The notes below the pieces were generated by a model. The model was given only the letters and a program-made list of their open reading frames with translations. It did not search any database and was not told where the DNA came from. DNA of 60,652 nt, taken from the IMG/VR virus record IMGVR_UViG_3300044630_001263, positions 1 through 60,652 of that record; one strand, given 5' to 3'. A program made the position numbers and the translations under genes. The first letter of the stretch is position 1. Each line of letters starts with the position of its first letter. This DNA comes from a virus. Shown one piece after another: positions 1 through 60,652 of the stretch.

Positions 1-831
1 ACACGTTTGGGTAACTACACACAAATTAACTCTAAGACTGTTACAGTTACTGGCACTAAGCGTGCTGTTGACCAAGCAGGTGTTGCTGACGAATACGCTT
101 ACCAGCTCAAAAAGCGTGGTACCGAACTTCGCCGTGACGTTGAGTTCGACTTGGTAAACAGCTGGAAATCTTCTAATGGCTCTGGCACCCGTACTTTCGG
201 TGGCTATCAAGCTTGGGTTAACTACACTGCTGCTAGCACAACTCCTGCTACTGCATTGAACGTATTGGCTACTCCCGGTGAGTACACTGCTCCTACTAAT
301 CCAGGTGGTGGTGTTGCTGGTACCTTTACTACTGTTACTTCTGCTGACAAGACCTCTTTGGCTTTGTCACATGTTGACACAGTTATGCAAGGCATCTATG
401 AAAACGGTGGTAAGGCAACTAAACTGATGTTGTCTCCTGCTAACCGCCGTGTGTTCTCTGCTAAGGCTCAGTCTGCTGGCTCTAGCTCAAGCAATGCTGG
501 TGATGGTAACGTTCGCCGTAACATTGATGCTGATGGTAAGCTCCGCCAGTCTGTCGAGATCTATATGTCTGACTTTGGTGATATCATGGTTGTTCCTAAC
601 TATGTGATGGGTATTTCTAATACTGCCATTTCTGGTTTGGATAATGCAGCTAACTTCACAGCATTCTTGTATGACCCAATGTGGTTCAGCTACGCTAGCT
701 TGCGTCCCCTGCAAGAAGTTGACCTCGGTCAGCTTGGTGACTCTATCATCGGTCAGATCGTTGAAGAGGGTACACTTGAGTGCCGTAATCCTAAGGGTTG
801 CGGTATGATCTTCGGTTTGTCTGGCGCTTAA
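1..831 (+). CDS. Major capsid protein, 5' end cut by window edge
   Basis: The reading frame is open from base 1 and has no convincing start inside the window, so the N-terminus lies outside. The opening residues RLGNYTQINSKTV and the following GTKRAVDQAG and ELRRDVE segments resemble the SU10-type major capsid family (DUF5309, HK97-like fold). The protein builds the icosahedral head. The scaffold gene is cut at the opposite window edge, which fits the usual scaffold-capsid order in a circular contig. A hairpin terminator follows. Codons are T-rich at third positions (GCT, GGT, CGT), as expected for an abundant protein. The family call is by recognition of conserved segments, not by search. 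Confidence 0.85.
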   Translation, partial: TRLGNYTQINSKTVTVTGTKRAVDQAGVADEYAYQLKKRGTELRRDVEFDLVNSWKSSNGSGTRTFGGYQAWVNYTAASTTPATALNVLATPGEYTAPTNPGGGVAGTFTTVTSADKTSLALSHVDTVMQGIYENGGKATKLMLSPANRRVFSAKAQSAGSSSSNAGDGNVRRNIDADGKLRQSVEIYMSDFGDIMVVPNYVMGISNTAISGLDNAANFTAFLYDPMWFSYASLRPLQEVDLGQLGDSIIGQIVEEGTLECRNPKGCGMIFGLSGA

Positions 832-863
832 TAGTTAGCTAACTAACCTATAAGAGGGAGGTG

Positions 864-892
864 AGGGAAACCTTGCTTCCCTTTTTTATTTT
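864..892 (+). terminator. Rho-independent terminator after capsid gene
   Basis: AGGGAA at 864-869 pairs with TTCCCT at 877-882 across a 7-base loop and is followed by a run of T. It probably reduces read-through from the capsid gene into the lower-expressed tail genes. The spacer just upstream contains CCTATAAGAGGG, which looks somewhat promoter-like but does not match the phage promoter motif seen elsewhere. Confidence 0.7.
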
Positions 893-909
893 TATCATAA
901 GGAACACAA

Positions 910-1197
910 ATGGAATTTCTACGAATTACTGCTACTAACGGTACTCGAACATATATTCCTGATAATTATGTAGTTAATATTTCTACATCCGCAGACACAC
1001 TTGATGCTGGTAGTGACTACCGAGCACCTAACGTTATTCGTGGCAAAATTACTCAGGTGAAATATTATGATGGTGCTAACACTACGGCTGGAGCTATTGT
1101 GGTTGCGACTACTACAGCTTTCGACGGCTCTAATACAAAATATGAATACGGTTGTTTTACCGTTGACGGGTCTTTTAGTGCTGCAATGACTAACTAA
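910..1197 (+). CDS. Small hypothetical virion-region protein
   Basis: A 95-residue protein with alternating polar and hydrophobic residues typical of a beta-rich fold, and no signal peptide or membrane segment. An AAGGA ribosome site precedes the ATG. It lies between capsid and adaptor, where podoviruses often keep head-decoration or head-completion proteins, but I recognise no family. Its function is unknown. Confidence 0.75.
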   Translation: MEFLRITATNGTRTYIPDNYVVNISTSADTLDAGSDYRAPNVIRGKITQVKYYDGANTTAGAIVVATTTAFDGSNTKYEYGCFTVDGSFSAAMTN

Positions 1198-1211
1198 ATA
1201 AAAGAGGACAC

Positions 1212-1535
1212 ATGGGCTTTCTATCACAAGAGGGAAACAAAAATAGTTTCCAAGTAAAGACGGATGAAAAAGATTTCCGCTTAGAACAAGACGTAAGCGC
1301 ATACAAAGATTATGCTGCTCAACAAAGGGAGCTGGACTCCTTTGCCGCCAACGGTCGTACATACCGTTCATTTGCAATTATCCCTGATATTGTAGCTATT
1401 GATATCCTGACTAAGTATGGTCTTGATATTCACTCAGATACATTCATGCATGAACCTGCAAACCTAAGAAGATTAAAACAAATTATTGAAACAGACTATC
1501 CTTTACTTAAAACAAGTAACGTAAAGGCTCTCTGA
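1212..1535 (+). CDS. Hypothetical protein, head-tail region
   Basis: A 107-residue protein with a charged N-terminal half and a helical C-terminal half. An AGAGGA ribosome site lies just upstream. It sits in a tight operon between the preceding small protein and the head-tail adaptor, so a structural or assembly role is likely. I do not recognise the family. Confidence 0.75.
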   Translation: MGFLSQEGNKNSFQVKTDEKDFRLEQDVSAYKDYAAQQRELDSFAANGRTYRSFAIIPDIVAIDILTKYGLDIHSDTFMHEPANLRRLKQIIETDYPLLKTSNVKAL

Positions 1536-1554
1536 TTTTACAGGAGAATAATTC

Positions 1555-2466
1555 ATGGCAACACCCCGATATGACGCACTCGTAGATAAAGTACGGGACT
1601 GGTCAAACAAACCCGAAGTAAATACTATTCCTGATAGCGTAATTGAAGATTGCCTAGACTATTCTGCTGATGAATGCTATCGACTTTTAAGAATACCTCC
1701 ATTAGAGGAAGTAGTTCGATACACAGTTACAGCTGACGATAACACTGGAGAAAATAGCGCAGGATTACCTTATGGTAATGCTTACACATCATTTTATATC
1801 CCAGAAGACTTAACTCAGTTTGTGTATATACGAACCATTGCACAGGAAAATACTGGCACTGCTTACTCCACTTTCCCTTCTAATGTAAGTAAAGTATTTA
1901 ACGAAGTAACTGATAAACGTACATTCTTTGACTTATATAGTGAGAAGTACTCAGTATACAACTGGATGTGGGAAAAGAACAAGATCTATATTCACCCACA
2001 GTTAGCTGTTGGCGCTATTGTAGAGATCCATTACTACAAACGACTACCCGCTTTGAATGCAATATATAATGTTTCACCTATTAACTATATTATTAGTTTG
2101 AGTGATGCTAATCAACCTTATGTTGAATTAGTAGAGTCTGGTGGCACTAACCTTTATTTTTCAACTAGTGCTGGTGTTACCCGATGCTTCTCTACTATTG
2201 AAGCGGCTACGGCATACAGCACACCTGTTACAACAAAGATGTATACAGGTAAGGAAGTACCTAATTGGTTAAGAGATCAAAATGAAAGAATGTTAATTTG
2301 GGGAGCACTATATAATCTAGGAGCCTATTTGTTCGATGAAAAAATGGAACAAAGGTATCAAGGTAAATTCCTAGAAAATATTGCTTCTGTTAACAGTGAA
2401 GAAAAATTCCGTAGAGCCTCTGGTGGTAATGTTCAAATTAACTTTAATACCAACGGCTTGATATAA
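1555..2466 (+). CDS. Head-tail adaptor protein (SU10-type)
   Basis: A 303-residue protein. The N-terminal helical segment (residues 1-50, with CLDYSADECYRLLRIPPLEE), the middle segment YNWMWEKNKIYIHP followed by a beta-rich stretch, and the helical end (WLRDQNERMLIWGALYNLGAYL) match the layout of phage adaptor proteins that join the portal to the tail nozzle. The position after the capsid gene and before the fibre gene agrees. A GGAGAA ribosome site precedes the start. The family call rests on pattern recognition and position. Confidence 0.7.
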   Translation: MATPRYDALVDKVRDWSNKPEVNTIPDSVIEDCLDYSADECYRLLRIPPLEEVVRYTVTADDNTGENSAGLPYGNAYTSFYIPEDLTQFVYIRTIAQENTGTAYSTFPSNVSKVFNEVTDKRTFFDLYSEKYSVYNWMWEKNKIYIHPQLAVGAIVEIHYYKRLPALNAIYNVSPINYIISLSDANQPYVELVESGGTNLYFSTSAGVTRCFSTIEAATAYSTPVTTKMYTGKEVPNWLRDQNERMLIWGALYNLGAYLFDEKMEQRYQGKFLENIASVNSEEKFRRASGGNVQINFNTNGLI

Positions 2467-2478
2467 CAAGGAGTAAGA

Positions 2479-5400
2479 ATGGCATACGAAGAAAAACCGG
2501 GTAGTACTAATGCCCCCTCAATTGGTGGAGAATACAATGGCGATGGTTCGTCAGGTACATCCTCATATCCTGTTGAATACGCTGGAACCAACGAAGACGG
2601 TGGTTATCAGATAGGTCCAGGAGCTACAGGTGATTTGTCTGCTGGTGGTGAATATGATAATTTAGAAACTGCTGACTCACTTAGCTATACAAACCTTGCA
2701 GCTCAAAGCGCGGGTGAAGCGGCTTTAAGTGCGGCTGAAGCTGCTCAATCTCTTGAAGACATTGGTAATGCTTTGCAAGAGGCAGAAGACTTTGCTGATG
2801 ATGCTGCTGCAAGTGCCGCAAGTGCTGCAACTAGCGCAACTTCCGCAGGAACATCTGCTACTAATGCGGCTAATAGCGCAACATCTGCAAGTACCTCTGC
2901 AACAACAGCAACAACAAAAGCGGCTGAAGCAGTAGTTAGCGCAGATAATGCCGCAACTAGTGCAACAACAGCAACCACCAAAGCAGCTGAAGCTTCTACT
3001 TCTGCTTCAAATGCCGCTACTTCAGCGTCTACTGCAACAACTAAAGCAAGTGAAGCTGCAACTAGTGCGACTAATGCCGCAAATAGTGCAACTACTGCTA
3101 CGACTAAAGCTTCAGAAGCAAGTGCTTCAGCAAGCTCTGCCGCAACATCTGCGACAACCGCGACAACACAAGCAGGAATCGCGACAACATCTGCGACAAA
3201 TGCGTCTAATAGTGCGACAGCCGCAAGTACTTCAGCTACAAATGCCGCAACTAGTGCTACAAGTGCTTTTAATTATGCTACAACAGCAGTTAATAGTGCA
3301 ACAACAGCAACAACACAAGCTACTAATGCTGCAGCATCTGCAACATCTGCTTCAACTAGCGCCACTAATGCGGCTACTAGTGCTACTTCTGCTTCTAATT
3401 CTGCAACCTCTGCTACCGCAAGTGCGGCTACTGCTACAACTAAAGCAGCTGAAGCAGTTGTAAGTGCTACGAATGCTTCTGATAGCGCATCTGCTGCTTC
3501 AACGTCTGCTACTAATGCCGCTGGATCAGCATCTGCTGCAAACACTTCAGCGACTAATGCGGCTACCTCTGCTACTAATGCTTCAAATAGCGCTACAACA
3601 GCAGTTAATAGCGCAACAACAGCGACAACACAAGCGACTAATGCAGCAGCATCTGCCGCAACAGCTACTACACAAGCGACTAATGCGGCTACTTCTGCTG
3701 CAACAGCAACAACCAAGGCTTCTGAAGCAGCATCCTCAGCGACATCTGCCGCAGGGTCTGCTACTACCGCTACAGATAAAGCGGCTGAAGCAGTTGTGTC
3801 TGCTAATAATGCGGCATCAAGTGCGTCTGCGGCTAGCACTTCAGCTACAGCAGCAAGTACTTCAGCGACTAATGCGGCAACATCTGCAACATCTGCTAGT
3901 GGTTCTGCAACAACTGCTACGACTAAAGCAACCGAAGCTGCTGCAAGCGCTCTTGCGGCTAGTACTTCAGAAACAAATGCGGCTACAAGTGCAGCTACGG
4001 CTACAACACAGGCAACCAATGCGGCTACCTCGGCAACTTCTGCAAGTAACTCTGCTACAAGTGCTTCGGATAGTGCCGCAACAGCAACAACTCAAGCGGC
4101 TAACGCTTCAACAAGTGCTACTAATGCGGCTAACTCATCGACATCTGCGGGTACATCCGCTACTAATGCCGCTGGTTCAGCAAGCAGTGCAACTACCAGT
4201 GCGTCTGCCGCCAGTACTTCTGCGACTAATGCCGCAACATCTGCTACTAGTGCGTCTACTAGTGCAAGTACTGCTACTACATCTGCCACATCTGCTATCT
4301 CAGCTCAAGCTGCTGCAGAAGCGGCTCGTGATCAAGCATTAGCGGCTTTTGATAACTTTGACGATAAATATCTTGGTGAAAAAGCAGTAGCTCCAACAGT
4401 AGATAATGATGGTAATCCTCTTCAGACTGGTGCATTGTACTTCAATACAGTAAGTAACTCAATGAAGGTTTACTCAGGCACAGCTTGGCTAGATGCTTAT
4501 GCTTCTTTGTCAGGTGCTTTGCTTGCAGCTAACAATCTTAACGACTTATCTAATGTTGTTACAGCACGAACTAATCTTGGATTAGGTACAGCAGCTACAA
4601 CAAACAGCACAGCATACGCAACAGCTGCACAAGGTACTCTTGCTGATAATGCTGTTAGTGCTATTACTTCTAATGACGGTAGTGTTGTTATTAGTCCAAC
4701 TGGAACAATAAGAGACCTCAGCGTAGGTCTTGCCGCAAGTACAGCTACATTAATCAGTCAAGTACGTAACGAAACAGGAGCTACACTTACCAAAGGTACT
4801 GTAGTATATATTAGTGGAGCCTCTGGTAACAAGGCTCTTGTTTCTAAAGCTATTGCTACAGGCGACTCTACCTCAGCACAAACTTATGGTATGGTTCAAG
4901 CTGACATTACTAACAACAATAATGGTTATGTAGTTATTATTGGTGTTGTAAGTGGCTTAGATACTTCTGCTTTCACAGAAGGTGCTCAACTATATCTTAG
5001 TGGGGTTACTGCAGGAGCTTACACAAGTACTAAACCTTATGCACCACTACACTTAGTTTATGTTGGTGTTGTTACACGTAGCCATGCTAACCAAGGTACT
5101 ATTGAAGTTAAAATTCAAAACGGTTATGAGATGGATGAGCTACATGATGTGTCTGCTCAGTCACCTGCTAACGGTGACACCCTTGTATACGTAAGCTCAA
5201 CAGATCTTTGGACTAAGACTCCTCAGTCAACACTGTCTGTGGCTAGTGCTGCAGCTGTGCCGTTTAGTGGTGTTACAGGTAAGCCTACTACATTGGATGG
5301 TTATGGTATTACAGACGCATATAGGTCAAGTAACCCAAGTAACTACATTAACACAGCCCAAGCTCGTGCTGCAATATCAGTTACAGGCGCAGGGTCATAT

Positions 5401-8400
5401 GATTCCGCTACTGGTGTAATTAATATTGTTGGTGGTGTAACTAGTTTTAATACTAGAACTGGTGCTATTAGTTTGACTTCAGGTGATGTCACTGGTGCAT
5501 TAGGATTTACTCCTTATAATAGTACTAATCCTAGTGGGTACATCACAAGCGCTGCGTTGAGTCCTTACCTGACTACTGCATCTGCGGCTAGTACTTATGC
5601 TCCGTTAACAGGTACAGGTGCTTCCGGTACTTGGGGTATTTCAATTAGTGGTAGTGCTGCGCAACTTGGTGGAAAAATAGCGCAGGACGCTGTTGGAGCA
5701 AATACTATACCAACTAGAAATGGTGATGGTTACTCATATTTTAATTACATTAATAGCAACACTGGCAATAGTGAAAACGCTCCTGTCTCACAAGTAATTA
5801 CTACTCAGGGCAGTGACGGATTTTATCGTAAAGCAAGCATTGCTCATTTTACTAGTGCTGTGCAGTCGAATGCTTCTGGAACTTGGGGTATTTCGATCAG
5901 CGGAAACTCCGCAACTGTAACTAACGGGCTTTATAAAGTCGGCACAAACGCCATACCTGCGTATGTATCGTTAAATACAACTGCCGATAACTGGATGTGG
6001 CTGTGGCAAGCTAGCAGTGGTAATGATTGGTATCTTGGCCCAACTACTGCTAATTTTGGCCTCGGTGGAAGTCGTCTTGCTATTAGCAGCTCCGGAAGTT
6101 CACCCAATGCTGAGTTAAGTATTGAACGAGGAACCACGCGGTTGTTGGAAATCCTGCAAGCCAACCTTCAATACAAAGGTAATGTAGTTCTCCACGCAGG
6201 TAACTACAGTTCTTACTCGTTGCCTTTGAGTGGTGGTACTATTTCTGGTGCATTAACTATTAATGCTGGCAGCTCGTACCCTCTACAAGTAAACAGCACA
6301 CAAAGATACATTGCCCGTTTTTATAACACCTCTGTAGCTGGTGCTGGCTGGTGGCTTGCCAATGATGCAAACACGTTAGTGTTCCATGCAGACTCGTCTG
6401 GCGATAAAGCGTCACTAAACACAGATGGCGTATTTATTACAACAGGCTCATTCCGGGCACCGTTGTTTTATGATAACAACGACACTGCGTTCTACACAGA
6501 CCCCGCAAGTACTTCAAATGTAAGCTTATTGCATGCTCAAAGTTTAGTTGTCACAGGCACTACGACAGATCGTAATGTTGTGAGGGTAATACCCAAGGGG
6601 GCTTCGGCTTCTTATAACAACACAGTTACTGGCGCGTTCAAGATTCGTTTGCCTATCCGCGCCAACGACACGATGTGGCGCATGACTGTAAAAATCTACA
6701 ATTACAGCGAAAACAATATCTCAGAGTACAACCTTGGAAATTACTCGTACTCTGCCGGGTCTTACAACTCAGCAGCTTCGTTCAATGGTAGTAACAACGC
6801 TACCGCAAGAACTGTTCGATTCGGAAACGATGGCTCTTATGACTGTGTTTGGATTGGCGAAACCGACGGTACTTGGAGCCACCCCGTAATTGCCGTAACT
6901 GATTTTGTTGGCGGTTATGCCAATGCATCCGGTGGAAATTGGGATGATAACTGGGACATTTCTCTAGCTACGTCCTTCGGTACAGTTGCTGGCACTATTA
7001 CCCCAGCTAATAAGTTCTACGCTGTCACAGCTGATAGCTCTATGTATTCCCCAATCTACTACGACAGCAACAACACTGCGTATTACACAGATCCAACTAG
7101 CACATCTCGTTTAAATTCAATGCTTGTTGGCAATGGGGCGTTTGCAGACATTCGGATGACTGATGATGAATCTCCAAACGGTCAAAAGTATATTCATGCT
7201 AACGGCAACAATATTGGCTTTTTAAGTGGTGCTGGTAGTTGGATTTTTCGAGTTGATAACGGTGGGACAGCCATTGCAGAATCATCATTACGTGCACCAA
7301 TTTTCTACGACAGTAACGACACTACTTACTATTTAGACCCAAATTCCTCTACAGCTGCAATTCTTGCTGGCAGTATTGGTGTTGGTACATTGTCGCCTGT
7401 TAATCCTGCTTGGGGTACCGCTTCTAATACCAAACAAATAACACTTCATGGTTCAGGATATGGTGTATTGAATCTTCGTGGTGACAGTACAACATCAACT
7501 TGGTATTCAATGGGCGTGGGAGATGGTCGTTTTTATGCTGCATATGACAGTATTGCTGGAGTTCACAGACTTGTATTTTATGGGGCTAATATGGGTGTTA
7601 ATGCAGGAAGTTCACCTGCTTACAACCTTCATGTAGGAGGTACAGGTTACGCCACTGGCGATTTTCGTGCACCAATCTTTTATGACGGCGACAATACGGG
7701 ATTTTACACAGACCCTGCAAGTACTAGTCGTATGAGCAACATTAATTACGACAATTTGTATTTTGCAGGTGATACTACTTACGGGTTAATTGGTAGAAAT
7801 GGCTACTTAGACACAGTTAATGGTCGCGGCAGTGATCCACTTGAGTTGAATTATTATGATGGTGGCCCAGTAAAAATTGGTAGCGGTACAAATGGAAGCA
7901 AAGCATTATACGCTTCAGAGCTCTATTCAACAATTTTCTACGACAGTGCCGATACAGGCTACTATTTAAATCCAAACGGCAGTTCACTTTTGTATGGTCT
8001 TGTTTTGTCTGGGAATCAATATTTCCGTCCAAACACTTGGATTCAAATGGATGGTAACTATGGTATTTATTGGCCGAGTTCAACGGGTACCCCACATTGG
8101 AATCCGAACAGCGGTACTTACGGCCCAATGGAGTTGTCTGGTATAAGAAATAGTTATTCGGGTATTAGGCTTCCAAGCTCCAATAACACAACTATTGGTA
8201 TGTTTGATAGCAGTGGTAACGGTGGTTTGTACAATTATAGCTATTGGATTTACTACTGGCTTGTAGGAAACGCTTGTCTTGGTGTTCGAACATCTTCAAC
8301 AAGTGCTTCTTATGCAATGTATGTTGATGGTGGTATTTACTCTACGGGTAACGTGGTTGCCTATTCAGACGCTCGTAAGAAAAGAGAAATTGTAACTGTT

Positions 8401-8685
8401 GACAATGCTCTTGCTACTGTTAATAAACTTCGTGGTGTATTTTATAAACGCATTGAAACAAATGACGAAAAGGTTGATCCTAACAAACGTCAAATTGGCG
8501 TAATTGCTCAAGAAGTAAATGAAGTTTTACCCGAAGCAGTTACTTATGCAAAGGATGTAGATGAGTATGGTGTACAATATGGTAACATGGCTGGTCTATT
8601 TATTGAAGCTATTAAAGAGTTGAATGCAACAGTTGAAAAATTAAACTCTAGAATAGAAGAATTAGAAAAGAAAGTTAACACATGA
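2479..8685 (+). CDS. Giant tail fibre with heptad stalk and S74 chaperone
   Basis: A 2068-residue receptor-binding fibre. Residues about 105-620 are a long Ala/Ser/Thr heptad repeat (SATxAxx, with KAAEA variants), expected to form a trimeric or dimeric coiled-coil stalk. A beta-rich region follows. Five copies of a motif like FYDxNDTxFYTDP (between about residues 1330 and 1830) suggest repeated beta units. The C-terminus is a peptidase S74 intramolecular chaperone: YSDARKK contains the expected catalytic serine (about residue 1963), followed by IGVIAQEVNEVLPEAV and a final coiled coil. By analogy with endosialidases, self-cleavage before this serine would release the last 106 residues after trimer folding. 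Confidence 0.9.
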   Translation: MAYEEKPGSTNAPSIGGEYNGDGSSGTSSYPVEYAGTNEDGGYQIGPGATGDLSAGGEYDNLETADSLSYTNLAAQSAGEAALSAAEAAQSLEDIGNALQEAEDFADDAAASAASAATSATSAGTSATNAANSATSASTSATTATTKAAEAVVSADNAATSATTATTKAAEASTSASNAATSASTATTKASEAATSATNAANSATTATTKASEASASASSAATSATTATTQAGIATTSATNASNSATAASTSATNAATSATSAFNYATTAVNSATTATTQATNAAASATSASTSATNAATSATSASNSATSATASAATATTKAAEAVVSATNASDSASAASTSATNAAGSASAANTSATNAATSATNASNSATTAVNSATTATTQATNAAASAATATTQATNAATSAATATTKASEAASSATSAAGSATTATDKAAEAVVSANNAASSASAASTSATAASTSATNAATSATSASGSATTATTKATEAAASALAASTSETNAATSAATATTQATNAATSATSASNSATSASDSAATATTQAANASTSATNAANSSTSAGTSATNAAGSASSATTSASAASTSATNAATSATSASTSASTATTSATSAISAQAAAEAARDQALAAFDNFDDKYLGEKAVAPTVDNDGNPLQTGALYFNTVSNSMKVYSGTAWLDAYASLSGALLAANNLNDLSNVVTARTNLGLGTAATTNSTAYATAAQGTLADNAVSAITSNDGSVVISPTGTIRDLSVGLAASTATLISQVRNETGATLTKGTVVYISGASGNKALVSKAIATGDSTSAQTYGMVQADITNNNNGYVVIIGVVSGLDTSAFTEGAQLYLSGVTAGAYTSTKPYAPLHLVYVGVVTRSHANQGTIEVKIQNGYEMDELHDVSAQSPANGDTLVYVSSTDLWTKTPQSTLSVASAAAVPFSGVTGKPTTLDGYGITDAYRSSNPSNYINTAQARAAISVTGAGSYDSATGVINIVGGVTSFNTRTGAISLTSGDVTGALGFTPYNSTNPSGYITSAALSPYLTTASAASTYAPLTGTGASGTWGISISGSAAQLGGKIAQDAVGANTIPTRNGDGYSYFNYINSNTGNSENAPVSQVITTQGSDGFYRKASIAHFTSAVQSNASGTWGISISGNSATVTNGLYKVGTNAIPAYVSLNTTADNWMWLWQASSGNDWYLGPTTANFGLGGSRLAISSSGSSPNAELSIERGTTRLLEILQANLQYKGNVVLHAGNYSSYSLPLSGGTISGALTINAGSSYPLQVNSTQRYIARFYNTSVAGAGWWLANDANTLVFHADSSGDKASLNTDGVFITTGSFRAPLFYDNNDTAFYTDPASTSNVSLLHAQSLVVTGTTTDRNVVRVIPKGASASYNNTVTGAFKIRLPIRANDTMWRMTVKIYNYSENNISEYNLGNYSYSAGSYNSAASFNGSNNATARTVRFGNDGSYDCVWIGETDGTWSHPVIAVTDFVGGYANASGGNWDDNWDISLATSFGTVAGTITPANKFYAVTADSSMYSPIYYDSNNTAYYTDPTSTSRLNSMLVGNGAFADIRMTDDESPNGQKYIHANGNNIGFLSGAGSWIFRVDNGGTAIAESSLRAPIFYDSNDTTYYLDPNSSTAAILAGSIGVGTLSPVNPAWGTASNTKQITLHGSGYGVLNLRGDSTTSTWYSMGVGDGRFYAAYDSIAGVHRLVFYGANMGVNAGSSPAYNLHVGGTGYATGDFRAPIFYDGDNTGFYTDPASTSRMSNINYDNLYFAGDTTYGLIGRNGYLDTVNGRGSDPLELNYYDGGPVKIGSGTNGSKALYASELYSTIFYDSADTGYYLNPNGSSLLYGLVLSGNQYFRPNTWIQMDGNYGIYWPSSTGTPHWNPNSGTYGPMELSGIRNSYSGIRLPSSNNTTIGMFDSSGNGGLYNYSYWIYYWLVGNACLGVRTSSTSASYAMYVDGGIYSTGNVVAYSDARKKREIVTVDNALATVNKLRGVFYKRIETNDEKVDPNKRQIGVIAQEVNEVLPEAVTYAKDVDEYGVQYGNMAGLFIEAIKELNATVEKLNSRIEELEKKVNT
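2791..4330 (+). repeat. Heptad-coding repeat of the fibre stalk
   Basis: About 1.5 kb of near-periodic 21-base units encode the seven-residue pattern SATNAAT, SATTATT, KAAEAVV and variants, roughly 70 copies. The units vary synonymously, so this is an old expanded repeat under protein-level selection rather than a fresh duplication. The antisense strand is largely free of stops as a by-product. Confidence 0.85.
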
Positions 8686-9029
8686 GCATTACATATACAT
8701 TTAATATTCGACAGTTAAGCCGTACTAAAGTATATGGGATACCCGATATTGTTTCGCATATTCATTACGACTATGTAGGTACAAATGAGTCAGGTAATTC
8801 TTCTTTCTGTCAGGGAGTTGTTCCTTTTGAATTAAAACCAATTGAAACAACTAACCCTTCCACAGGTGAAGTTACTGTAACACCCGCAGTATTTGATCAA
8901 AACAATTATATACCTTACGATCAAATTACTGATGAGGTTATTTTAGGATGGCTTGATGATTCAGTATCTGAAGAAGTAATACAGATTTTCAAAAATATTA
9001 TAAGTCAAAAATTGACTGAACAGGAGTAA
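8682..9029 (+). CDS. Small fibre-associated protein, paralogue 1
   Basis: A 115-residue protein whose ATG overlaps the fibre stop (ATGA), implying translational coupling. It starts MSITYTFNIRQL and contains IPYDQITDEVILGWLDD. The next gene starts MAITYTW and contains IPYDQLTEEIILSWIQ, so the two are tandem paralogues. Proteins of this plan occur in tail regions of cyanophage-like viruses. Their role, perhaps fibre attachment or decoration, is not known. Confidence 0.8.
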   Translation: MSITYTFNIRQLSRTKVYGIPDIVSHIHYDYVGTNESGNSSFCQGVVPFELKPIETTNPSTGEVTVTPAVFDQNNYIPYDQITDEVILGWLDDSVSEEVIQIFKNIISQKLTEQE

Positions 9030-9031
9030 TC

Positions 9032-9394
9032 ATGGCAATTACATATACATGGGCTGTAACAGGCTTGAAGGTCACCAAAGTAGGTGACGAAACAGATTAT
9101 GTTGTACAAACATATTGGAAGAAAACAGGTACGGATGAGAACGGTAATACAGGTGAGTTCAGTGGTGCAACACCATTGGACCCTAATCCTGAACAATCTG
9201 ACTTTATTCCTTACGACCAACTCACAGAAGAAATTATTCTCAGTTGGATTCAACCTGTAGTAACTGGTTCTTATGAGGAGCATGTTAATTCACAAATTGC
9301 AAAACAAATTGCAGCTAAGATTGACCCTATTACAGAACCAGCTCTACCATGGGCACCTCCAACACCACCTGCACCAACACCTACTGAGGTGTAA
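9032..9394 (+). CDS. Small fibre-associated protein, paralogue 2
   Basis: A 120-residue paralogue of the preceding gene, sharing the ITYTW start and the IPYDQLTEEIILSWI segment near residue 70. It adds a proline-rich tail (LPWAPPTPPAPTPTEV), which would be extended and could serve as a binding tether. An AGGAG ribosome site lies at the end of the upstream gene. The products are probably a pair of virion or fibre-assembly components. Confidence 0.8.
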   Translation: MAITYTWAVTGLKVTKVGDETDYVVQTYWKKTGTDENGNTGEFSGATPLDPNPEQSDFIPYDQLTEEIILSWIQPVVTGSYEEHVNSQIAKQIAAKIDPITEPALPWAPPTPPAPTPTEV

Positions 9395-9396
9395 TC

Positions 9397-9996
9397 ATGG
9401 CGGGATACTTAGGCAGTGGTACACTAGATCTTTCAAGTATTAATTCAGTGTTTGATGGTCGAGGTTTAAACTTAAACGCGTATCGGGGTACCCAATGGTA
9501 TACTGCTGCTGGTGGATCAGGTACGTTTCCAACTACCGCAATTTCGTTTAGTGATTTTTGGAATAAAGGACCTAGTCCGGCTGTTACAGTTTCTTTAGCA
9601 TCAGTAACTTCTAACGAGCCTTTTGCCGCAACACCTTATGCTGGAGGTGAACCGTCCACTGCAGAACTAAACTTTCTTTCTAATGGTACTTGGAGCGCTA
9701 CCCTCGAAGCCAGTGCAAGTAAATCCGGCAATTGGGCGACACCTACAACTACTAGCATTGGTGCGGGATACTGGATTCGGTTTACAAGAACATTTTTCTC
9801 TGGCGGGGCAGGCAACTCGGCAACAGGGTCTACTGGGTGGCTGCAGTTAAATACTACTCAGGGAATTTTTGTTTCGCGCACCAGCGGTTTTGGCGTCACA
9901 ACAGCAGATTACACAATAGAGATTTCTACTAATAGTGCAGGTTCAAATATTGTGGCTAGTGCATCTTTGATTACTCTGACTGCGGCATATTATTAA
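9397..9996 (+). CDS. Putative tail structural protein
   Basis: A 199-residue, Gly/Ser/Thr-rich, beta-type protein. The segment LNAYRGTQWYTAAGG followed by ISFSDFWNK resembles a motif common in small phage tail proteins (ISxSxFxGK type). The ATG closely follows the preceding stop. Likely an accessory tail or fibre protein; the exact family is not recognised. Confidence 0.65.
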   Translation: MAGYLGSGTLDLSSINSVFDGRGLNLNAYRGTQWYTAAGGSGTFPTTAISFSDFWNKGPSPAVTVSLASVTSNEPFAATPYAGGEPSTAELNFLSNGTWSATLEASASKSGNWATPTTTSIGAGYWIRFTRTFFSGGAGNSATGSTGWLQLNTTQGIFVSRTSGFGVTTADYTIEISTNSAGSNIVASASLITLTAAYY

Positions 9997-10006
9997 AATA
10001 AAAACT

Positions 10007-10056
10007 GTTAAATTTATATTTAACAAAATAGGAAGTCACTACCTAACTTTAGTGAC
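10007..10056. other. Two inverted repeats in intergenic gap
   Basis: Within the 81-base gap there is an AT-only hairpin (GTTAAA, loop, TTTAAC at 10007-10024) and a 7-bp perfect hairpin GTCACTA / TAGTGAC at 10035-10056 with loop CCTAACTT. No T-run follows the second, so a terminator is unlikely. The hairpins could be an RNA-processing or translation-control site in front of the lysis cassette. The sequence CTACCTAA in the second arm and loop partly resembles the phage promoter core. Confidence 0.5.
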
Positions 10057-10077
10057 AATTTAAAAAGGAAAATAATC

Positions 10078-10326
10078 ATGGGAAAAAATGAAAAGACCCC
10101 CGTAACTATTGATGGCGTAGAATACAAATACGAAGACATGACTCAACAACAACAAATGTTTTTAAATCATGTTGCAGATCTTGATCGTAAGCTTGATTCA
10201 GCAAAGTTTAATGTGGACCAACTTCAGGTAGGTCGTAATGCTTTCTTTGCTTTGCTTAAACAAGAATTAGAAAATAAACCACAAGAACATTCTAATGTTC
10301 AAGACGTAGAAGTAAAGGCACATTAA
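10078..10326 (+). CDS. Small coiled-coil protein upstream of lysis genes
   Basis: An 82-residue protein: a short beta start (VTIDGVEYKYEDM) and a helical coiled-coil core (QQQQMFLNHVADLDRKLDSA then FNVDQLQVGRNAFFALLKQ). This arrangement is common in small phage proteins of unknown role. AAAGGA precedes the start. It opens the operon that leads into the holin and endolysin. Confidence 0.75.
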   Translation: MGKNEKTPVTIDGVEYKYEDMTQQQQMFLNHVADLDRKLDSAKFNVDQLQVGRNAFFALLKQELENKPQEHSNVQDVEVKAH

Positions 10327-10329
10327 CAA

Positions 10330-10575
10330 ATGAACACCACTCAAGAACAAGAAGATATAAGTCACTCACAAATATATGAACGACTTCTCGCAGTAGAAGT
10401 TAAAGTAGATAAGCTAGACAAAAGTACAGAGGAAGTCGTTAAGGCTTTCAATGCAGCTCAAGGTGCATTCATTGTTCTTGAATGGTTTGCCAAAGCAGTT
10501 AAACCAGTAATTATTATTGGGACATTCTTTGGAGCCATATGGCTAGCTATAGATAATAAGCTACATTTAAAATGA
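10330..10575 (+). CDS. Single-span membrane protein with coiled coil (holin-like)
   Basis: An 81-residue protein: an N-terminal amphipathic coiled coil (LLAVEVKVDKLDKSTEEVV) followed by one transmembrane segment at about residues 58-74 (KPVIIIGTFFGAIWLAI). This resembles XhlA/haemolysin-type accessory lysis proteins. It lies four genes upstream of the recognisable holin, so an auxiliary holin or antiholin role is possible. Confidence 0.65.
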   Translation: MNTTQEQEDISHSQIYERLLAVEVKVDKLDKSTEEVVKAFNAAQGAFIVLEWFAKAVKPVIIIGTFFGAIWLAIDNKLHLK

Positions 10576-10865
10576 AGTGGCTTTTAGCTGCAGTATTATT
10601 AATGGTATCAGTAGCATCTTCTCAAACGATTAGATGCTCTACAGTGGAGTTCTATGGATTAGGTATGACAATATTTAATCCATCAGAACGACACGTTCAC
10701 CTTAACAGGTGGCTAGACTTTAATGGTCCTAAATGTAGTAAAGAAGATTTAGTATTAATCTGGAATAACCTACCTGAATGGGCTGGCACTGCTGATAGCG
10801 CTGGGCTAAGAAGTAAGGTAGCTATTCTTTATCAACAACTCATTGATAAGGAAACAAAGAAATGA
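10572..10865 (+). CDS. Exported small protein, lysis cassette
   Basis: A 97-residue protein with a clear signal peptide (MKWLLAAVLLMVSVASS, likely cut after the Ser/Ala stretch). The mature part has two cysteines that could form one disulphide in the periplasm, and a conserved-looking end (IWNNLPEWAGTADSAGLRSK). There is no lipobox, so it is not an obvious outer-membrane spanin. ATGA overlaps couple it to both neighbours. Its function is unknown. Confidence 0.7.
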   Translation: MKWLLAAVLLMVSVASSQTIRCSTVEFYGLGMTIFNPSERHVHLNRWLDFNGPKCSKEDLVLIWNNLPEWAGTADSAGLRSKVAILYQQLIDKETKK

Positions 10866-11101
10866 AACTATACAGCTATGATAAGTATTATCCTTTGGTA
10901 CATCCTTCTTACCACAATGCAAGTCTTCAACTCTATAACAAAAAACTGGAGCTATTAAATGTTGAAAGAGAAATTCTTAGAGAAATTAAAAGGGTTACTA
11001 AAGCCTATCACGACATGGAGCATGAACTCTATCTTCTCAAAAATAAAGAGCTTCTTATCGAAAGACAAATCAACGATCCAACCCTCGACATCTACGCATA
11101 A
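10862..11101 (+). CDS. Small helical protein, lysis cassette
   Basis: A 79-residue, highly charged, mainly helical protein (LQLYNKKLELLNVEREILRE) with no membrane segment. The start overlaps the preceding stop. An out-of-frame open stretch inside it belongs to the upstream extension of the next gene and is not considered real. Function unknown. Confidence 0.6.
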   Translation: MKLYSYDKYYPLVHPSYHNASLQLYNKKLELLNVEREILREIKRVTKAYHDMEHELYLLKNKELLIERQINDPTLDIYA

Positions 11102-11111
11102 GGAAAAACCT

Positions 11112-11348
11112 ATGGAAGATCTTAAAGGAAAACTAACTTATAACGTTACGTTTATGGTTAGTGCAACACTATGTTTATCTGTGTTAGCTATGATTTCTGC
11201 TTTTTGTTTTGGATTATATTCCAGACAAGTAGAGGATGGTGAAATATTTAAACTATTGTCACCTGCATTTCAAACTATTATCGGTGGATTTATTGGTTTA
11301 CTTGCTGGTATTAAACTGTCTCATGACGAACATAGGAATACAAAATGA
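11112..11348 (+). CDS. Two-span membrane protein (holin-like)
   Basis: A 79-residue protein with two transmembrane segments (FMVSATLCLSVLAMISAF and TIIGGFIGLLAGIKL). I chose the ATG at 11112 because AAGGA lies 7 bases upstream and because a longer in-frame start would overlap the preceding gene heavily. Size and topology fit a class II holin or antiholin. Its stop overlaps the start of the next holin gene (ATGA). Confidence 0.7.
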   Translation: MEDLKGKLTYNVTFMVSATLCLSVLAMISAFCFGLYSRQVEDGEIFKLLSPAFQTIIGGFIGLLAGIKLSHDEHRNTK

Positions 11349-11761
11349 GTTTACTGGATAATTTAAATCCCCTATTATCTATCGGTGGAAAGATCCTCGA
11401 TAGAGTATTACCAGACCCAGCTGCCGCATCTGCAGCCAAGGCTGAACTACAAAAGTTAGAACAGACAGGTGAGTTAGCTAAGATGGCTAATGAAACTAAA
11501 CTGTATGAAACTGAACAGAACAATTTAACTCAGCGTATGCAGGCTGATATGGCTAGTGATTCATGGATGTCTAAGAATATAAGACCATTGACTCTAGTTT
11601 TTCTTTTGATAGCTTACTCAGGATTTGCTATTGCATCTATATTTGATTATGAGACTCGTGGAGCTTATGTTGAGCTACTAGGGCAGTGGGGCATGCTAGT
11701 TATGTCCTTTTATTTTGGTGGTCGTACAATGGAAAAGATTGCAGACAGGGTTAAAAAATGA
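11345..11761 (+). CDS. Holin of the 3-TM (GTA holin) family
   Basis: A 138-residue protein. The N-terminal soluble part (LLSIGGKILDRVLPDPAAAS) and a C-terminal pair of hydrophobic segments (TLVFLLIAYSGFAIASI and LGQWGMLVMSFYFGGRTME) match the phage and gene-transfer-agent holin_3TM family. It would form inner-membrane pores and release the adjacent endolysin. The ATGA overlap with the endolysin gene couples their translation. Confidence 0.85.
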   Translation: MSLLDNLNPLLSIGGKILDRVLPDPAAASAAKAELQKLEQTGELAKMANETKLYETEQNNLTQRMQADMASDSWMSKNIRPLTLVFLLIAYSGFAIASIFDYETRGAYVELLGQWGMLVMSFYFGGRTMEKIADRVKK

Positions 11762-12216
11762 CAAAGCTAAGCGAAAACTTTACACTTGAAGAAGCTACAC
11801 ACTCAGACACAGCTGTTCGAATGGGTATCAACAATCAACCCGATGAACGTCAGCTGGAGAATATGAAGAAAGCAGCTGAGGGTATGCAACAGATTAGGGC
11901 TGTGTTAGGTAAACCTATCAGTATTAATTCTTGGTTACGACTACCTGAAGTAAACGTAGCAGTAGGCGGCTCAAGAGTATCGTCTCATATGGACGGTTGG
12001 GCTATTGACTTTACTTCATCATATGGTAATCCACTTGCTGTATGTAAAGCTATTGAGGCTGCAGGTATTAAGTTTGACCAAATGATTCATGAGTATGGTC
12101 GTTGGACTCACATCTCTTTTGCACCTGAAATGCGTGGTCAAAAGCTAACTATCTTCCGACCTGCTAACAAATATAAAACAGGTTTATTAACCGAAGAAGA
12201 ATATAATAAAACTTAA
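11758..12216 (+). CDS. Endolysin, peptidase M15 family
   Basis: A 152-residue zinc D-Ala-D-Ala/L-Ala-D-Glu-type peptidase. The first zinc ligand pair is in SSHMDGWAIDF (His and Asp), the third ligand and catalytic acid are in HEYGRWTHIS (Glu and His). The N-terminal FTLEEATHSDTA is typical of phage M15_3 endolysins. It lacks a signal peptide and depends on the adjacent holin. A phage promoter motif overlaps its 3' end. Confidence 0.9.
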   Translation: MTKLSENFTLEEATHSDTAVRMGINNQPDERQLENMKKAAEGMQQIRAVLGKPISINSWLRLPEVNVAVGGSRVSSHMDGWAIDFTSSYGNPLAVCKAIEAAGIKFDQMIHEYGRWTHISFAPEMRGQKLTIFRPANKYKTGLLTEEEYNKT

Positions 12217-12234
12217 TCGGTACCTATTAGTAAT
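12213..12234 (+). promoter_or_regulatory. Candidate phage RNA polymerase promoter
   Basis: Reads TTAATCGGTACCTATTAGTA, matching the shared motif (CTAGNCGGTACCTAATAGA) with two changes. It points toward the nozzle gene, whose start lies 15 bases further on after an AAGGA site. Confidence 0.65.
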
Positions 12235-12248
12235 AAAAAGGATATCAC

Positions 12249-13772
12249 ATGGCAACACCAATTACAGACCTAGGTAAGGGAGGTCTCAACACAGACTTAT
12301 CACCCTTGATTGTTCCACCTAATGTTTTCTCTGATGTACTCAATGTTCGATTTGACGATAACGCAGTACAAACAATTACTGGTGAGGCAGCATACAGGAC
12401 TGTAGCTATTGCTCCTAACTATGGTATTCACTGGAAAAGACCCGACCAAGGATATAACATCTTTGCTAAGAATGGAGCTATTGTCAGAGTAGACGCTGCT
12501 GGTAATACATCAAATATGTTTGCTTCAGCTGACGTAGTATATGACAACAGTGATTGGCAAGGTACACAATTCAATGGTGGCTTTGCTATCATTCTTAACA
12601 ACGGACAAACAACACCGTTATACTGCTTATATGGTAGCCCATCGGCAGGTTCTACATTTCAACCATTACCTAACTGGAACTACGTTGCAGGTTTAGCTGT
12701 AACAGCCAAAGTAATCAGGGCATACAACTATTCCCTTGTTGCGGCTAACCTAACACTTACACAAGACGGTATTATTACTTACGCTCCCGGAACAGTACGT
12801 GTGTCTGTTCAAGCACCTACAGGTAATATCCCGCAGACATGGCAACCAGGAACTACAACAGACACTGCTGACGAGTTTGAATTAAGCTCTACCTCTCAAG
12901 TACTCGATATGCTTGACCTTCGTGGTAATATGTTTATTTATTCTGAAGACAGTATTAATATATTGTCTATTGGAACAGTCTCTAAAGTAACTCCATACTC
13001 AAAGTCTTATGGTATTTTAGGTGTAGACTGTGTATGCGAGTTTGATGGTAATCACTTTGTTGTTGATCGTAATGACATTTATATTCACAATGGTTCAGGT
13101 AACATTGAATCCATTGCTGACTTCCGAATTAAAAAGTATTTCTTTAATAACTTAAATAAAGCTCAGATTAGTAAGGTACACGTAGTACGTAATCCATTCT
13201 ATAAAGAGATCTGGATTAACTATCCTAAGGGATCTTCTACTGTATGTAATGAAACTCTTATCTTTAATTATAAGAATAATACATGGACAAAGAGACAATT
13301 AGCTAGCGTTACATACGCATTTAATGCTCCACAAAATTTAAGTAATACCTTTGTGTATGCTAAACAAGAGTTGTTGTTTACAACTACCAGCACACAAACA
13401 TTGATTACTAATGATGCTTACCTTATGTACAATGGTACTACATTTGTACCTTATAATTCTTATATATCAAAGAAAATTAATACAGGTGATTTAACAATTA
13501 GCTCTCTTATTAGTTCTATTTATCCTGTATTTGATAAAGTATCTTCAACAGCAAGTATAAGTATTAAAGTACGTGGTCAGAATAACTATATTGATGAGCC
13601 AACATATACTTCAGAAGATACATTTACATTCCTACCTAATAATCAAAAATCACAGGGCTACAAAGTAGATCCACGGGTTAATGGTCGTGTAATGAATTTA
13701 TATATTACATCAACAGATTATTGGAGACTACCAATGATCTCATTTGATGTACGCCCAGCCGACAGGAGGTAA
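12249..13772 (+). CDS. Tail nozzle / tail tubular protein
   Basis: A 507-residue beta-rich protein. The opening MATPITDLGKGGLNTDLSP and VLNVRFDD resemble SU10-type nozzle and T7 gp12-type tail tubular proteins. Later segments (SVNILSIG-like strand, KEIWINYPKG, NNTWTKRQL) fit the beta-propeller plan of these proteins. It would form the distal tail tube below the adaptor. The first gene after a phage promoter motif, followed directly by a second fibre gene. Confidence 0.7.
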   Translation: MATPITDLGKGGLNTDLSPLIVPPNVFSDVLNVRFDDNAVQTITGEAAYRTVAIAPNYGIHWKRPDQGYNIFAKNGAIVRVDAAGNTSNMFASADVVYDNSDWQGTQFNGGFAIILNNGQTTPLYCLYGSPSAGSTFQPLPNWNYVAGLAVTAKVIRAYNYSLVAANLTLTQDGIITYAPGTVRVSVQAPTGNIPQTWQPGTTTDTADEFELSSTSQVLDMLDLRGNMFIYSEDSINILSIGTVSKVTPYSKSYGILGVDCVCEFDGNHFVVDRNDIYIHNGSGNIESIADFRIKKYFFNNLNKAQISKVHVVRNPFYKEIWINYPKGSSTVCNETLIFNYKNNTWTKRQLASVTYAFNAPQNLSNTFVYAKQELLFTTTSTQTLITNDAYLMYNGTTFVPYNSYISKKINTGDLTISSLISSIYPVFDKVSSTASISIKVRGQNNYIDEPTYTSEDTFTFLPNNQKSQGYKVDPRVNGRVMNLYITSTDYWRLPMISFDVRPADRR

Positions 13773-13774
13773 TA

Positions 13775-16768
13775 ATGTTTAATCCACCTATCACAGGTGA
13801 TAAAGAGCTTGATGCTTACCTATTTGATCTTAGCTTAAATATTGATGGTTTGTCTGGAGGCACTGAGTCTAATCCTAATCTTCCTAATGGAGATCCTGGT
13901 GCGTATGTCTACCAGTATATTCATGTTAAATATGCTGATGACAACATAGGCACAGGATTCTCCAACACACCTACCCTTAAACTTTTCTTTGGTATATTTA
14001 ATAGTAGTTCATCTGTAGAGTCAACTAATCCAGCAGACTACACTTGGTATAAATCTATATTTCCATTTGGTACTATTAACTTTTTGTACTACCTTATTCT
14101 TGGTGGTAGAAAAATTAAGTTTGCTGTTAATACGTCTCCTCCAGACTATCATTGGAAACAAGACGATGGCAATGCTATTGACTTAGATATTATTGTTCCT
14201 CCGTCTACAATCTCTTTTAATGAGATTATGAATAATGCAATCACTGAGCTTAAGATTGCTCGTGATGCTGTAACAGCTACAAAGATTAATGTAGCGGCTC
14301 TTGACCAAGCATTTGGTGACTTAAGACCTAATACAGTGTCTGCTGCTCAGATTGCTACTAATGCAGTAACTAATCTTAAATTGTTAGACGGTGCTGTTAC
14401 TGCCGCTAAAACAAACGTTGCAGCATTAAGTCCACTTACTGGCTTTCTTAACCCTGACACTGTAAACACAGCTCAGATTGTTAATAACGCAGTATCTAAT
14501 TTAAAAGTTCTTGACGGTGCTATCACAGCTAACAAAACAAATCTTGCGGCTCTTGATAATACATTAGGTAATCTTAAAGCAGATACTGTCAGCGCTGCTA
14601 ACTTAGTTGCTAATGCAGTAACTGAAGTTAAAATTGCTGCTGGAGCTGTTAGCGCGGCTAAAACAAACATAGCGGCTCTTAGCCCATTAAGTGGTTTGTT
14701 AAATGCCAATACAGTAGATACTGCACAACTTGTTACTGGTGCTGTTAATGATTTGAAGATTGCAGCTGGAGCTATTACAGAAAGTAAAGTTGGTACAGGT
14801 GCTATTACAGAAACCAAGATTGGCTCTAACTCTGTAACGTCTGATAAAATTATTGCTAATGCTATTGTTGCAGATAAAATAGCGGCTAACTCAGTAGTAG
14901 CCGATAAGATTGCCGCCAATGCAGTTGTTGCAGGTAAGATTGCGGCTAATGCTGTTACTGCAAGTACTATTGAAGCAGGAGCAGTTGTTGCAGGTAAGAT
15001 TGCCGCAGACGCAGTCACAGCAACTAACATTGCGGCTAACTCTATTGTGTCTAGTAAGATAGCCGCTGATGCTATTACCTCAGACAAGATCAGTGCCAAT
15101 GCAGTTGTTGCGGGTAAGATTGCAGCAGACGCAGTAACAACAAACACTATTGCGGCTGGAGCTATCGTTGCTAATAAGCTTGCGGCAAACTCTGTAACGG
15201 CTAACGCTATTGCGGCTAACTCAGTTGTAGCAAGCAAGATTGCAGCTGGAGCTGTTGTTGCAGAAGCTATTGCAGCAGGTACAATTACTGGTGACAAGAT
15301 CTTTGCTAACACTATTACTGGTGCTAACATTGCGGCATTCACTATTGGCGCTCAAGCTATTGCGGCTCAAGCTATTACATCTGTTAAGATTGAAGCTGGT
15401 GCGATTATTGCAGATAAGATTGCGGCTGGTGCAGTAACTACTGACAAACTAACTGTATTAAACCTTGCGGCTATTACAGCTAACATGGGTACACTTACCT
15501 CAGGTGAAATTATTGTTGGCTCTGCCCCTACAATTAGTGGCACAACAATGACTGGATCAGGTACACACTTGTACTCTAACGGTAATTTTGTTCTTGGTAA
15601 TGCAACAACTAACGTTACATTTAACGGTTCAGTATTAAGTCTTAATGGACAAGTTGTTTATCCAGGAAATATTGATACAAGAAACCTTACAATTAAAGAT
15701 GCTGCTGGTAATATTATTTTAGGTGCTGGTACAAGCCTTAACTTTTCAAACATTATTGCAAATAGTGGTTGGTTAAACAGCAATATTTCAATTAGTTCTA
15801 ATGGTACTCTTAACGGAGCTGGAGGTGGAACTGTTTCTGCCGCAGGGCTTGGAGCTGTTAAAACAGATTTAACAAATGCCCCAGCAGGGATTCTCAATAG
15901 TAATATTTCACTAGGAACTCTTGGTGCAGGTGCATTTGCTTATTTAAGTGCTATCACTAGTGCTAACGTAACAACTTATATTTCTGGTGCGGCTATTGGC
16001 ACAGCACAAATTGGAGTGTTGACTGCAAACAATATTGGTGCAGGAACTATTGATGCGAGTAAGATTGCTGCAGGAACTATTTGGACTAATAACCTTCAAG
16101 TAGGTTCTTCTCCTGCTATCTCAGGCACCAACATGACGGGTGCTGGAGCAAGGATTAATAGTGATGGTACATTTGCTTTAGGTAACAGTTCTACTAACAT
16201 TACTTATAATGGTAGTGCTATGTACCTTAATGGTAACGTAGTTGCTACAGGTAATATTAACGCTAATGCGGTAACAAACTTTTTAACATTATCTACTGCT
16301 ACACCTCAATCGTTAATTATCCCTGATGGTGATCCAACTAACGTTAGTGCAGCAAATATTGTATATTTAACTGCAACCTACACAGCTTCAGGTACTGGTT
16401 TTGTAACAATTAATTGGGATGCAACTTCTATTTTTGGTATTCCGTTTGCTACAGGTCAAGGTCGTATTATTCCTGTTGTGTTTTCAGTATGGCGAAACTC
16501 AACTAACTTAGGTAGTAAACCTTTTATAGTTGATACACCGCCTGCTGGAGTAAACACTTATACCATTAGAGCTGTTTTAGGAACACCTCCTTATACAGAC
16601 CCACTTAATAATTACCCATCTTGGGCGCGTACTGACATATCTCCACCTAACGAAATGTGGGATTACAGTATAGGATATTATCCTTATACTAATATGGCAG
16701 GATACACTGAGTCTAAAAGACCAAAAGCATTAACAGCTCAAATTACAATTGTAGAATACAAAAAATGA
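13775..16768 (+). CDS. Second tail fibre / tip protein with decad repeats
   Basis: A 997-residue protein. The N-terminal ~150 residues (ITGDKELDAYLFDLSLNIDGL) probably attach to the nozzle. Residues about 170-345 hold four copies of a ~42-residue unit (TVxxAQIxxNAVxNLK then AALSPLxGxL). Residues about 350-560 hold roughly 20 copies of a ten-residue unit like AVVAGKIAAN, which suggests a beta-solenoid or beta-prism shaft. The C-terminus is beta-rich, as in J-like host-specificity tips. The following gene is a tail-fibre assembly chaperone, supporting a fibre role. Confidence 0.8.
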   Translation: MFNPPITGDKELDAYLFDLSLNIDGLSGGTESNPNLPNGDPGAYVYQYIHVKYADDNIGTGFSNTPTLKLFFGIFNSSSSVESTNPADYTWYKSIFPFGTINFLYYLILGGRKIKFAVNTSPPDYHWKQDDGNAIDLDIIVPPSTISFNEIMNNAITELKIARDAVTATKINVAALDQAFGDLRPNTVSAAQIATNAVTNLKLLDGAVTAAKTNVAALSPLTGFLNPDTVNTAQIVNNAVSNLKVLDGAITANKTNLAALDNTLGNLKADTVSAANLVANAVTEVKIAAGAVSAAKTNIAALSPLSGLLNANTVDTAQLVTGAVNDLKIAAGAITESKVGTGAITETKIGSNSVTSDKIIANAIVADKIAANSVVADKIAANAVVAGKIAANAVTASTIEAGAVVAGKIAADAVTATNIAANSIVSSKIAADAITSDKISANAVVAGKIAADAVTTNTIAAGAIVANKLAANSVTANAIAANSVVASKIAAGAVVAEAIAAGTITGDKIFANTITGANIAAFTIGAQAIAAQAITSVKIEAGAIIADKIAAGAVTTDKLTVLNLAAITANMGTLTSGEIIVGSAPTISGTTMTGSGTHLYSNGNFVLGNATTNVTFNGSVLSLNGQVVYPGNIDTRNLTIKDAAGNIILGAGTSLNFSNIIANSGWLNSNISISSNGTLNGAGGGTVSAAGLGAVKTDLTNAPAGILNSNISLGTLGAGAFAYLSAITSANVTTYISGAAIGTAQIGVLTANNIGAGTIDASKIAAGTIWTNNLQVGSSPAISGTNMTGAGARINSDGTFALGNSSTNITYNGSAMYLNGNVVATGNINANAVTNFLTLSTATPQSLIIPDGDPTNVSAANIVYLTATYTASGTGFVTINWDATSIFGIPFATGQGRIIPVVFSVWRNSTNLGSKPFIVDTPPAGVNTYTIRAVLGTPPYTDPLNNYPSWARTDISPPNEMWDYSIGYYPYTNMAGYTESKRPKALTAQITIVEYKK
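14820..15460 (+). repeat. Decad-coding repeat in second fibre
   Basis: Thirty-base units encode variants of [ND]AVVAxKIAA about 20 times, with phase preserved throughout. Upstream, units of about 126 bases repeat four times. Silent variation between copies shows protein-level conservation. Confidence 0.8.
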
Positions 16769-17181
16769 ATTACACAATTTACAAAAAATTAAATGGAGAA
16801 ATATTTTCTCAATTTGGAGGGTCATTAGAATCTTTGCAACTAAATATAGATTTTGATACACAAGATTATATTGAAGGTAATTATTTAAGAGAATTTTATT
16901 ATATTCAAAATAATGAGCCTGTTGAAATCTCAAGGCCACCAGATGTTTGGTATGATTTTAATTACAATACAAAACAATGGGTAGCTAATCGAGATAAAGC
17001 AATTGATTTTATTTCTGAAAAAAGGAAAAAATTACTTATTGATTCTGACTGGACTCAGCTGCCCAACGGACCTTTAACGCAACAACAACAAGAAGCTTGG
17101 GCAGTATACCGCCAACAACTTCGTGATATACCTCAGCAGTCTGGATATCCATTTAACGTAGTGTGGCCAACACCACCATAA
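16765..17181 (+). CDS. Tail fibre assembly chaperone (Phage_tail_APC type)
   Basis: A 138-residue protein. The C-terminal third has the family signature: DSDWTQLPNGPLTQQQ, then WAVYRQQLRDIPQQ and a terminal VVWPTPP. Such proteins help fold or attach the adjacent fibre. Its ATG overlaps the fibre stop (ATGA). Confidence 0.85.
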   Translation: MNYTIYKKLNGEIFSQFGGSLESLQLNIDFDTQDYIEGNYLREFYYIQNNEPVEISRPPDVWYDFNYNTKQWVANRDKAIDFISEKRKKLLIDSDWTQLPNGPLTQQQQEAWAVYRQQLRDIPQQSGYPFNVVWPTPP

Positions 17182-17189
17182 TAAACAAT

Positions 17190-17609
17190 ATGAAAATAAT
17201 TCTACTAACCACCGACCAGACAGTTCAACATTGGTCTGTTATCTCAGGATACCTGAGTAAAGTAATTGAACACAGCCAAGGAGAATCATCACTTACAGAT
17301 TATCTTAAGAAGATCCTCAATGAATATGTTCAGTGTTGGGCGGTAGTAGATAACAACCTTAATATTATTGGTGTAGGTTTAACTCAATACTTACAATACT
17401 CTCAACATAAAACACTTCACATCATTGCTTTTTCTGGTAGTGACTTTGAAGAACAGTCTAAGGTGTTCCCTACAGTGGAACAATTTGCCCGTGATTCTGG
17501 TTGTAAAGCCATTGAACAATGGGGTCGTCCAGGATGGGCAAAGGTACTACCAAAGTATGTGCCAGGATTTAAAGAAGCTTACGTAGTAATGCGAAAGGAT
17601 TTAGAATGA
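17190..17609 (+). CDS. GNAT-like acetyltransferase-fold protein
   Basis: A 139-residue protein from the ATG at 17190 (a GTG nine codons upstream is less likely). The strand YVQCWAVVDNNLNIIGVGLTQ, the helix VFPTVEQFARDSGCKAIEQWG and the end PGFKEAYVVMRKDL match the later core of a GNAT fold seen in small proteins of podovirus tail modules. I cannot point to an intact acetyl-CoA loop. It may be an internal virion protein rather than an enzyme. Confidence 0.6.
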   Translation: MKIILLTTDQTVQHWSVISGYLSKVIEHSQGESSLTDYLKKILNEYVQCWAVVDNNLNIIGVGLTQYLQYSQHKTLHIIAFSGSDFEEQSKVFPTVEQFARDSGCKAIEQWGRPGWAKVLPKYVPGFKEAYVVMRKDLE

Positions 17610-18484
17610 AATATAAAATTAATGGTTCTATAAAGAAGAACTATGGTGGTGGAGGTGGTCAAACAGTAAGTAGTATTCCCGATTGGGCGCAACCTTACTT
17701 ACAGAATGTTGGTAATGCCGCAGAAGCTGGTTATAGATCAGGTGATTTGGGTAAAGTAGCTGGTGCTTCTAGACTCCAACAAGATGCTTTTGGTGGTGGC
17801 GCTAACCTTATTGGTTCTACCACAACAGGTGCCGCTAATGTTTTGGGTGAGCAGTCAGGTAGACTATCTAACTTAGCTTCTACTGGTGTTGATACATCAG
17901 GCTCTGAAGCTCTTATTGGTAGTGCTACAGGCTCAATGGCTGACCAAGCTAAACGACTTACTGGTATGGCTATGGCACCTAGCGCTGAAACTCTTGCGGC
18001 TCAAAAGTCAGGTATTCTTCTTGACGCACAAAAGAAAGTTGCTGGATTGAATACAGGTTTTGGTTCAGCAGGTACACTAGGTTCTGCACGACAAGCTGTT
18101 ATGCAGGGTGCTCAAAACGCTGAGACTACAGGTCAGCTTGCTAAAGTTGATGCTGACTACGAAAACAATATGTTTAAGAATAGACTTGCCGCTGAACAGG
18201 CCTTGTCAGGTACTCAAACAGGTACTCTTAATGCCGCTACTAACCTTGCTAATCTTAAGTCAGGGGATGCAACTACTCGTCTTGCAGCTGAACAAGCTCT
18301 TCAGGGCGGTGCTACAACAGGCGCTAACATTGTTAATACTGGTGTGTCTGGTATTTCTAAACTTGGTGAACAACAACGTGGTATTGACCAACAAGGTCTT
18401 GACGCGGGTTGGCAGGGTCTTCAGCGTTATGCTTCAACTATCTATGGTAACCCTGCAAGACAACAAGCGACTGGAGGTAAATAA
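17606..18484 (+). CDS. Putative ejection (internal virion) protein A
   Basis: A 292-residue protein rich in Ala, Gly, Ser and Thr with long helical stretches and few aromatics, starting with a basic segment and GGGGG. Composition and position (first of five genes before the ejection giants) fit a DNA-ejection protein such as T7 gp14. There is an ATGA overlap with the upstream gene and a one-base overlap with the next. Confidence 0.6.
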   Translation: MKYKINGSIKKNYGGGGGQTVSSIPDWAQPYLQNVGNAAEAGYRSGDLGKVAGASRLQQDAFGGGANLIGSTTTGAANVLGEQSGRLSNLASTGVDTSGSEALIGSATGSMADQAKRLTGMAMAPSAETLAAQKSGILLDAQKKVAGLNTGFGSAGTLGSARQAVMQGAQNAETTGQLAKVDADYENNMFKNRLAAEQALSGTQTGTLNAATNLANLKSGDATTRLAAEQALQGGATTGANIVNTGVSGISKLGEQQRGIDQQGLDAGWQGLQRYASTIYGNPARQQATGGK

Positions 18485-19365
18485 TGGCTGGAATACAAGG
18501 AACACCTTCAGGCGCGGGTTCTATGGGAATGGATACTCAAGCTACCCCTTCTGTTTTTACTCCATCAAATCAACCAAACGCTAATATGATGAGTCCTGCT
18601 GTACAGCCAATGCCACAACCCTCTATGGGCGGTGGTAAGGGTGCTGGTCCTATGCAACCACAAAAGACTGCTATGGGTACACCTATTGTGTATGGTAATG
18701 TATATTCATCGGATACTCCCCCATCAATAGGTAATCCTAATACACCTAATACACCTATTGAACCTGCTTTTGATGCAACACTTCAAGCAGCTGACGGTAC
18801 TACAAGTGTACCTGCTTATGCCTATGGTACAACAAATGTTTCAGGTTATAATAATGGAACTGTAGAAATAGAAGATCCATGGGGTTGGAGTAAACCACAA
18901 CCTGTAACCGCACCTATGGCGGCAGAAATTAAGCCGTCTACAGAACAAGCTTTGGGTCGTATGCCTGATAGAACAGAGCAACAGTTAGCTTCTATGGCTA
19001 TGAGTAAAGGTATTGATGCCGCTGATAAGGGTATTACAGCAGGTTATAACGCATATAAAATGGCAGGACCATTAGCAGAAGCCCAAGCTGTTTCTCAAGC
19101 TGCAGCTACAGATATGGCTCTTGGTGGAATGGGTGGTACAGCAGGTGCTGCAGCATTAACAGAAGCTGCCGCTACTGGTGCTGCTTTAGCTGAAGGCGGT
19201 GCTGCTGCTAGCGCATTAGGAACTGCAGGAGCAGGAGCAGGTGCTGCTGGTTTAGGCGGTGCTTTAGGTGCTGGTGGTAGCGCGGCTATGGCGGCTCTTG
19301 CATCTAACCCTGTTGGCTGGGCTATTGGCGCAGGACTTTTAGCTAAGAAGCTTAAGATATTTTAA
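18484..19365 (+). CDS. Putative ejection protein B, Gly/Ala-rich hydrophobic end
   Basis: A 293-residue protein. The first half is low-complexity and proline-rich. It contains ADGTTSVPAYAYG and YNNGTVEIEDP, a DGT..VP motif also found in the next gene. The last ~90 residues are Gly/Ala-rich and apolar (AGAGAAGLGGALGAGGSAAM), suited to membrane insertion after ejection. Function is inferred from composition and context. Confidence 0.6.
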   Translation: MAGIQGTPSGAGSMGMDTQATPSVFTPSNQPNANMMSPAVQPMPQPSMGGGKGAGPMQPQKTAMGTPIVYGNVYSSDTPPSIGNPNTPNTPIEPAFDATLQAADGTTSVPAYAYGTTNVSGYNNGTVEIEDPWGWSKPQPVTAPMAAEIKPSTEQALGRMPDRTEQQLASMAMSKGIDAADKGITAGYNAYKMAGPLAEAQAVSQAAATDMALGGMGGTAGAAALTEAAATGAALAEGGAAASALGTAGAGAGAAGLGGALGAGGSAAMAALASNPVGWAIGAGLLAKKLKIF

Positions 19366-19374
19366 GGAAATACT

Positions 19375-22300
19375 ATGGCACCATTATCAGGTAAACAACA
19401 AAGAGAGTACCTCAAGTTCCAGAATAAAGAAGCTCGTGAAGCGGTTAAAATGGAACTTGACGAAGGTCGTAAACAACAATTACATGAGATTAAACTTCAA
19501 GAAGCAGCCGCAAAAGCTAATCAAGGTTTAGGTCATAAAGAACAAGTTAATAATGCTAAACTTAAAGACATGGGTATTCCTCCTGCTAAGATGAATAAAC
19601 AAAAGTTAGGTATTCCAACACAAAACCCATTGGCAGGTACTGGTATGTTTAAACAAGGTCAACGTAGCCTTGCTCAAGCTCCTATCTTCCAAGCACAAGG
19701 CACTGATACAGTCCCTGCTATGCTTACTCCCGGAGAAGCAGTTATCCCAGCTCCAGCAGCACAAAACCCTAAGAACAAAAAAGCTATTAAGCGTATGGTT
19801 CAAGAAGGTCGTAAGGCTAATCGTCTTCGTGATGGTGCTGTTGATGTGCGCTATTCAGATGCTCCTGGACAGGCTAAGTATCACATGGACGGTACCAGTG
19901 GTGTACCCTCATTAGCATATCGTCATCCAGACGTACCCGGATCTTCGTTTAATGATGGTACAATGAGTGTACCTGACTTTAGTCGTGGTTCATCTGCTCA
20001 GGCAAACTATAACAATGGTACCTATGGTGTTGTGCCTCAGCAAGTTCAACAAGCTGTAGGCTATAACAACGGTAATGAAAATGTATCTTACATGGATAGG
20101 TTCCTTAACTTTATTGGTGGTCAAAAGATACCCGAACAACAACCTGTTGTTGCTCCGTTAGCTGCTCCAGCTTCAGACTTTAATACTGTTATTGAAAAAG
20201 TATTTCAAAGGGAATATCCAAGTGAAGATAAGGCTTATCATGTAGTTAAAGGAGATAAGGGCGGTCCAACTAAATATGGTATCAGCCAAAGAGCTTATCC
20301 TAATCTTGATATTAAAAATCTTACTAAAGAGCAAGCAATTGAAATTGCTAAAAGAGATTATTGGGATAAAAATAAAATAGACGAATTAGATCCTGCATTG
20401 CGTGAAATTCATTTTGATACTGCTTTTAATAAAGGAAACAGTGCTGCTAAGACTTTGTTGAAACGTTCTGGTGGTGACCCAACTAAATATCTAGATGAGC
20501 GTCAAAAGTATGCAAATGAAATTGTAAAAAGTGACCCTTCACAAAAGAAATTTCAAAAAGGTTGGTCTAACCGAGTTGGTGATCTCCGTAAGGTAGCTGA
20601 AACCGCTACAGATGTTTTGATTCCTTCAGCACAAGCTGGTACATTACCAACTGCAGAAGTACCTTCAGCAAGTGCAACTAAAGCTCCAGTTCCTCCCTTA
20701 AGTAATATTCCTACAGGTCGTGAAGTTTTAATTGCTAAACAAGATTTAGCTACAAGTACTAATCCTCGGGTTATTCAAGCGGCTAAAGATGTTTTGGCAA
20801 AAGCTAACCAAGCTATTCCAACATTAGCAGATACTAGAGCACCTATTTTTGATGTTACTAATGGTGTAACTAAACCTGTTAATTTATTTAACCAAGATCA
20901 AAAAGATTTAATAAGGCTCAGTGAAATTATTAATGACCCAAGTATTACTGCTAATGATAAAAAATGGGCTTATACAGAAATAGATCGTATTAAAAGAAAT
21001 AATCCTTTAGAAGTACCTACAGCTAGTTCAGTACCTACTGTTGTTTCTGATACAGATACTAATAAAGAAATTCCTAAACCAGTAAATGTATTAGACAATC
21101 AACAAGCAATGGCTAATGATCGTGAATTTAATACGTCTCTTAGTACTACTTCAGAGATCCCTACCTTAGAAGGTAATGGTTTAAAACCAGGAGACAAAGA
21201 CAGGTTTAATATGCTTGGCTTAGAGTCAAAGAAAGAGCTTGATAGGGTTAGCGAAGAAGTTAAACGAGTAACACAAATGCAAGGAACGCCTGAAGAAAAA
21301 CAAGGATTCCTTGCTAAAGCTTTGGAAGGTATTTTTGGACCTAAAGGTTTATTTAGTGATAAAGAACTTATTCGTTTTGGTATATTAGCTGCTGGTGGTA
21401 TGCTTACTGGTGGTTCTGTTGGTGGTTCTTTGCGTGTTGCTGGTTTAAATACACTTCAAGCAGCTGATAGACGTCAATCTGAAGAAGCTTCTGCTGCTAA
21501 ACAACAAGCTCAAATAGATGCTTATAATGCAAGACAAGATAAACAATTAACAGCTACTGCTGCAGCTAATGCTCGTAAAGATCAGCAATCATTGTATAAC
21601 AACCTAATTAAATCTGCTCAAGATATAGGTCAGATAAGCCCAGAGGTTTCAGCACAACTTTATAGAGCAAGTTTTGCTGGCAAATTTGGTGATATCGAAA
21701 GTGTATTAAACACAGATAAGTTTGCCACACCTCAGTATCGAGCTGGATTAAAACCAACTGATAAGCCTTCTACTTTTATTCAAGAAGGTTTTACTACGCA
21801 CAATGAAATGTACAGGGATCCTAAAGATCCTAATTTATTAATTTCAATTAGCAGGGGTCCAGATGGTAAGTCAGTTATTTCTAGAGTACCTGCTAAAGGA
21901 TATCGTGAAGTAACATCTACTGCAGATACTGTAGCAGAAAAAGAAAGACAATTTAAAGATACAAATTTAAGTGCTCGTTTGTTTGGTGTAGATGACAAGA
22001 AAAATAAAGGTATTTATTTTGATTTATCTAAGCAAGATGCTGTTGGGCAATTAAAAACATGGCAGAATCAACAACGTAAATTAAATTTACCAGACGACTA
22101 CACTCAATTTTCAGAGCAAATTAACCATGCTTTAGATATTGCAGCTAAAACGGGTGAACGTAAACCTCACGTAGGTAAAATGCTAGATATGCTTGTTATT
22201 AATAGTACTGCATTAACTAATAATGATATTATTATTGATTCTACTACTAAGAAAATGATTGAGCCGGGTAAACTTGGTAAGCTAACTGAAGATGTTAACT

Positions 22301-22542
22301 TGTTTAATGAAAAGAAATTAGGTAAAGAAGCTGACAAAAAGAAAGTTCTAGCTGCTTCAAATGCCTTTATTAATAAAGTTTCAGAAGGCTACAATGCTCC
22401 CGGAGATAAGCTTTCTCAGCTTCAACTAGCCGAAAAGGTTGGTAGAGATAATCCTATGTTTAACAAAATCAAAGAAGCACCAAACCCTTATTGGGGTTAT
22501 GTGTATTACCAGATGGCTATTGACAAACCTAAAAAGGAATAA
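19375..22542 (+). CDS. Large ejection protein with GH108-like muramidase domain
   Basis: A 1055-residue protein. The N-terminal 60 residues are a charged coiled coil. GTDTVPAMLTPGEAVIPA (about residue 110) is a motif common in phage tail proteins. Residues about 268-370 match glycoside hydrolase 108: a candidate catalytic Glu in FQREYP, then GDKGGPTKYGIS, LTKEQAIEIAKRDYW and HFDTAFNKG. A second coiled-coil and Gly-rich stretch follow. The domain would cut peptidoglycan during DNA entry, as T7 gp16 does with a different fold. The residue after the Glu is Tyr rather than the usual Gly, so activity is not certain. Confidence 0.75.
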   Translation: MAPLSGKQQREYLKFQNKEAREAVKMELDEGRKQQLHEIKLQEAAAKANQGLGHKEQVNNAKLKDMGIPPAKMNKQKLGIPTQNPLAGTGMFKQGQRSLAQAPIFQAQGTDTVPAMLTPGEAVIPAPAAQNPKNKKAIKRMVQEGRKANRLRDGAVDVRYSDAPGQAKYHMDGTSGVPSLAYRHPDVPGSSFNDGTMSVPDFSRGSSAQANYNNGTYGVVPQQVQQAVGYNNGNENVSYMDRFLNFIGGQKIPEQQPVVAPLAAPASDFNTVIEKVFQREYPSEDKAYHVVKGDKGGPTKYGISQRAYPNLDIKNLTKEQAIEIAKRDYWDKNKIDELDPALREIHFDTAFNKGNSAAKTLLKRSGGDPTKYLDERQKYANEIVKSDPSQKKFQKGWSNRVGDLRKVAETATDVLIPSAQAGTLPTAEVPSASATKAPVPPLSNIPTGREVLIAKQDLATSTNPRVIQAAKDVLAKANQAIPTLADTRAPIFDVTNGVTKPVNLFNQDQKDLIRLSEIINDPSITANDKKWAYTEIDRIKRNNPLEVPTASSVPTVVSDTDTNKEIPKPVNVLDNQQAMANDREFNTSLSTTSEIPTLEGNGLKPGDKDRFNMLGLESKKELDRVSEEVKRVTQMQGTPEEKQGFLAKALEGIFGPKGLFSDKELIRFGILAAGGMLTGGSVGGSLRVAGLNTLQAADRRQSEEASAAKQQAQIDAYNARQDKQLTATAAANARKDQQSLYNNLIKSAQDIGQISPEVSAQLYRASFAGKFGDIESVLNTDKFATPQYRAGLKPTDKPSTFIQEGFTTHNEMYRDPKDPNLLISISRGPDGKSVISRVPAKGYREVTSTADTVAEKERQFKDTNLSARLFGVDDKKNKGIYFDLSKQDAVGQLKTWQNQQRKLNLPDDYTQFSEQINHALDIAAKTGERKPHVGKMLDMLVINSTALTNNDIIIDSTTKKMIEPGKLGKLTEDVNLFNEKKLGKEADKKKVLAASNAFINKVSEGYNAPGDKLSQLQLAEKVGRDNPMFNKIKEAPNPYWGYVYYQMAIDKPKKE

Positions 22543-22544
22543 AT

Positions 22545-25500
22545 ATGGATCTAAGACCATTATCTGAAATTCCAGATGACAAACTTCTTATAACAAATGA
22601 GAAAGGACAAGATGTTTCTGTAAAGCCTCATGATGCAGATACATACTATACGGATGCTGGTCTTGGAAAACGTATTGTAGGTTTTGATGCTGCAGAGGTC
22701 CCCAAAATAACTGAGACAGGGGGATTCTCTGCAGGATCTTCTTTGGGTTTAGCCCAGAGTGCTGCTACTAAACAAGTATTAAAAGACTACGGTTTTAATC
22801 GTGAAATTATTGTTGGTAAAGACGAATACAAGCGTGACTTAGTTAAGCTAGTTAATCCTCAAGGTGAAACAGCAGAAAACTTTTTGTTAAGAAATCGTAT
22901 TGTACAACCTACAAAGTATACATCCGACAAAGATATGATTGATAGATCATTTCAAATCTTTCAAGATGCAATGATTCAACATGAACAAAAAACTCCAGTT
23001 CAAAAAGCAAGAGAGTTAGTTGAAGCTACTTTATCTAGCGGTACTATGGTACCCAGATTACAAGCTAATACTGTAGAAGAGTTTCAAGACTATACTAAGG
23101 CTACAAGCAATAAAGGTTTAGCTGAACAAGAACAAATGATTAAAGATCTTGAGAAGAGAATACAATCTCCTAAGATCAACGAGTTACAAAAACAAGATTA
23201 TTTAAATCAACTAAATAAGCTAAAAGAAAACTATCAATACAACCTTAACTTACCTAAGAACATGTATGTAGATTCCTTAGAGGGATTCCGACAAAAAGGT
23301 GCTTATGGTACTATGGCAGAGTTTGGTAGGGCTTTAGACTTAGGTTGGATAGCAGTAGATAATAGCGCTGCAAACTTTCTTCAATGGTCAGGTGACTTAG
23401 TTAAGTCTAAACCATTAATGCAGTACGGTAAAGACTGGGAGTTTGATAATAAGAGAGCTAGACGTCTTGTAGACATTTCTGCTGGTGATAGAGATATTAC
23501 TGGTGGTACTGTTACCTCTCTTGATGATGTTGAAAAGGATTTTAGTAAGGTATTTAAATTCCTTGGTACCTCTGTATTACAGTATGGTCCTCAAATGGCG
23601 GTAATGATTGGCGGCTCTGTTGCTGGTGGTTTAGCAGGTGGTCCAGCAGGAGCATTTGTTGTACCTATGGCAATGGGTATTGCTGATGTGTATGGTGAAA
23701 TGCCTGACAATGAAAAAGATCCTTACATGGCGGCTGCTATTGGTAGCGCTGTTGGTCTTGTTGACCGTTTTGGTTTTGCTAAAGGCTCAATTAAAGGTTC
23801 AGACCTACTAACTAAAAAGGGTTTAGCTGAAGTATCTTCTAAGATAGCGGCATCTAAAGGCATCTCTGTTCCTGAAGCAACAAATCTTTTGCATAAAGAA
23901 ATGATTGGCATTACTAAAGATTATGCTTTAATTGCAAAGAGTGTTGCAGCAGATCAGTTAGCTAGCAAACAAAATTTATTAGACTTGATGCTACAGATAA
24001 ATAAGTATGCAGGTAAAGAAGCTTTAACAGAAGCTATTCAAGAATCAATTCAATATGCTGGTATTAGAGGGACAACCTCTTTAGACTTTGATTGGTCAGA
24101 GCTATACAAGCGTACTAAAGAAGCGGCTATTGTTGGTGGTATTTTAGGTGGTACATTTAGTGCTCCTGGAGCGATGATAGATAGAGCTAACTTTAATCAG
24201 CAACTTAATATGCTTGCTGGTATTGAAACAAAACCTTTAACTCGTAATACTGCTATGGAGCAGGAAGAAATTGCTCGCAACGGTACTAAACTTGATGATG
24301 TTCAACTTGCAAATAAATTAAGAAACTATAGCAAGTCAGGCGGTAAACCTGTTAATACATTATCAGATTTAATTATGCCCGGAACTACCCCTAATACTTT
24401 ATGGCAAGACTTTAATAGCTTGTTAACTAATGGTGGGTTGTTTAGCCAAACAAGAGATAACAATTTAGCACAATATACTCAATATGAAGGTGGTAGAGAG
24501 ATTGCTGGTTTGTTTGATGCTAACAGTGTTCGTGGTGTATACTCAGGTATGTCACCATTTAAACGTATACACTCTATTGCTAACAGCGTTATGTCTTTGT
24601 TTCCTAATAGCGCAGAGAAAAGAAAATTATTTAATACAGATAATAACAAAGACATTGGTGAAATACTTTTAGAATCTTATAACAATGGATTGCAACATCA
24701 AGGTGCTTTAGAATACAGAGCAAAATTAGATACAATGGGTCAGGCATTAGCAGATACTATTGATGGTCTTGGTAACAATACTGGTTGGTCTTCTACTGAG
24801 ATTAGACAACCTGATTTCTTTTTAAAGAATCAAATTGTAGATCCTAATTTGGTTAGAGCTAATGCCGATGAGTTTATTAAAACTATTGAACAGAATTACG
24901 TGTCTAAGGGTTTTCCTGGGGGTAAAGTTAATAGGACTTTCTTAGAAGACTTAGCTACTCGTATATCTGAAAACATGACTTATCGTGAAATGAAAGACTT
25001 AAAAGATCTTGGTATGCTTGATAGCCCTGTTTTAAATAAATTTAGGTCTAAAGACGTAGAGCATAATGCTACTCGTTTAGTTGAAATGGTTTCAAGATCC
25101 GCAGTTAAGAATACTATCTTTGGTTCTAATGGAGAAGTAGTAGCTAAAGGTATTGCTAAGATGCTGGATGCTAATCAAATTACAGAGCAAGAAGCTAGTC
25201 AACTTGCGATGAACGTTGATCAAATGATTAAATCTTTTGATGGTAATCTAAATCAACCACAGAATCCAGTAATTAAAGGTGCAACAGATAATCTTACATT
25301 TACTACAATGATGGTGTACATGGACACTTCTTTGTTTGCTAACTTAGCTGAAGTTGTTTACGGTTCTTTAGGTCTATCACCTAAACAAATGGTTAAATAC
25401 TTTGGTTTAGTAAGTAAAGAATTTGCTTCAGATGTTGTAGCTAAGTTTGCTCAAGCTGGTAACAAGATAACTGGTGGTAAGATACCATCATTAGAAGAAC

Positions 25501-26489
25501 GTGAAATGTCAAAGAACGTGTCTATGCTTCAGCATACAGGTCACTTTGGTAAGATGAACGATATTGCTTTTAATGTTGGTGCTAATATTAATACACAGGC
25601 TAAACGTAATCTAAGTAAGATTATGTTTAAATTTAACCTTGTTGAGTCAGCAACTAACGCAGCTCGTGCAGCTCGTGGTGCTATTGCTTCAGATGAGATT
25701 AATTATTTAACTAGTATTATTGCAGAGTCTCCCAATAACAATGATGTAACACGCTGGGCAAGAGATCGATTAAGTTATTACCGTATGGATCCAGATAAGA
25801 TGGTAGATATCTACAATCAATTAGGTCAAGTATCGGTAGAGACACTTAATAATTTATCTGAAGGCGATCCTTTATATCAAGACTTAGCTAACCAATTAAC
25901 TAATGGTATAACAAACTTTATTGACGAATTCTCTGCAAGACCTGAGCCAGGAAGTTCTGCTAAATTATTTGATGACCGTAGGTTTGATTTGTTTACTCAA
26001 TTCAAAAAGTTTACTTGGCATTTTACTGCAAACATTATTCCTCAGATGTGGAATATGTATATTAAACGCGGTGAAGTTAAATATTCTTATAGCACATTCT
26101 CATTGTTAATGTTATCATTTGCAATGGCTTATGCTGGTATGTATATGAAGTCAATGCTTCGTGGTGAAGAACCAGAAGATGATGAAGTAAAATTTAATAA
26201 AAGATTAAAGCAAGCCTTTGATTACTCTGTTGGTGGTGCTTATACTGATGTGTTAAACACAGTAACAGAAGCTACTGCTGAAAGACCGGACGGGTCTCTT
26301 AAAAATAGTCCATTCAAAACCTTTGTATCACAGTCCCCTTCAATAAACTTATTGTTTAATACAGGAAAAGATGTGTACAAGGTTGCTACCGAGGAGGAAG
26401 ATGCCAAGGCAAAAACCAACTTGATCCGTAGAATACCCGTGTTTGGAGAAATTCCAGCTGTGCGGGACATGTATGTAAAGGAAAAATAA
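22545..26489 (+). CDS. Giant ejection protein with SNase-like N-terminal domain
   Basis: A 1314-residue protein, almost exactly the size of T7 gp16. Residues about 25-125 read as a staphylococcal-nuclease fold: HDADTYYTD, KRIVGFDAAEV, a helix AQSAATKQVLKDYG, then DEYKRDLVKLV and ENFLLRNRIV. All five positions matching SNase D21, R35, D40, E43 and R87 carry the right residue (D32, R43, D48, E51, R97). A hydrophobic stretch near residues 360-400 and another near 1190-1210 could insert in membranes. The middle is helical and unrecognised. It is sandwiched between the muramidase and polymerase-like genes. Confidence 0.7.
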   Translation: MDLRPLSEIPDDKLLITNEKGQDVSVKPHDADTYYTDAGLGKRIVGFDAAEVPKITETGGFSAGSSLGLAQSAATKQVLKDYGFNREIIVGKDEYKRDLVKLVNPQGETAENFLLRNRIVQPTKYTSDKDMIDRSFQIFQDAMIQHEQKTPVQKARELVEATLSSGTMVPRLQANTVEEFQDYTKATSNKGLAEQEQMIKDLEKRIQSPKINELQKQDYLNQLNKLKENYQYNLNLPKNMYVDSLEGFRQKGAYGTMAEFGRALDLGWIAVDNSAANFLQWSGDLVKSKPLMQYGKDWEFDNKRARRLVDISAGDRDITGGTVTSLDDVEKDFSKVFKFLGTSVLQYGPQMAVMIGGSVAGGLAGGPAGAFVVPMAMGIADVYGEMPDNEKDPYMAAAIGSAVGLVDRFGFAKGSIKGSDLLTKKGLAEVSSKIAASKGISVPEATNLLHKEMIGITKDYALIAKSVAADQLASKQNLLDLMLQINKYAGKEALTEAIQESIQYAGIRGTTSLDFDWSELYKRTKEAAIVGGILGGTFSAPGAMIDRANFNQQLNMLAGIETKPLTRNTAMEQEEIARNGTKLDDVQLANKLRNYSKSGGKPVNTLSDLIMPGTTPNTLWQDFNSLLTNGGLFSQTRDNNLAQYTQYEGGREIAGLFDANSVRGVYSGMSPFKRIHSIANSVMSLFPNSAEKRKLFNTDNNKDIGEILLESYNNGLQHQGALEYRAKLDTMGQALADTIDGLGNNTGWSSTEIRQPDFFLKNQIVDPNLVRANADEFIKTIEQNYVSKGFPGGKVNRTFLEDLATRISENMTYREMKDLKDLGMLDSPVLNKFRSKDVEHNATRLVEMVSRSAVKNTIFGSNGEVVAKGIAKMLDANQITEQEASQLAMNVDQMIKSFDGNLNQPQNPVIKGATDNLTFTTMMVYMDTSLFANLAEVVYGSLGLSPKQMVKYFGLVSKEFASDVVAKFAQAGNKITGGKIPSLEEREMSKNVSMLQHTGHFGKMNDIAFNVGANINTQAKRNLSKIMFKFNLVESATNAARAARGAIASDEINYLTSIIAESPNNNDVTRWARDRLSYYRMDPDKMVDIYNQLGQVSVETLNNLSEGDPLYQDLANQLTNGITNFIDEFSARPEPGSSAKLFDDRRFDLFTQFKKFTWHFTANIIPQMWNMYIKRGEVKYSYSTFSLLMLSFAMAYAGMYMKSMLRGEEPEDDEVKFNKRLKQAFDYSVGGAYTDVLNTVTEATAERPDGSLKNSPFKTFVSQSPSINLLFNTGKDVYKVATEEEDAKAKTNLIRRIPVFGEIPAVRDMYVKEK

Positions 26490-29400
26490 ATGTCTTTAAT
26501 GAATGTGCGACCTAGAACAGGTCCATTAAGTGGTGGTGAAGCAGAACCTGCTTTAGTTCCTGAGAGTGTCCAACGACAAATTGAAGTAAACCCCATACCA
26601 AGAAGTATGGAATTAGTTCAACCTGAAGGTACTCAAATACAGTATCAATCTGATATGTATCAAGTGCCTAGGTATTCAGTAGAAGAGGTACCTACAGGAA
26701 GTGACTTTGGTGCAGGAGCTACTTCTACTACTGTACCTATTGACTATGCTTCTGAAGTTCCTGTTGATATTGAAGAACAAGGTATTCGTTTGGCTGAGCC
26801 AACGAGTCTTCCTAACTTTAATACACCAGATGAAGCTTATGAAACAATTAACAAAGCGATTCAAGACTTAGGTCCAGTGTATTCTTCTTTTAAAGTTGAT
26901 ACCGAGAAAAGAAAAACTTGGAGTGGTAATGACGGTAATGAAGCTATTGCTTTATCTAAACATTCTAATGACTTTGCTGAAAGACTTTTTAATGGTGAAG
27001 GTATTTTTGGTAATGAAAACCTAAGTAATCTTTATCAAAATGATTTAGGTATTACTGAGGAAAACTCTGCTGCTTTAGGTGGTGGGCTTATGCTAGCTGC
27101 TACAGGTGCTTTGTCTAATGTAAAATCAAGAAAATATAAAGACTTTATTGAAGACAAAAAGACTGGTAGTATAGAACCTACTTACGAAGATATTATTGAA
27201 AATCCTTTTAACATTTCTAAAGGAATGTCTAATGAGGAACGTAAAGAAGTTTATTCAGAAGCAAATCAAGCTATCAGGTCTGATCCTAATAGTCAACCTG
27301 TTATGCAGTCATTTGTAACTGATATCCAAGATCGTATTGGTAAAAACTTTTCACGACCAGACACTCCCGGTGGATCAGCTACTCCAAGAAAAGTTAGTAG
27401 AGAAATTGCTGCAGCAGAAGCTTACAGTTTATACGACAAAGGCTATATTGATATTGGTAAAGATAAGAATGGGGTTTATTACCCATTGTTGACTGCTAAA
27501 GGTGAAGACATGCTTGCAGACACCAAACATGCTGCTGCTCTTTATGATGTAGAATTACGTCATATGAATGTTAATGAGCCACTTATTCGTTCTCAATCAA
27601 CTCCTCCTGCTAGTTTTAGATTTGCAGGTAAGCAACAGATGTTTGCTCCTAACTTAAAATTCAAAGACAATTTAGGTATGGATGTTATTGATGCGGCTAT
27701 TGCTATTCAAGCAGCAGTAGGTTTTAAAGTTAACCCTATTAACCTTAGTTTGTTAGAGCAAATGGCTAGCAGTGCTTACTCAGTTGGTCCAAACTTAAGT
27801 CCTAATTTATCTACAGCAGTATTTAGTTCCTCAGGTAATTTAATTAACGCTGGTAATAATATTAGTAGTGGTAATGCTGGCTTTGTTAACCAAACCTTTA
27901 CTGTTCCTTTTGCTTATTCGGATAGCCCTTACTCTAAAACAATTGCAGACCTTTCATTAGGTAAAGTATCTGAGAAAGTCAAAGAGCTTGTTGCATCAGG
28001 TATGCCCCAAGGGAAGATAGCAGAGACTGTTGGTGATATTAATACTCGTAAGCTACAGCAAGTTAATAAACATTTAAGTGATTACTTAACTAGTAATTTA
28101 TCAAAGGGTATTCGATTTAATATGATGCAGCGTTCGCCTAGCACTAATCGAATGTTCCCATTGGCTACAGATATTAACACAACTAACCATAGCGGGACCA
28201 TTAGACCCGGTGTTGACTTCGGTTTAAAGCTTACATCTACTATTCGTGGATCATTACCCGATACATTTAGCCGAGTAAAGGCTATTGCAAGCAAAGTCTA
28301 TGATACTAAAAATAAATCAGGTATTGCTGTTGGTGAGTCTATCCATCGTGCTTTATGGGCATTACCAAAAGAAGATCGAGTGTTGTTAGATGCTATGTAT
28401 CAGATCAGTAAGTTTGCACAAGACTTTGGATTTATTAGCTTTAGAAACTTTAGACCAACACCTAAAGATTATATTGAAGCTTTAACCCCAGACGTCCTTC
28501 AAAAGATGGCGGCATTTGGTACTAAGTTTAAATCATGGTCTCAAGGTAACTTACCTAAAACAAATGAACAAGCTGACCTTCCTCCAGCATTTAACAATGA
28601 ATTAAAAGCATTCTTTGAAAAGAAAGAATGGGGACCCCGAATCCGTAATGCTATTATGGCTTCTGATATTGTTAATGCTGCTAAGGCTGGTGGAGGTGTT
28701 GTTACATTAGACGCACCTATTGAGACTGATGCTTCTCAATCTAATGCTTTTATTATTTCCATGCTAATTGGTGATTTAAAAGTTGCTAATATTCTTGGTG
28801 GTTATTTTGGTGGTGATCAAAATTATGCTGATGTAAGAAAAGAATATAAAGACTTACGTAATCTTGTATCATCAACAGTTAACACAGATATTGAAGATAC
28901 TTTAAGAGGTACAGACGAGGCAGGTAAGAAAGAAGCATTCCAAAATTTAATGGATGAAGCTAAGCTAATGTACGGTAGCGAGTTTGATAAGATTTATGCT
29001 CGAGGTATTGTTGTTGCTGGTCTTTACGGTAAACACCCTGAATATATGTTTACTGAAGTTGAGACTATGCTTAGTAAACTAGCAGGTCTTAGCGACAAGT
29101 TAGATAACATTGAAGCAATGTACCCTAATCGTAAAGAATTTCTTGAAGACTTGTGTTCTATATTTAGCACATCAATGAGAAATCACTTAAAGAATTTACA
29201 AGGTTGGCAACAAGTTGCTTCGTCTATTGCAAGTCTTAAGTCTGCATTTAATGGTTCTTCTAGAATTAAATCATTTGGAAATACATATATTGATTTAGGT
29301 TCAAGCTATGCTACAATGGTGGAAGATGAATCTAATACCATTAAAAATATAATGGGTCTTCCTGATGAAGTAAAGAACTTATCAGGTAGAGCATATGATA

Positions 29401-30338
29401 TTGCAGCCCCAGGAAGTGTAGGCAAGTCTCTTGCAGACCTTCGTGAGATGAAAGATCGACTCAAAGAACTTAATGTTAATATCGAAGACTTTGAAGAGCA
29501 ATTGTTTATGTCAGCTTTTGCTGGGGACAAAGCTCGTAAGGCTTTACCTGTTGTGTTGATTCAATCAGGTGACGCATTCCAAATGGCTTCTGCTATTGTG
29601 TATGCTAATCAAGATAACCCAGATAAAGAACCTTTGAATGTCTATAGTATTCATGATGCTACAGGTACAGCACCAGGATCTACATTGTTGATGTATAATG
29701 CTTACAATAATATTTCACCATATATTATGGCTAAGAATAGTAAGAATGTGTTACAAGATCTTGAACAATCTATGGTTGATGATTTCAAAAATGCAATTAC
29801 TGAAGTTAATAAGTCTGGTAAAGCAAACATAGGTACACTGGGTAAGTATAAAGCTATGGGTGGATACTTCGATAGAATGTATAACTCCTTGTTTATGAGA
29901 TCTAGAGATGAACTTAGAGGTCGAGTTGATTTAGATCCAGACTATACCAAGATATCTAAAGAATATAACAAAGCAGTTATTGATTTAGCAATTTCATTTG
30001 GATGGTTACCTCCAGTTAATAGGAATGAGAAAAAGAAACCTAATAACATTGTTACACCACAACAATTTGCTTTGTTGTCTAGATTAGCTATAACACATGC
30101 TGGCTGGAATGAAAATAATCAAAGTACATTCCCTTCATTAGATAAATTAGTTGAACAACATAACCAAAAAGTTTCTGATTTTAATAAAGCTAATAGGAAA
30201 AATGCTGCAGTTAAACCTAAAAGATATTTTAAAATGGATTCAAGAAACCGTTATAAGTTTGAAAAGTTTATTGCTAACAATGAAACATTTGTTAAAGAAA
30301 TGGCTTCTAATCAAAATCAAATTGTAAACGCTAAATAA
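26490..30338 (+). CDS. Virion RNA polymerase-like giant protein (N4 vRNAP type)
   Basis: A 1282-residue protein showing single-subunit RNA polymerase motifs. A DxxGR-region-like segment is NRMFPLATDIN (R554). Motif A is IETDASQSNAF (D747). Motif B is K834-x3-R838-x7-Y846-G847, the same spacing as T7 R627/K631/Y639-G640 with the two basic residues exchanged. A segment LPVVLIQSGDAFQMAS precedes motif C, SIHDATGTAP (D1056). A-to-B and B-to-C distances (91 and 218) fit between T7 and N4 values. The N-terminal 300 residues are unlike polymerases. It is last in the ejection-protein operon, so it is probably packaged in the virion and injected. Confidence 0.75.
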   Translation: MSLMNVRPRTGPLSGGEAEPALVPESVQRQIEVNPIPRSMELVQPEGTQIQYQSDMYQVPRYSVEEVPTGSDFGAGATSTTVPIDYASEVPVDIEEQGIRLAEPTSLPNFNTPDEAYETINKAIQDLGPVYSSFKVDTEKRKTWSGNDGNEAIALSKHSNDFAERLFNGEGIFGNENLSNLYQNDLGITEENSAALGGGLMLAATGALSNVKSRKYKDFIEDKKTGSIEPTYEDIIENPFNISKGMSNEERKEVYSEANQAIRSDPNSQPVMQSFVTDIQDRIGKNFSRPDTPGGSATPRKVSREIAAAEAYSLYDKGYIDIGKDKNGVYYPLLTAKGEDMLADTKHAAALYDVELRHMNVNEPLIRSQSTPPASFRFAGKQQMFAPNLKFKDNLGMDVIDAAIAIQAAVGFKVNPINLSLLEQMASSAYSVGPNLSPNLSTAVFSSSGNLINAGNNISSGNAGFVNQTFTVPFAYSDSPYSKTIADLSLGKVSEKVKELVASGMPQGKIAETVGDINTRKLQQVNKHLSDYLTSNLSKGIRFNMMQRSPSTNRMFPLATDINTTNHSGTIRPGVDFGLKLTSTIRGSLPDTFSRVKAIASKVYDTKNKSGIAVGESIHRALWALPKEDRVLLDAMYQISKFAQDFGFISFRNFRPTPKDYIEALTPDVLQKMAAFGTKFKSWSQGNLPKTNEQADLPPAFNNELKAFFEKKEWGPRIRNAIMASDIVNAAKAGGGVVTLDAPIETDASQSNAFIISMLIGDLKVANILGGYFGGDQNYADVRKEYKDLRNLVSSTVNTDIEDTLRGTDEAGKKEAFQNLMDEAKLMYGSEFDKIYARGIVVAGLYGKHPEYMFTEVETMLSKLAGLSDKLDNIEAMYPNRKEFLEDLCSIFSTSMRNHLKNLQGWQQVASSIASLKSAFNGSSRIKSFGNTYIDLGSSYATMVEDESNTIKNIMGLPDEVKNLSGRAYDIAAPGSVGKSLADLREMKDRLKELNVNIEDFEEQLFMSAFAGDKARKALPVVLIQSGDAFQMASAIVYANQDNPDKEPLNVYSIHDATGTAPGSTLLMYNAYNNISPYIMAKNSKNVLQDLEQSMVDDFKNAITEVNKSGKANIGTLGKYKAMGGYFDRMYNSLFMRSRDELRGRVDLDPDYTKISKEYNKAVIDLAISFGWLPPVNRNEKKKPNNIVTPQQFALLSRLAITHAGWNENNQSTFPSLDKLVEQHNQKVSDFNKANRKNAAVKPKRYFKMDSRNRYKFEKFIANNETFVKEMASNQNQIVNAK

Positions 30339-30348
30339 ACAAATAAAA

Positions 30349-30390
30349 AACCCCTACTAGGATTATTCCTAATAGGGGTTATTTTTTTTT
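30349..30390. terminator. Bidirectional terminator between convergent blocks
   Basis: AACCCCTA and TAGGGGTT form an outer stem and TAGGA/TCCTA an inner stem around TTAT, with one C-A mismatch between. An A-run lies on the left and a T-run on the right, so it can end transcripts from both the late plus block and the early minus block. Confidence 0.9.
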
Positions 30391-30630
30391 TTAATTTGGT
30401 GCTTTACTCTTAGCATCTTGGTAATGCTTATCAGCAATACTACGAGCTTGTCCGTCAGAATAACCTGCAGTAAGAAGGTCATTTATGTTTTCGTTTTTAA
30501 CTGCAAGCCTAATAGCTTCGTTAATCTTGGGTGTGTATGCCAACGATGTGTCAATACCATATCGATGACATAATTCCATATCATCGGTATCTCCACCTAG
30601 TTGAGCGTCATAGTTATAACTTGTTTTCAT
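30391..30630 (-). CDS. Hypothetical protein, end of minus block
   Basis: A 79-residue protein, last gene of the minus block. It has a DLLTAGYSDGQARSIAD segment that looks like a small helix-turn-helix-sized helical unit, but no clear DNA-binding signature. Its ATG overlaps the stop of the Dps-like gene. Function unknown. Confidence 0.7.
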   Translation of the reverse strand: MKTSYNYDAQLGGDTDDMELCHRYGIDTSLAYTPKINEAIRLAVKNENINDLLTAGYSDGQARSIADKHYQDAKSKAPN

Positions 30631-31121
30631 TTAAAGCTCTTTCCAAGAGTTGCTTTTACTTTCCAGTTCAGTTTAGACAAGTCTTTAAGGTAATCGCCAA
30701 CTAATGTAGCCAAACCACCTTCACTTGCCATGTCTGCGTCATCATAAAGCTTTTGTGCGTATTCAATTAGGCAATCAAAGTCTTTGTTAAGCCAACTAAA
30801 CATTTCCTTGCTTGTCTTTTCTGGGCTATCACATTCGACAATCTCAGTTAGACTAAGGATTTCTTTAAGAGAGCATGGTACTCCCTTATCCATCTGACGA
30901 ATCTGTTCACCAAGCATATCATGCTGTGCCCACAAGAAATCATAGATCTCTTTTAACAATTCATGGTCTTGAGCAAACATAGGACCTTCAACATTGAAGT
31001 GGTAACCATGTGACTTGTAGTATGTTACAAAATTATTAGCAAACAAATCTTGTAATTGCATATGTAATGAATTAATATTTTTATTACTCTTTGCTGTTGC
31101 TAGTGGTGGTGTCATTGCCAT
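30627..31121 (-). CDS. dps: Dps-like ferritin
   Basis: A 164-residue protein from the ATG at 31121, which has AAAGGA nine bases upstream. HGYHFNVEGPMF then DHELLKEIYDF and QHDMLGEQIR align with the Dps ferroxidase region. Equivalents of E. coli H51, H63, D78 and E82 are present, but D67 is replaced by Lys with a Glu next to it. Dps proteins oxidise and store iron and may shield DNA from peroxide. The tail is helical. Upstream overlap with a small gene places its ribosome site inside that gene. Confidence 0.85.
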   Translation of the reverse strand: MAMTPPLATAKSNKNINSLHMQLQDLFANNFVTYYKSHGYHFNVEGPMFAQDHELLKEIYDFLWAQHDMLGEQIRQMDKGVPCSLKEILSLTEIVECDSPEKTSKEMFSWLNKDFDCLIEYAQKLYDDADMASEGGLATLVGDYLKDLSKLNWKVKATLGKSFK

Positions 31122-31236
31122 CTTGTTTTTCCTTTTCTTTTTCCTGACCTTCAGGTGGTTTCTTACCAAAGATCAAGTCATAATTGCTTTGGAACTTGTT
31201 TTCATCGGTTGGTCTACGACCACTACCCTTACCCAT
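31084..31236 (-). CDS. Small conserved phage protein (MGKGSGRR type)
   Basis: A 50-residue protein starting MGKGSGRRPTDENKFQSNYD and containing IFGKKPPE, with a hydrophilic low-complexity end. Similar short proteins occur in many podoviruses and cyanophages. It overlaps the start of the Dps gene by 38 bases in another frame and the preceding gene by 8 bases. Function unknown. Confidence 0.7.
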   Translation of the reverse strand: MGKGSGRRPTDENKFQSNYDLIFGKKPPEGQEKEKEKQDGNDTTTSNSKE

Positions 31237-31429
31237 AATAGCCTTTACTAATATTTAACTCGTAGGATGCAACGTTTTCACCTAGGATATACTTACCCCA
31301 TACCTCAGGTAATTTTAAGCCCTGTAGCTCAATGTCGTACCAATAGGCTCTGTCATCATAGAGGGTTTCTTCAGGAGTTTTATAGTAGTCAGGACATAAA
31401 TCTTCGATATCATGTTTATTGATCATCAT
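31229..31429 (-). CDS. Hypothetical protein
   Basis: A 66-residue protein. Five in-frame ATGs lie near the start. I prefer the one at 31429 because AGGA lies 5 bases upstream; 31426 is equally possible. The sequence (DYYKTPEETLYDDRAYWYDIEL) is acidic and aromatic-rich with no recognisable domain. It overlaps the preceding gene's acidic C-terminal codons. Confidence 0.65.
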   Translation of the reverse strand: MMINKHDIEDLCPDYYKTPEETLYDDRAYWYDIELQGLKLPEVWGKYILGENVASYELNISKGYYG

Positions 31430-31754
31430 CGTCATCCTCATGTAATAGCGCTATTAAATCATTGTTTTTATTATTCTTTTTTAATTCGAAATAATATTCA
31501 GCATTTTTATCAATAAATTCTTTGAATAAAGTTAACTCTTTAATTAATAAATCAAGCTTAAAAGACTTTTCTTTTAATGTTTGTTGATTATATACGTGCA
31601 TATCTAATTCTACCTTACGATAGCAGTCAGATATACATATAGAACCATCCATTGAGTATGCAGAGATATCTACAGTTGCTTCTATTAATGCTGTACCTTT
31701 ACCCTTATTAAGGAACTTCCTTGAATAATATCTTGGGTGTTTTTGTTTAGCCAT
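31416..31754 (-). CDS. Hypothetical protein with acidic tail
   Basis: A 112-residue protein: a basic start (MAKQKHPRYYSRKFLNKGKG), a beta-rich middle with ALIEATVDISAYS, a helical region and an HEDDDDDQ tail. AAGGACAC precedes the ATG. First protein gene after the tRNA cluster. Function unknown. Confidence 0.7.
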   Translation of the reverse strand: MAKQKHPRYYSRKFLNKGKGTALIEATVDISAYSMDGSICISDCYRKVELDMHVYNQQTLKEKSFKLDLLIKELTLFKEFIDKNAEYYFELKKNNKNNDLIALLHEDDDDDQ

Positions 31755-31773
31755 TTTGTGTCCTTGATTAGTC

Positions 31774-31843
31774 GGTAGTAGTGGGATTCGAACACCACAT
31801 TCCAGAGATAACGTCTGATTTTAACCATTTAAAATATACTACC
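31774..31843 (-). tRNA. tRNA-like element, probably degenerate
   Basis: A 7-bp acceptor stem (GGTAGTA/TACTACC), a 4-bp D stem with AAATGGTT loop, a 4-5 bp anticodon stem and a T loop TTCGAAT fold into a cloverleaf. By position the anticodon is TTA (reading UAA), but base 33 is G instead of U, base 37 is U, and the T stem only closes with a bulged T. These faults suggest a decayed tRNA or a tRNA-like RNA. No CCA is encoded. Confidence 0.55.
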
Positions 31844-31852
31844 TTTTTTTTT

Positions 31853-31916
31853 GTGACCCTGTAACGGTAGAGTCAGACCGAGTTCTGTGACTCCGTAACG
31901 GTAGAGTCGGACCGAG
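31853..31916 (-). repeat. Two tandem 30-bp hairpin repeats between tRNAs
   Basis: Copies at 31853-31882 and 31887-31916 agree at 27 of 30 bases and are separated by TTCT. On the minus strand each can pair GACTC with GAGTC or GGGTC around CCGTTAC. A difference in the 3' arm keeps the stem through a G-T wobble. Possibly an RNA-processing or transcription-control element within the tRNA transcript. Confidence 0.75.
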
Positions 31917-31918
31917 GG

Positions 31919-31990
31919 TTGCGGAGAAAGGAGTCGCACCTCTGACCTCTGGATTATGAGTCCAGCGCTCTTCTACTGAGCTACTCCGCT
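31919..31990 (-). tRNA. tRNA-Met (CAT)
   Basis: A full cloverleaf: acceptor AGCGGAG/CTCCGCA with an A1-A72 mismatch, T8, D stem GCTC/GAGC, anticodon stem CTGGA/TCCAG with loop CTCATAA (anticodon CAT), T stem AGAGG/CCTTT with loop TGCGACT. It lacks the three G-C pairs of initiator tRNA, so it is an elongator Met or a lysidine-modified Ile tRNA. A phage promoter motif ends three bases upstream. Confidence 0.9.
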
Positions 31991-31992
31991 TT

Positions 31993-32012
31993 TCTATTAG
32001 GTACCTGCTAAG
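31993..32012 (-). promoter_or_regulatory. Candidate phage RNA polymerase promoter
   Basis: On the minus strand it reads CTTAGCAGGTACCTAATAGA. It overlaps the last codons and stop of the thioredoxin gene and points at tRNA-Met, which starts three bases beyond the motif. It would drive the tRNAs and the Dps group. Confidence 0.7.
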
Positions 32013-32251
32013 AAAGGTTTAACCTTAGTAGGTGTAAAGCCTACAGAAGTCCTAAGTATTTGATCATTATCATCAACCATAATCATAGTAGGTACTGTGC
32101 GTATACCATAGTATGCTACTGAGTCTTTGTTGCTTTCAATAGGCATACTTACAAGTTCAATCTCAGGATATTCTAACAGAGCTTCTGCTAAAAACACATC
32201 TAATTGCTTACATGGTTGACACCATGCTGCAGAAAATTTAAGTAACTTCAA
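31997..32251 (-). CDS. Thioredoxin-like protein
   Basis: An 84-residue, compact thioredoxin fold. The redox motif is WCQPC (residues 10-14) and the cis-proline is in TVPTMI. It is shorter than E. coli thioredoxin (108). Its ATG overlaps the stop of the adjacent ribonucleotide reductase gene, which ends in a redox-active Cys pair, so it is very likely the dedicated reductant for that enzyme. Confidence 0.88.
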   Translation of the reverse strand: MKLLKFSAAWCQPCKQLDVFLAEALLEYPEIELVSMPIESNKDSVAYYGIRTVPTMIMVDDNDQILRTSVGFTPTKVKPFLAGT

Positions 32252-34125
32252 ATCTCACACCCTCCAGCTGTACAAGCAAGTGTCTGAGCACCTTCTACAT
32301 TGTCACGGTCTTCCACAAATAAATCCCAATCAATGCTAGGTAAGGTATCAGACAGACGATGGTAGACCGATAAGTCAATGTTCTCATAAGGAGCTTGCCT
32401 GTAAGTACCCCCATCATCAGGTAAGAAGCTGATTCCAGTACATTCATCAAAGTGTTCATATACCCATGCTCCTACTTCCATCCATTCGTGATCTTTAACT
32501 GAGATAGTTACTGAGGGTTTATGCTCACACCAGTGGCGTTGATAAGCTAACCAGATATTCAAGTGTTCAATAGCATTAAGATCTTCACGAGTAAATCCTG
32601 GTGAGTGCTGAGGGAAACTAAACACAGATGTCTGGTCAGGCTTCATAACGCAGTCTTCATTAGGGATACCCTGAGAGATCAAGAACTGAGTCAATGGATC
32701 TTTCTTATCCTGACGAATACGTCTGATATAGTATGGTGCATGACCTGCGTGGATACCACTTGATGTCTGTGTGAGTTGTGACACAGTACCCTCAGGCTTA
32801 ACACAAGTAATAGCGGCTGACTCAGGAATACCCAAGATAGCTGCCCACTCTTTGTTAGTCTCACGGGATACATCACGGAGTGTCTCAAGGATTTCCCGAA
32901 GTGAGAAGTGTGTGCTACCACGGAGGTAAGGGTTATCAAGGATACCAGTCATAGACACACCCAAGAGACGTTCTTGGTTAGTGTTTGTACGCCATACATC
33001 ACGGAGGTAAGGGAAGTCAGTCAGTGTAGACTGCATAGTACCCATGATAGTAGCCAAGCGAACCTTAGTCTTTAGTGATTCAATATTATCTTCAGGAGAC
33101 ACAACTACTGTAGACAAGTTACAGAACTGGTATGGCTTAAGGATAATCTCTGAGCATGGGTTAGTACCGTAGTCTACCTTAGGATCTCTACGACCCCACT
33201 TAGCGGCTTGTACTTGAGAGGCTTCACGGTTGAAGATACCACGTTCACCTGAGTGACTGTTATAGATATCCAACCATTCCTTCATGAACTCACCGATAGA
33301 AGGTTTACTGTTGTATACAGCAGAGTTGTTAGCCAAAGCACGTTCACCATGGTTTTCCCACCATGCACCCGCCTTAGCTGTAGCGTGGTCATAGTCACCC
33401 AAGTCACCCAATGAAATCATCGCTGACCTACGTACACCACCCACAACGACTACCTCACCGATCTTACACATGATATCGTGGGCTTCAATAGACTTAAGCT
33501 TACGACCTTGAGCAGCCTTAAACTTATCTACTGTATACTGGAACAAGTCTACAAGTGGACCAGGACCTGAGGCACGACCACCGAATGTCTTAAGTGGAGC
33601 ACCTGCTGGACGTACTTGAGAAACATCCCATGTTGGGATAATACCCTCATACAACATTCCAATAAGCATTTTATAAGCTTCACACCAACCTTCTTTGGAG
33701 TCAGCTACCACAATATTGTAGCTAGTAGATTCAGTCATTGTAGGTACAACAGGCAACTGGTTAACATACTGTTGTTCACAAGAGAAACCTACTCCTGTAC
33801 CACACAAGAGGATATACATGGCTTCATCAAAGCATCGTTGGTTATCAACAGGCAAGTAGCTACAGTTATATGCGGCTACGTGTGTACGCTTAAGAGCCTC
33901 ACCAGCAGTCATAATAGACCGCATAGAGGGAAGCACTGAAAGGTCATTAATATTACTACCTAAAAGACTCCAGATAGAGTCATCTTTATTAATTTTATCT
34001 TTAAGTTGTTCTTGAAAGAATGCTACCCAACGGGCAGAAGTTTCATCCCAATTCTCTCTACGCTTTTCCTCAGGGAGGTAGCGAGCGTAACGAGATTTAG
34101 CGATTAGTTGTTGATATGAGTTCAT
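32248..34125 (-). CDS. nrdJ: Adenosylcobalamin-dependent ribonucleotide reductase (class II)
   Basis: A 625-residue class II reductase that makes deoxynucleotides with vitamin B12 and needs no oxygen. Visible signatures: AAYNCSYLPV (first active-site Cys), LLCGTGVGFS, the NPCSEIILKPYQFCNLS radical-site segment, KPEGTVSQL and the C-terminal CTAGGCEI redox pair. There is no NrdB gene nearby, as expected for class II. The length suits the monomeric triphosphate-type enzymes. A phage promoter motif and AAGGA site lie upstream. Confidence 0.92.
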   Translation of the reverse strand: MNSYQQLIAKSRYARYLPEEKRRENWDETSARWVAFFQEQLKDKINKDDSIWSLLGSNINDLSVLPSMRSIMTAGEALKRTHVAAYNCSYLPVDNQRCFDEAMYILLCGTGVGFSCEQQYVNQLPVVPTMTESTSYNIVVADSKEGWCEAYKMLIGMLYEGIIPTWDVSQVRPAGAPLKTFGGRASGPGPLVDLFQYTVDKFKAAQGRKLKSIEAHDIMCKIGEVVVVGGVRRSAMISLGDLGDYDHATAKAGAWWENHGERALANNSAVYNSKPSIGEFMKEWLDIYNSHSGERGIFNREASQVQAAKWGRRDPKVDYGTNPCSEIILKPYQFCNLSTVVVSPEDNIESLKTKVRLATIMGTMQSTLTDFPYLRDVWRTNTNQERLLGVSMTGILDNPYLRGSTHFSLREILETLRDVSRETNKEWAAILGIPESAAITCVKPEGTVSQLTQTSSGIHAGHAPYYIRRIRQDKKDPLTQFLISQGIPNEDCVMKPDQTSVFSFPQHSPGFTREDLNAIEHLNIWLAYQRHWCEHKPSVTISVKDHEWMEVGAWVYEHFDECTGISFLPDDGGTYRQAPYENIDLSVYHRLSDTLPSIDWDLFVEDRDNVEGAQTLACTAGGCEI

Positions 34126-34152
34126 GTGTTCCTTGTTGTTGATTGTTGTCTG

Positions 34153-34173
34153 GTATTAGGTACCGTCTAGCAG
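34153..34173 (-). promoter_or_regulatory. Candidate phage RNA polymerase promoter
   Basis: On the minus strand it reads CTGCTAGACGGTACCTAATA. It overlaps the stop codon of the RNA polymerase gene and points to the ribonucleotide reductase-thioredoxin pair, so the polymerase may switch on the genes behind its own. Confidence 0.75.
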
Positions 34174-36368
34174 AAAAAGTATTTAGATTCCATAACCTCA
34201 CTGAGTACTAGGTTACCCAGTTCAGGTTGGCTGAAGGTGAATGTATCCTTATTATCCATAAGGGTATCTTGAATGATGTTAAAGAAGTTTTCTACATCAT
34301 ACTGTGCGATGAAAGTCATCTTAGTTACTTCCTGAAGGAAATCAACTTCATCCGCATGTGTACTGAAGCTATCATGGACTGCTCCAAAAGAACCGTTAAA
34401 GCTAACGATAGTGTTTGCCATGTGAGCAGCATCATATGAGTGAACAACGTTAGGGCTGATACCAGAAGCAAAGGAGCGTCTACAAGGAACACGTTCCCCA
34501 GTCTCCTTGTTAAGTACGTCAACCTTAATAACGTGCATGACGCGTCCGTCTTTATTTCCTTGGATACCTTTAATAGTTCCTCTTTGTTTCCGTTCATGCT
34601 GGAGGTAAGCCTTGTATACCACAGGGAACCCTGATGGGGTTGTCCATGTAAGTTGGTTTTTTCCTGAATTGAGTTCATGTTCAGCTATCTTCTGTAAATA
34701 CTTGGTTGTCTTAAGTGGTCCTGCACAGACCGTGTTAATGGCTTTGATTAGGTTACCTGCTAAGATATCACACTGTTCTTCAGTGATGTTATACTTAACA
34801 GTGAAACCTTCTACGTGGCAGTCGTCATACATATTCTTTGCGATACGTAACTTACCTGCACTGTATGCACGAGTCATTGAGCCTCGTTTAGCAATGCCTT
34901 TACGGATATGTTTCATAGGCATATCCTTAGCTTCGAAGTACTCAGGCATAATACTAATGAGTTCTTTAGCTACAGCTACATAGAAGTCTTTCTGGATAGG
35001 TGTAGGAACAAGTGACACCAGTGTACCAGCTTGTTTATCCTTAGACATAGCCGCTAAGTGTTGCCACCCGTTATTAGAACCGTCAATAGGTATAGGTAGA
35101 CCAGACATAAAGTCTTTCTTCTCCATTGATGCTCTCTTGTATCCTAACAGTTCATTACAGCAAGCTAAGAAGCTATAAGCTTTCTCTGCATCCTGATGAA
35201 TAGTCTTCATACGAGCAGTCTCATAGATAAACCCTATGTTGTTATCTACCCATGCAACCCTGTCTTCCAGTGTCATCTTATCTACAGAGATAGTGTCTAA
35301 GCCTTCACCCTCAAGGTAAGTCTTGTAGTCTGTCTGGAAGTATTTAGGTATCTCATTGATATTAAAAGACTTATTATAGCAAGCTGCTGCATGGACTTTG
35401 ATCCAGAACAAACCACGTTCAGTAACCTTCTTCTTATTAGCAAACAAGAATAAGCTACGAGCTAAGTCACTACCTTGGAACTCTAGGAATGATTCTGCAT
35501 AGTACACTCTACCACGGTAGTCACATGAAACTTCCTGATAAAATGTTCTTTCATTAATCAATTCTGCTTTCTTAAGTACCTGCATATACTCAAAGTATTT
35601 ACTGAGCATACGCTGTAGCTTAGGATCTTTCTTACCAAGGAACTTAGTACCGTCTGTATGGAACAGTTTCTTAGGTAACTCTAAGTTCTCATGGTGTATG
35701 TTGTACTCTCTGACAACACCATCTTCATCAACTAACTCAAGGATTTCCTTAGGAGTTTGTGCTTGCATAGCTGATAATACAGGTGTATTAAGCTTCCAAG
35801 GTTGTTGACGTAATGTTTCAAGAGACCGTACAAAGGTTTTATTAAGGTTCTCATGGAACAACTTAGAGTTAGTCCAGCCTTTAATAAAGGGTTCTTTAGT
35901 TAATGGACTATAGAGTCCAGCAATAGGTAACAAAGGTTCAAACGAAGTACCTATTAAGGTAGGCTTGATATCATCTGCTTGGTTAACAATGCGCACCATG
36001 TATGGGGCTTTGTAACCAGCATACTCTCTGAAGATATCAATCAGTCCGTCTTGGAGGAAAGTTTCAAGCAGTAAGTCTCCAAGAGATAAAGTTGTTTTGA
36101 TGTCTGTCTCATCAGCTCCGATAGCTCTTGCAATTCTTTTTCCGATAAGGTCAGATGCGAAAGTGAGTTTAACAGAGGCAGAATGCGTTGCATTTTTATT
36201 TCGGATACAGTAACGAAGTAATGTATCCCACGACTCGTTAATAAAGCGTTCAAGTTCGTATTCCCATGTTGGATAGTGTGCTAGAAGGCGAGCACCCTCA
36301 TTGTAAATCTTATCTGAGTTGATAACAACCTTCGATACACGTTCAGTAAGATAGTTTAATGGATTCAT
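34167..36368 (-). CDS. T7-like single-subunit RNA polymerase
   Basis: A 733-residue polymerase, shorter than T7's 883 mainly at the N-terminus. It shows DYRGRVYY (283-290), motif A PIDGSNNGWQHL (D429), motif B K490/K494 with Y502 in KRGSMTRAYSAGK, SPNVVHSYDAAHM and motif C AVHDSF (D666). The glycine after the motif B tyrosine is serine here, as in some divergent phages. It ends in aromatic residues like T7's foot. It would transcribe the middle and late genes from the repeated promoter motif. The primase gene is one base upstream. Confidence 0.95.
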   Translation of the reverse strand: MNPLNYLTERVSKVVINSDKIYNEGARLLAHYPTWEYELERFINESWDTLLRYCIRNKNATHSASVKLTFASDLIGKRIARAIGADETDIKTTLSLGDLLLETFLQDGLIDIFREYAGYKAPYMVRIVNQADDIKPTLIGTSFEPLLPIAGLYSPLTKEPFIKGWTNSKLFHENLNKTFVRSLETLRQQPWKLNTPVLSAMQAQTPKEILELVDEDGVVREYNIHHENLELPKKLFHTDGTKFLGKKDPKLQRMLSKYFEYMQVLKKAELINERTFYQEVSCDYRGRVYYAESFLEFQGSDLARSLFLFANKKKVTERGLFWIKVHAAACYNKSFNINEIPKYFQTDYKTYLEGEGLDTISVDKMTLEDRVAWVDNNIGFIYETARMKTIHQDAEKAYSFLACCNELLGYKRASMEKKDFMSGLPIPIDGSNNGWQHLAAMSKDKQAGTLVSLVPTPIQKDFYVAVAKELISIMPEYFEAKDMPMKHIRKGIAKRGSMTRAYSAGKLRIAKNMYDDCHVEGFTVKYNITEEQCDILAGNLIKAINTVCAGPLKTTKYLQKIAEHELNSGKNQLTWTTPSGFPVVYKAYLQHERKQRGTIKGIQGNKDGRVMHVIKVDVLNKETGERVPCRRSFASGISPNVVHSYDAAHMANTIVSFNGSFGAVHDSFSTHADEVDFLQEVTKMTFIAQYDVENFFNIIQDTLMDNKDTFTFSQPELGNLVLSEVMESKYFFC

Positions 36369-37973
36369 TTATTCAAAGTCAACAAAAGTAGTTTGCATTA
36401 AGCGACCAGTATCACTGTCGTATTTAGTATTACCACAGTCACCAGTCATACCCGTGAATCGAGACTTCAATACACGAAGCTTAATTGTGTTACGCATCTG
36501 TTCTGTCTCAGCAATCATGTTGCGAGCAAAAGCAATGATGTCGAATGAGATTTGTTTAATAGAGCCTGAGCCTTTGATGTCATCAATAGATGGCAAGTGA
36601 CCCTCTTCAAAGGGTTTTTCACCCTTACGCAAGTGAGACACAACACCTAACCAGACATTATGTTTCTTACAGATCTTAAGTAAGTCACTCATGACTGAGT
36701 CAACTGCTTCATTACCTGTACGACCCTTAGCACCCTCAGACACAGCAATAGTGATGTGGTCAAGGATGATATACTTACAACCCATCAGGGCTAAGTGTTC
36801 GAGTTTGTCTATAAGAGACTCATCTCCTACAGAGCCTTGGTGATCAAGCAGTACTAAGCGTTCATCACCGAACACCTGTTGGTGAGCAGCATACATATCT
36901 TCTTCTGTTACTTGATGTGTCAGAAGGTTCTTACGTAACTGCATACCAATAAACTTCTCAGCAGAGTCACCAATAGATTCTTCGAGTGACACCATACCGA
37001 TCATATCAGTTGTTTTAGCTAGGATTTCAAGTACAATTTCTTTAATGACTGTACTTTTACCTGAGCCTGTACCTGAGGTGAACAATACAATCTCACCTAA
37101 GCGCATACCATGTAGCTTGTCGTTGAGGGTCTTTAAACATTCAGGATAAGGAAGAGAGGTAGTTTCTTTCTTACGTTTGAATTGTTCCCAGATAGCTTCA
37201 CCTTTAACAACACCTGCTGGACTGAATGTACGTGCATCAAATATACAGTTCATTAGTACTGCTGAACCATGTTTGATTAACACATCACATGGATCTTTCT
37301 CAGGTAAAGAGGCTACCTTTACTTTATCATAGCCGATAATCTTAGCGGCTTGATCAGTAGCTTTCTTACCGACCTCATCTTGGTCAAGCATCAATACTAC
37401 TTCATCGAAGTTACGTAGCCATTCACGTTGTTCAAGGATCATTGATATGGCAGATGCCGATGGCAGGGCTACTACTGGGTAAAACCTACCATACTTATCA
37501 TGTTGAGCTTGAGCAACAGCAAGTGCGTCTAGCTCTCCTTCCGTGATGATAATGCGTTTACCACCCGTTGATACATTCTGACCGAAGAGTTGTACACCCT
37601 TGAAGTCACCGTGAATAAGAAATGTTTTAGGGAGCTTACGCTCTTTGTAAGCAACGATACCGTTGTCTTTAGTATAAGGGTAAAAGTGGCTACTAATAGT
37701 GCCATCCTCAGCATAGGAAACTTTAACCCCGTAATGAGCCGATACTGGTTTGGTGATTCCTCTTTCTTGAAAGCCTCGTGTGTCATACTCTTTAATCTCC
37801 TCTAGTGTGTGCATATCGTAATTTTGTTTGTGGTAAACAGTTGGTTTAAAGTTGGGGTCTGTTGGTGCTGACTTGCAGCAAGAAAAGCAATAGCCGAATT
37901 CATCATTCTCTTTATATGAAAAAGCATCTGATGAGTCGCACTTAGGACAAGCGGTATGAATCCATCTTGACAT
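36369..37973 (-). CDS. T7 gp4-like primase-helicase
   Basis: A 534-residue bifunctional protein. A zinc-binding domain has C9, C12, C29 and C32. The TOPRIM domain has IITEGELDAL (E146) and LMLDQDE (D197, D199). The RecA-like helicase has Walker A TSGTGSGKST (299-308) and a Walker B at YIILDHI. It unwinds the fork and primes lagging-strand synthesis with the family-A polymerase encoded nearby. Confidence 0.93.
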   Translation of the reverse strand: MSRWIHTACPKCDSSDAFSYKENDEFGYCFSCCKSAPTDPNFKPTVYHKQNYDMHTLEEIKEYDTRGFQERGITKPVSAHYGVKVSYAEDGTISSHFYPYTKDNGIVAYKERKLPKTFLIHGDFKGVQLFGQNVSTGGKRIIITEGELDALAVAQAQHDKYGRFYPVVALPSASAISMILEQREWLRNFDEVVLMLDQDEVGKKATDQAAKIIGYDKVKVASLPEKDPCDVLIKHGSAVLMNCIFDARTFSPAGVVKGEAIWEQFKRKKETTSLPYPECLKTLNDKLHGMRLGEIVLFTSGTGSGKSTVIKEIVLEILAKTTDMIGMVSLEESIGDSAEKFIGMQLRKNLLTHQVTEEDMYAAHQQVFGDERLVLLDHQGSVGDESLIDKLEHLALMGCKYIILDHITIAVSEGAKGRTGNEAVDSVMSDLLKICKKHNVWLGVVSHLRKGEKPFEEGHLPSIDDIKGSGSIKQISFDIIAFARNMIAETEQMRNTIKLRVLKSRFTGMTGDCGNTKYDSDTGRLMQTTFVDFE

Positions 37974-37976
37974 ATA

Positions 37977-38135
37977 TTAGTTCCAGTCTCGGTCTTCTAG
38001 GTACTCTCTGATACGTTGTCTACGATCTTTAGCTTCTTGTTGAGTTTCTTTCTTACGTTTGAATTGAGTTTTGAATTCATCTTTGAGTGATGGGATTTCT
38101 TTCTCAAGGGGTTTGATAGGTTTATTCTTCTTCAT
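37977..38135 (-). CDS. Small basic coiled-coil protein
   Basis: A 52-residue, very charged protein (MKKNKPIKPLEKEIPSLKDE to EYLEDRDWN) predicted to be one long helix. The ATG overlaps the stop of the upstream nuclease gene and the stop lies three bases before the primase start, so it is translationally coupled on both sides. Function unknown. Confidence 0.6.
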   Translation of the reverse strand: MKKNKPIKPLEKEIPSLKDEFKTQFKRKKETQQEAKDRRQRIREYLEDRDWN

Positions 38136-38548
38136 GATTTAGGTTTTAAAAACTTTACAGCTCCGATGTTACCGTTGTACCAGAGACGCTCTCCGTTAGG
38201 AAGTTCATCTCTTGACAGAACCTCACATGCCCATTGCTCTTGTACTTCGCGATATGTAAGCATTCCTTTTCCGAATACCCAGTCGTAGATAACAAAAGTA
38301 AATGCCTCAAGTCCATAGCAGTCAATATCATCAAGGAGTTCTCGACAGGAGGATGTGTAAGATCTCCAATCAGACTCTCTTCGAGTCTTAACTCTGCGCT
38401 TTGCTCCTGTAGGTAGTCTAGATGTTTCACTTATGAGTTGCTTTCTTCCGATGTATTGTCTTCCAGTTGGTCCGAAAACGGCATAGATGAATCCGAAGGC
38501 GTTGGCTGGTCGCTCTGTGAGGGCAATCCAGTGTCCGTAGTCTTCCAT
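38132..38548 (-). CDS. GIY-YIG-like nuclease
   Basis: A 138-residue protein. GFIYAVFGPTGRQYIGRKQL (residues 19-38) matches the two-strand GIY-YIG core, followed by a basic segment (GAKRRVKTRRESDWRSY), LTYREVQEQWACEVL with a candidate metal-binding Glu, and a WYNGNIG end. This is the style of phage Seg-like or DNA-processing nucleases. Its first 118 bases overlap the 3' end of the exonuclease gene in another frame. No later start could keep the GFIY strand. Confidence 0.75.
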   Translation of the reverse strand: MEDYGHWIALTERPANAFGFIYAVFGPTGRQYIGRKQLISETSRLPTGAKRRVKTRRESDWRSYTSSCRELLDDIDCYGLEAFTFVIYDWVFGKGMLTYREVQEQWACEVLSRDELPNGERLWYNGNIGAVKFLKPKS

Positions 38549-39279
38549 GATAGGCGTTCCTTTAGTTCTTCAAATGATAGTGGCTTAAGGTCTTCATCAG
38601 TCTCTCTAATGTAAATGCAGTTAGCACATTTCAAAAAGAAAGGTTCCCAATTATCACCACATTTTTCTTTCCAGATGTCAATAACCCTTGACCACAAGAG
38701 GTTATTAGGTACACCATTAATAAGCTTTTCAGCTGTCTTAGGTCCAACACCACGTAGTCCTTGGATATTATCTGTAGCATCTCCTGTGAGGATCTGCATC
38801 ATAAGGAATCTATAACCGTCTTCTGGTTCAACGTAATACATTGTATCCTTACGGAAGTTATAGTGCCATCCAGGAATACAGTCTAAGTCTTTATCAATGT
38901 GGCATACAACATAACGTTTACCTTCATTGAGAGCAAGTTCTGCAGCAATACCGCAGTAGTCGTCTGCCTCACCACCGTCTGACTGTATACTAAAGTCCTT
39001 AGCATACTCGTAGAGATCTTCAATACGATCTTTAACCTCAGGTTCAATGGTGTCTTTACGATTACCTTTATATGCGGCATCTACCTCATACCTGAAGTTA
39101 TCTTTACCTTTAATAAACACTGCACCATGAATAGATCCAGTGTTAGTCATAATCTCTTTCATCTTATCGTCAAGAGCCTTACGACATAACGCTGGAGACG
39201 GTTGCATGTAAGCAATCTGATATAAGATACTATCAGCATCAATGATTGCTACATCGAATTGATCTTCTGATTCAATCAT
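38431..39279 (-). CDS. 5'-3' exonuclease, T7 gp6-like
   Basis: A 282-residue flap/exonuclease. Metal-binding acids are in AIIDADSI, GGEADDYC and HIDKDLD, and the helix-three-turn-helix is in LTGDATDNIQGLRGVGPK. It removes RNA primers and degrades DNA in phage replication. The last ~35 residues are Ser/Pro/Asp-rich low complexity, and this tail is encoded in the part shared with the following nuclease gene. Confidence 0.9.
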   Translation of the reverse strand: MIESEDQFDVAIIDADSILYQIAYMQPSPALCRKALDDKMKEIMTNTGSIHGAVFIKGKDNFRYEVDAAYKGNRKDTIEPEVKDRIEDLYEYAKDFSIQSDGGEADDYCGIAAELALNEGKRYVVCHIDKDLDCIPGWHYNFRKDTMYYVEPEDGYRFLMMQILTGDATDNIQGLRGVGPKTAEKLINGVPNNLLWSRVIDIWKEKCGDNWEPFFLKCANCIYIRETDEDLKPLSFEELKERLSWKTTDTGLPSQSDQPTPSDSSMPFSDQLEDNTSEESNS

Positions 39280-41126
39280 TAGTGTACCTCTGCATATGTT
39301 TTACCTGTATGTGCGTCACCACCCATGCACTCTATACCAAACCACTTAGGTGCTTCGGTGAATGCTTCGATAGATAACTCTGCTACTTCTTCTGCATACT
39401 CATCTTTAGTTACAACAGCAACCTCATCATGATAATGTAGAGCAAAGTAGTGTGGGATGTTACGTTCTTTTAGTTTGTCTCTGAGATATACCGCTGCAGC
39501 CTTGCAGCTGACACCTTCAGCAGTCTGTAATAGGTAGTTAAGTACTTGATGCTGAGAGCTGACAAAGACCATACGACCATCAATACCTCTGATGAAGGCT
39601 TTATCCTTACCAAATGTATTAGATGTCTTATCGAATAGACTTGATAGGTTATCCTTAAGTTCTTTTAATCCGGGGATTGAGTTTTCAAACTTTTCTTTAG
39701 CAGTCTTACCCGTCTTTGCATCTGTTTTTCCCGTAAGAATGAGACCAAGCTTACCATCACCACCCCCAAACAGAAAAGCATAAAGAAAAGGCTTAGCAAG
39801 CTTACGACTAGTTCCCAGAGCATCCGCATTTCGTTGATGGACATCCCCATTGATTACCTCATTAGTAAAATCATCGTTCCGTATATAATGACAAAGACCA
39901 CGCATCTGATTTCCAGCTGAGTCAGCACCGATAATGGTAGTTCCTGGCTCACATACAAGTAGTCCTCGCATTTCTTTCCCATAAACGGAGTCAACACTAG
40001 GGAGATTAGCAACAACTTCGTGTCTACATCTAAAGGTAGGAGTGCCAATAGTCCACATACGACCATGTAAACGATTGTCCTTACTGTTACGTACTTCATT
40101 GATCCATCCTTCTAAGATACCTTTTCTAGAGCGTATAGTATAGTAGTCAGACACAAGCATTGCATCAGCACCAAGCTTAGCCAAAGAACTTTCAGTGATC
40201 TTCGGAGACTTGTTAACGAATTTTCCATTGATTTTCTCCACATTCCATTCATCAGGTACCCATCCAATAGAGTACAACCAGTCTTTTACTACTTCGATTG
40301 ATCCGACTTTTCCTTGTTCAAAGGAGATTCTGCAGTACGGTCCTTCAATAGGTCGAGTAGTTCTTCCCGACTCTTGTGGTAAATCAAAGTGTTTAACTGT
40401 TGCGACTGTATAGCATCCGTCTTTACGCCAAGCGGGTTCTTTGTATTCGTCTTTTCCATCTGTCTTAATACACCTCATTCCGATCTTGGGTTCAAGTACA
40501 GCCTCAATAGCATCTAACTTGTTGTTGATCTCTGTAAGAAGTGTCTGAGCCTTAGCCATATCAAACATCCAGCCTTTAGCTCGGATATCAGCTTCGATCT
40601 TAGCAAACTCTGTTTCAACCTCGATACCCTTCTTGTAGAGAGGGTACTTACGAATCAAGTTAGTAGCTTCTTCAGCTAATACCTTGTATACCTTAACATT
40701 CAGCTGAACATCTCGGATACAGTATGTAAGCATTTCTTTACTGTAGCTGTTGAACTCAGTGAAGTCAAGCTTAGGGTAGTTTAGTTTAGCACCCCACCCC
40801 TCAAGACCATGTTTATGCTCACGCTTATACTGGTTTAGTTGGGATAGAATCCATGTGTCCACTACCTTAACTGTCTCAGGTAGTTTGAATCCAAGGATAT
40901 AGTCTAGTACTACTAGGTCATAGCCAATAATGTTATGACCAAAGACAATATCAGCCTTGGATATGAAGTCAAGACCTTCAGACAAGCTTGGTAGCTCATC
41001 GTCATAGTCTGAGAATGAGTAAACATTCCCGTTGTCTGAATCAACAGCAACAAGACACCAGATCTTATTTACATCTGGAATAAAACCATTGGTCTCAATG
41101 TCTACACATAGCCTTAATTTACTCAT
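39279..41126 (-). CDS. Family-A DNA polymerase, T7 gp5-like
   Basis: A 615-residue replicative polymerase. The proofreading domain begins CVDIETNGF (D and E of exo I) with GHNIIGYDL (exo II) and CIRDVQLN (exo III). The polymerase domain shows IGADSAGNQMRGL (motif A), RKLAKPFLYAFLFGGG (motif B, with a Tyr at the nucleotide-discriminating site) and YHDEVAVV (motif C). It is shorter than T7 gp5. Partners are the primase-helicase, the SSB and possibly the phage thioredoxin. Confidence 0.95.
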   Translation of the reverse strand: MSKLRLCVDIETNGFIPDVNKIWCLVAVDSDNGNVYSFSDYDDELPSLSEGLDFISKADIVFGHNIIGYDLVVLDYILGFKLPETVKVVDTWILSQLNQYKREHKHGLEGWGAKLNYPKLDFTEFNSYSKEMLTYCIRDVQLNVKVYKVLAEEATNLIRKYPLYKKGIEVETEFAKIEADIRAKGWMFDMAKAQTLLTEINNKLDAIEAVLEPKIGMRCIKTDGKDEYKEPAWRKDGCYTVATVKHFDLPQESGRTTRPIEGPYCRISFEQGKVGSIEVVKDWLYSIGWVPDEWNVEKINGKFVNKSPKITESSLAKLGADAMLVSDYYTIRSRKGILEGWINEVRNSKDNRLHGRMWTIGTPTFRCRHEVVANLPSVDSVYGKEMRGLLVCEPGTTIIGADSAGNQMRGLCHYIRNDDFTNEVINGDVHQRNADALGTSRKLAKPFLYAFLFGGGDGKLGLILTGKTDAKTGKTAKEKFENSIPGLKELKDNLSSLFDKTSNTFGKDKAFIRGIDGRMVFVSSQHQVLNYLLQTAEGVSCKAAAVYLRDKLKERNIPHYFALHYHDEVAVVTKDEYAEEVAELSIEAFTEAPKWFGIECMGGDAHTGKTYAEVH

Positions 41127-41617
41127 GTGAGAATATCTCCGTAGAAGGATGTGTATGGAGCCTCAAGCATTCGAGCCTCCATTTCTGAAGGGTCGAAGAA
41201 ATATTTTTCTCTTGAGTCTTTCTTATCGTAGTTTAACTTATGGAACTTAGGTATCTTACGATTACATAGATACTGACAGGCATGTACGAACTCATGGCAA
41301 AGAATGTTAATAAATTTATCCATGACATAGTGGCTTGTTCCCCAATCGTTAAGCATAGGATCTCTTAGCTGAATAAGAATACGATTTTCAGTATCGTTAT
41401 AGGTTGTTAAGCCTTGTTCATTACTGTTTTCTTCATACTCAACTAAGCAAATGTGTACTACAAACTTTTTATCTGTAATAGGTACTTTAAATCGTTTGCT
41501 GTAGTCATTAAGGCAATCAAAGAACACCTGCCTTACTTCATTCTCAGCATCAGGTAGACATGCTACCGTTACACGAATGTTTTTAGGGCGTTCATAGTCC
41601 CTCTTTTTCTTTGTCAT
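41123..41617 (-). CDS. Putative zinc metallopeptidase (HExxH)
   Basis: A 164-residue protein with LCHEFVHACQYL, a zinc-binding HExxH motif, and a downstream DPSEMEARML in which a Glu could be the third ligand. This arrangement resembles SprT-like or small phage metallopeptidases. The stop overlaps the DNA polymerase start. Substrate unknown; a host factor or a phage protein such as the scaffold could be considered. Confidence 0.7.
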   Translation of the reverse strand: MTKKKRDYERPKNIRVTVACLPDAENEVRQVFFDCLNDYSKRFKVPITDKKFVVHICLVEYEENSNEQGLTTYNDTENRILIQLRDPMLNDWGTSHYVMDKFINILCHEFVHACQYLCNRKIPKFHKLNYDKKDSREKYFFDPSEMEARMLEAPYTSFYGDILT

Positions 41618-41792
41618 GTAAGACCTTTACGTTAGGTGAGCCAAGCTCTTGAAGTTCTTTAGCCATCTCCATGACCATCTCCAAGAAATTATCTACTTGC
41701 TCGTTAAGTCCTTGGATAATTGTATGGAGGTGCCAGTTGTATGCACCTAAAGCTAGTACCGTGAACACCAGTATTGCTGTTGTTTCAGTCAT
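41592..41792 (-). CDS. Small membrane-anchored coiled-coil protein
   Basis: A 66-residue protein from the ATG at 41792: one N-terminal membrane segment (TAILVFTVLALGAYNW) followed by a helical cytoplasmic or periplasmic part (LNEQVDNFLEMVMEMAKELQ). An upstream in-frame ATG at 41831 would overlap the deaminase gene more. Function unknown. Confidence 0.6.
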   Translation of the reverse strand: MTETTAILVFTVLALGAYNWHLHTIIQGLNEQVDNFLEMVMEMAKELQELGSPNVKVLHDKEKEGL

Positions 41793-42246
41793 TATTGTAT
41801 AGTCCTGTGTTGATAAGCAACATTGGGTCAATGAATGCTTCGTGAAGTTGTGTATTGTTTACAATAACACCGTGACCCTTTAAGAACTCAAGTCCTCTAG
41901 AGCATTTATAATTATCTCTAAAAACCAATCGATGAATCCCGACAGCATAGATAAGCTTAGCGCAATCAATACAAGGGGAAAGAGTGCTATACAGAGTAGC
42001 ACCCATAGTAGACTGGTTAGAACGGGAAACCTTGGCAATCGCTTGAGCTTCTGCATGGAGAACCTCGTGTACTTGGGTATCATTGTTTGTTCCTATTGGC
42101 GTACCATTGTATGAGAATGAAATGATGTTACCATCTTTTACAATGATAGCACCTACCTTACGGTCCTCTGCGTATGACTGCTGAGAGATCAGGTTAGCAA
42201 TACGCATATAGAATAAATCCCAATCACTTTGTGATTTCAAGTTCAA
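41785..42246 (-). CDS. Deoxycytidylate (dCMP) deaminase
   Basis: A 153-residue zinc deaminase. The catalytic HAEAQAI segment and the SPCIDCAK zinc motif are intact, with KVGAIIVKDG upstream as in ComEB/dCMP deaminases. It makes dUMP for dTTP synthesis and fits with the ribonucleotide reductase and MazG-like genes. I see no thymidylate synthase in the window. Confidence 0.9.
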   Translation of the reverse strand: MNLKSQSDWDLFYMRIANLISQQSYAEDRKVGAIIVKDGNIISFSYNGTPIGTNNDTQVHEVLHAEAQAIAKVSRSNQSTMGATLYSTLSPCIDCAKLIYAVGIHRLVFRDNYKCSRGLEFLKGHGVIVNNTQLHEAFIDPMLLINTGLYNND

Positions 42247-42385
42247 TCTCCTTGTCGTAGTCAGACTCGAGTTCAGCTATGCTATCCAGAATGTAGTCAA
42301 GCTTGTATTCAAGTTCATCTGTTAGTGGAACAAAGAAGTCAATAGTAACTCGTACTACACCTTCCTGTGATGTATCAATTAACAT
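42224..42385 (-). CDS. Small acidic protein
   Basis: A 53-residue protein (MLIDTSQEGVVRVTIDFFVP then an acidic helix). It overlaps the deaminase start by 23 bases and the MazG-like stop by 11. Dense packing and lack of any other frame support it as a gene. Function unknown. Confidence 0.6.
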   Translation of the reverse strand: MLIDTSQEGVVRVTIDFFVPLTDELEYKLDYILDSIAELESDYDKEIELEITK

Positions 42386-42653
42386 AATAAGCCTTCCATT
42401 TTAACCATGTATTAGCTTTTTGATTATAAGCTTCCATAATGTTGTCTTCACTTAAATCAAGGTCATCTATTAAGTGATTAAGACAGAACATTAACTGACC
42501 CATTTCTTCCTCAAGTTTATCTCGGTTACTATCTTTACCAGTAGCTGGGTAGACAGTATCAAGACCAAATCTGAGTACCTTCATAATGTTCTGAGAGACC
42601 TCATTACATTCTTCAGCTGTTGTATACATTGTATACGCATTATCTCTGTTCAT
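42375..42653 (-). CDS. MazG-like nucleotide pyrophosphohydrolase
   Basis: A 92-residue all-helical protein with EECNEVSQNIMKVLRFGLD and DKLEEEMGQLMFCLNHLIDD, the EExxE...ExxD pattern of MazG-type NTP pyrophosphohydrolases. It may cleanse or adjust nucleotide pools or lower ppGpp during infection. It is in the nucleotide-metabolism cluster. Confidence 0.8.
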   Translation of the reverse strand: MNRDNAYTMYTTAEECNEVSQNIMKVLRFGLDTVYPATGKDSNRDKLEEEMGQLMFCLNHLIDDLDLSEDNIMEAYNQKANTWLKWKAYYVN

Positions 42654-42655
42654 GT

Positions 42656-43111
42656 TTATTCCTTAATGCTGTGTGCGGCTTCGATGGCTCGGGCAAATGC
42701 CAAATCAAATTCATAGGTGGGCGGTGACTTGTGCCATTTCATGCGCTCACGGTCAAGAATCTTTGCAATTTCATGGTCTCTCAAAGGCTTGCGCTGTGGT
42801 GGGGTGGTGTCATGCGATGTTTGGTCAAGCATTACAGTACGAGCTAATGCCTCGCAAGTTGGGCATGGCTTTGGCTCTTTGTATAGGGCAGTCCATCGGT
42901 CAGGATGGCGCTCTAAGTCTGCTGGTCGCTTCCCTATTGAGATGCCGCCCTCAATAAAGTTGTGTATCCACGCCACAGGCTTCTGCTCTGGCTGTGCCGA
43001 GGCTTCTTTGATGGCTTTTATGGCGGTGATGGCTTGCAATTGTTTTTGTTGCGGATACATAGATGTTTCCAAGGCATCTAGCGCCAGATTCAATGCTTCG
43101 TCTTTAGTCAT
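42656..43111 (-). CDS. Hypothetical protein, likely acquired from Burkholderiales phages
   Basis: A 151-residue protein starting MTKDEALNLALDALE with AITAIKAIKEA, QPEQKPVAW and CPTCEALART. This pattern (helical start, EQKPVAW linker, RWTALY segment) is common in phages and prophages of Burkholderiales. The DNA is visibly more GC-rich than its neighbours. Its first eight residues match those of the 49033..49299 gene. Function unknown. Confidence 0.75.
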   Translation of the reverse strand: MTKDEALNLALDALETSMYPQQKQLQAITAIKAIKEASAQPEQKPVAWIHNFIEGGISIGKRPADLERHPDRWTALYKEPKPCPTCEALARTVMLDQTSHDTTPPQRKPLRDHEIAKILDRERMKWHKSPPTYEFDLAFARAIEAAHSIKE

Positions 43112-43265
43112 TGATTTCCTCCGCTTCTACTACATAAAACATTTCACCGTTATAGTGATCTAAGAAGTCCTCTCTCACAAGTTCATGAATGATAGTATCA
43201 ATATCAGCCATTGTTTCTTCCTCGTAGTTGATTTCAAAACAGCAAGTTACAACATATCTTTTCAT
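43104..43265 (-). CDS. Small hypothetical protein
   Basis: A 53-residue protein (MKRYVVTCCFEINYEEETMA to VVEAEEIND) with a beta-alpha-beta feel. GGAGAA lies just upstream and the stop overlaps the next ATG. First gene after a phage promoter motif. Function unknown. Confidence 0.65.
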   Translation of the reverse strand: MKRYVVTCCFEINYEEETMADIDTIIHELVREDFLDHYNGEMFYVVEAEEIND

Positions 43266-43281
43266 AGGTTCTCCGTGTGTA

Positions 43282-43302
43282 TCTATAAGGTACCGTCTGT
43301 GG
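43282..43302 (-). promoter_or_regulatory. Candidate phage RNA polymerase promoter
   Basis: On the minus strand it reads CCACAGACGGTACCTTATAG, one change from the core. The next ATG lies 17 bases beyond the motif, after GGAGAA. Confidence 0.7.
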
Positions 43303-43313
43303 TTGCCTTGATT

Positions 43314-43517
43314 TTAATCAAGTTTTTCAATGCTATAGTAGTTATGTACTCTTTTCATTGCATCTCTCAGCAAATGAACTTGAACGATATTCTCATAAGG
43401 CTCAAGACTAAACATGCTTTCGTAGAATCGTTCATCATGAAGGCACTTATAGTACTTCTTTAAGCTAGCACATACGATAGTTTCCTCAATCTCACCATCA
43501 ATTTCAACTGTTACCAT
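43314..43517 (-). CDS. Small hypothetical protein
   Basis: A 67-residue protein (MVTVEIDGEIEETIVCASLK then an amphipathic helix ending YYSIEKLD). Its start overlaps the previous gene's end by 7 bases. No family recognised. Confidence 0.65.
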   Translation of the reverse strand: MVTVEIDGEIEETIVCASLKKYYKCLHDERFYESMFSLEPYENIVQVHLLRDAMKRVHNYYSIEKLD

Positions 43518-43768
43518 TGTTCAGCCTCCAGTGGATCAATATAACCGAACTTAATCAGTGTATCTTTAACTTCGAAGGGTAACTCATATACACCATCGTA
43601 GTCAATCAGGAACATTCCACGATCAAACCATAGACCTCCACCTGACTCGTCACCCATTTCTCTATGTTCAAACCAACCATAGTTAGTGCTTGGGCTTAAC
43701 TGGATCTCATAGTTTTGTCCACCAAGTTTAATAGTGAAATCATGTTTAACAGCGTTTGATTTTGCCAT
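43511..43768 (-). CDS. Hypothetical protein
   Basis: An 85-residue protein with GGQNYEIQLSPSTNYGWFEH and FLIDYDGVYELPFEV, beta-rich. Similar short proteins are frequent in phage early regions. Its ATG overlaps the last base of the preceding stop. Function unknown. Confidence 0.7.
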   Translation of the reverse strand: MAKSNAVKHDFTIKLGGQNYEIQLSPSTNYGWFEHREMGDESGGGLWFDRGMFLIDYDGVYELPFEVKDTLIKFGYIDPLEAEQW

Positions 43769-44382
43769 CAGTTTTCCTTGTTAAGGTTGTTTGAAAGGTT
43801 GTAGTACAGAGGACTCATACGAGTCTTTAACTGCAGAAGCATGATAGTTTCTAGTTCCAGCATTTCTTGATCAGAGCCATATGCTAGTACTGTCCTGATA
43901 AACCTTGATGGGCATTCATTATACTCAGCCATAAAGCTTTCAGATGAACATACATACCCGTCATCAGGTTTACCTCGATGTTTACCGATGTACTTCTTAT
44001 CGGTATCTTTATTAACCCACATGTACAGGAAGGATTCACCCTCTTGTTTATAGGCTTCACTATCATCAGCTAAGTAGACAGTCTCTTGGGGAGTACCATC
44101 AATGTGATTCTGCCAGATCTCTTTTACATAGGCTACCATAGGATCACCTTTAGGGGCTTTCCAGAAGACTACAAAAGATGGCTGTCCTTCGTTGGCGCAT
44201 AAGTGTTCATAGACCCATTTGTTATGGAGACCATTATACTCTTTACCTTCAATGGATACTTTAACCATAGCTTTGCCAGTACTAGAAGTATAAGTATCAA
44301 CTTCATCTACAGTACATTCATAGATGTCGAAGAACTTAATACTTCCAGCGACAAAACGTTTGACCGTTTTGATGTGGTTCAT
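43768..44382 (-). CDS. Fusion protein with C-terminal GIY-YIG-like domain
   Basis: A 204-residue protein. Residues about 1-105 are a beta-rich domain (FFDIYECTVDEVDTY, MVKVSIEGKEYNGL, AYVKEIW). Residues about 115-204 show FLYMWVNKDTDKKYIGKHRG, GYVCSSESFMAEY, FIRTVLAYGS and ELETIMLLQL, in the order of a GIY-YIG nuclease: two strands, a conserved Arg, and a metal-binding Glu. It could be a homing or DNA-processing nuclease. The N-terminal part may bind DNA. Confidence 0.65.
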   Translation of the reverse strand: MNHIKTVKRFVAGSIKFFDIYECTVDEVDTYTSSTGKAMVKVSIEGKEYNGLHNKWVYEHLCANEGQPSFVVFWKAPKGDPMVAYVKEIWQNHIDGTPQETVYLADDSEAYKQEGESFLYMWVNKDTDKKYIGKHRGKPDDGYVCSSESFMAEYNECPSRFIRTVLAYGSDQEMLELETIMLLQLKTRMSPLYYNLSNNLNKEN

Positions 44383-44867
44383 CAGAGAACTTTACCTTCA
44401 GTTTTGAACTTGATTAGTGCTTGTAGATACCACAGAGCTTTGTTTAACTCTTGGACTTCTTGGTCTTTATTACCACAGCGCATCAGGTATTTATACACTT
44501 GACCAAACAAGTGAGCTTCAACACCTGACTTACCTGCAAGCATATCTACCATGAGTTCCATGTATTGTTTACCTGCAGCTACATTCTTGTAGTGTGGAGG
44601 ATTGATGTGGTCTTTGTATAGAGATTGTTTTACCAAGTCTTTAAACTCCTGTGTTTGGAATGTTGGTTTTTCATTAGCATCAATTTCTTTGTTATACTCT
44701 TTACCGAACACTTCAGACCAACCTTTGTTGATTTCTTTACGTTCTTTGTTAAGGTATTGACGAGCTTTGATGTCGAAGAAGTCTTCATTATCCCATGATG
44801 CAAGGATTTTGTTGGCTTTATCTGCAAGGCTGTAGTCTTCAGGCATAGCTTCTTTAGTGTGGCTCAT
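44382..44867 (-). CDS. DUF3310 (SaV-like) protein
   Basis: A 161-residue protein. The last 75 residues have the DUF3310 pattern: INPPHYKN, ELMVDMLAGKSG, LFGQVYKYLMRCGNKD and LNKALWYLQAL. T7 gp1.7, a nucleotide kinase, belongs to the same group in my recollection, so a nucleotide-related role is possible. The first 85 residues are charged and helical. It overlaps both neighbours by one base. Confidence 0.75.
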   Translation of the reverse strand: MSHTKEAMPEDYSLADKANKILASWDNEDFFDIKARQYLNKERKEINKGWSEVFGKEYNKEIDANEKPTFQTQEFKDLVKQSLYKDHINPPHYKNVAAGKQYMELMVDMLAGKSGVEAHLFGQVYKYLMRCGNKDQEVQELNKALWYLQALIKFKTEGKVL

Positions 44868-45109
44868 CAGTATACATCTCCGTTTTGAATGATTTTATTA
44901 TCTTCATAAGGGGCGGCAACCCTACGATAAAACTCAAGTTTAGCTCCTTCAAGTGCGCCAACAACATCGTTGACAGATTGATAAGATGGACTCTTGTTGT
45001 AGTAGTCACGAATGAATGTCGTGATAAGGAAGTTTAATTCACCTGCACAGTGTGGCTCATACTTGAGCATGTGTTCAGATTGACGGGCTTCTTCAGTGAT
45101 ATAGGGCAT
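44867..45109 (-). CDS. Conserved small phage protein (MPYI...NGDVY)
   Basis: An 80-residue helical protein, starting MPYITEEAR with AGELNFLITTFI, LEGAKLEFYRRVAAPYED and NGDVY. This pattern is widespread in phage early regions as a family of unknown function, and both ends match it. Intact and well conserved in appearance. Confidence 0.75.
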   Translation of the reverse strand: MPYITEEARQSEHMLKYEPHCAGELNFLITTFIRDYYNKSPSYQSVNDVVGALEGAKLEFYRRVAAPYEDNKIIQNGDVY

Positions 45110-45111
45110 AT

Positions 45112-45228
45112 TTATTTGTAGTTGTTAAAACGACTTTGGTTATCTTTACGGTTTAGTATTGGTTCTACAGCACCGTAAAGCATGGCTAATAGGGTTACAA
45201 CACCCCAGATTGTTGCTATCACAATCAT
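45112..45228 (-). CDS. Tiny membrane protein
   Basis: A 38-residue protein with one membrane segment (MIVIATIWGVVTLLAMLYG) and a short polar tail. The ATG overlaps the upstream stop (ATGA) and the stop is two bases from the next gene, so translation is coupled. Function unknown. Confidence 0.6.
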   Translation of the reverse strand: MIVIATIWGVVTLLAMLYGAVEPILNRKDNQSRFNNYK

Positions 45229-45632
45229 AAGTACTCCGAGAGAATAGTGTCACAAGCTTTATCTACAGAAGACCTCCATTCAGTTACAAGTGATTCAAAG
45301 AAAGGGTGGATTGTTGCGTCACTTGATTTAAATGCTACAACAGGGATTTTCAATACATAAGCAGCATAGAACACTTCCATAGCAGTACCGTGTTTAGGTA
45401 CAAGTGGGTTGTCTAGGTTAGCTAAGATTAAGTCAGACTCACGAATGTCACGGAGATCTAACTCAAAGATACGCTTCATGTATCGTTTCTCAAATGCATG
45501 AAGACGTCTGCATGGATTAAGTAGCTTACAGGTAGGAGCTAACAGGTGTGTTGCTGTGGAGCGCCAACCTTTAGCCTCTTCTGTTGATACATGTTCCATT
45601 GGACCTGCTAAGTATACTGTTCTTTGTCTCAT
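45225..45632 (-). CDS. Nucleoside 2-deoxyribosyltransferase-like protein
   Basis: A 135-residue protein with VYLAGPMEH at the start, ESDLILANLDNP and KHGTAMEVFYAAYVLKIPVV. These match the Rossmann-like deoxyribosyltransferase/DNA-salvage fold, including the candidate catalytic Glu in AMEV. It could recycle or remodel nucleosides during infection, with the deaminase and reductase. Confidence 0.78.
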   Translation of the reverse strand: MRQRTVYLAGPMEHVSTEEAKGWRSTATHLLAPTCKLLNPCRRLHAFEKRYMKRIFELDLRDIRESDLILANLDNPLVPKHGTAMEVFYAAYVLKIPVVAFKSSDATIHPFFESLVTEWRSSVDKACDTILSEYL

Positions 45633-45778
45633 TTGGTTACTGTTTCTAAGTATAAACCTACATTACCGATAGCATAGCCTAAGAATGCAATGCTTAGACC
45701 TGTACTTCCTTTGAAGAATAAGTCTACGCATACTGCTAGATATACTAAACCAATGATTGCTATTAGTGTTGAACTCAT
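45629..45778 (-). CDS. Small two-span membrane protein
   Basis: A 49-residue hydrophobic protein with two predicted membrane segments (STLIAIIGLVYLAVCVDL and LSIAFLGYAIGNVGLYL). ATGA overlaps couple it to both neighbours. Function unknown; possibly a host-membrane modifier. Confidence 0.65.
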   Translation of the reverse strand: MSSTLIAIIGLVYLAVCVDLFFKGSTGLSIAFLGYAIGNVGLYLETVTK

Positions 45779-46077
45779 AGTTCCTCGATTACTTTAAGTG
45801 AGTTTGCTGTAAACCAGAGACCTCCTTGAGACTCAGGTCTTTGGTGGCGCATGAAGTCATTGATAACAACTTTACACCATACACGATCTTTCTTGGATAG
45901 ATGCGGTGCATTGGGTTCTGCACAGCAGTGCCATCCTGGACGATGTGCATAGCCTTTAGTCTTATGATCTTCAGCGAAGTACCACACTTCTTTATTTAGT
46001 CGTTGTTTACGATTAATAAAGAGTGGTCCGTAGGTACCGTCTTTACGTTTACGAAACAGCTTGTATGCTATCATCAT
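45775..46077 (-). CDS. Conserved phage protein of unknown function
   Basis: A 100-residue protein: AYKLFRKRKDGTYGPLFI, then RPGWHCCAEPNAPHLSKKDRVWCKV. Proteins with the LFRxRKDG and PGWH...APHL pattern are common in phages and some bacteria. The Cys and His residues could bind a metal. A chance copy of part of the promoter motif lies within its DGTYG codons. Confidence 0.75.
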   Translation of the reverse strand: MMIAYKLFRKRKDGTYGPLFINRKQRLNKEVWYFAEDHKTKGYAHRPGWHCCAEPNAPHLSKKDRVWCKVVINDFMRHQRPESQGGLWFTANSLKVIEEL

Positions 46078-46270
46078 TTATTCTTTCAACGTCAGACCAA
46101 GCAGCAAAGTGGTATACATCTTTATTTTCATCAAGACAATAAGAGTACATACCATCGATGTTGATTAGTTTGTATGTTTTATTAAGGTTAGGATGTCTTG
46201 CTTCAGGTGGTATTTGCGTATCACCTATTAGTTTGAAGTAAGAATGACGGGGTAGTTTGTATAGTTCCAT
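46049..46270 (-). CDS. Small hypothetical protein
   Basis: A 73-residue protein (MELYKLPRHSYFKL, PPEARHPNLNKTYKLINIDG) that looks like a small beta-barrel or SH3-like unit. It overlaps the next gene by 29 bases. Function unknown. Confidence 0.65.
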   Translation of the reverse strand: MELYKLPRHSYFKLIGDTQIPPEARHPNLNKTYKLINIDGMYSYCLDENKDVYHFAAWSDVERINDDSIQAVS

Positions 46271-46272
46271 GA

Positions 46273-46419
46273 TTAGATATCAAAGTTAACGTCAACAAGC
46301 TCCATTTCACTGGGATCATAGCCTATTGTTTCATAGACTTTGGACTCAGCTTCTTCTTCATCAATAGCACAGACCCACACTGTTGATGTTGGACTAATTT
46401 GAAAGCAATATTCGTTCAT
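46273..46419 (-). CDS. Small acidic protein
   Basis: A 48-residue acidic protein (MNEYCFQISPTSTVWVCAID to VDVNFDI). The ATG overlaps the upstream stop (ATGA). No domain recognised. Confidence 0.6.
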   Translation of the reverse strand: MNEYCFQISPTSTVWVCAIDEEEAESKVYETIGYDPSEMELVDVNFDI

Positions 46420-46640
46420 TGTTTTTCCTTTACCCATGTACAATCAAAACAGATTTTCATCATCCAGCGAACAAACCAGTTAGGTTCACAATTTTCTTTT
46501 GGGTGATATAAGATACCGTCATTTATCTCAGGTTTATTACCGAACATATAGCATTTCCATTCAGACCTTTTGGGTTGTTCAACGAACCTATATGTCGTTT
46601 TGAAGTCTTCTGGGTTGTATGTTAGCACAGTTGGTTCCAT
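46416..46640 (-). CDS. Hypothetical protein
   Basis: A 74-residue protein with KCYMFGNKPEINDGILYHP and a hydrophobic WFVRWMMKICFDCTWV end, which might pack as a small domain or touch a membrane. It overlaps the neighbouring stop and start. Function unknown. Confidence 0.65.
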   Translation of the reverse strand: MEPTVLTYNPEDFKTTYRFVEQPKRSEWKCYMFGNKPEINDGILYHPKENCEPNWFVRWMMKICFDCTWVKEKQ

Positions 46641-46816
46641 TATTCAACCTCAATGATGTTAGGGTTTTTAACACATTTAGCACAGGCTAATGCTCGGTGC
46701 ATAGCGTTTTCACCAATGAATACGTCTACATGGTGCCATTTACCAAGCATCCACCATTCAGTATATTCAACCCACCAGTGTTTTTCACGATAGTCTTCTC
46801 TGATACGAACTCTCAT
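46640..46816 (-). CDS. Small Trp-rich protein
   Basis: A 58-residue protein with five tryptophans (KHWWVEYTEWWMLGKWHHVD) and a Cys pair (CAKC) near the end. Overlaps at both ends with neighbours by one to four bases support it. Function unknown. Confidence 0.62.
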   Translation of the reverse strand: MRVRIREDYREKHWWVEYTEWWMLGKWHHVDVFIGENAMHRALACAKCVKNPNIIEVE

Positions 46817-47109
46817 TCTTCACCTTTCTTGTATGGACGATAGATATATAGAGAACATTGTTTAGCAGTACAGTTGGTTATGTCTGTACGGATACCTCCT
46901 ACACAGTCGTTACAGAAATTCTTAATGGCTTGCATGGGTGAAGTACGTTTTTGAGCTTTCTTAAGTTCTTGTTCTTCAGTCCATGCTTCAAGGAACTTAC
47001 CGCCTTTCTTTACAGCATAGGCTTTTTCTTTACGCCACTGTTCAAGAGCTGCTTTGCCCTTGGCTAGTACTTCTGGATTCATCGAGCGTTTCTTTTTGAC
47101 GGAGTTCAT
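46813..47109 (-). CDS. Putative zinc-ribbon protein
   Basis: A 98-residue protein: a basic helical N-terminal part and a four-cysteine end, MQAIKNFCNDCVGG then CTAKQCSLYIYRPY. This Cys pattern is common in small phage proteins and could bind zinc and nucleic acid. I chose the start at 47109 because GGA lies 8 bases upstream. It overlaps the preceding gene by 68 bases. Confidence 0.7.
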   Translation of the reverse strand: MNSVKKKRSMNPEVLAKGKAALEQWRKEKAYAVKKGGKFLEAWTEEQELKKAQKRTSPMQAIKNFCNDCVGGIRTDITNCTAKQCSLYIYRPYKKGEE

Positions 47110-47275
47110 CGTTTAGTTCCATGTTCATTGTTGTACAAACTTTAGCGGCTTCAGCTTGGAATAGATAACATATTGCATCTTCAAGCTTGATATCACGACC
47201 TGCTACACAAAAGTATGCTCGATCGTAACCTTGTTTGGTGAATACAAAGTATCCGTTAGATTCTGGTTGATTCAC
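47042..47275 (-). CDS. Hypothetical protein
   Basis: A 77-residue protein (GYFVFTKQGYDRAYFCVAG) whose ATG overlaps the upstream stop. The Ser/Gln/Arg-rich end is encoded where the zinc-ribbon gene overlaps in another frame. The first 50 residues look like a real domain and the tail like overprinting. Confidence 0.62.
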   Translation of the reverse strand: MNQPESNGYFVFTKQGYDRAYFCVAGRDIKLEDAICYLFQAEAAKVCTTMNMELNDELRQKETLDESRSTSQGQSSS

Positions 47276-47715
47276 GATACAGTTACCTCGAATGTTATGT
47301 TGTCTTTGATTGCTTCTTCAACAAGGTCTGCGATAACACTTCTATTAAGGTTAGAACTGATGCGATCTTCCCAATCGATTTCATGATCATAGTCAGTGAT
47401 ATCAAACTCTTCTGACATGTATTGCTCGATAGCTTCAGTCACACGATCATTGACGATTTCTTCAACACGTTGAGCAAGTACGTCATCAAGGTGTTTGTCT
47501 ATCAGAGAGGCAATAGACATGTTCTTAGTAGGGTGATATACATCATCAATTTCTTTTGCAAGAGTGTTGATCAAACAACAGACAGCTGTATTAACACCTA
47601 CACGATCTGCATTAGACAGAGTACTCAACATACTGTGTAAGTATGAGAATGACTCGTCAAGGTTATCGTGAGTGCTGAACAGGTTATTACGATACTCGGA
47701 TAATGGATTTTGCAT
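47272..47715 (-). CDS. Acidic helical hypothetical protein
   Basis: A 147-residue, strongly acidic protein that looks mainly helical (EEIVNDRVTEAIEQYMSEEF). Acidic early phage proteins often mimic DNA or bind host enzymes, but nothing specific is visible. Function unknown. Confidence 0.7.
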   Translation of the reverse strand: MQNPLSEYRNNLFSTHDNLDESFSYLHSMLSTLSNADRVGVNTAVCCLINTLAKEIDDVYHPTKNMSIASLIDKHLDDVLAQRVEEIVNDRVTEAIEQYMSEEFDITDYDHEIDWEDRISSNLNRSVIADLVEEAIKDNITFEVTVS

Positions 47716-47716
47716 A

Positions 47717-47965
47717 TTAAGCCTTTACTGATTCAACGAATTGTGTTACGATTTCACGAAGAACGTCTGGATGGATTACATCAATGATATCAACATCTTT
47801 GTGTCTAACTTCAACGACATAGATATCATCAGCATAGTCAGGTTCAAAGCCTCCTTTCTCATCACGGATTTGACAGCTACTACCTTTATCAACTTCGATA
47901 GTACAGAAGAAGTCTGCATTATCGGTATAGTACCAGTGATAGTACAAGTTATCTGCTATACTCAT
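47717..47965 (-). CDS. Acidic hypothetical protein
   Basis: An 82-residue acidic protein (FFCTIEVDKGSSCQIRDEKG, DYADDIYVVEV). Its ATG overlaps the upstream stop. No family recognised. Confidence 0.65.
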   Translation of the reverse strand: MSIADNLYYHWYYTDNADFFCTIEVDKGSSCQIRDEKGGFEPDYADDIYVVEVRHKDVDIIDVIHPDVLREIVTQFVESVKA

Positions 47966-48216
47966 TTTAAGCCTTTCAAGTTTTCACGGATTAATTTAAG
48001 TTCTTTACGAATGATACGAGCACGAGTCTTGCAATGATTTAGATTAGCAAAATGTGTGGCTGTATTAGGATTAGCTTTATCAGAGTTTAACCAGTACAAA
48101 GCTATCATTTCTTTGTAGTAAGCAAGATCTTCTTCAAGCCAAAACAGACGACTACGAAGAAGTTTCACCAGTTGGTACTTGTGTTTTGCTGGCAGTGCTA
48201 AAATAGTGATGTTCAT
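47962..48216 (-). CDS. Basic helical hypothetical protein
   Basis: An 84-residue, basic, helical protein (LLRSRLFWLEEDLAYYKEMI, CKTRARIIRKELKLIREN), the opposite charge of its downstream neighbours. It overlaps the preceding gene by 65 bases. Function unknown. Confidence 0.62.
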   Translation of the reverse strand: MNITILALPAKHKYQLVKLLRSRLFWLEEDLAYYKEMIALYWLNSDKANPNTATHFANLNHCKTRARIIRKELKLIRENLKGLK

Positions 48217-48367
48217 GGATTAATTCCTCAAAGATATCCCATAGTTTATTGAACTTGGCGTCATAGTAGCTGGAGAGTACTTGACGATCTATATCAGTTT
48301 TTAGATCATCGCATACACCCCAGCACTGTATGATGGCTTGCTCTAAGTCAAACCTATCATGACTCAT
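48152..48367 (-). CDS. Conserved small phage protein (DRFDLEQAI type)
   Basis: A 71-residue protein with HDRFDLEQAIIQCWGVCDDL, a segment seen in short proteins of many phages. The ATG overlaps the upstream stop. The last ~20 residues fall in the overlap with the next gene and look like overprinted sequence. Function unknown. Confidence 0.68.
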   Translation of the reverse strand: MSHDRFDLEQAIIQCWGVCDDLKTDIDRQVLSSYYDAKFNKLWDIFEELIHEHHYFSTASKTQVPTGETSS

Positions 48368-48654
48368 AGAGTATGCCCGTGAGTGGCAGCAACAATACGA
48401 AGCATCAGAGTTTCATCAACTTTAGGAGGCTCAAACCTGTCATCGATTGTCTCAAAGAAACCTTTTTCATCAGCTCCGTAGATGACGTCTACAGAGTATT
48501 TACCTACAAAGTAGAAACAGTTGTTTTCTTTGAGAAAGTAAACACCACGACCGCCTTCCCAGTTCTTTGGATCATATGAGTCTGCTGGTACTTTGTCAAC
48601 TTGAGTTACTTTAAATTGCACTGTTGTAGTGAAGTATGGATGGATTTCAAACAT
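48364..48654 (-). CDS. Hypothetical protein
   Basis: A 96-residue beta-rich protein (TVQFKVTQVDKVPADSYDPK, GVYFLKENNCFYFVGKYSVD). AAAGGA precedes the ATG. No family recognised. Confidence 0.68.
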   Translation of the reverse strand: MFEIHPYFTTTVQFKVTQVDKVPADSYDPKNWEGGRGVYFLKENNCFYFVGKYSVDVIYGADEKGFFETIDDRFEPPKVDETLMLRIVAATHGHTL

Positions 48655-48664
48655 GATATTTCCT

Positions 48665-49036
48665 TTAGATAGAGTTGATTAAATCGAGGGCTTCTTGAGC
48701 TTCGTCACACAGGTAGAGTTTATCCATCAGATCTTGTTTGATCTTTTCATATTTATCACGTATTGCATTACGCTCTTTTTGATTATCTTCATGTTCTTTA
48801 TCAAATCCATGAGGGAATATAATAGCATCGCCAATGTTAGTGATATTCCAGATATTATCAAACTTTGATTGTGGAACAAGTGGTACACCGTACTCGTATG
48901 ACAATAGAGCGTACAGGGCATCCTTATCACTCTTTTTAGAACTGATATAGTCAGGCGTTTCTTTATCACGCATTTCACTGAGTTTTTCATTAAGACGACC
49001 GACAGCATATTCACGTTGTTGTTTATTGAGTTTCAT
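48665..49036 (-). CDS. Hypothetical coiled-coil protein
   Basis: A 123-residue charged protein with helical ends (NKQQREYAVGRLNEKLSEMR and KYEKIKQDLMDKLYLCDEAQ) around a middle segment YEYGVPLVPQ. It overlaps the start of its neighbour by four bases. Function unknown. Confidence 0.68.
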   Translation of the reverse strand: MKLNKQQREYAVGRLNEKLSEMRDKETPDYISSKKSDKDALYALLSYEYGVPLVPQSKFDNIWNITNIGDAIIFPHGFDKEHEDNQKERNAIRDKYEKIKQDLMDKLYLCDEAQEALDLINSI

Positions 49037-49299
49037 GAGTTTAGTTCCTTGAGTTTAGTTTGTGCCCAGATTACACCAGCGAAGAAGCTTTCAGACTGGT
49101 ATCGGATATCTGGATAATCTTTTACATCGATGTCAATCCATTTACTTTTAGGTTCGTATATGTATGGTTGTCCTTTCATAGAGATTTCACGTTCAATACG
49201 ATCAAATTCATCAGATTCGTCTGTATTCATAGGTTCATAGTTTAAACCTAATTCTCTTGCATTATCTGCTTTTCTGTTTAGTGCTTCATCTTTAGTCAC
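49033..49299 (-). CDS. Hypothetical protein with MTKDEALN start
   Basis: An 88-residue acidic protein. Its first eight residues match the 42656..43111 gene, though the rest differs. It follows the strong terminator behind the SSB gene, so it may need read-through or its own promoter. Function unknown. Confidence 0.68.
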   Translation of the reverse strand: MTKDEALNRKADNARELGLNYEPMNTDESDEFDRIEREISMKGQPYIYEPKSKWIDIDVKDYPDIRYQSESFFAGVIWAQTKLKELNS

Positions 49300-49310
49300 A
49301 AAAACCTTTT

Positions 49311-49358
49311 AAATAAAAATCCCTCATGACAGACTCGTTAGAGACTATCACAAGGGAT
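49311..49358 (-). terminator. Strong terminator after SSB gene
   Basis: On the minus strand ATCCCT pairs with AGGGAT, then TGTGATAG with CTGTCATG (some G-T pairs) and CTC with GAG around TAAC: a stem of about 17 pairs followed by TTTTATTT. It would limit transcription from the SSB gene to the rest of the block. Confidence 0.8.
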
Positions 49359-49369
49359 ATCATTGGGAT

Positions 49370-49873
49370 TTAGAACATTGCTTCTTCAGAGGCATCTGTA
49401 TCAACAGAGGCACCCTCAACATCAAAATCAACAAAGTTTTCAGATTTACGTTCATAGCGAACAAGATCAGTAACTTGTACAGCTACAAGCATAGTAGAGA
49501 TACCAGACTTACTGATTTTACCGTTAGGGAGTTTAATTTCATAAGGTGAGCAGTACACCATAACATTACCGATAGAACCATTACCAATCAACTTTGGATC
49601 AAGTTCTTTCTTACCTGCATCTACCACACGAACTTTGGCAGCATCTGTACCATCTTTCTTAAAAGCTTTCTTCTTAAGATTAACAGAGATCTTACCGCCT
49701 TCAACAGGCTTTACTTTACCGAATTGAGAAAACTCTTTCTCACGTTTCTTGTCACCTTGAATCTGTAACTCAAACTGATCAACACCGAATGGTGAGACAG
49801 GTTTATCGAGTTTAGCCCAGAATAAGGCAACATCTTTGATGATAACGTTAGAAGAATTGTTTGCTTGTGTCAT
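49370..49873 (-). CDS. Single-stranded DNA-binding protein
   Basis: A 167-residue protein: a beta-barrel-type body (DVALFWAKLDKPVSPFGVDQ, MVYCSPYEIKLPNGK) and an acidic C-terminal tail ending DASEEAMF. A terminal Phe in an acidic tail is the hallmark of T7 gp2.5-type SSBs, which contact the polymerase and helicase. It is followed by a strong terminator, which fits high, separate expression. Confidence 0.85.
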   Translation of the reverse strand: MTQANNSSNVIIKDVALFWAKLDKPVSPFGVDQFELQIQGDKKREKEFSQFGKVKPVEGGKISVNLKKKAFKKDGTDAAKVRVVDAGKKELDPKLIGNGSIGNVMVYCSPYEIKLPNGKISKSGISTMLVAVQVTDLVRYERKSENFVDFDVEGASVDTDASEEAMF

Positions 49874-49914
49874 GATATTTTCCTATGGATTAATTAATTC
49901 AAGTATATTTCTCG

Positions 49915-49936
49915 CTAGTCGGATCCTAATAGATAA
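49915..49936 (+). promoter_or_regulatory. Candidate phage RNA polymerase promoter
   Basis: Reads CTAGTCGGATCCTAATAGAT, differing from the core by one base (GGATCC for GGTACC). It lies in the divergent gap between ssb and the plus-strand small-terminase gene and points at the latter. Confidence 0.68.
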
Positions 49937-49970
49937 TTGTTATCTAACAGAAACAGAACAGGAGAACAGA

Positions 49971-50363
49971 ATGTCAGGTGGTAAAGCCCGTAACATTAAT
50001 TCTCTGGCTAATCTAAAGTTAATTACTTCAGAAACAGCTAGAGAAAATCAGAAGAAAGCTACTCAATCAAGAATGTTGAATAAGCAGATCAGAGATGAGT
50101 TTAAACTTAACGCTAAAAACTTCCAAGAAGTAATGAAGGATCTACCTCAACTATCTTCATTGGATGTACTCAGAATGGCTATGCATCAGGCTCTTCAACA
50201 AGATAACTTTGAAGATGCAGCTAGATACGCTAACATGGTAGCAGAGTATGAACAACCTAAACTACAAAGGATTGATCAGACTACCACTACACGTACTGCT
50301 GACCTCACAGATGAGGAACTTCAGAGGATTATCTCAGAGGAAGGTCTTGATAAGAGTTCTTAA
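49971..50363 (+). CDS. Putative small terminase subunit
   Basis: A 130-residue helical protein on the plus strand, alone among minus-strand genes. The ATG at 49971 has AGGAGA upstream. The N-terminal helices (ENQKKATQSRMLNKQIRDEF) are basic, the middle is a helical hairpin, and the C-terminal part (YANMVAEYEQPKLQRIDQTT then LTDEELQRIISEE) resembles ends of small terminase subunits. It has its own promoter motif and terminator, and no other candidate sits next to the large terminase. The call is inference. Confidence 0.55.
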   Translation: MSGGKARNINSLANLKLITSETARENQKKATQSRMLNKQIRDEFKLNAKNFQEVMKDLPQLSSLDVLRMAMHQALQQDNFEDAARYANMVAEYEQPKLQRIDQTTTTRTADLTDEELQRIISEEGLDKSS

Positions 50364-50388
50364 GAGAATGTCTTATGGTTAAGTAATT

Positions 50389-50433
50389 AAGAGAATGTCT
50401 TTAGGTATACTACCTATTGATATTCTCTTTTTT
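50389..50433 (+). terminator. Terminator after small-terminase gene
   Basis: AAGAGAAT...ATTCTCTT form an outer stem, with GTC/GAT extending it by a wobble, and AGGTA/TACCT an inner stem; a T-run follows. The left arm lies in a 15-base direct repeat (TTAAGAGAATGTCTT, also at 50360-50374). Confidence 0.82.
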
Positions 50434-50495
50434 ATTACTCTTTTTATAATATACTTTTAATAAATATATTATATAATACTATCCAACGGACAGTA
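50434..50495. other. AT-only tract, possible origin or promoter region
   Basis: About 50 bases here are almost entirely A and T (TAATATACTTTTAATAAATATATTATATAATAC). Such tracts unwind easily. It lies between a terminator and a phage promoter motif, next to the SSB gene and near repeated GAATGTCTT elements, so a replication origin is possible. Confidence 0.4.
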
Positions 50496-50517
50496 TCCTA
50501 TTAGGTACCAGCTGAAT
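50496..50517 (-). promoter_or_regulatory. Candidate phage RNA polymerase promoter
   Basis: On the minus strand it reads CAGCTGGTACCTAATAGGAT. It points toward ssb through the oppositely oriented small-terminase gene, so it could transcribe ssb and make antisense RNA to that gene. Confidence 0.68.
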
Positions 50518-50521
50518 AAGA

Positions 50522-50731
50522 TTATGATTCTATTGGGTTTTTCTCCTTTAGTGCATAAAAGACTTCGACAACATAAGGTGTCTGTAATGAGTAGAATGTT
50601 AACTTTGACACATCAACATTCTCATCCATCGAGTTTTTGTATCTTTCAATACAGTCAGCAACCGTCTCACCGAACTCTGTGTAGAAGTATTCATCAACAC
50701 AGATCCAGTTAGCTGTAACTAGTTCATTCAT
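50522..50731 (-). CDS. Hypothetical protein
   Basis: A 69-residue acidic protein (CVDEYFYTEFGETVADCIER) ending in VVEVFYALKEKNPIES. It overlaps the upstream stop. Last minus gene before the promoter and AT-rich tract. Function unknown. Confidence 0.65.
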   Translation of the reverse strand: MNELVTANWICVDEYFYTEFGETVADCIERYKNSMDENVDVSKLTFYSLQTPYVVEVFYALKEKNPIES

Positions 50732-50886
50732 TTATCTATCCTCACTTTCTTTACCCACAATAGTTTACCTTTGAGAAAAGCCTTTTGGATACCAGTGGTA
50801 TCGTCAAAGACAATTGATATTTCAGACCGTACTCGAGATTGGATTCTCTTGATAAGGTCTGTATAGATTTCTGCGGCTGAGTGCAT
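50728..50886 (-). CDS. Small basic protein
   Basis: A 52-residue basic protein (MHSAAEIYTDLIKRIQSRVR to LLWVKKVRIDK). It abuts the preceding gene and overlaps the next by four bases. No family recognised. Confidence 0.6.
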   Translation of the reverse strand: MHSAAEIYTDLIKRIQSRVRSEISIVFDDTTGIQKAFLKGKLLWVKKVRIDK

Positions 50887-50888
50887 AT

Positions 50889-51098
50889 TTAAATCTCTAT
50901 TTCTTTACCTATTTTATTTATTAACTCTACAATTTCATCATAAAAGTCATGACCCTCGTAGGTTAAAGCTTTACCTATTACTTCAGCATTCATGAAGATA
51001 GCTTCTAATAGGTGGTGTTCTTCAACATTTTTAATAGTGATCCTTAAAGTGTATGGTTGGAATACTATAGGATAATCTGTGCATTTGTAAACTTCCAT
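50889..51098 (-). CDS. Small protein, paralogue of downstream-numbered neighbour
   Basis: A 69-residue protein from the ATG at 51098 (an earlier in-frame ATG at 51131 would overlap the neighbour). VFQPYTLRITIKNVEEHHLL aligns with PFQPFELTISVDTQQEFYDM in the 51100..51321 gene, and both end in an acidic helix. The pair probably arose by tandem duplication. Function unknown. Confidence 0.62.
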   Translation of the reverse strand: MEVYKCTDYPIVFQPYTLRITIKNVEEHHLLEAIFMNAEVIGKALTYEGHDFYDEIVELINKIGKEIEI

Positions 51099-51099
51099 A

Positions 51100-51321
51100 T
51101 TAGTATTGATCCTCTTCAACAAGTGCGTCATAGATGTGCATACAAATCTTTGTCATACGGTTATGTACCTCAGGATTGTTTGTATTGGTTACGTCTGCAA
51201 TGTTTGTATAGTACGAGAACAACGACATCATATCGTAGAACTCTTGTTGGGTGTCTACGGAGATTGTCAGCTCGAATGGCTGAAAGGGTAGCTTATTATG
51301 TCTGCGGGTGATAGTCTTCAT
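51100..51321 (-). CDS. Small protein, tandem paralogue
   Basis: A 73-residue protein with PFQPFELTISVDTQQ and a helical acidic end (MTKICMHIYDALVEEDQ), matching the plan of the following gene. The ATG overlaps the zinc-ribbon stop (ATGA). Function unknown. Confidence 0.65.
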   Translation of the reverse strand: MKTITRRHNKLPFQPFELTISVDTQQEFYDMMSLFSYYTNIADVTNTNNPEVHNRMTKICMHIYDALVEEDQY

Positions 51322-51500
51322 AGTAGATTTCCTGTTATGAGTGATTCGGTTGGTTCATTACAGTACGAGCAGAGGAAGTCTGCGGTACGTCTGTTGGTAT
51401 GGTCATTGCGAACACGTAATACTTTGACGTCATCTATGTTGAATTCATTATTACATGTCTCGCAGTGGACAAACCAGAGTCTTTCAAAGCCTCCACACAT
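51318..51500 (-). CDS. Small zinc-ribbon protein
   Basis: A 60-residue protein with two Cys pairs, CETC and CSYC, about 28 residues apart, as in treble-clef or zinc-ribbon folds. AAGGAG precedes the ATG. It could bind nucleic acid or a host transcription factor. It opens a coupled group of five small genes. Confidence 0.68.
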   Translation of the reverse strand: MCGGFERLWFVHCETCNNEFNIDDVKVLRVRNDHTNRRTADFLCSYCNEPTESLITGNLL

Positions 51501-51681
51501 GATGTCTCCTTGTTAAAAATAACGAAAAGTTACAAGAAATGTTTAAAAAGAACGTTCAGGTTTTCCACACACAAAAATCCCTCAGGACTTCCCTCAATTC
51601 TCGCCTAAATCTCAGCAAATGTCTCAAAATTACTGTCTATTAGTAACTTTTTGTGAGGGAATGTCTTGAGAGTACTGTCTG
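51501..51681. other. Non-coding gap with repeats and inverted repeat
   Basis: No gene is seen in these 181 bases. TCCCTCA at 51578-51584 is complementary to TGAGGGA at 51654-51660, and on the minus strand the right arm is followed by TTTTTGTG, so a long-loop terminator is possible. On the minus strand two related segments (AACTAACAGACAGTACT and TACTAATAGACAGTAAT) repeat, and GAATGTCTT occurs here too. Confidence 0.5.
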
Positions 51682-51888
51682 TTAGTTAATTCCCCTCTCT
51701 TCATCGATAGCTCTGTGCCATTTATCCTCTTGTTTTAGGTAGTTTCTGTGTTTTGTCAGCTGATGATATATGTTTTTCTCATCTTCTGTGAACACCCCTA
51801 TGTTAGCCATAGCTGTTGTGACTGCATCCAGCTCTTTTTCAGAGAGATCTAGAGTGTATTTCCCGAAAGAATGTCTTAGGAATGCCAT
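51682..51888 (-). CDS. Hypothetical protein
   Basis: A 68-residue helical protein (LSEKELDAVTTAMANIGVFT, EDEKNIYHQLTKHRNYLKQE). The ATG lies one base from the upstream stop. Function unknown. Confidence 0.65.
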   Translation of the reverse strand: MAFLRHSFGKYTLDLSEKELDAVTTAMANIGVFTEDEKNIYHQLTKHRNYLKQEDKWHRAIDEERGIN

Positions 51889-51889
51889 T

Positions 51890-52147
51890 TTAGTATCCTT
51901 CCACTATTTGGTCATAGATTGCTGTGTATTCTATGATGATGCCATTGAGTTCTACCTCATTGACCATGTTTTCGAGTACACTTTTGTTGTCTGACACAGC
52001 ATACAGCAGAGTTTCCCCTGTTGTGTCTGGTGACATGACCACTTTACAGCCAAACTCTTGGACTGACTCAATAACTTCTTCTGTTGTACATCCAAAGTCT
52101 CGTGCCTTGAGTGGGTTTAAGAGTAAATAACGTGCTTTCATGCTCAT
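51890..52147 (-). CDS. Hypothetical protein
   Basis: An 85-residue protein with alternating strands and helices (TTEEVIESVQEFGCKVVMSP, NKSVLENMVNEVELNGIIIE), reminiscent of a small alpha/beta domain. GGAGAA lies upstream. Function unknown. Confidence 0.65.
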   Translation of the reverse strand: MSMKARYLLLNPLKARDFGCTTEEVIESVQEFGCKVVMSPDTTGETLLYAVSDNKSVLENMVNEVELNGIIIEYTAIYDQIVEGY

Positions 52148-52152
52148 TCTCC

Positions 52153-52437
52153 TTAAGCTTCTATAATTTCATTGAACCAAGTGTCAGAACTCCAACCAGC
52201 TGTGACACCAAACCTTACTTGTTTACCAACTAAGCTACGTGCGTGCTTATATTGTCTACGAGCATGTTCAACATCACGGTTAATCGAGAGTTTACGGACA
52301 ACTTCCTTATCATCTACTGCATAGACATACCTGTTAGCAGGGTCTGTATAGACCACCATCAACATAGATGTCTCCATGGTGAACATTGCAGTAGTTGTGT
52401 CGCCTTTAGTGGCATAGTTCATAGTCGCTGTAGTCAT
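52153..52437 (-). CDS. Hypothetical protein
   Basis: A 94-residue protein with a beta-rich start (AMFTMETSMLMVVYTDPANR), a basic middle (VEHARRQYKHARSLVGKQ) and an acidic end. A ribosome site AAAGGATC precedes it. Function unknown. Confidence 0.65.
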   Translation of the reverse strand: MTTATMNYATKGDTTTAMFTMETSMLMVVYTDPANRYVYAVDDKEVVRKLSINRDVEHARRQYKHARSLVGKQVRFGVTAGWSSDTWFNEIIEA

Positions 52438-52522
52438 GTTAGATCCTTTTGGTAATGACTGTTAATGAAAGCTTGGTACTTACCCCAAGTGGTCTCTCCG
52501 TAAGCCCGAGAAGAGCAGTTAG

Positions 52523-52642
52523 TTACACGTGTACTACGTGAACAGTAACTTGATCTGGATGAAACTTGCGTTGCAGCTCTTCTGCTGAATACAAGATATC
52601 AACAAGGTTACCTGTTGTTTTGCTATATACTAAGAAGTACAT
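52523..52642 (-). CDS. Very small protein
   Basis: A 39-residue protein (MYFLVYSKTTGNLVDILYSA, then FHPDQVTVHVVHV). AGGA lies 8 bases upstream, inside the end of the preceding gene. No other coding option exists here, so it is a likely early small gene. Function unknown. Confidence 0.55.
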   Translation of the reverse strand: MYFLVYSKTTGNLVDILYSAEELQRKFHPDQVTVHVVHV

Positions 52643-52643
52643 A

Positions 52644-52802
52644 TCATTTTTCCTTTAAACACACACGATACTCACCACACCCAGGATCATCTGAGGCGGC
52701 AATGTTAAGCTCATTACAGACAAAGTCTGCTTGGTACTCGAACTCGAAAGTCTCGAGCAGCTCTTCAGACTCGTCTGGTCTTACAACCCATAACTCATAC
52801 AT
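52644..52802 (-). CDS. Small acidic protein
   Basis: A 52-residue acidic protein (MYELWVVRPDESEELLETFE, ending GCGEYRVCLKEK) with three cysteines. It overlaps the end of the larger upstream gene by 8 bases. Function unknown. Confidence 0.6.
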   Translation of the reverse strand: MYELWVVRPDESEELLETFEFEYQADFVCNELNIAASDDPGCGEYRVCLKEK

Positions 52803-53256
52803 TTGCGTTCCTTGCCTGTTGAAATTGTTCTAGCTCTATGTACGCTATATCCCTATAGTACTCAGCAGCATCCTTTGCTTCCTGACTTGACCCGTTCCTG
52901 TTGGGAACAAAACACCATGCATGACGGTTCCACCACCACACAAGAGCTTTAGAAAAGGCAGTATTACCTGACCAATGAGGACAACCCTTAGACACCCAGA
53001 ACTTAAGGTGTCGCCAAGTAGACCGAGGCATTTCACAACCACACAAACCCATCTCTGTTAGCATGAGTTCAAAGTCACCAGCGAACGATGCATCACCTTG
53101 CAGGTAATAAGCAACATTCCTTGATGCCCTAGGATGCGTACGTAAGTACGAAGCAGGAGCGATAGCTCCACAAGGATGCCCAATGAGGACATCATTCTCT
53201 TTAGACCTGATCCTACGGTTGATAAGATCAGACGTCAAGCTGTAACGTTTAGCCAT
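52795..53256 (-). CDS. Hypothetical protein, Trp/His-rich
   Basis: A 153-residue protein, basic at the start (MAKRYSLTSDLINRRIRSKE) with a Trp-rich middle (WRHLKFWVSKGCPHWSGN, WWWNRHAWCFVP). The ordered Cys/His/Trp residues suggest a folded domain, but I recognise no family. Second gene of the early block. Confidence 0.68.
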   Translation of the reverse strand: MAKRYSLTSDLINRRIRSKENDVLIGHPCGAIAPASYLRTHPRASRNVAYYLQGDASFAGDFELMLTEMGLCGCEMPRSTWRHLKFWVSKGCPHWSGNTAFSKALVWWWNRHAWCFVPNRNGSSQEAKDAAEYYRDIAYIELEQFQQARNANV

Positions 53257-53258
53257 GT

Positions 53259-53441
53259 TTACTCTCCTTCTTTGATTTCGATTAACAGAATAGCAATCTG
53301 TACACCAGCACAGATACTAGCAACGATCAGACCGATCACATGGAACCAGCCATACATTACCTCATACTGTATCTTATCGACACAGAACACCATCAGTTGC
53401 GACCACAACAGAATGTAAACAACGTGCATTAACTTAGTCAT
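53259..53441 (-). CDS. Small two-span membrane protein
   Basis: A 60-residue protein with two membrane segments (MHVVYILLWSQLMVFCV and WFHVIGLIVASICAGVQIAI) and a short acidic end. AAGGAGAT is a near-perfect ribosome site. It lies just downstream of the A-free gene and may be an early inner-membrane protein. Confidence 0.68.
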   Translation of the reverse strand: MTKLMHVVYILLWSQLMVFCVDKIQYEVMYGWFHVIGLIVASICAGVQIAILLIEIKEGE

Positions 53442-53442
53442 A

Positions 53443-53539
53443 TTAATCTCCTTGAGCTATGACAACCTGTAACCGACAGGCACGGACGAGCAAGACGCTC
53501 TCGGAAGACCCCGACAAAGGAGCCAACCGAGAAAGCCCT
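53443..53539. other. Short A-poor spacer after the A-free gene
   Basis: About 97 bases between the A-free gene and the membrane protein gene. The minus strand remains poor in A but less strictly so than the gene body. It carries the AAGGAG site for the next gene at its end. No gene is assigned. Confidence 0.5.
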
Positions 53540-54178
53540 TCAAAGAGACACAGCACAGAAGTAACCAGACGAACCAGCACGAGCACGACACACAAAGCCA
53601 GAACGACCAGGAGCAGCCCACAAGTCAACAGACACACCAGAGTCAGCAGCAACAGCAACCGCAGACACCAAAGAAGAGAAGGCAGCAGGAGACAACCCAG
53701 AGGACAGACACAAGAAAGGCAAAGAGAAGCCAGCAACGTCCACCGACAACACACCACCAGACACCAACCAACCACGAACAACCACACCAGAGGCAGCAGG
53801 AACAAAGCCCGAAGAAGGAACACCAAGGCAAGAGGCAGGAACACCAGCACCAGAAGCCAAAGGACACACAGGAGCAACAGCCGCCAAAGCACGACCAGCA
53901 CGAGCCAACACAGCCAAACGAGCAGGAGAGACACCAGCAGCACGAGCACGAGACCACACACCACGAGCACGAGCCAACAAGTCAGCAACAGCCGCAGGAG
54001 AAACAGCAGGAGAGGCACGACCAGAAGCCGCACACAAACCAAGCAACACCACAGACAAACGGCAAGACCGAACCAAAGAAGAAACCGAAGAAGACAGAGC
54101 CGAACGAACAGCACCAGAAGCAACAGGAGACACAGCACCGAGGACGGGCAAAGAAGCAGCAGAGAAAGAGAAGGACAT
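53540..54178 (-). CDS. Adenine-free early gene, product with a reduced residue alphabet
   Basis: A 212-residue product from the ATG at 54178 (a GTG at 54331 would extend it to 263). The sense strand has almost no A; only Asp GAC, Tyr TAC, the ATG and the stop carry one. The longer form has no Lys, Glu, Asn, Gln, His, Ile or Thr. Because stops need A, open frames here mean nothing by themselves. The support is codon regularity in this frame only: by hand count GCT is 35 of 43 Ala codons, CGT 14 of 15 Arg, TTG 18 of 24 Leu. Ala/Val/Gly/Ser-rich, with a helical middle (ADLLARARGVWSRARAAG) and beta-like end. No family recognised. It would be the first early gene of the minus block. Confidence 0.6.
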   Translation of the reverse strand: MSFSFSAASLPVLGAVSPVASGAVRSALSSSVSSLVRSCRLSVVLLGLCAASGRASPAVSPAAVADLLARARGVWSRARAAGVSPARLAVLARAGRALAAVAPVCPLASGAGVPASCLGVPSSGFVPAASGVVVRGWLVSGGVLSVDVAGFSLPFLCLSSGLSPAAFSSLVSAVAVAADSGVSVDLWAAPGRSGFVCRARAGSSGYFCAVSL

Positions 54179-54331
54179 AACAAACCCCAAAGAGCGCAGG
54201 AAGGAAAGCCGACAAGCACCGCGCCAAGCGCAAGCCGACAGGGAAGGAAGGACGGGACGCCCACCGAGCAACCGAGCACCCCGAGAACAGGGGGGGCAGG
54301 GAAAACCAGGAGGGGCGAACCCAACCAACAC
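53740..54331. other. T-depleted tract (plus strand)
   Basis: In these 592 bases the plus strand has only two T (53982 and 54178). T-free runs are 242, 195 and 153 bases long. The tract is GC-rich against an AT-rich genome. The right boundary is sharp: normal composition resumes at 54332. All six frames are open because no stop codon can form, so frame length carries no coding information. Confidence 0.95.
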
Positions 54332-54506
54332 TTGATTCTTTTAAACACACACAAAGACTTCTACCCACGACATTCTCCAAAAACAATTCTCCAAAGGCTT
54401 CCCCATAGTAGAGCAGGGGGTACCCGAAAAAAGTATTCGAATTATTACATTTATGAATATACTAGTCGGTACATAATAGAGAAACATTTTTTATACAAGT
54501 GGAAAT
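54332..54506. promoter_or_regulatory. Divergent control region between early and late blocks
   Basis: The 175-base gap separates the minus early block from the plus terminase operon, so it should carry early promoters for the minus block. I see AT-rich stretches (ATTATTACATTTATGAATATAC) but no convincing -35/-10 pair for host polymerase. ATTCTCCAAA occurs twice. An 8-bp palindrome GGGTACCC lies at about 54418-54425. If the virion polymerase starts early transcription, its promoter would be expected here. Confidence 0.5.
54462..54485 (+). promoter_or_regulatory. Candidate phage RNA polymerase promoter
   Basis: Reads CTAGTCGGTACATAATAGAG, one change from the core motif. It points to the large terminase gene, 22 bases further on, and would drive the packaging and head operon. 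Confidence 0.75.
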
Positions 54507-56147
54507 ATGAAACAACAAAACAATTCTGAGAAGCTAGAGGCTCTGAGGGAATTAAAGAAGCGAGAGAAATTAGCTTCATACAAGAATAACTTTGAGTTAT
54601 TCGCCAAAGAACAAATTAAAATCTTACCCAAGGACTCCTCCAAGGGATTTCAATTTTTTGAATTCAATGAAGCTCAAAAGATTGTGAATGAAGCTCTTGA
54701 GAAACAACTCAAGGAGACGGGGAGAGTCAGAGCTATTATTCTTAAAGCTCGACAGATGGGTTTAAGTACATACACGACAGGAAGGGTATTCTGGAAGAGT
54801 TACTTTAATGCGTATAATAAGTCAGTAGTTATGGCTCATGATGCGGCTACTAGTGATGCGCTATTTAGTATGTCCAGGAATACTATTTACAATATGTCTG
54901 ATACCTTCAGACCAGTATTGAAGAAGTCAAATGCAAAAGAGATTATGTTTGAGCATAATGATTCGGGGTACAGGCTGTATACAGCTGGTGCTCCTGAGGC
55001 GGGTAGGGGAACAACTCCTACGATTGCTCACTTGTCTGAAGTTGCATTTTGGGGTCATGATGAAAAGATCCTTGCAGGACTATTCCAAGGTATCTCCCAA
55101 GCGGATGGTACAGAGGTTATTCTTGAGAGTACAGCGAATGGGGTAGGTAACTCATTTCACAGGTTATGGCAGGGAGCTGTAAAGGGTGAGAATGATTATG
55201 TAGCTATCTTTGTTCCGTGGTACTTGATGACAGAGTATCGGAGGAAGGCTCCTGAGGGTTTTGAAAGAACAACAGATGAGGAAGTATTAGTCACTAGGTA
55301 TAGCTTAGATGATGATCAGTTATATTGGAGAAGGTTAAAGATTGCGGAGGGTGGTGAGGATAAGTTCCGTCAGGAGTATCCCGCGACACCTGAGGAAGCA
55401 TTTATTGTTTCTGGCTCTAATGTGTTTAACATTGAGAAGTTAAGTAAGCTTGTTCCTCAACCTATATTAGCCAAGAGAGAGTTTAACTTTGAATCCTCTA
55501 TGATGGAGGACTTAAAGGATGGCTCGATTGAGATATTTAAGTATCCTACTTTTGAAGATGCCTTTGCTATCGGTGCTGACGTTGCTTTGGGTGTTGGCAA
55601 GGATTATTCTACAGCCGTGGTTATCAATGCCAAGAGGGAAGTGTGCGCAGTTTATCGTAGTAATACGATTGATCCTAGTCAGTTTGGTGATCTATTATTT
55701 TACCTAGGAAGGTACTACAATAATGCTTTGTTAGCTGTAGAGTCTAACTCTATGGGTATAGCAACATTAAACAGGTTAACTCAAATGGGTTATGTGAACA
55801 TGTACTATCAGACTAAGATGGCGAATGTATCCAAGGAAGAGGGTAGTAGGATTGGCTGGAGAACTACTTCAGCGTCTAAACCTGCTATTATTGGGTTCTT
55901 AAAGAATGCCATTGAACAGGAAGATATCTGGATACCCTCCAGGATTATCATCGGTGAACTTATGAACTACGTAGCAGACGACTCTGGAAAGACAAACGCT
56001 ATTGTCGGTCAGAATGATGATACTGTTATTGCCCTTGCTATTGCGCTTGAAGTAATCAGAACTCATGGTGACAGACTAACAAATACAACAGTACCTTTCT
56101 CACAGAAGATAGGTAACTACAGACCAGTAGAAACTACTTGGATATGA
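54507..56147 (+). CDS. terL: Terminase large subunit
   Basis: A 546-residue packaging motor. The ATPase has a Walker A-type ILKARQMGLST (residues 78-88) and a Walker B region at TPTIAHLSEVAFW. The nuclease domain has AIGADVALGVGKDYS (Asp), LLAVESNSMG (Glu) and QNDDTVIALAIAL (Asp). It cuts and pumps DNA into the portal-bearing head. No overlap with the next gene; a ribosome site GGAGAA follows. Confidence 0.93.
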   Translation: MKQQNNSEKLEALRELKKREKLASYKNNFELFAKEQIKILPKDSSKGFQFFEFNEAQKIVNEALEKQLKETGRVRAIILKARQMGLSTYTTGRVFWKSYFNAYNKSVVMAHDAATSDALFSMSRNTIYNMSDTFRPVLKKSNAKEIMFEHNDSGYRLYTAGAPEAGRGTTPTIAHLSEVAFWGHDEKILAGLFQGISQADGTEVILESTANGVGNSFHRLWQGAVKGENDYVAIFVPWYLMTEYRRKAPEGFERTTDEEVLVTRYSLDDDQLYWRRLKIAEGGEDKFRQEYPATPEEAFIVSGSNVFNIEKLSKLVPQPILAKREFNFESSMMEDLKDGSIEIFKYPTFEDAFAIGADVALGVGKDYSTAVVINAKREVCAVYRSNTIDPSQFGDLLFYLGRYYNNALLAVESNSMGIATLNRLTQMGYVNMYYQTKMANVSKEEGSRIGWRTTSASKPAIIGFLKNAIEQEDIWIPSRIIIGELMNYVADDSGKTNAIVGQNDDTVIALAIALEVIRTHGDRLTNTTVPFSQKIGNYRPVETTWI

Positions 56148-56162
56148 TAATAGGAGAATATT

Positions 56163-56423
56163 ATGGCAAAAGATCCTCGACTAGAAAGAGCTGGTGTATC
56201 AGGTTATAACAAACCTAAGAGAACTCCAGACCACAAGACTAAGAGTCACATTGTTGTGGCTAAGAGTGGTGATACAGTTAAGACTATCAGGTTTGGTGCT
56301 CAGGGTGCAGTAGGCAGTCCTGACGGTTCCAAGCGTAATGAAGCTTTTAAAGCTAGACATGCAACTAATATTGCCAAAGGACCTTTGTCTGCGGCATACT
56401 GGGCTAATAAGGTTAAATGGTAA
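56163..56423 (+). CDS. Conserved phage protein, DPRLERAGVSGYNKPKRTP type
   Basis: An 86-residue basic protein. KDPRLERAGVSGYNKPKRTP, KSHIVVAKSGD, TIRFGAQGAVGS, FKARHATNIAKGPLSAAYWA and a VKW end are a strongly conserved pattern in podovirus and cyanophage-like genomes. It sits between terminase and portal. Function unknown; a virion or packaging accessory role is reasonable. Confidence 0.8.
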   Translation: MAKDPRLERAGVSGYNKPKRTPDHKTKSHIVVAKSGDTVKTIRFGAQGAVGSPDGSKRNEAFKARHATNIAKGPLSAAYWANKVKW

Positions 56424-56427
56424 ATAT

Positions 56428-56574
56428 ATGGCACAACTAAATGTACCCCTCAGGGGCGAAGAAAAAGAACAATTTAAAAAGCTACTTAAGCCCCAACAGG
56501 GCGGTCGGCTTTTAAATCCACAGGAAAAAATTGGTGATAAAATCCCCAGAGATTTTAATCCCCGAAAGAGTTAG
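56428..56574 (+). CDS. Small basic protein between terminase and portal
   Basis: A 48-residue basic protein (MAQLNVPLRGEEKEQFKKLL to PRDFNPRKS). The ATG lies two bases after the preceding stop. A longer in-frame start would overlap the conserved upstream gene. Function unknown. Confidence 0.62.
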   Translation: MAQLNVPLRGEEKEQFKKLLKPQQGGRLLNPQEKIGDKIPRDFNPRKS

Positions 56575-56705
56575 TCCTTGTGTCCTAAGAGAAGTTTACT
56601 TCTACTTTGTTGGCTACTAGCAGGGTGATTAAAGAATTAGTAGCACCATACAAGTCTTGTTGTAGACTTTGATTGAATGAATGTATAAACCAAGAAAGGT
56701 TTACA
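56575..56705 (+). other. Leader with three hairpins before the portal gene
   Basis: The 131-base gap has no gene. It holds AGAAG/CTTCT (56590-56603), GCTACTA/TAGTAGC (56613-56644) and AAGTCT/AGACTT (56652-56669). None is followed by a T-run, so they may regulate processing or translation of the portal message. The portal ribosome site AAAGG lies at the end. Confidence 0.55.
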
Positions 56706-58961
56706 ATGAGTGATACAAGTAGAGATATCATCCGCTTTGTGGATAGATACAAAGATCCGGTAGGAGATAATGAACTCCTAGCGATGATCGAACAGGGTGT
56801 AATGAACTCTGTTGGTGACTTCTTGAACAGTTCCGACCTAGCTCGTGAACGGCAGAAGGCTACCTACGAATACGGTATGATGCCGCAATTCCACCTGATT
56901 CCTCAGGGTGCTTCACAGATTGTCTCTTCAGACACTGTAGAGGCTATTGAGGGATACACAGCTATTCTTGCTGAACTTATGTTTAACAACAATAAGATTG
57001 CAAGGTTTATTCCAGCAGGAAATTCCCCTAAGGCTTTCCATGAGGCTAAAGTAGCTTCTGACCTTGTTAACTATGCTATCTTCAAACAGAATCCTGGTTG
57101 GGAAGTATTAAATACATGGGTTAAGTCTGCTCTGTTGTGGAAGAATAGTATTATCCGTTGGGAATATATTGAAGACTTTGACTATCAGTTTGAAGAGTTT
57201 GACTCTATCGGTCAAGAGAATCTTGATCTTTTGTTAGCTGATGAGAATGTAGAAATTATTGGTGATCTCAAGTATGACCAAGAATTAGATACAGACGAAG
57301 AAGGTAATGCTGTCTACAAGATGGTATACAAAGATGTTCGTCTTAAAAAGAAACATAACAAGACAAGGGTCTTGATTAAGAACGTACACCCAGAATGTTT
57401 CCGTATTACACGGGATGCACACTCACTAGACGATGCAGCATTCGTGGGTATTCAGATCGATATGACTCGTTCTGAAGTGAGAAAGTTTTTCCCTGACATA
57501 GCAGAGAATATTGACTGGGACGCCATTGGAGACGGTAGCTACGATTGGGCTACCAAGTACACCGAAGAGCAAGCAGCTCGTAAGCGTCTAGTTGGTGAAG
57601 AGTACTGGCTTGGGGGAAATTCACGGGAGCTATTCCCGTCAGAAGCTAATCGACAACTCACTGTTATTGAGTGTTGGTTACGTGTAGACCGTGATGGTGA
57701 TGGTATCGCTGAACTAAAGCACTTTATTATTGCTGGTTCAACAATCCTTATGGAAGAGGATTGTGACATGATTCCATTGGCGACTCTTTGTCCCTTTGAA
57801 GTACCTCACGAGTTCTTTGGGTTGTCTGTGGCTGATATGATTCGCCCAACAACCTTGGCTTCAACAGCTATTATGCGTGGTTTTATTGAGAATGTTTACT
57901 TAACTAACTACTCACCTAAGCTTGCTGATCCTAATGTTGTAGACTTCAGTGCTCTACAGAACATGAAGCCAAAACAGATTATTGCTACTAATGGTAATCC
58001 TAATGGAGCTGTAGCCGCTTTGACACCAGACACTATCAGTACTGGTACTGTACCTGTTCTTGAATTGTTACAACTACATAAAGAACAAGCTACAGGTTTG
58101 TCTAAAGCTGCTCAAGGCTTGAATGATACGCTATATGTCTCTGGTAATTCAGAGGAGAAGATGCAACGGGCTATGTCTGCTGCACAAGTGCGTATTCAAT
58201 TTATGGCACGTAGATTTGCTGAAACAGGGTTTAAGAGACTCTGTGAAGGTGTATACAAGACTATGCGGGATAAACTGCGTGGTAAAGAAGTTAACTACTA
58301 TGACCAGAATGATTTGTTTAAGTCTGTGGATCCAGGAACACTACCAAGTAACCTGATGCTCTATATTGATGTTGATGTTGGTGAAAACAGTAACAGCAAT
58401 ATCATGAAGAAAATGAATACTGTTGGTCAACAGATTATTCCAGCACTGCAACAAGCAGGAGCTGGTGGAGCTGTTAATCCACAGGCTGCAGTAAATATCG
58501 CATGTAAAGCAATTGAGTCTATGGATCTTGATCCTTTAGACTTCCTTGTTGACTACACTGATCCTAAGTTCATTGAACAAGCAATGAAGTCTAGGGAAGG
58601 TGAGATGGCGGCTGCAGAGAAACAAAGACAACTTGAAGAACAAGTTAAGATGATTGACATAGCACAGAGGCAAGCAACCCTTGACCTCACTAATGTACAA
58701 GCTAAAAATGCCATGCAAGATAACACCAAACAACTTATGGTTTCTTTGGATAAGAGTTATCAAGAGTGGAGTAAGCTCTATATTCAGGCGGCTAAAGAAG
58801 GTGTTGAACTACCTCCTAAACCTGATGTTAAAGAACTCCTTGCTATGGCTAAGGCATTCATCGATGCTGACTCGCATAATGATGCAAGTAAACCTCAAGG
58901 TAGCCAAGCACCACCGCAACAGGCAGGTCCTGCTGCTGCTGGTGAAAACCCAATGATGTAA
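56706..58961 (+). CDS. Portal protein
   Basis: A 751-residue portal. I chose the ATG at 56706, which has AAAGG 7 bases upstream, over one 33 bases earlier. GMMPQFHLIPQGASQIVSSD, FIPAGNSPKAFHEAKVASDL and the YDVYED-like helical wing, followed by the crown part (LYIDVDVGENSNSNIMKKMN) match P22/SU10-type portals. A Gln-rich coiled coil and a disordered end (PQGSQAPPQQAGPAA) follow. It forms the twelve-subunit DNA gate and docks with terminase and adaptor. Confidence 0.88.
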   Translation: MSDTSRDIIRFVDRYKDPVGDNELLAMIEQGVMNSVGDFLNSSDLARERQKATYEYGMMPQFHLIPQGASQIVSSDTVEAIEGYTAILAELMFNNNKIARFIPAGNSPKAFHEAKVASDLVNYAIFKQNPGWEVLNTWVKSALLWKNSIIRWEYIEDFDYQFEEFDSIGQENLDLLLADENVEIIGDLKYDQELDTDEEGNAVYKMVYKDVRLKKKHNKTRVLIKNVHPECFRITRDAHSLDDAAFVGIQIDMTRSEVRKFFPDIAENIDWDAIGDGSYDWATKYTEEQAARKRLVGEEYWLGGNSRELFPSEANRQLTVIECWLRVDRDGDGIAELKHFIIAGSTILMEEDCDMIPLATLCPFEVPHEFFGLSVADMIRPTTLASTAIMRGFIENVYLTNYSPKLADPNVVDFSALQNMKPKQIIATNGNPNGAVAALTPDTISTGTVPVLELLQLHKEQATGLSKAAQGLNDTLYVSGNSEEKMQRAMSAAQVRIQFMARRFAETGFKRLCEGVYKTMRDKLRGKEVNYYDQNDLFKSVDPGTLPSNLMLYIDVDVGENSNSNIMKKMNTVGQQIIPALQQAGAGGAVNPQAAVNIACKAIESMDLDPLDFLVDYTDPKFIEQAMKSREGEMAAAEKQRQLEEQVKMIDIAQRQATLDLTNVQAKNAMQDNTKQLMVSLDKSYQEWSKLYIQAAKEGVELPPKPDVKELLAMAKAFIDADSHNDASKPQGSQAPPQQAGPAAAGENPMM

Positions 58962-58969
58962 CAAAAACC

Positions 58970-58997
58970 CTCCCTCGTAACTGGGGGAGTCTTTCTA
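58970..58997 (+). terminator. Weak hairpin after portal gene
   Basis: CTCCC pairs with GGGAG around a 10-base loop and a T-rich segment (TCTTTCT) follows. The stem is short, so this is probably an attenuator at most, balancing portal and scaffold-capsid levels. Confidence 0.4.
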
Positions 58998-59007
58998 GAA
59001 ATAATTT

Positions 59008-59364
59008 ATGGATAAATATCGTAGTGGCTTTGAAAAGAAGATTAAGCCAAAGATGAATCATGAAACAGGTGAATACAAAGTAGAGCCTTTTCGTGAAGCC
59101 CAAGTAGCCTTAGGTCGTGCAGAGTTTGTTCAGCGAGAGCGAGAGCAATTCTTTGGTGACGCCTACAGCGAAATCCTTGCTGACTTATTTGTCACATGGT
59201 TGAAGACAGAGCCTCATTGTTCTAAAGAACGAGAGTATCTCTATCATACAGCTATGGCATTAGGTAGTGTTAAGGAAAAATTAGTTGGTATTGAAATGTA
59301 CGGTAATAACGTCAAGTTCATTAATCAACAAAACAAAAATACCCAAGAGGGGTCTGAGGAATAA
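59008..59364 (+). CDS. Hypothetical protein, head region
   Basis: A 118-residue, charged, helical protein (EPFREAQVALGRAEFVQRER, FVTWLKTEPHCSKEREYLYH). It lies between portal and scaffold, a position often filled by head-assembly proteins in related phages. No family recognised. Confidence 0.7.
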   Translation: MDKYRSGFEKKIKPKMNHETGEYKVEPFREAQVALGRAEFVQREREQFFGDAYSEILADLFVTWLKTEPHCSKEREYLYHTAMALGSVKEKLVGIEMYGNNVKFINQQNKNTQEGSEE

Positions 59365-59365
59365 T

Positions 59366-59602
59366 ATGAGTGATTTAAATAAAGCAAAAGATGTGCTAGA
59401 GAAAGCACGACAAGAAATCCTACGTGAATTGGTCCAATGCGGATCAAATGGCGGTGTAGGTCGAGCAGGGAATTATGCACCAACCTTTGTTAATCTAACA
59501 AATGCTATTGATGCAATTGACCGTCTTATGAATAAAGACAAGTCAGATTTCGCTGAACGTATGGCTGTGGCGAAGAAAGCCAAAGCTGAAGCCAAACAAT
59601 AA
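59366..59602 (+). CDS. Small helical protein upstream of scaffold
   Basis: A 78-residue helical protein (DLNKAKDVLEKARQEILREL, AIDAIDRLMNKDK) with a basic end. I chose the ATG at 59366 because of the GAGGAA site. It may be a scaffold partner or a head-assembly factor, but this is only from position. Confidence 0.68.
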   Translation: MSDLNKAKDVLEKARQEILRELVQCGSNGGVGRAGNYAPTFVNLTNAIDAIDRLMNKDKSDFAERMAVAKKAKAEAKQ

Positions 59603-59623
59603 CGGACACAAAGGTAAAAGAAT

Positions 59624-60652
59624 ATGAATCTACCACATCTCTCTACCAGTACTCCTGCTTCTGAAATCAGTAGCGCGAGTTTTGATGACGGATCGAATAG
59701 TGCAGACTTGGAAGTGAAGAGCCTTGATGACATTCTACGTAATTCTCCAGCAGCAGAGCTGTTGGGTCTTAGCAAAGAATCTCTACCAAAAGAAGGCGAT
59801 GACGTCCCAAGTCCAGATGAAGTATCGGAAGAAGAAGCCCAAGAAGAGAACGATACCGAGTCTGCAAATGACCTAGATGAAGAAGAAGAGTCAAGTGACT
59901 CTGAAGAAGATAATACAGCTGAGGATGATACGTCTACCCAAAATGCTGACTTACCTTCTGAAGAAGATATTGATTGGGAATACAAGGTACCCGTCACAGT
60001 TGACGGTAAGACTGAGTATGTTACCCTAGAAGAAATCCGTAAGGGTTATTCTACTGACCAACATCTATCTCAAAAGGGGCGTGAATTAGGCGAACTGAAG
60101 AAACAGATCGACCAAGAACGAACTGAAAAGCTACAAGAGATTATTCAATTAGGTACAGTTATTAATGAAGAACTTACCGCAGTTGAAGCAAGTCTCGCAC
60201 AAGAATATCATAAAGTCAAGGCTGAAATCGATAAAGCCCGAGAAGAAGGTGATACCTACACAGCTAGGGAACTCAAAGAGCAACTAGAAGACGTACAGGA
60301 AAAGTACTGGAGAGCACGTAACAAACGTGAAGAACAGACTAAAGCTGTTGTTGAAAAGATTCAAGCTCAACAAATAGAACAACAACAAGTGTTATTGAGA
60401 CAGTATGAGGAAAACATTGTTAACCTCATTCCTGATTACTCAGAAAAAGTTGCTAAAAGTATTCGTGAGTTTGCTATCAAAGAAGGTATTCCAGAACAAC
60501 TACTAGAGGCGGTTTATGACCCCAATGTAGTAAAGTTTATTAATGATTATCGTAAGCTTAAAACAGCTAAAGAAACAGGTGAAGTAAAACGAAAGGCATC
60601 TCCAAACGTGAAGTCCATCCCATCAAAAAAGGGAACTCCGACTTCCCAAAAA
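59624..60652 (+). CDS. Scaffold protein, 3' end cut by window edge
   Basis: 343 codons open to the window edge with no stop. The first third is acidic and disordered (EVSEEEAQEENDTESANDLD). Next is a short conserved segment, DIDWEYKVPVTVDGKTEYVT followed by LEEIRKGYSTDQHL, which is typical of SU10/P22-style scaffolds. A long coiled coil and a basic end (VKSIPSKKG) follow. It should guide capsid assembly and precede the capsid gene that opens the window. Confidence 0.85.
   Translation, partial: MNLPHLSTSTPASEISSASFDDGSNSADLEVKSLDDILRNSPAAELLGLSKESLPKEGDDVPSPDEVSEEEAQEENDTESANDLDEEEESSDSEEDNTAEDDTSTQNADLPSEEDIDWEYKVPVTVDGKTEYVTLEEIRKGYSTDQHLSQKGRELGELKKQIDQERTEKLQEIIQLGTVINEELTAVEASLAQEYHKVKAEIDKAREEGDTYTARELKEQLEDVQEKYWRARNKREEQTKAVVEKIQAQQIEQQQVLLRQYEENIVNLIPDYSEKVAKSIREFAIKEGIPEQLLEAVYDPNVVKFINDYRKLKTAKETGEVKRKASPNVKSIPSKKGTPTSQK

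Follow-up and report, generated by a model that had tools for sequence, protein, structure and literature searches.

The DNA studied here belongs to a short-tailed phage from outside the N4 family and encodes a protein of 1282 residues that has, almost certainly, the fold of a single-subunit RNA polymerase (ssRNAP) and belongs to that superfamily. Taking the evidence jointly, we consider it probable that the protein is a catalytically competent, compact polymerase of the N4 type: it is predicted to be made late, packaged and ejected with the DNA, and to transcribe the early genes. The viral sequence is that of IMG/VR record IMGVR_UViG_3300044630_001263, whose positions 1-60,652 make up the window of 60,652 nucleotides analysed in this work.

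To our knowledge, injected ssRNAPs count as giant proteins and as the mark of N4-like phages. It is fairly probable that the present gene stands for a deeply diverged, new line of virion RNA polymerases that does not belong to Schitoviridae: a naturally 'mini' N4-type enzyme with exchanged lysine and arginine in its O helix, acting as the first of two single-chain polymerases. If so, the particle-packed polymerase would have arisen or spread more widely than thought, and would stand here without the giant accessory domains known from N4 gp50; small, cysteine-poor enzymes would be offered to biochemistry. As the compact form is found both in metagenomes and in the cultured marine phage CRP-7, it can be tested at the bench.

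Table 1 Features of the window discussed in the text, with their positions and the basis of each assignment.
Feature	Coordinates	Strand	Basis
Virion/ejection protein, 1055 aa, glycosyl hydrolase 108 domain, Cys-free	19375..22542	+	PF05838, 3.6e-16
Virion/ejection protein, 1314 aa, Cys-free	22545..26489	+	phrog_6958 virion structural protein, E 2e-4
Gene predicted to encode a compact virion ssRNAP, 1282 aa	26490..30338	+	ORF call; homologue CRP-7 gp33
Polymerase domain, residues 360-1282	27567..30335	+	AlphaFold2 model, pLDDT 79.4, pTM 0.80
S549-R554, counterpart of DxxGR/TxxGR	28134..28151	+	S549, T552 and R554 conserved 18/18
Motif A, E745-x-D747-AS-QSN752	28722..28745	+	D747 ends modelled beta strand; conservation
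Motif B (O helix), K834-x3-R838-x7-Y846-G847	28989..29030	+	Model, conservation; order of the basic pair opposite to T7 and N4
Residues 939-1008, variable low-confidence stretch	29304..29513	+	Assigned by position only, to the place of the promoter-specificity loop
Pre-motif C Q1025-S-G-D1028 and motif C H1055-D1056	29562..29657	+	Turn between strands 1051-1054 and 1057-1060; conservation
Ordinary T7-like RNAP of this phage, 733 aa	34167..36368	-	phrog_414, E 1.2e-98

Gene place, relatives and cysteine content

The gene opens with an ATG directly past the stop codon of the 1314-residue ORF. It is the final gene of a rightward structural block on which the replication block converges, in agreement with the earlier note, which had placed it last in the virion-protein operon. 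It follows two giant proteins, of which one has a glycosyl hydrolase domain; at two related loci (L040 and L043), the counterpart of the 1055-residue protein starts, by eye, like a lytic transglycosylase. An ordinary T7-like RNA polymerase is encoded in the opposing block, next to a primase-helicase, an exonuclease, Pol A and ribonucleotide reductase, which makes the 1282-residue protein the second polymerase of this phage. Motif B of the T7-like enzyme reads K-x3-K, with a lysine at the place of T7 R627. By eye, position 1 of the contig falls within a major-capsid-like gene and position 60652 within a scaffold-like gene, which gives the contig the look of a nearly complete genome that is circularly permuted and was cut at this point.

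A tblastn search of 50,697 phage records returned one relative, gp33 of Roseobacter phage CRP-7, annotated as 'hypothetical protein' (27% identity). In the accessible part of the CRP-7 paper, ORF30 alone is called an RNA polymerase and gp33 stands without assigned function (PMC6918029). About 20 IMG/VR contigs with homologues were found through peptide patterns and one degenerate pattern, VAGLYGKxxxxM, reaching down to 22% identity. With CRP-7 gp33 included, the family spans 22-88% identity, and its full-length homologues 1231-1474 residues; the 20 pattern matches in bacterial genome contigs held no family member. In N4, the virion genes end with gp50, which points towards the replication genes; the same arrangement is seen here, in CRP-7 and in other contigs. 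The T7-like polymerase in the opposing block recurs in 20 other contigs, CRP-7 included.

Cysteine is nearly absent from the family: it occurs twice in 23,755 residues, once each in the 1282-residue protein and in its 88% relative. There is none in the 2,369 residues of the two preceding giant proteins, whose counterparts in relatives are Cys-free as well, and none in the 3,500 residues of N4 gp50. The T7-like polymerases of the same phages carry 76 in 4,644 residues. Such avoidance would suit a protein that passes unfolded through the oxidising periplasm. From the operon place and the near absence of cysteine we infer that the 1282-residue protein is probably packaged in the virion and injected.

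The fold and the kept active site speak for a polymerase, not for its place of action; the protein could then also be an active ssRNAP that is not injected, being made during infection for a later gene class and sitting with the virion genes through late expression. We hold this to be unlikely. The scarcity of cysteine is common to the operon partners and N4 gp50 and is not found in the T7-like polymerases, the relatives keep the last place behind giant virion proteins, and a T7-like polymerase is already present for the later classes.

An injected polymerase, the reading we prefer, would be made late and packed in the capsid alongside the two other giant internal proteins. It would leave the particle with the DNA into the new host and transcribe the early genes ahead of all phage protein synthesis. 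Early transcription would then give the T7-like polymerase and the replication proteins, the T7-like enzyme taking over from there; the injected polymerase may also help to pull the DNA in. N4 gp50 is ejected in this way and transcribes the early genes at once (PMC4496689, PMC12633501).

Predicted fold and conserved active site

Sequence searches of Pfam, PHROGs, NCBIfam and the PDB with the 1282-residue protein gave no significant family match. The sole hint in the sequence libraries was phrog_2051, 'RNA polymerase', over motif C (E 0.011-0.026).

Conservation was counted in 21 distinct members, each site being scored only in those that reach it. D747, K834, Y846 and G847 are invariant (20/20), and so are Q1025, D1028, H1055 and D1056 in all 20 members reaching them and R554 in the 18 members covering its site. 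R838 is kept in 19 out of 20. The exception is a glycine in L053, whose gene is cut off at the locus end, so that its apparent changes in motif C are not real comparisons. Across 14 full-length members, 49 of 903 columns are identical; they include R554, D747, K834, R838, Y846, G847 and D1056. The earlier note had singled out R554, E745-D747, K834, R838, Y846-G847 and H1055-D1056 without any homologue. Each of them is found at its place in the ORF, and their conservation, R838 being the one site with an exception, is thus an independent test that confirms the choice. The segment that the note called DxxGR-like takes the form S-x2-T-x-R in the family; some relatives have TGR there.

Motif B of T7 polymerase is R627-x3-K631, and that of N4 is R-x3-K, an order that we read in seven of ten Schitoviridae vRNAPs. 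The exchange of the two basic residues relative to T7, lysine coming first and arginine second, had been recognized at the outset and is a feature of the family; its K-x3-R puts an arginine at the position of the catalytic lysine. Along with the strong divergence of the sequence, which matches no family, this alteration could speak for a domesticated, catalytically dead polymerase fold, retained as an ejection or DNA-entry protein. Such a fate is distinctly improbable: over the range of 22-88% identity, the family retains both catalytic aspartates, the Tyr-Gly pair and its basic residues, among the invariant columns counted above. We hold the 1282-residue protein to be very probably an active polymerase. 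A working enzyme with the exchanged pair would be informative, while a dead one would favour the structural-protein alternative.

A first AlphaFold2 model (residues 83-1282, pLDDT 63, pTM 0.49) was poor over the N-terminal 360 residues. Its only confident PDB matches were T7 RNAP and mitochondrial RNAP, next to weak ones to family A DNA polymerases; in VIA-align, ssRNAPs filled nearly all of the best 46 rows. Because this model was too weak at motif C, a second one was built with more homologues, covering residues 360-1282 with 22 diverse sequences (scores in Table 1). It shows a right-hand fold. Foldseek returned 59 PDB matches at E<=0.001, the best 50 of the 59 all being single-subunit RNAPs, as are the best 50 rows of VIA-align. 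With the latter, T7 RNAP reached Z 23.0 (510 residues, 4.5 Å), the yeast and human mitochondrial RNAPs Z 14-21, and N4 mini-vRNAP, whose alignment was the longest (593 residues, 4.9 Å), Z 17.8.

According to the secondary structure of the model, D747 closes the motif A beta strand (744-747), the beta turn of motif C holds D1056, and K834, R838 and Y846 stand on one helix, 831-846. The A and C motifs and the O helix would thereby be arranged as in a textbook polymerase. The three observations that, by the earlier note, would have told against its reading concern the fold, the site of the two aspartates and the residues kept by homologues; all three turned out in its favour, the second as judged by secondary structure. 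Residues 939-1008, judging by position, stand at the place of the promoter-specificity loop of ssRNAPs, and their variability would fit lineage-specific promoters.

The palm is common to family A, and the weak matches of the first model could hint at another member of the right-hand superfamily, a DNA polymerase or a primase. This is highly improbable, the best 50 structural matches all being RNA polymerases. In addition, N752, five residues past D747, presumably occupies the place of the steric-gate glutamate of DNA polymerases, and the phage already encodes Pol A and a primase-helicase. Finally, that an ordinary helical ejection protein resembles a polymerase by chance, as the lack of a significant sequence-search match might suggest, has next to no probability, since two models, the profile-profile comparison with shuffled controls and the conservation of residues named in advance agree.

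Candidate promoters and intergenic DNA

Hairpins of the N4 promoter type (3-nt loop) occur in the early region, 30.3-54.6 kb, at chance level (21 against 20.3 expected), and sigma-70-like promoters were at chance level as well. A repeated intergenic element near CGGTACCTAATAGA has six strong sites (12218+, 31993-, 34152-, 43282-, 50497- and 54467+) and a weaker one (49910+). At the strong sites it points at the next gene, terminase, RNR and tRNA being among them. With at most one mismatch, GGTACCTAATAG has six matches, compared with 0-1 in shuffled genomes; in the examined parts of CRP-7 or L017, the element was not found. On account of its TAATAG end, like that of T7-class promoters, and its place before middle and late genes, we assign it to the T7-like polymerase, tentatively, as a candidate promoter.

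Directly after the weak site, at 49930-49946, lies a hairpin with a stem of 7 bp and a loop of 3 nt, as large as those of N4 promoters; it is a single case and may be due to chance. Within the DNA separating the early from the late operons, an 874-nt stretch (53460-54333, +) has only 15 T on the late-sense strand, with T-free runs of up to 242 nt. CRP-7 likewise has T-free DNA upstream of its terminase gene (MK613349, ~57384-57512 and beyond, -), matching in position and orientation. The T-poor stretch of the present phage is open in all three frames, largely because every stop codon contains T, and the ORFs listed there, 53459-54529 for example, may not be genes.

Comparison with N4 virion polymerases and other known systems

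Profile-profile comparison with ten Schitoviridae vRNAPs matched 74-75 columns locally, around motif C, and placed D1056 on the motif C aspartate of N4. The score was 57.2 for the first family profile and 55.0 for the wider one (20 members), against maxima of 21.2 and 19.8 in 60 and 40 column shuffles, respectively. When these phages' own T7-like RNAPs were used instead, the result was not significant. Taken alone, the regions of motif A, motif B and R554 did not rise above shuffles when compared with the N4 profiles, so that it is the motif C region, together with the fold, that carries the sequence kinship with N4. By eye, QSGD before motif C resembles N4 GTGD, and motif A has E-x-D in both. 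Full-length hhalign at a permissive setting gave an unreliable global path, which was not used. With one region and the fold pointing the same way, kinship with the N4 vRNAPs is likely; the N4 likeness proposed in the earlier note is supported by the profile comparison, the gene position and the near absence of cysteine.

As for the hallmarks of Schitoviridae, phrog_2206 (N4-type vRNAP) has no match in the 1282-residue protein, and the other RNAP of this phage is single-chain and T7-like. Alteromonas phages vB_AmeP-R22Y and PT11-V19 encode a vRNAP of 2082-2083 aa plus a second RNAP, the larger one being last in the virion operon (PMC11705849). The vRNAP of V19, a phage related to R22Y, has 2082 aa and is matched by N4 profiles (phrog_2206, 1.4e-19; 9e-9), but the present family, about 800 aa shorter than the R22Y and V19 enzymes, is not. 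For StenR_269, a 'vRNAP' had been put forward on the grounds of size, absence of cysteine and helical content (PMC10747016); it was set aside as evidence of kinship.

With T7 RNAP and phrog_414, the 1282-residue protein shares the fold (Z 23), the order of motifs, the spacing of motif B and the HD of motif C. In contrast to the T7-like RNAPs, with which it has no significant profile match, it is nearly Cys-free and a virion-operon gene, and it stands beside a separate, true T7-like RNAP.

The additional domains of N4 gp50 comprise about 1000 aa at the N-terminus and 1400 aa at the C-terminus, and one of these giant accessory parts inhibits the enzyme. The compact form is a polymerase domain with an N-terminal arm, without such N4-like giant domains. 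Common to N4 gp50 or the Schitoviridae vRNAPs and the present protein are the right-hand ssRNAP fold over 593 residues and an alignable motif C region; gp50 is likewise last in its virion operon, convergent with replication, with a second phage RNAP in the same genome. The two differ in size, 3500 against 1282 aa, with the giant N- and C-terminal domains missing here, and in their motifs, N4 having R-x3-K in motif B and FDG in motif C, and this family K-x3-R and HDA. The partner polymerase of N4 is the heterodimeric RNAPII, whereas here it is a single-chain T7-like enzyme (for N4: PMC4496689, PMC12633501). CRP-7 gp33, finally, is a direct homologue of the 1282-residue protein, with the same motifs, the same gene place and the same T7-like partner RNAP.
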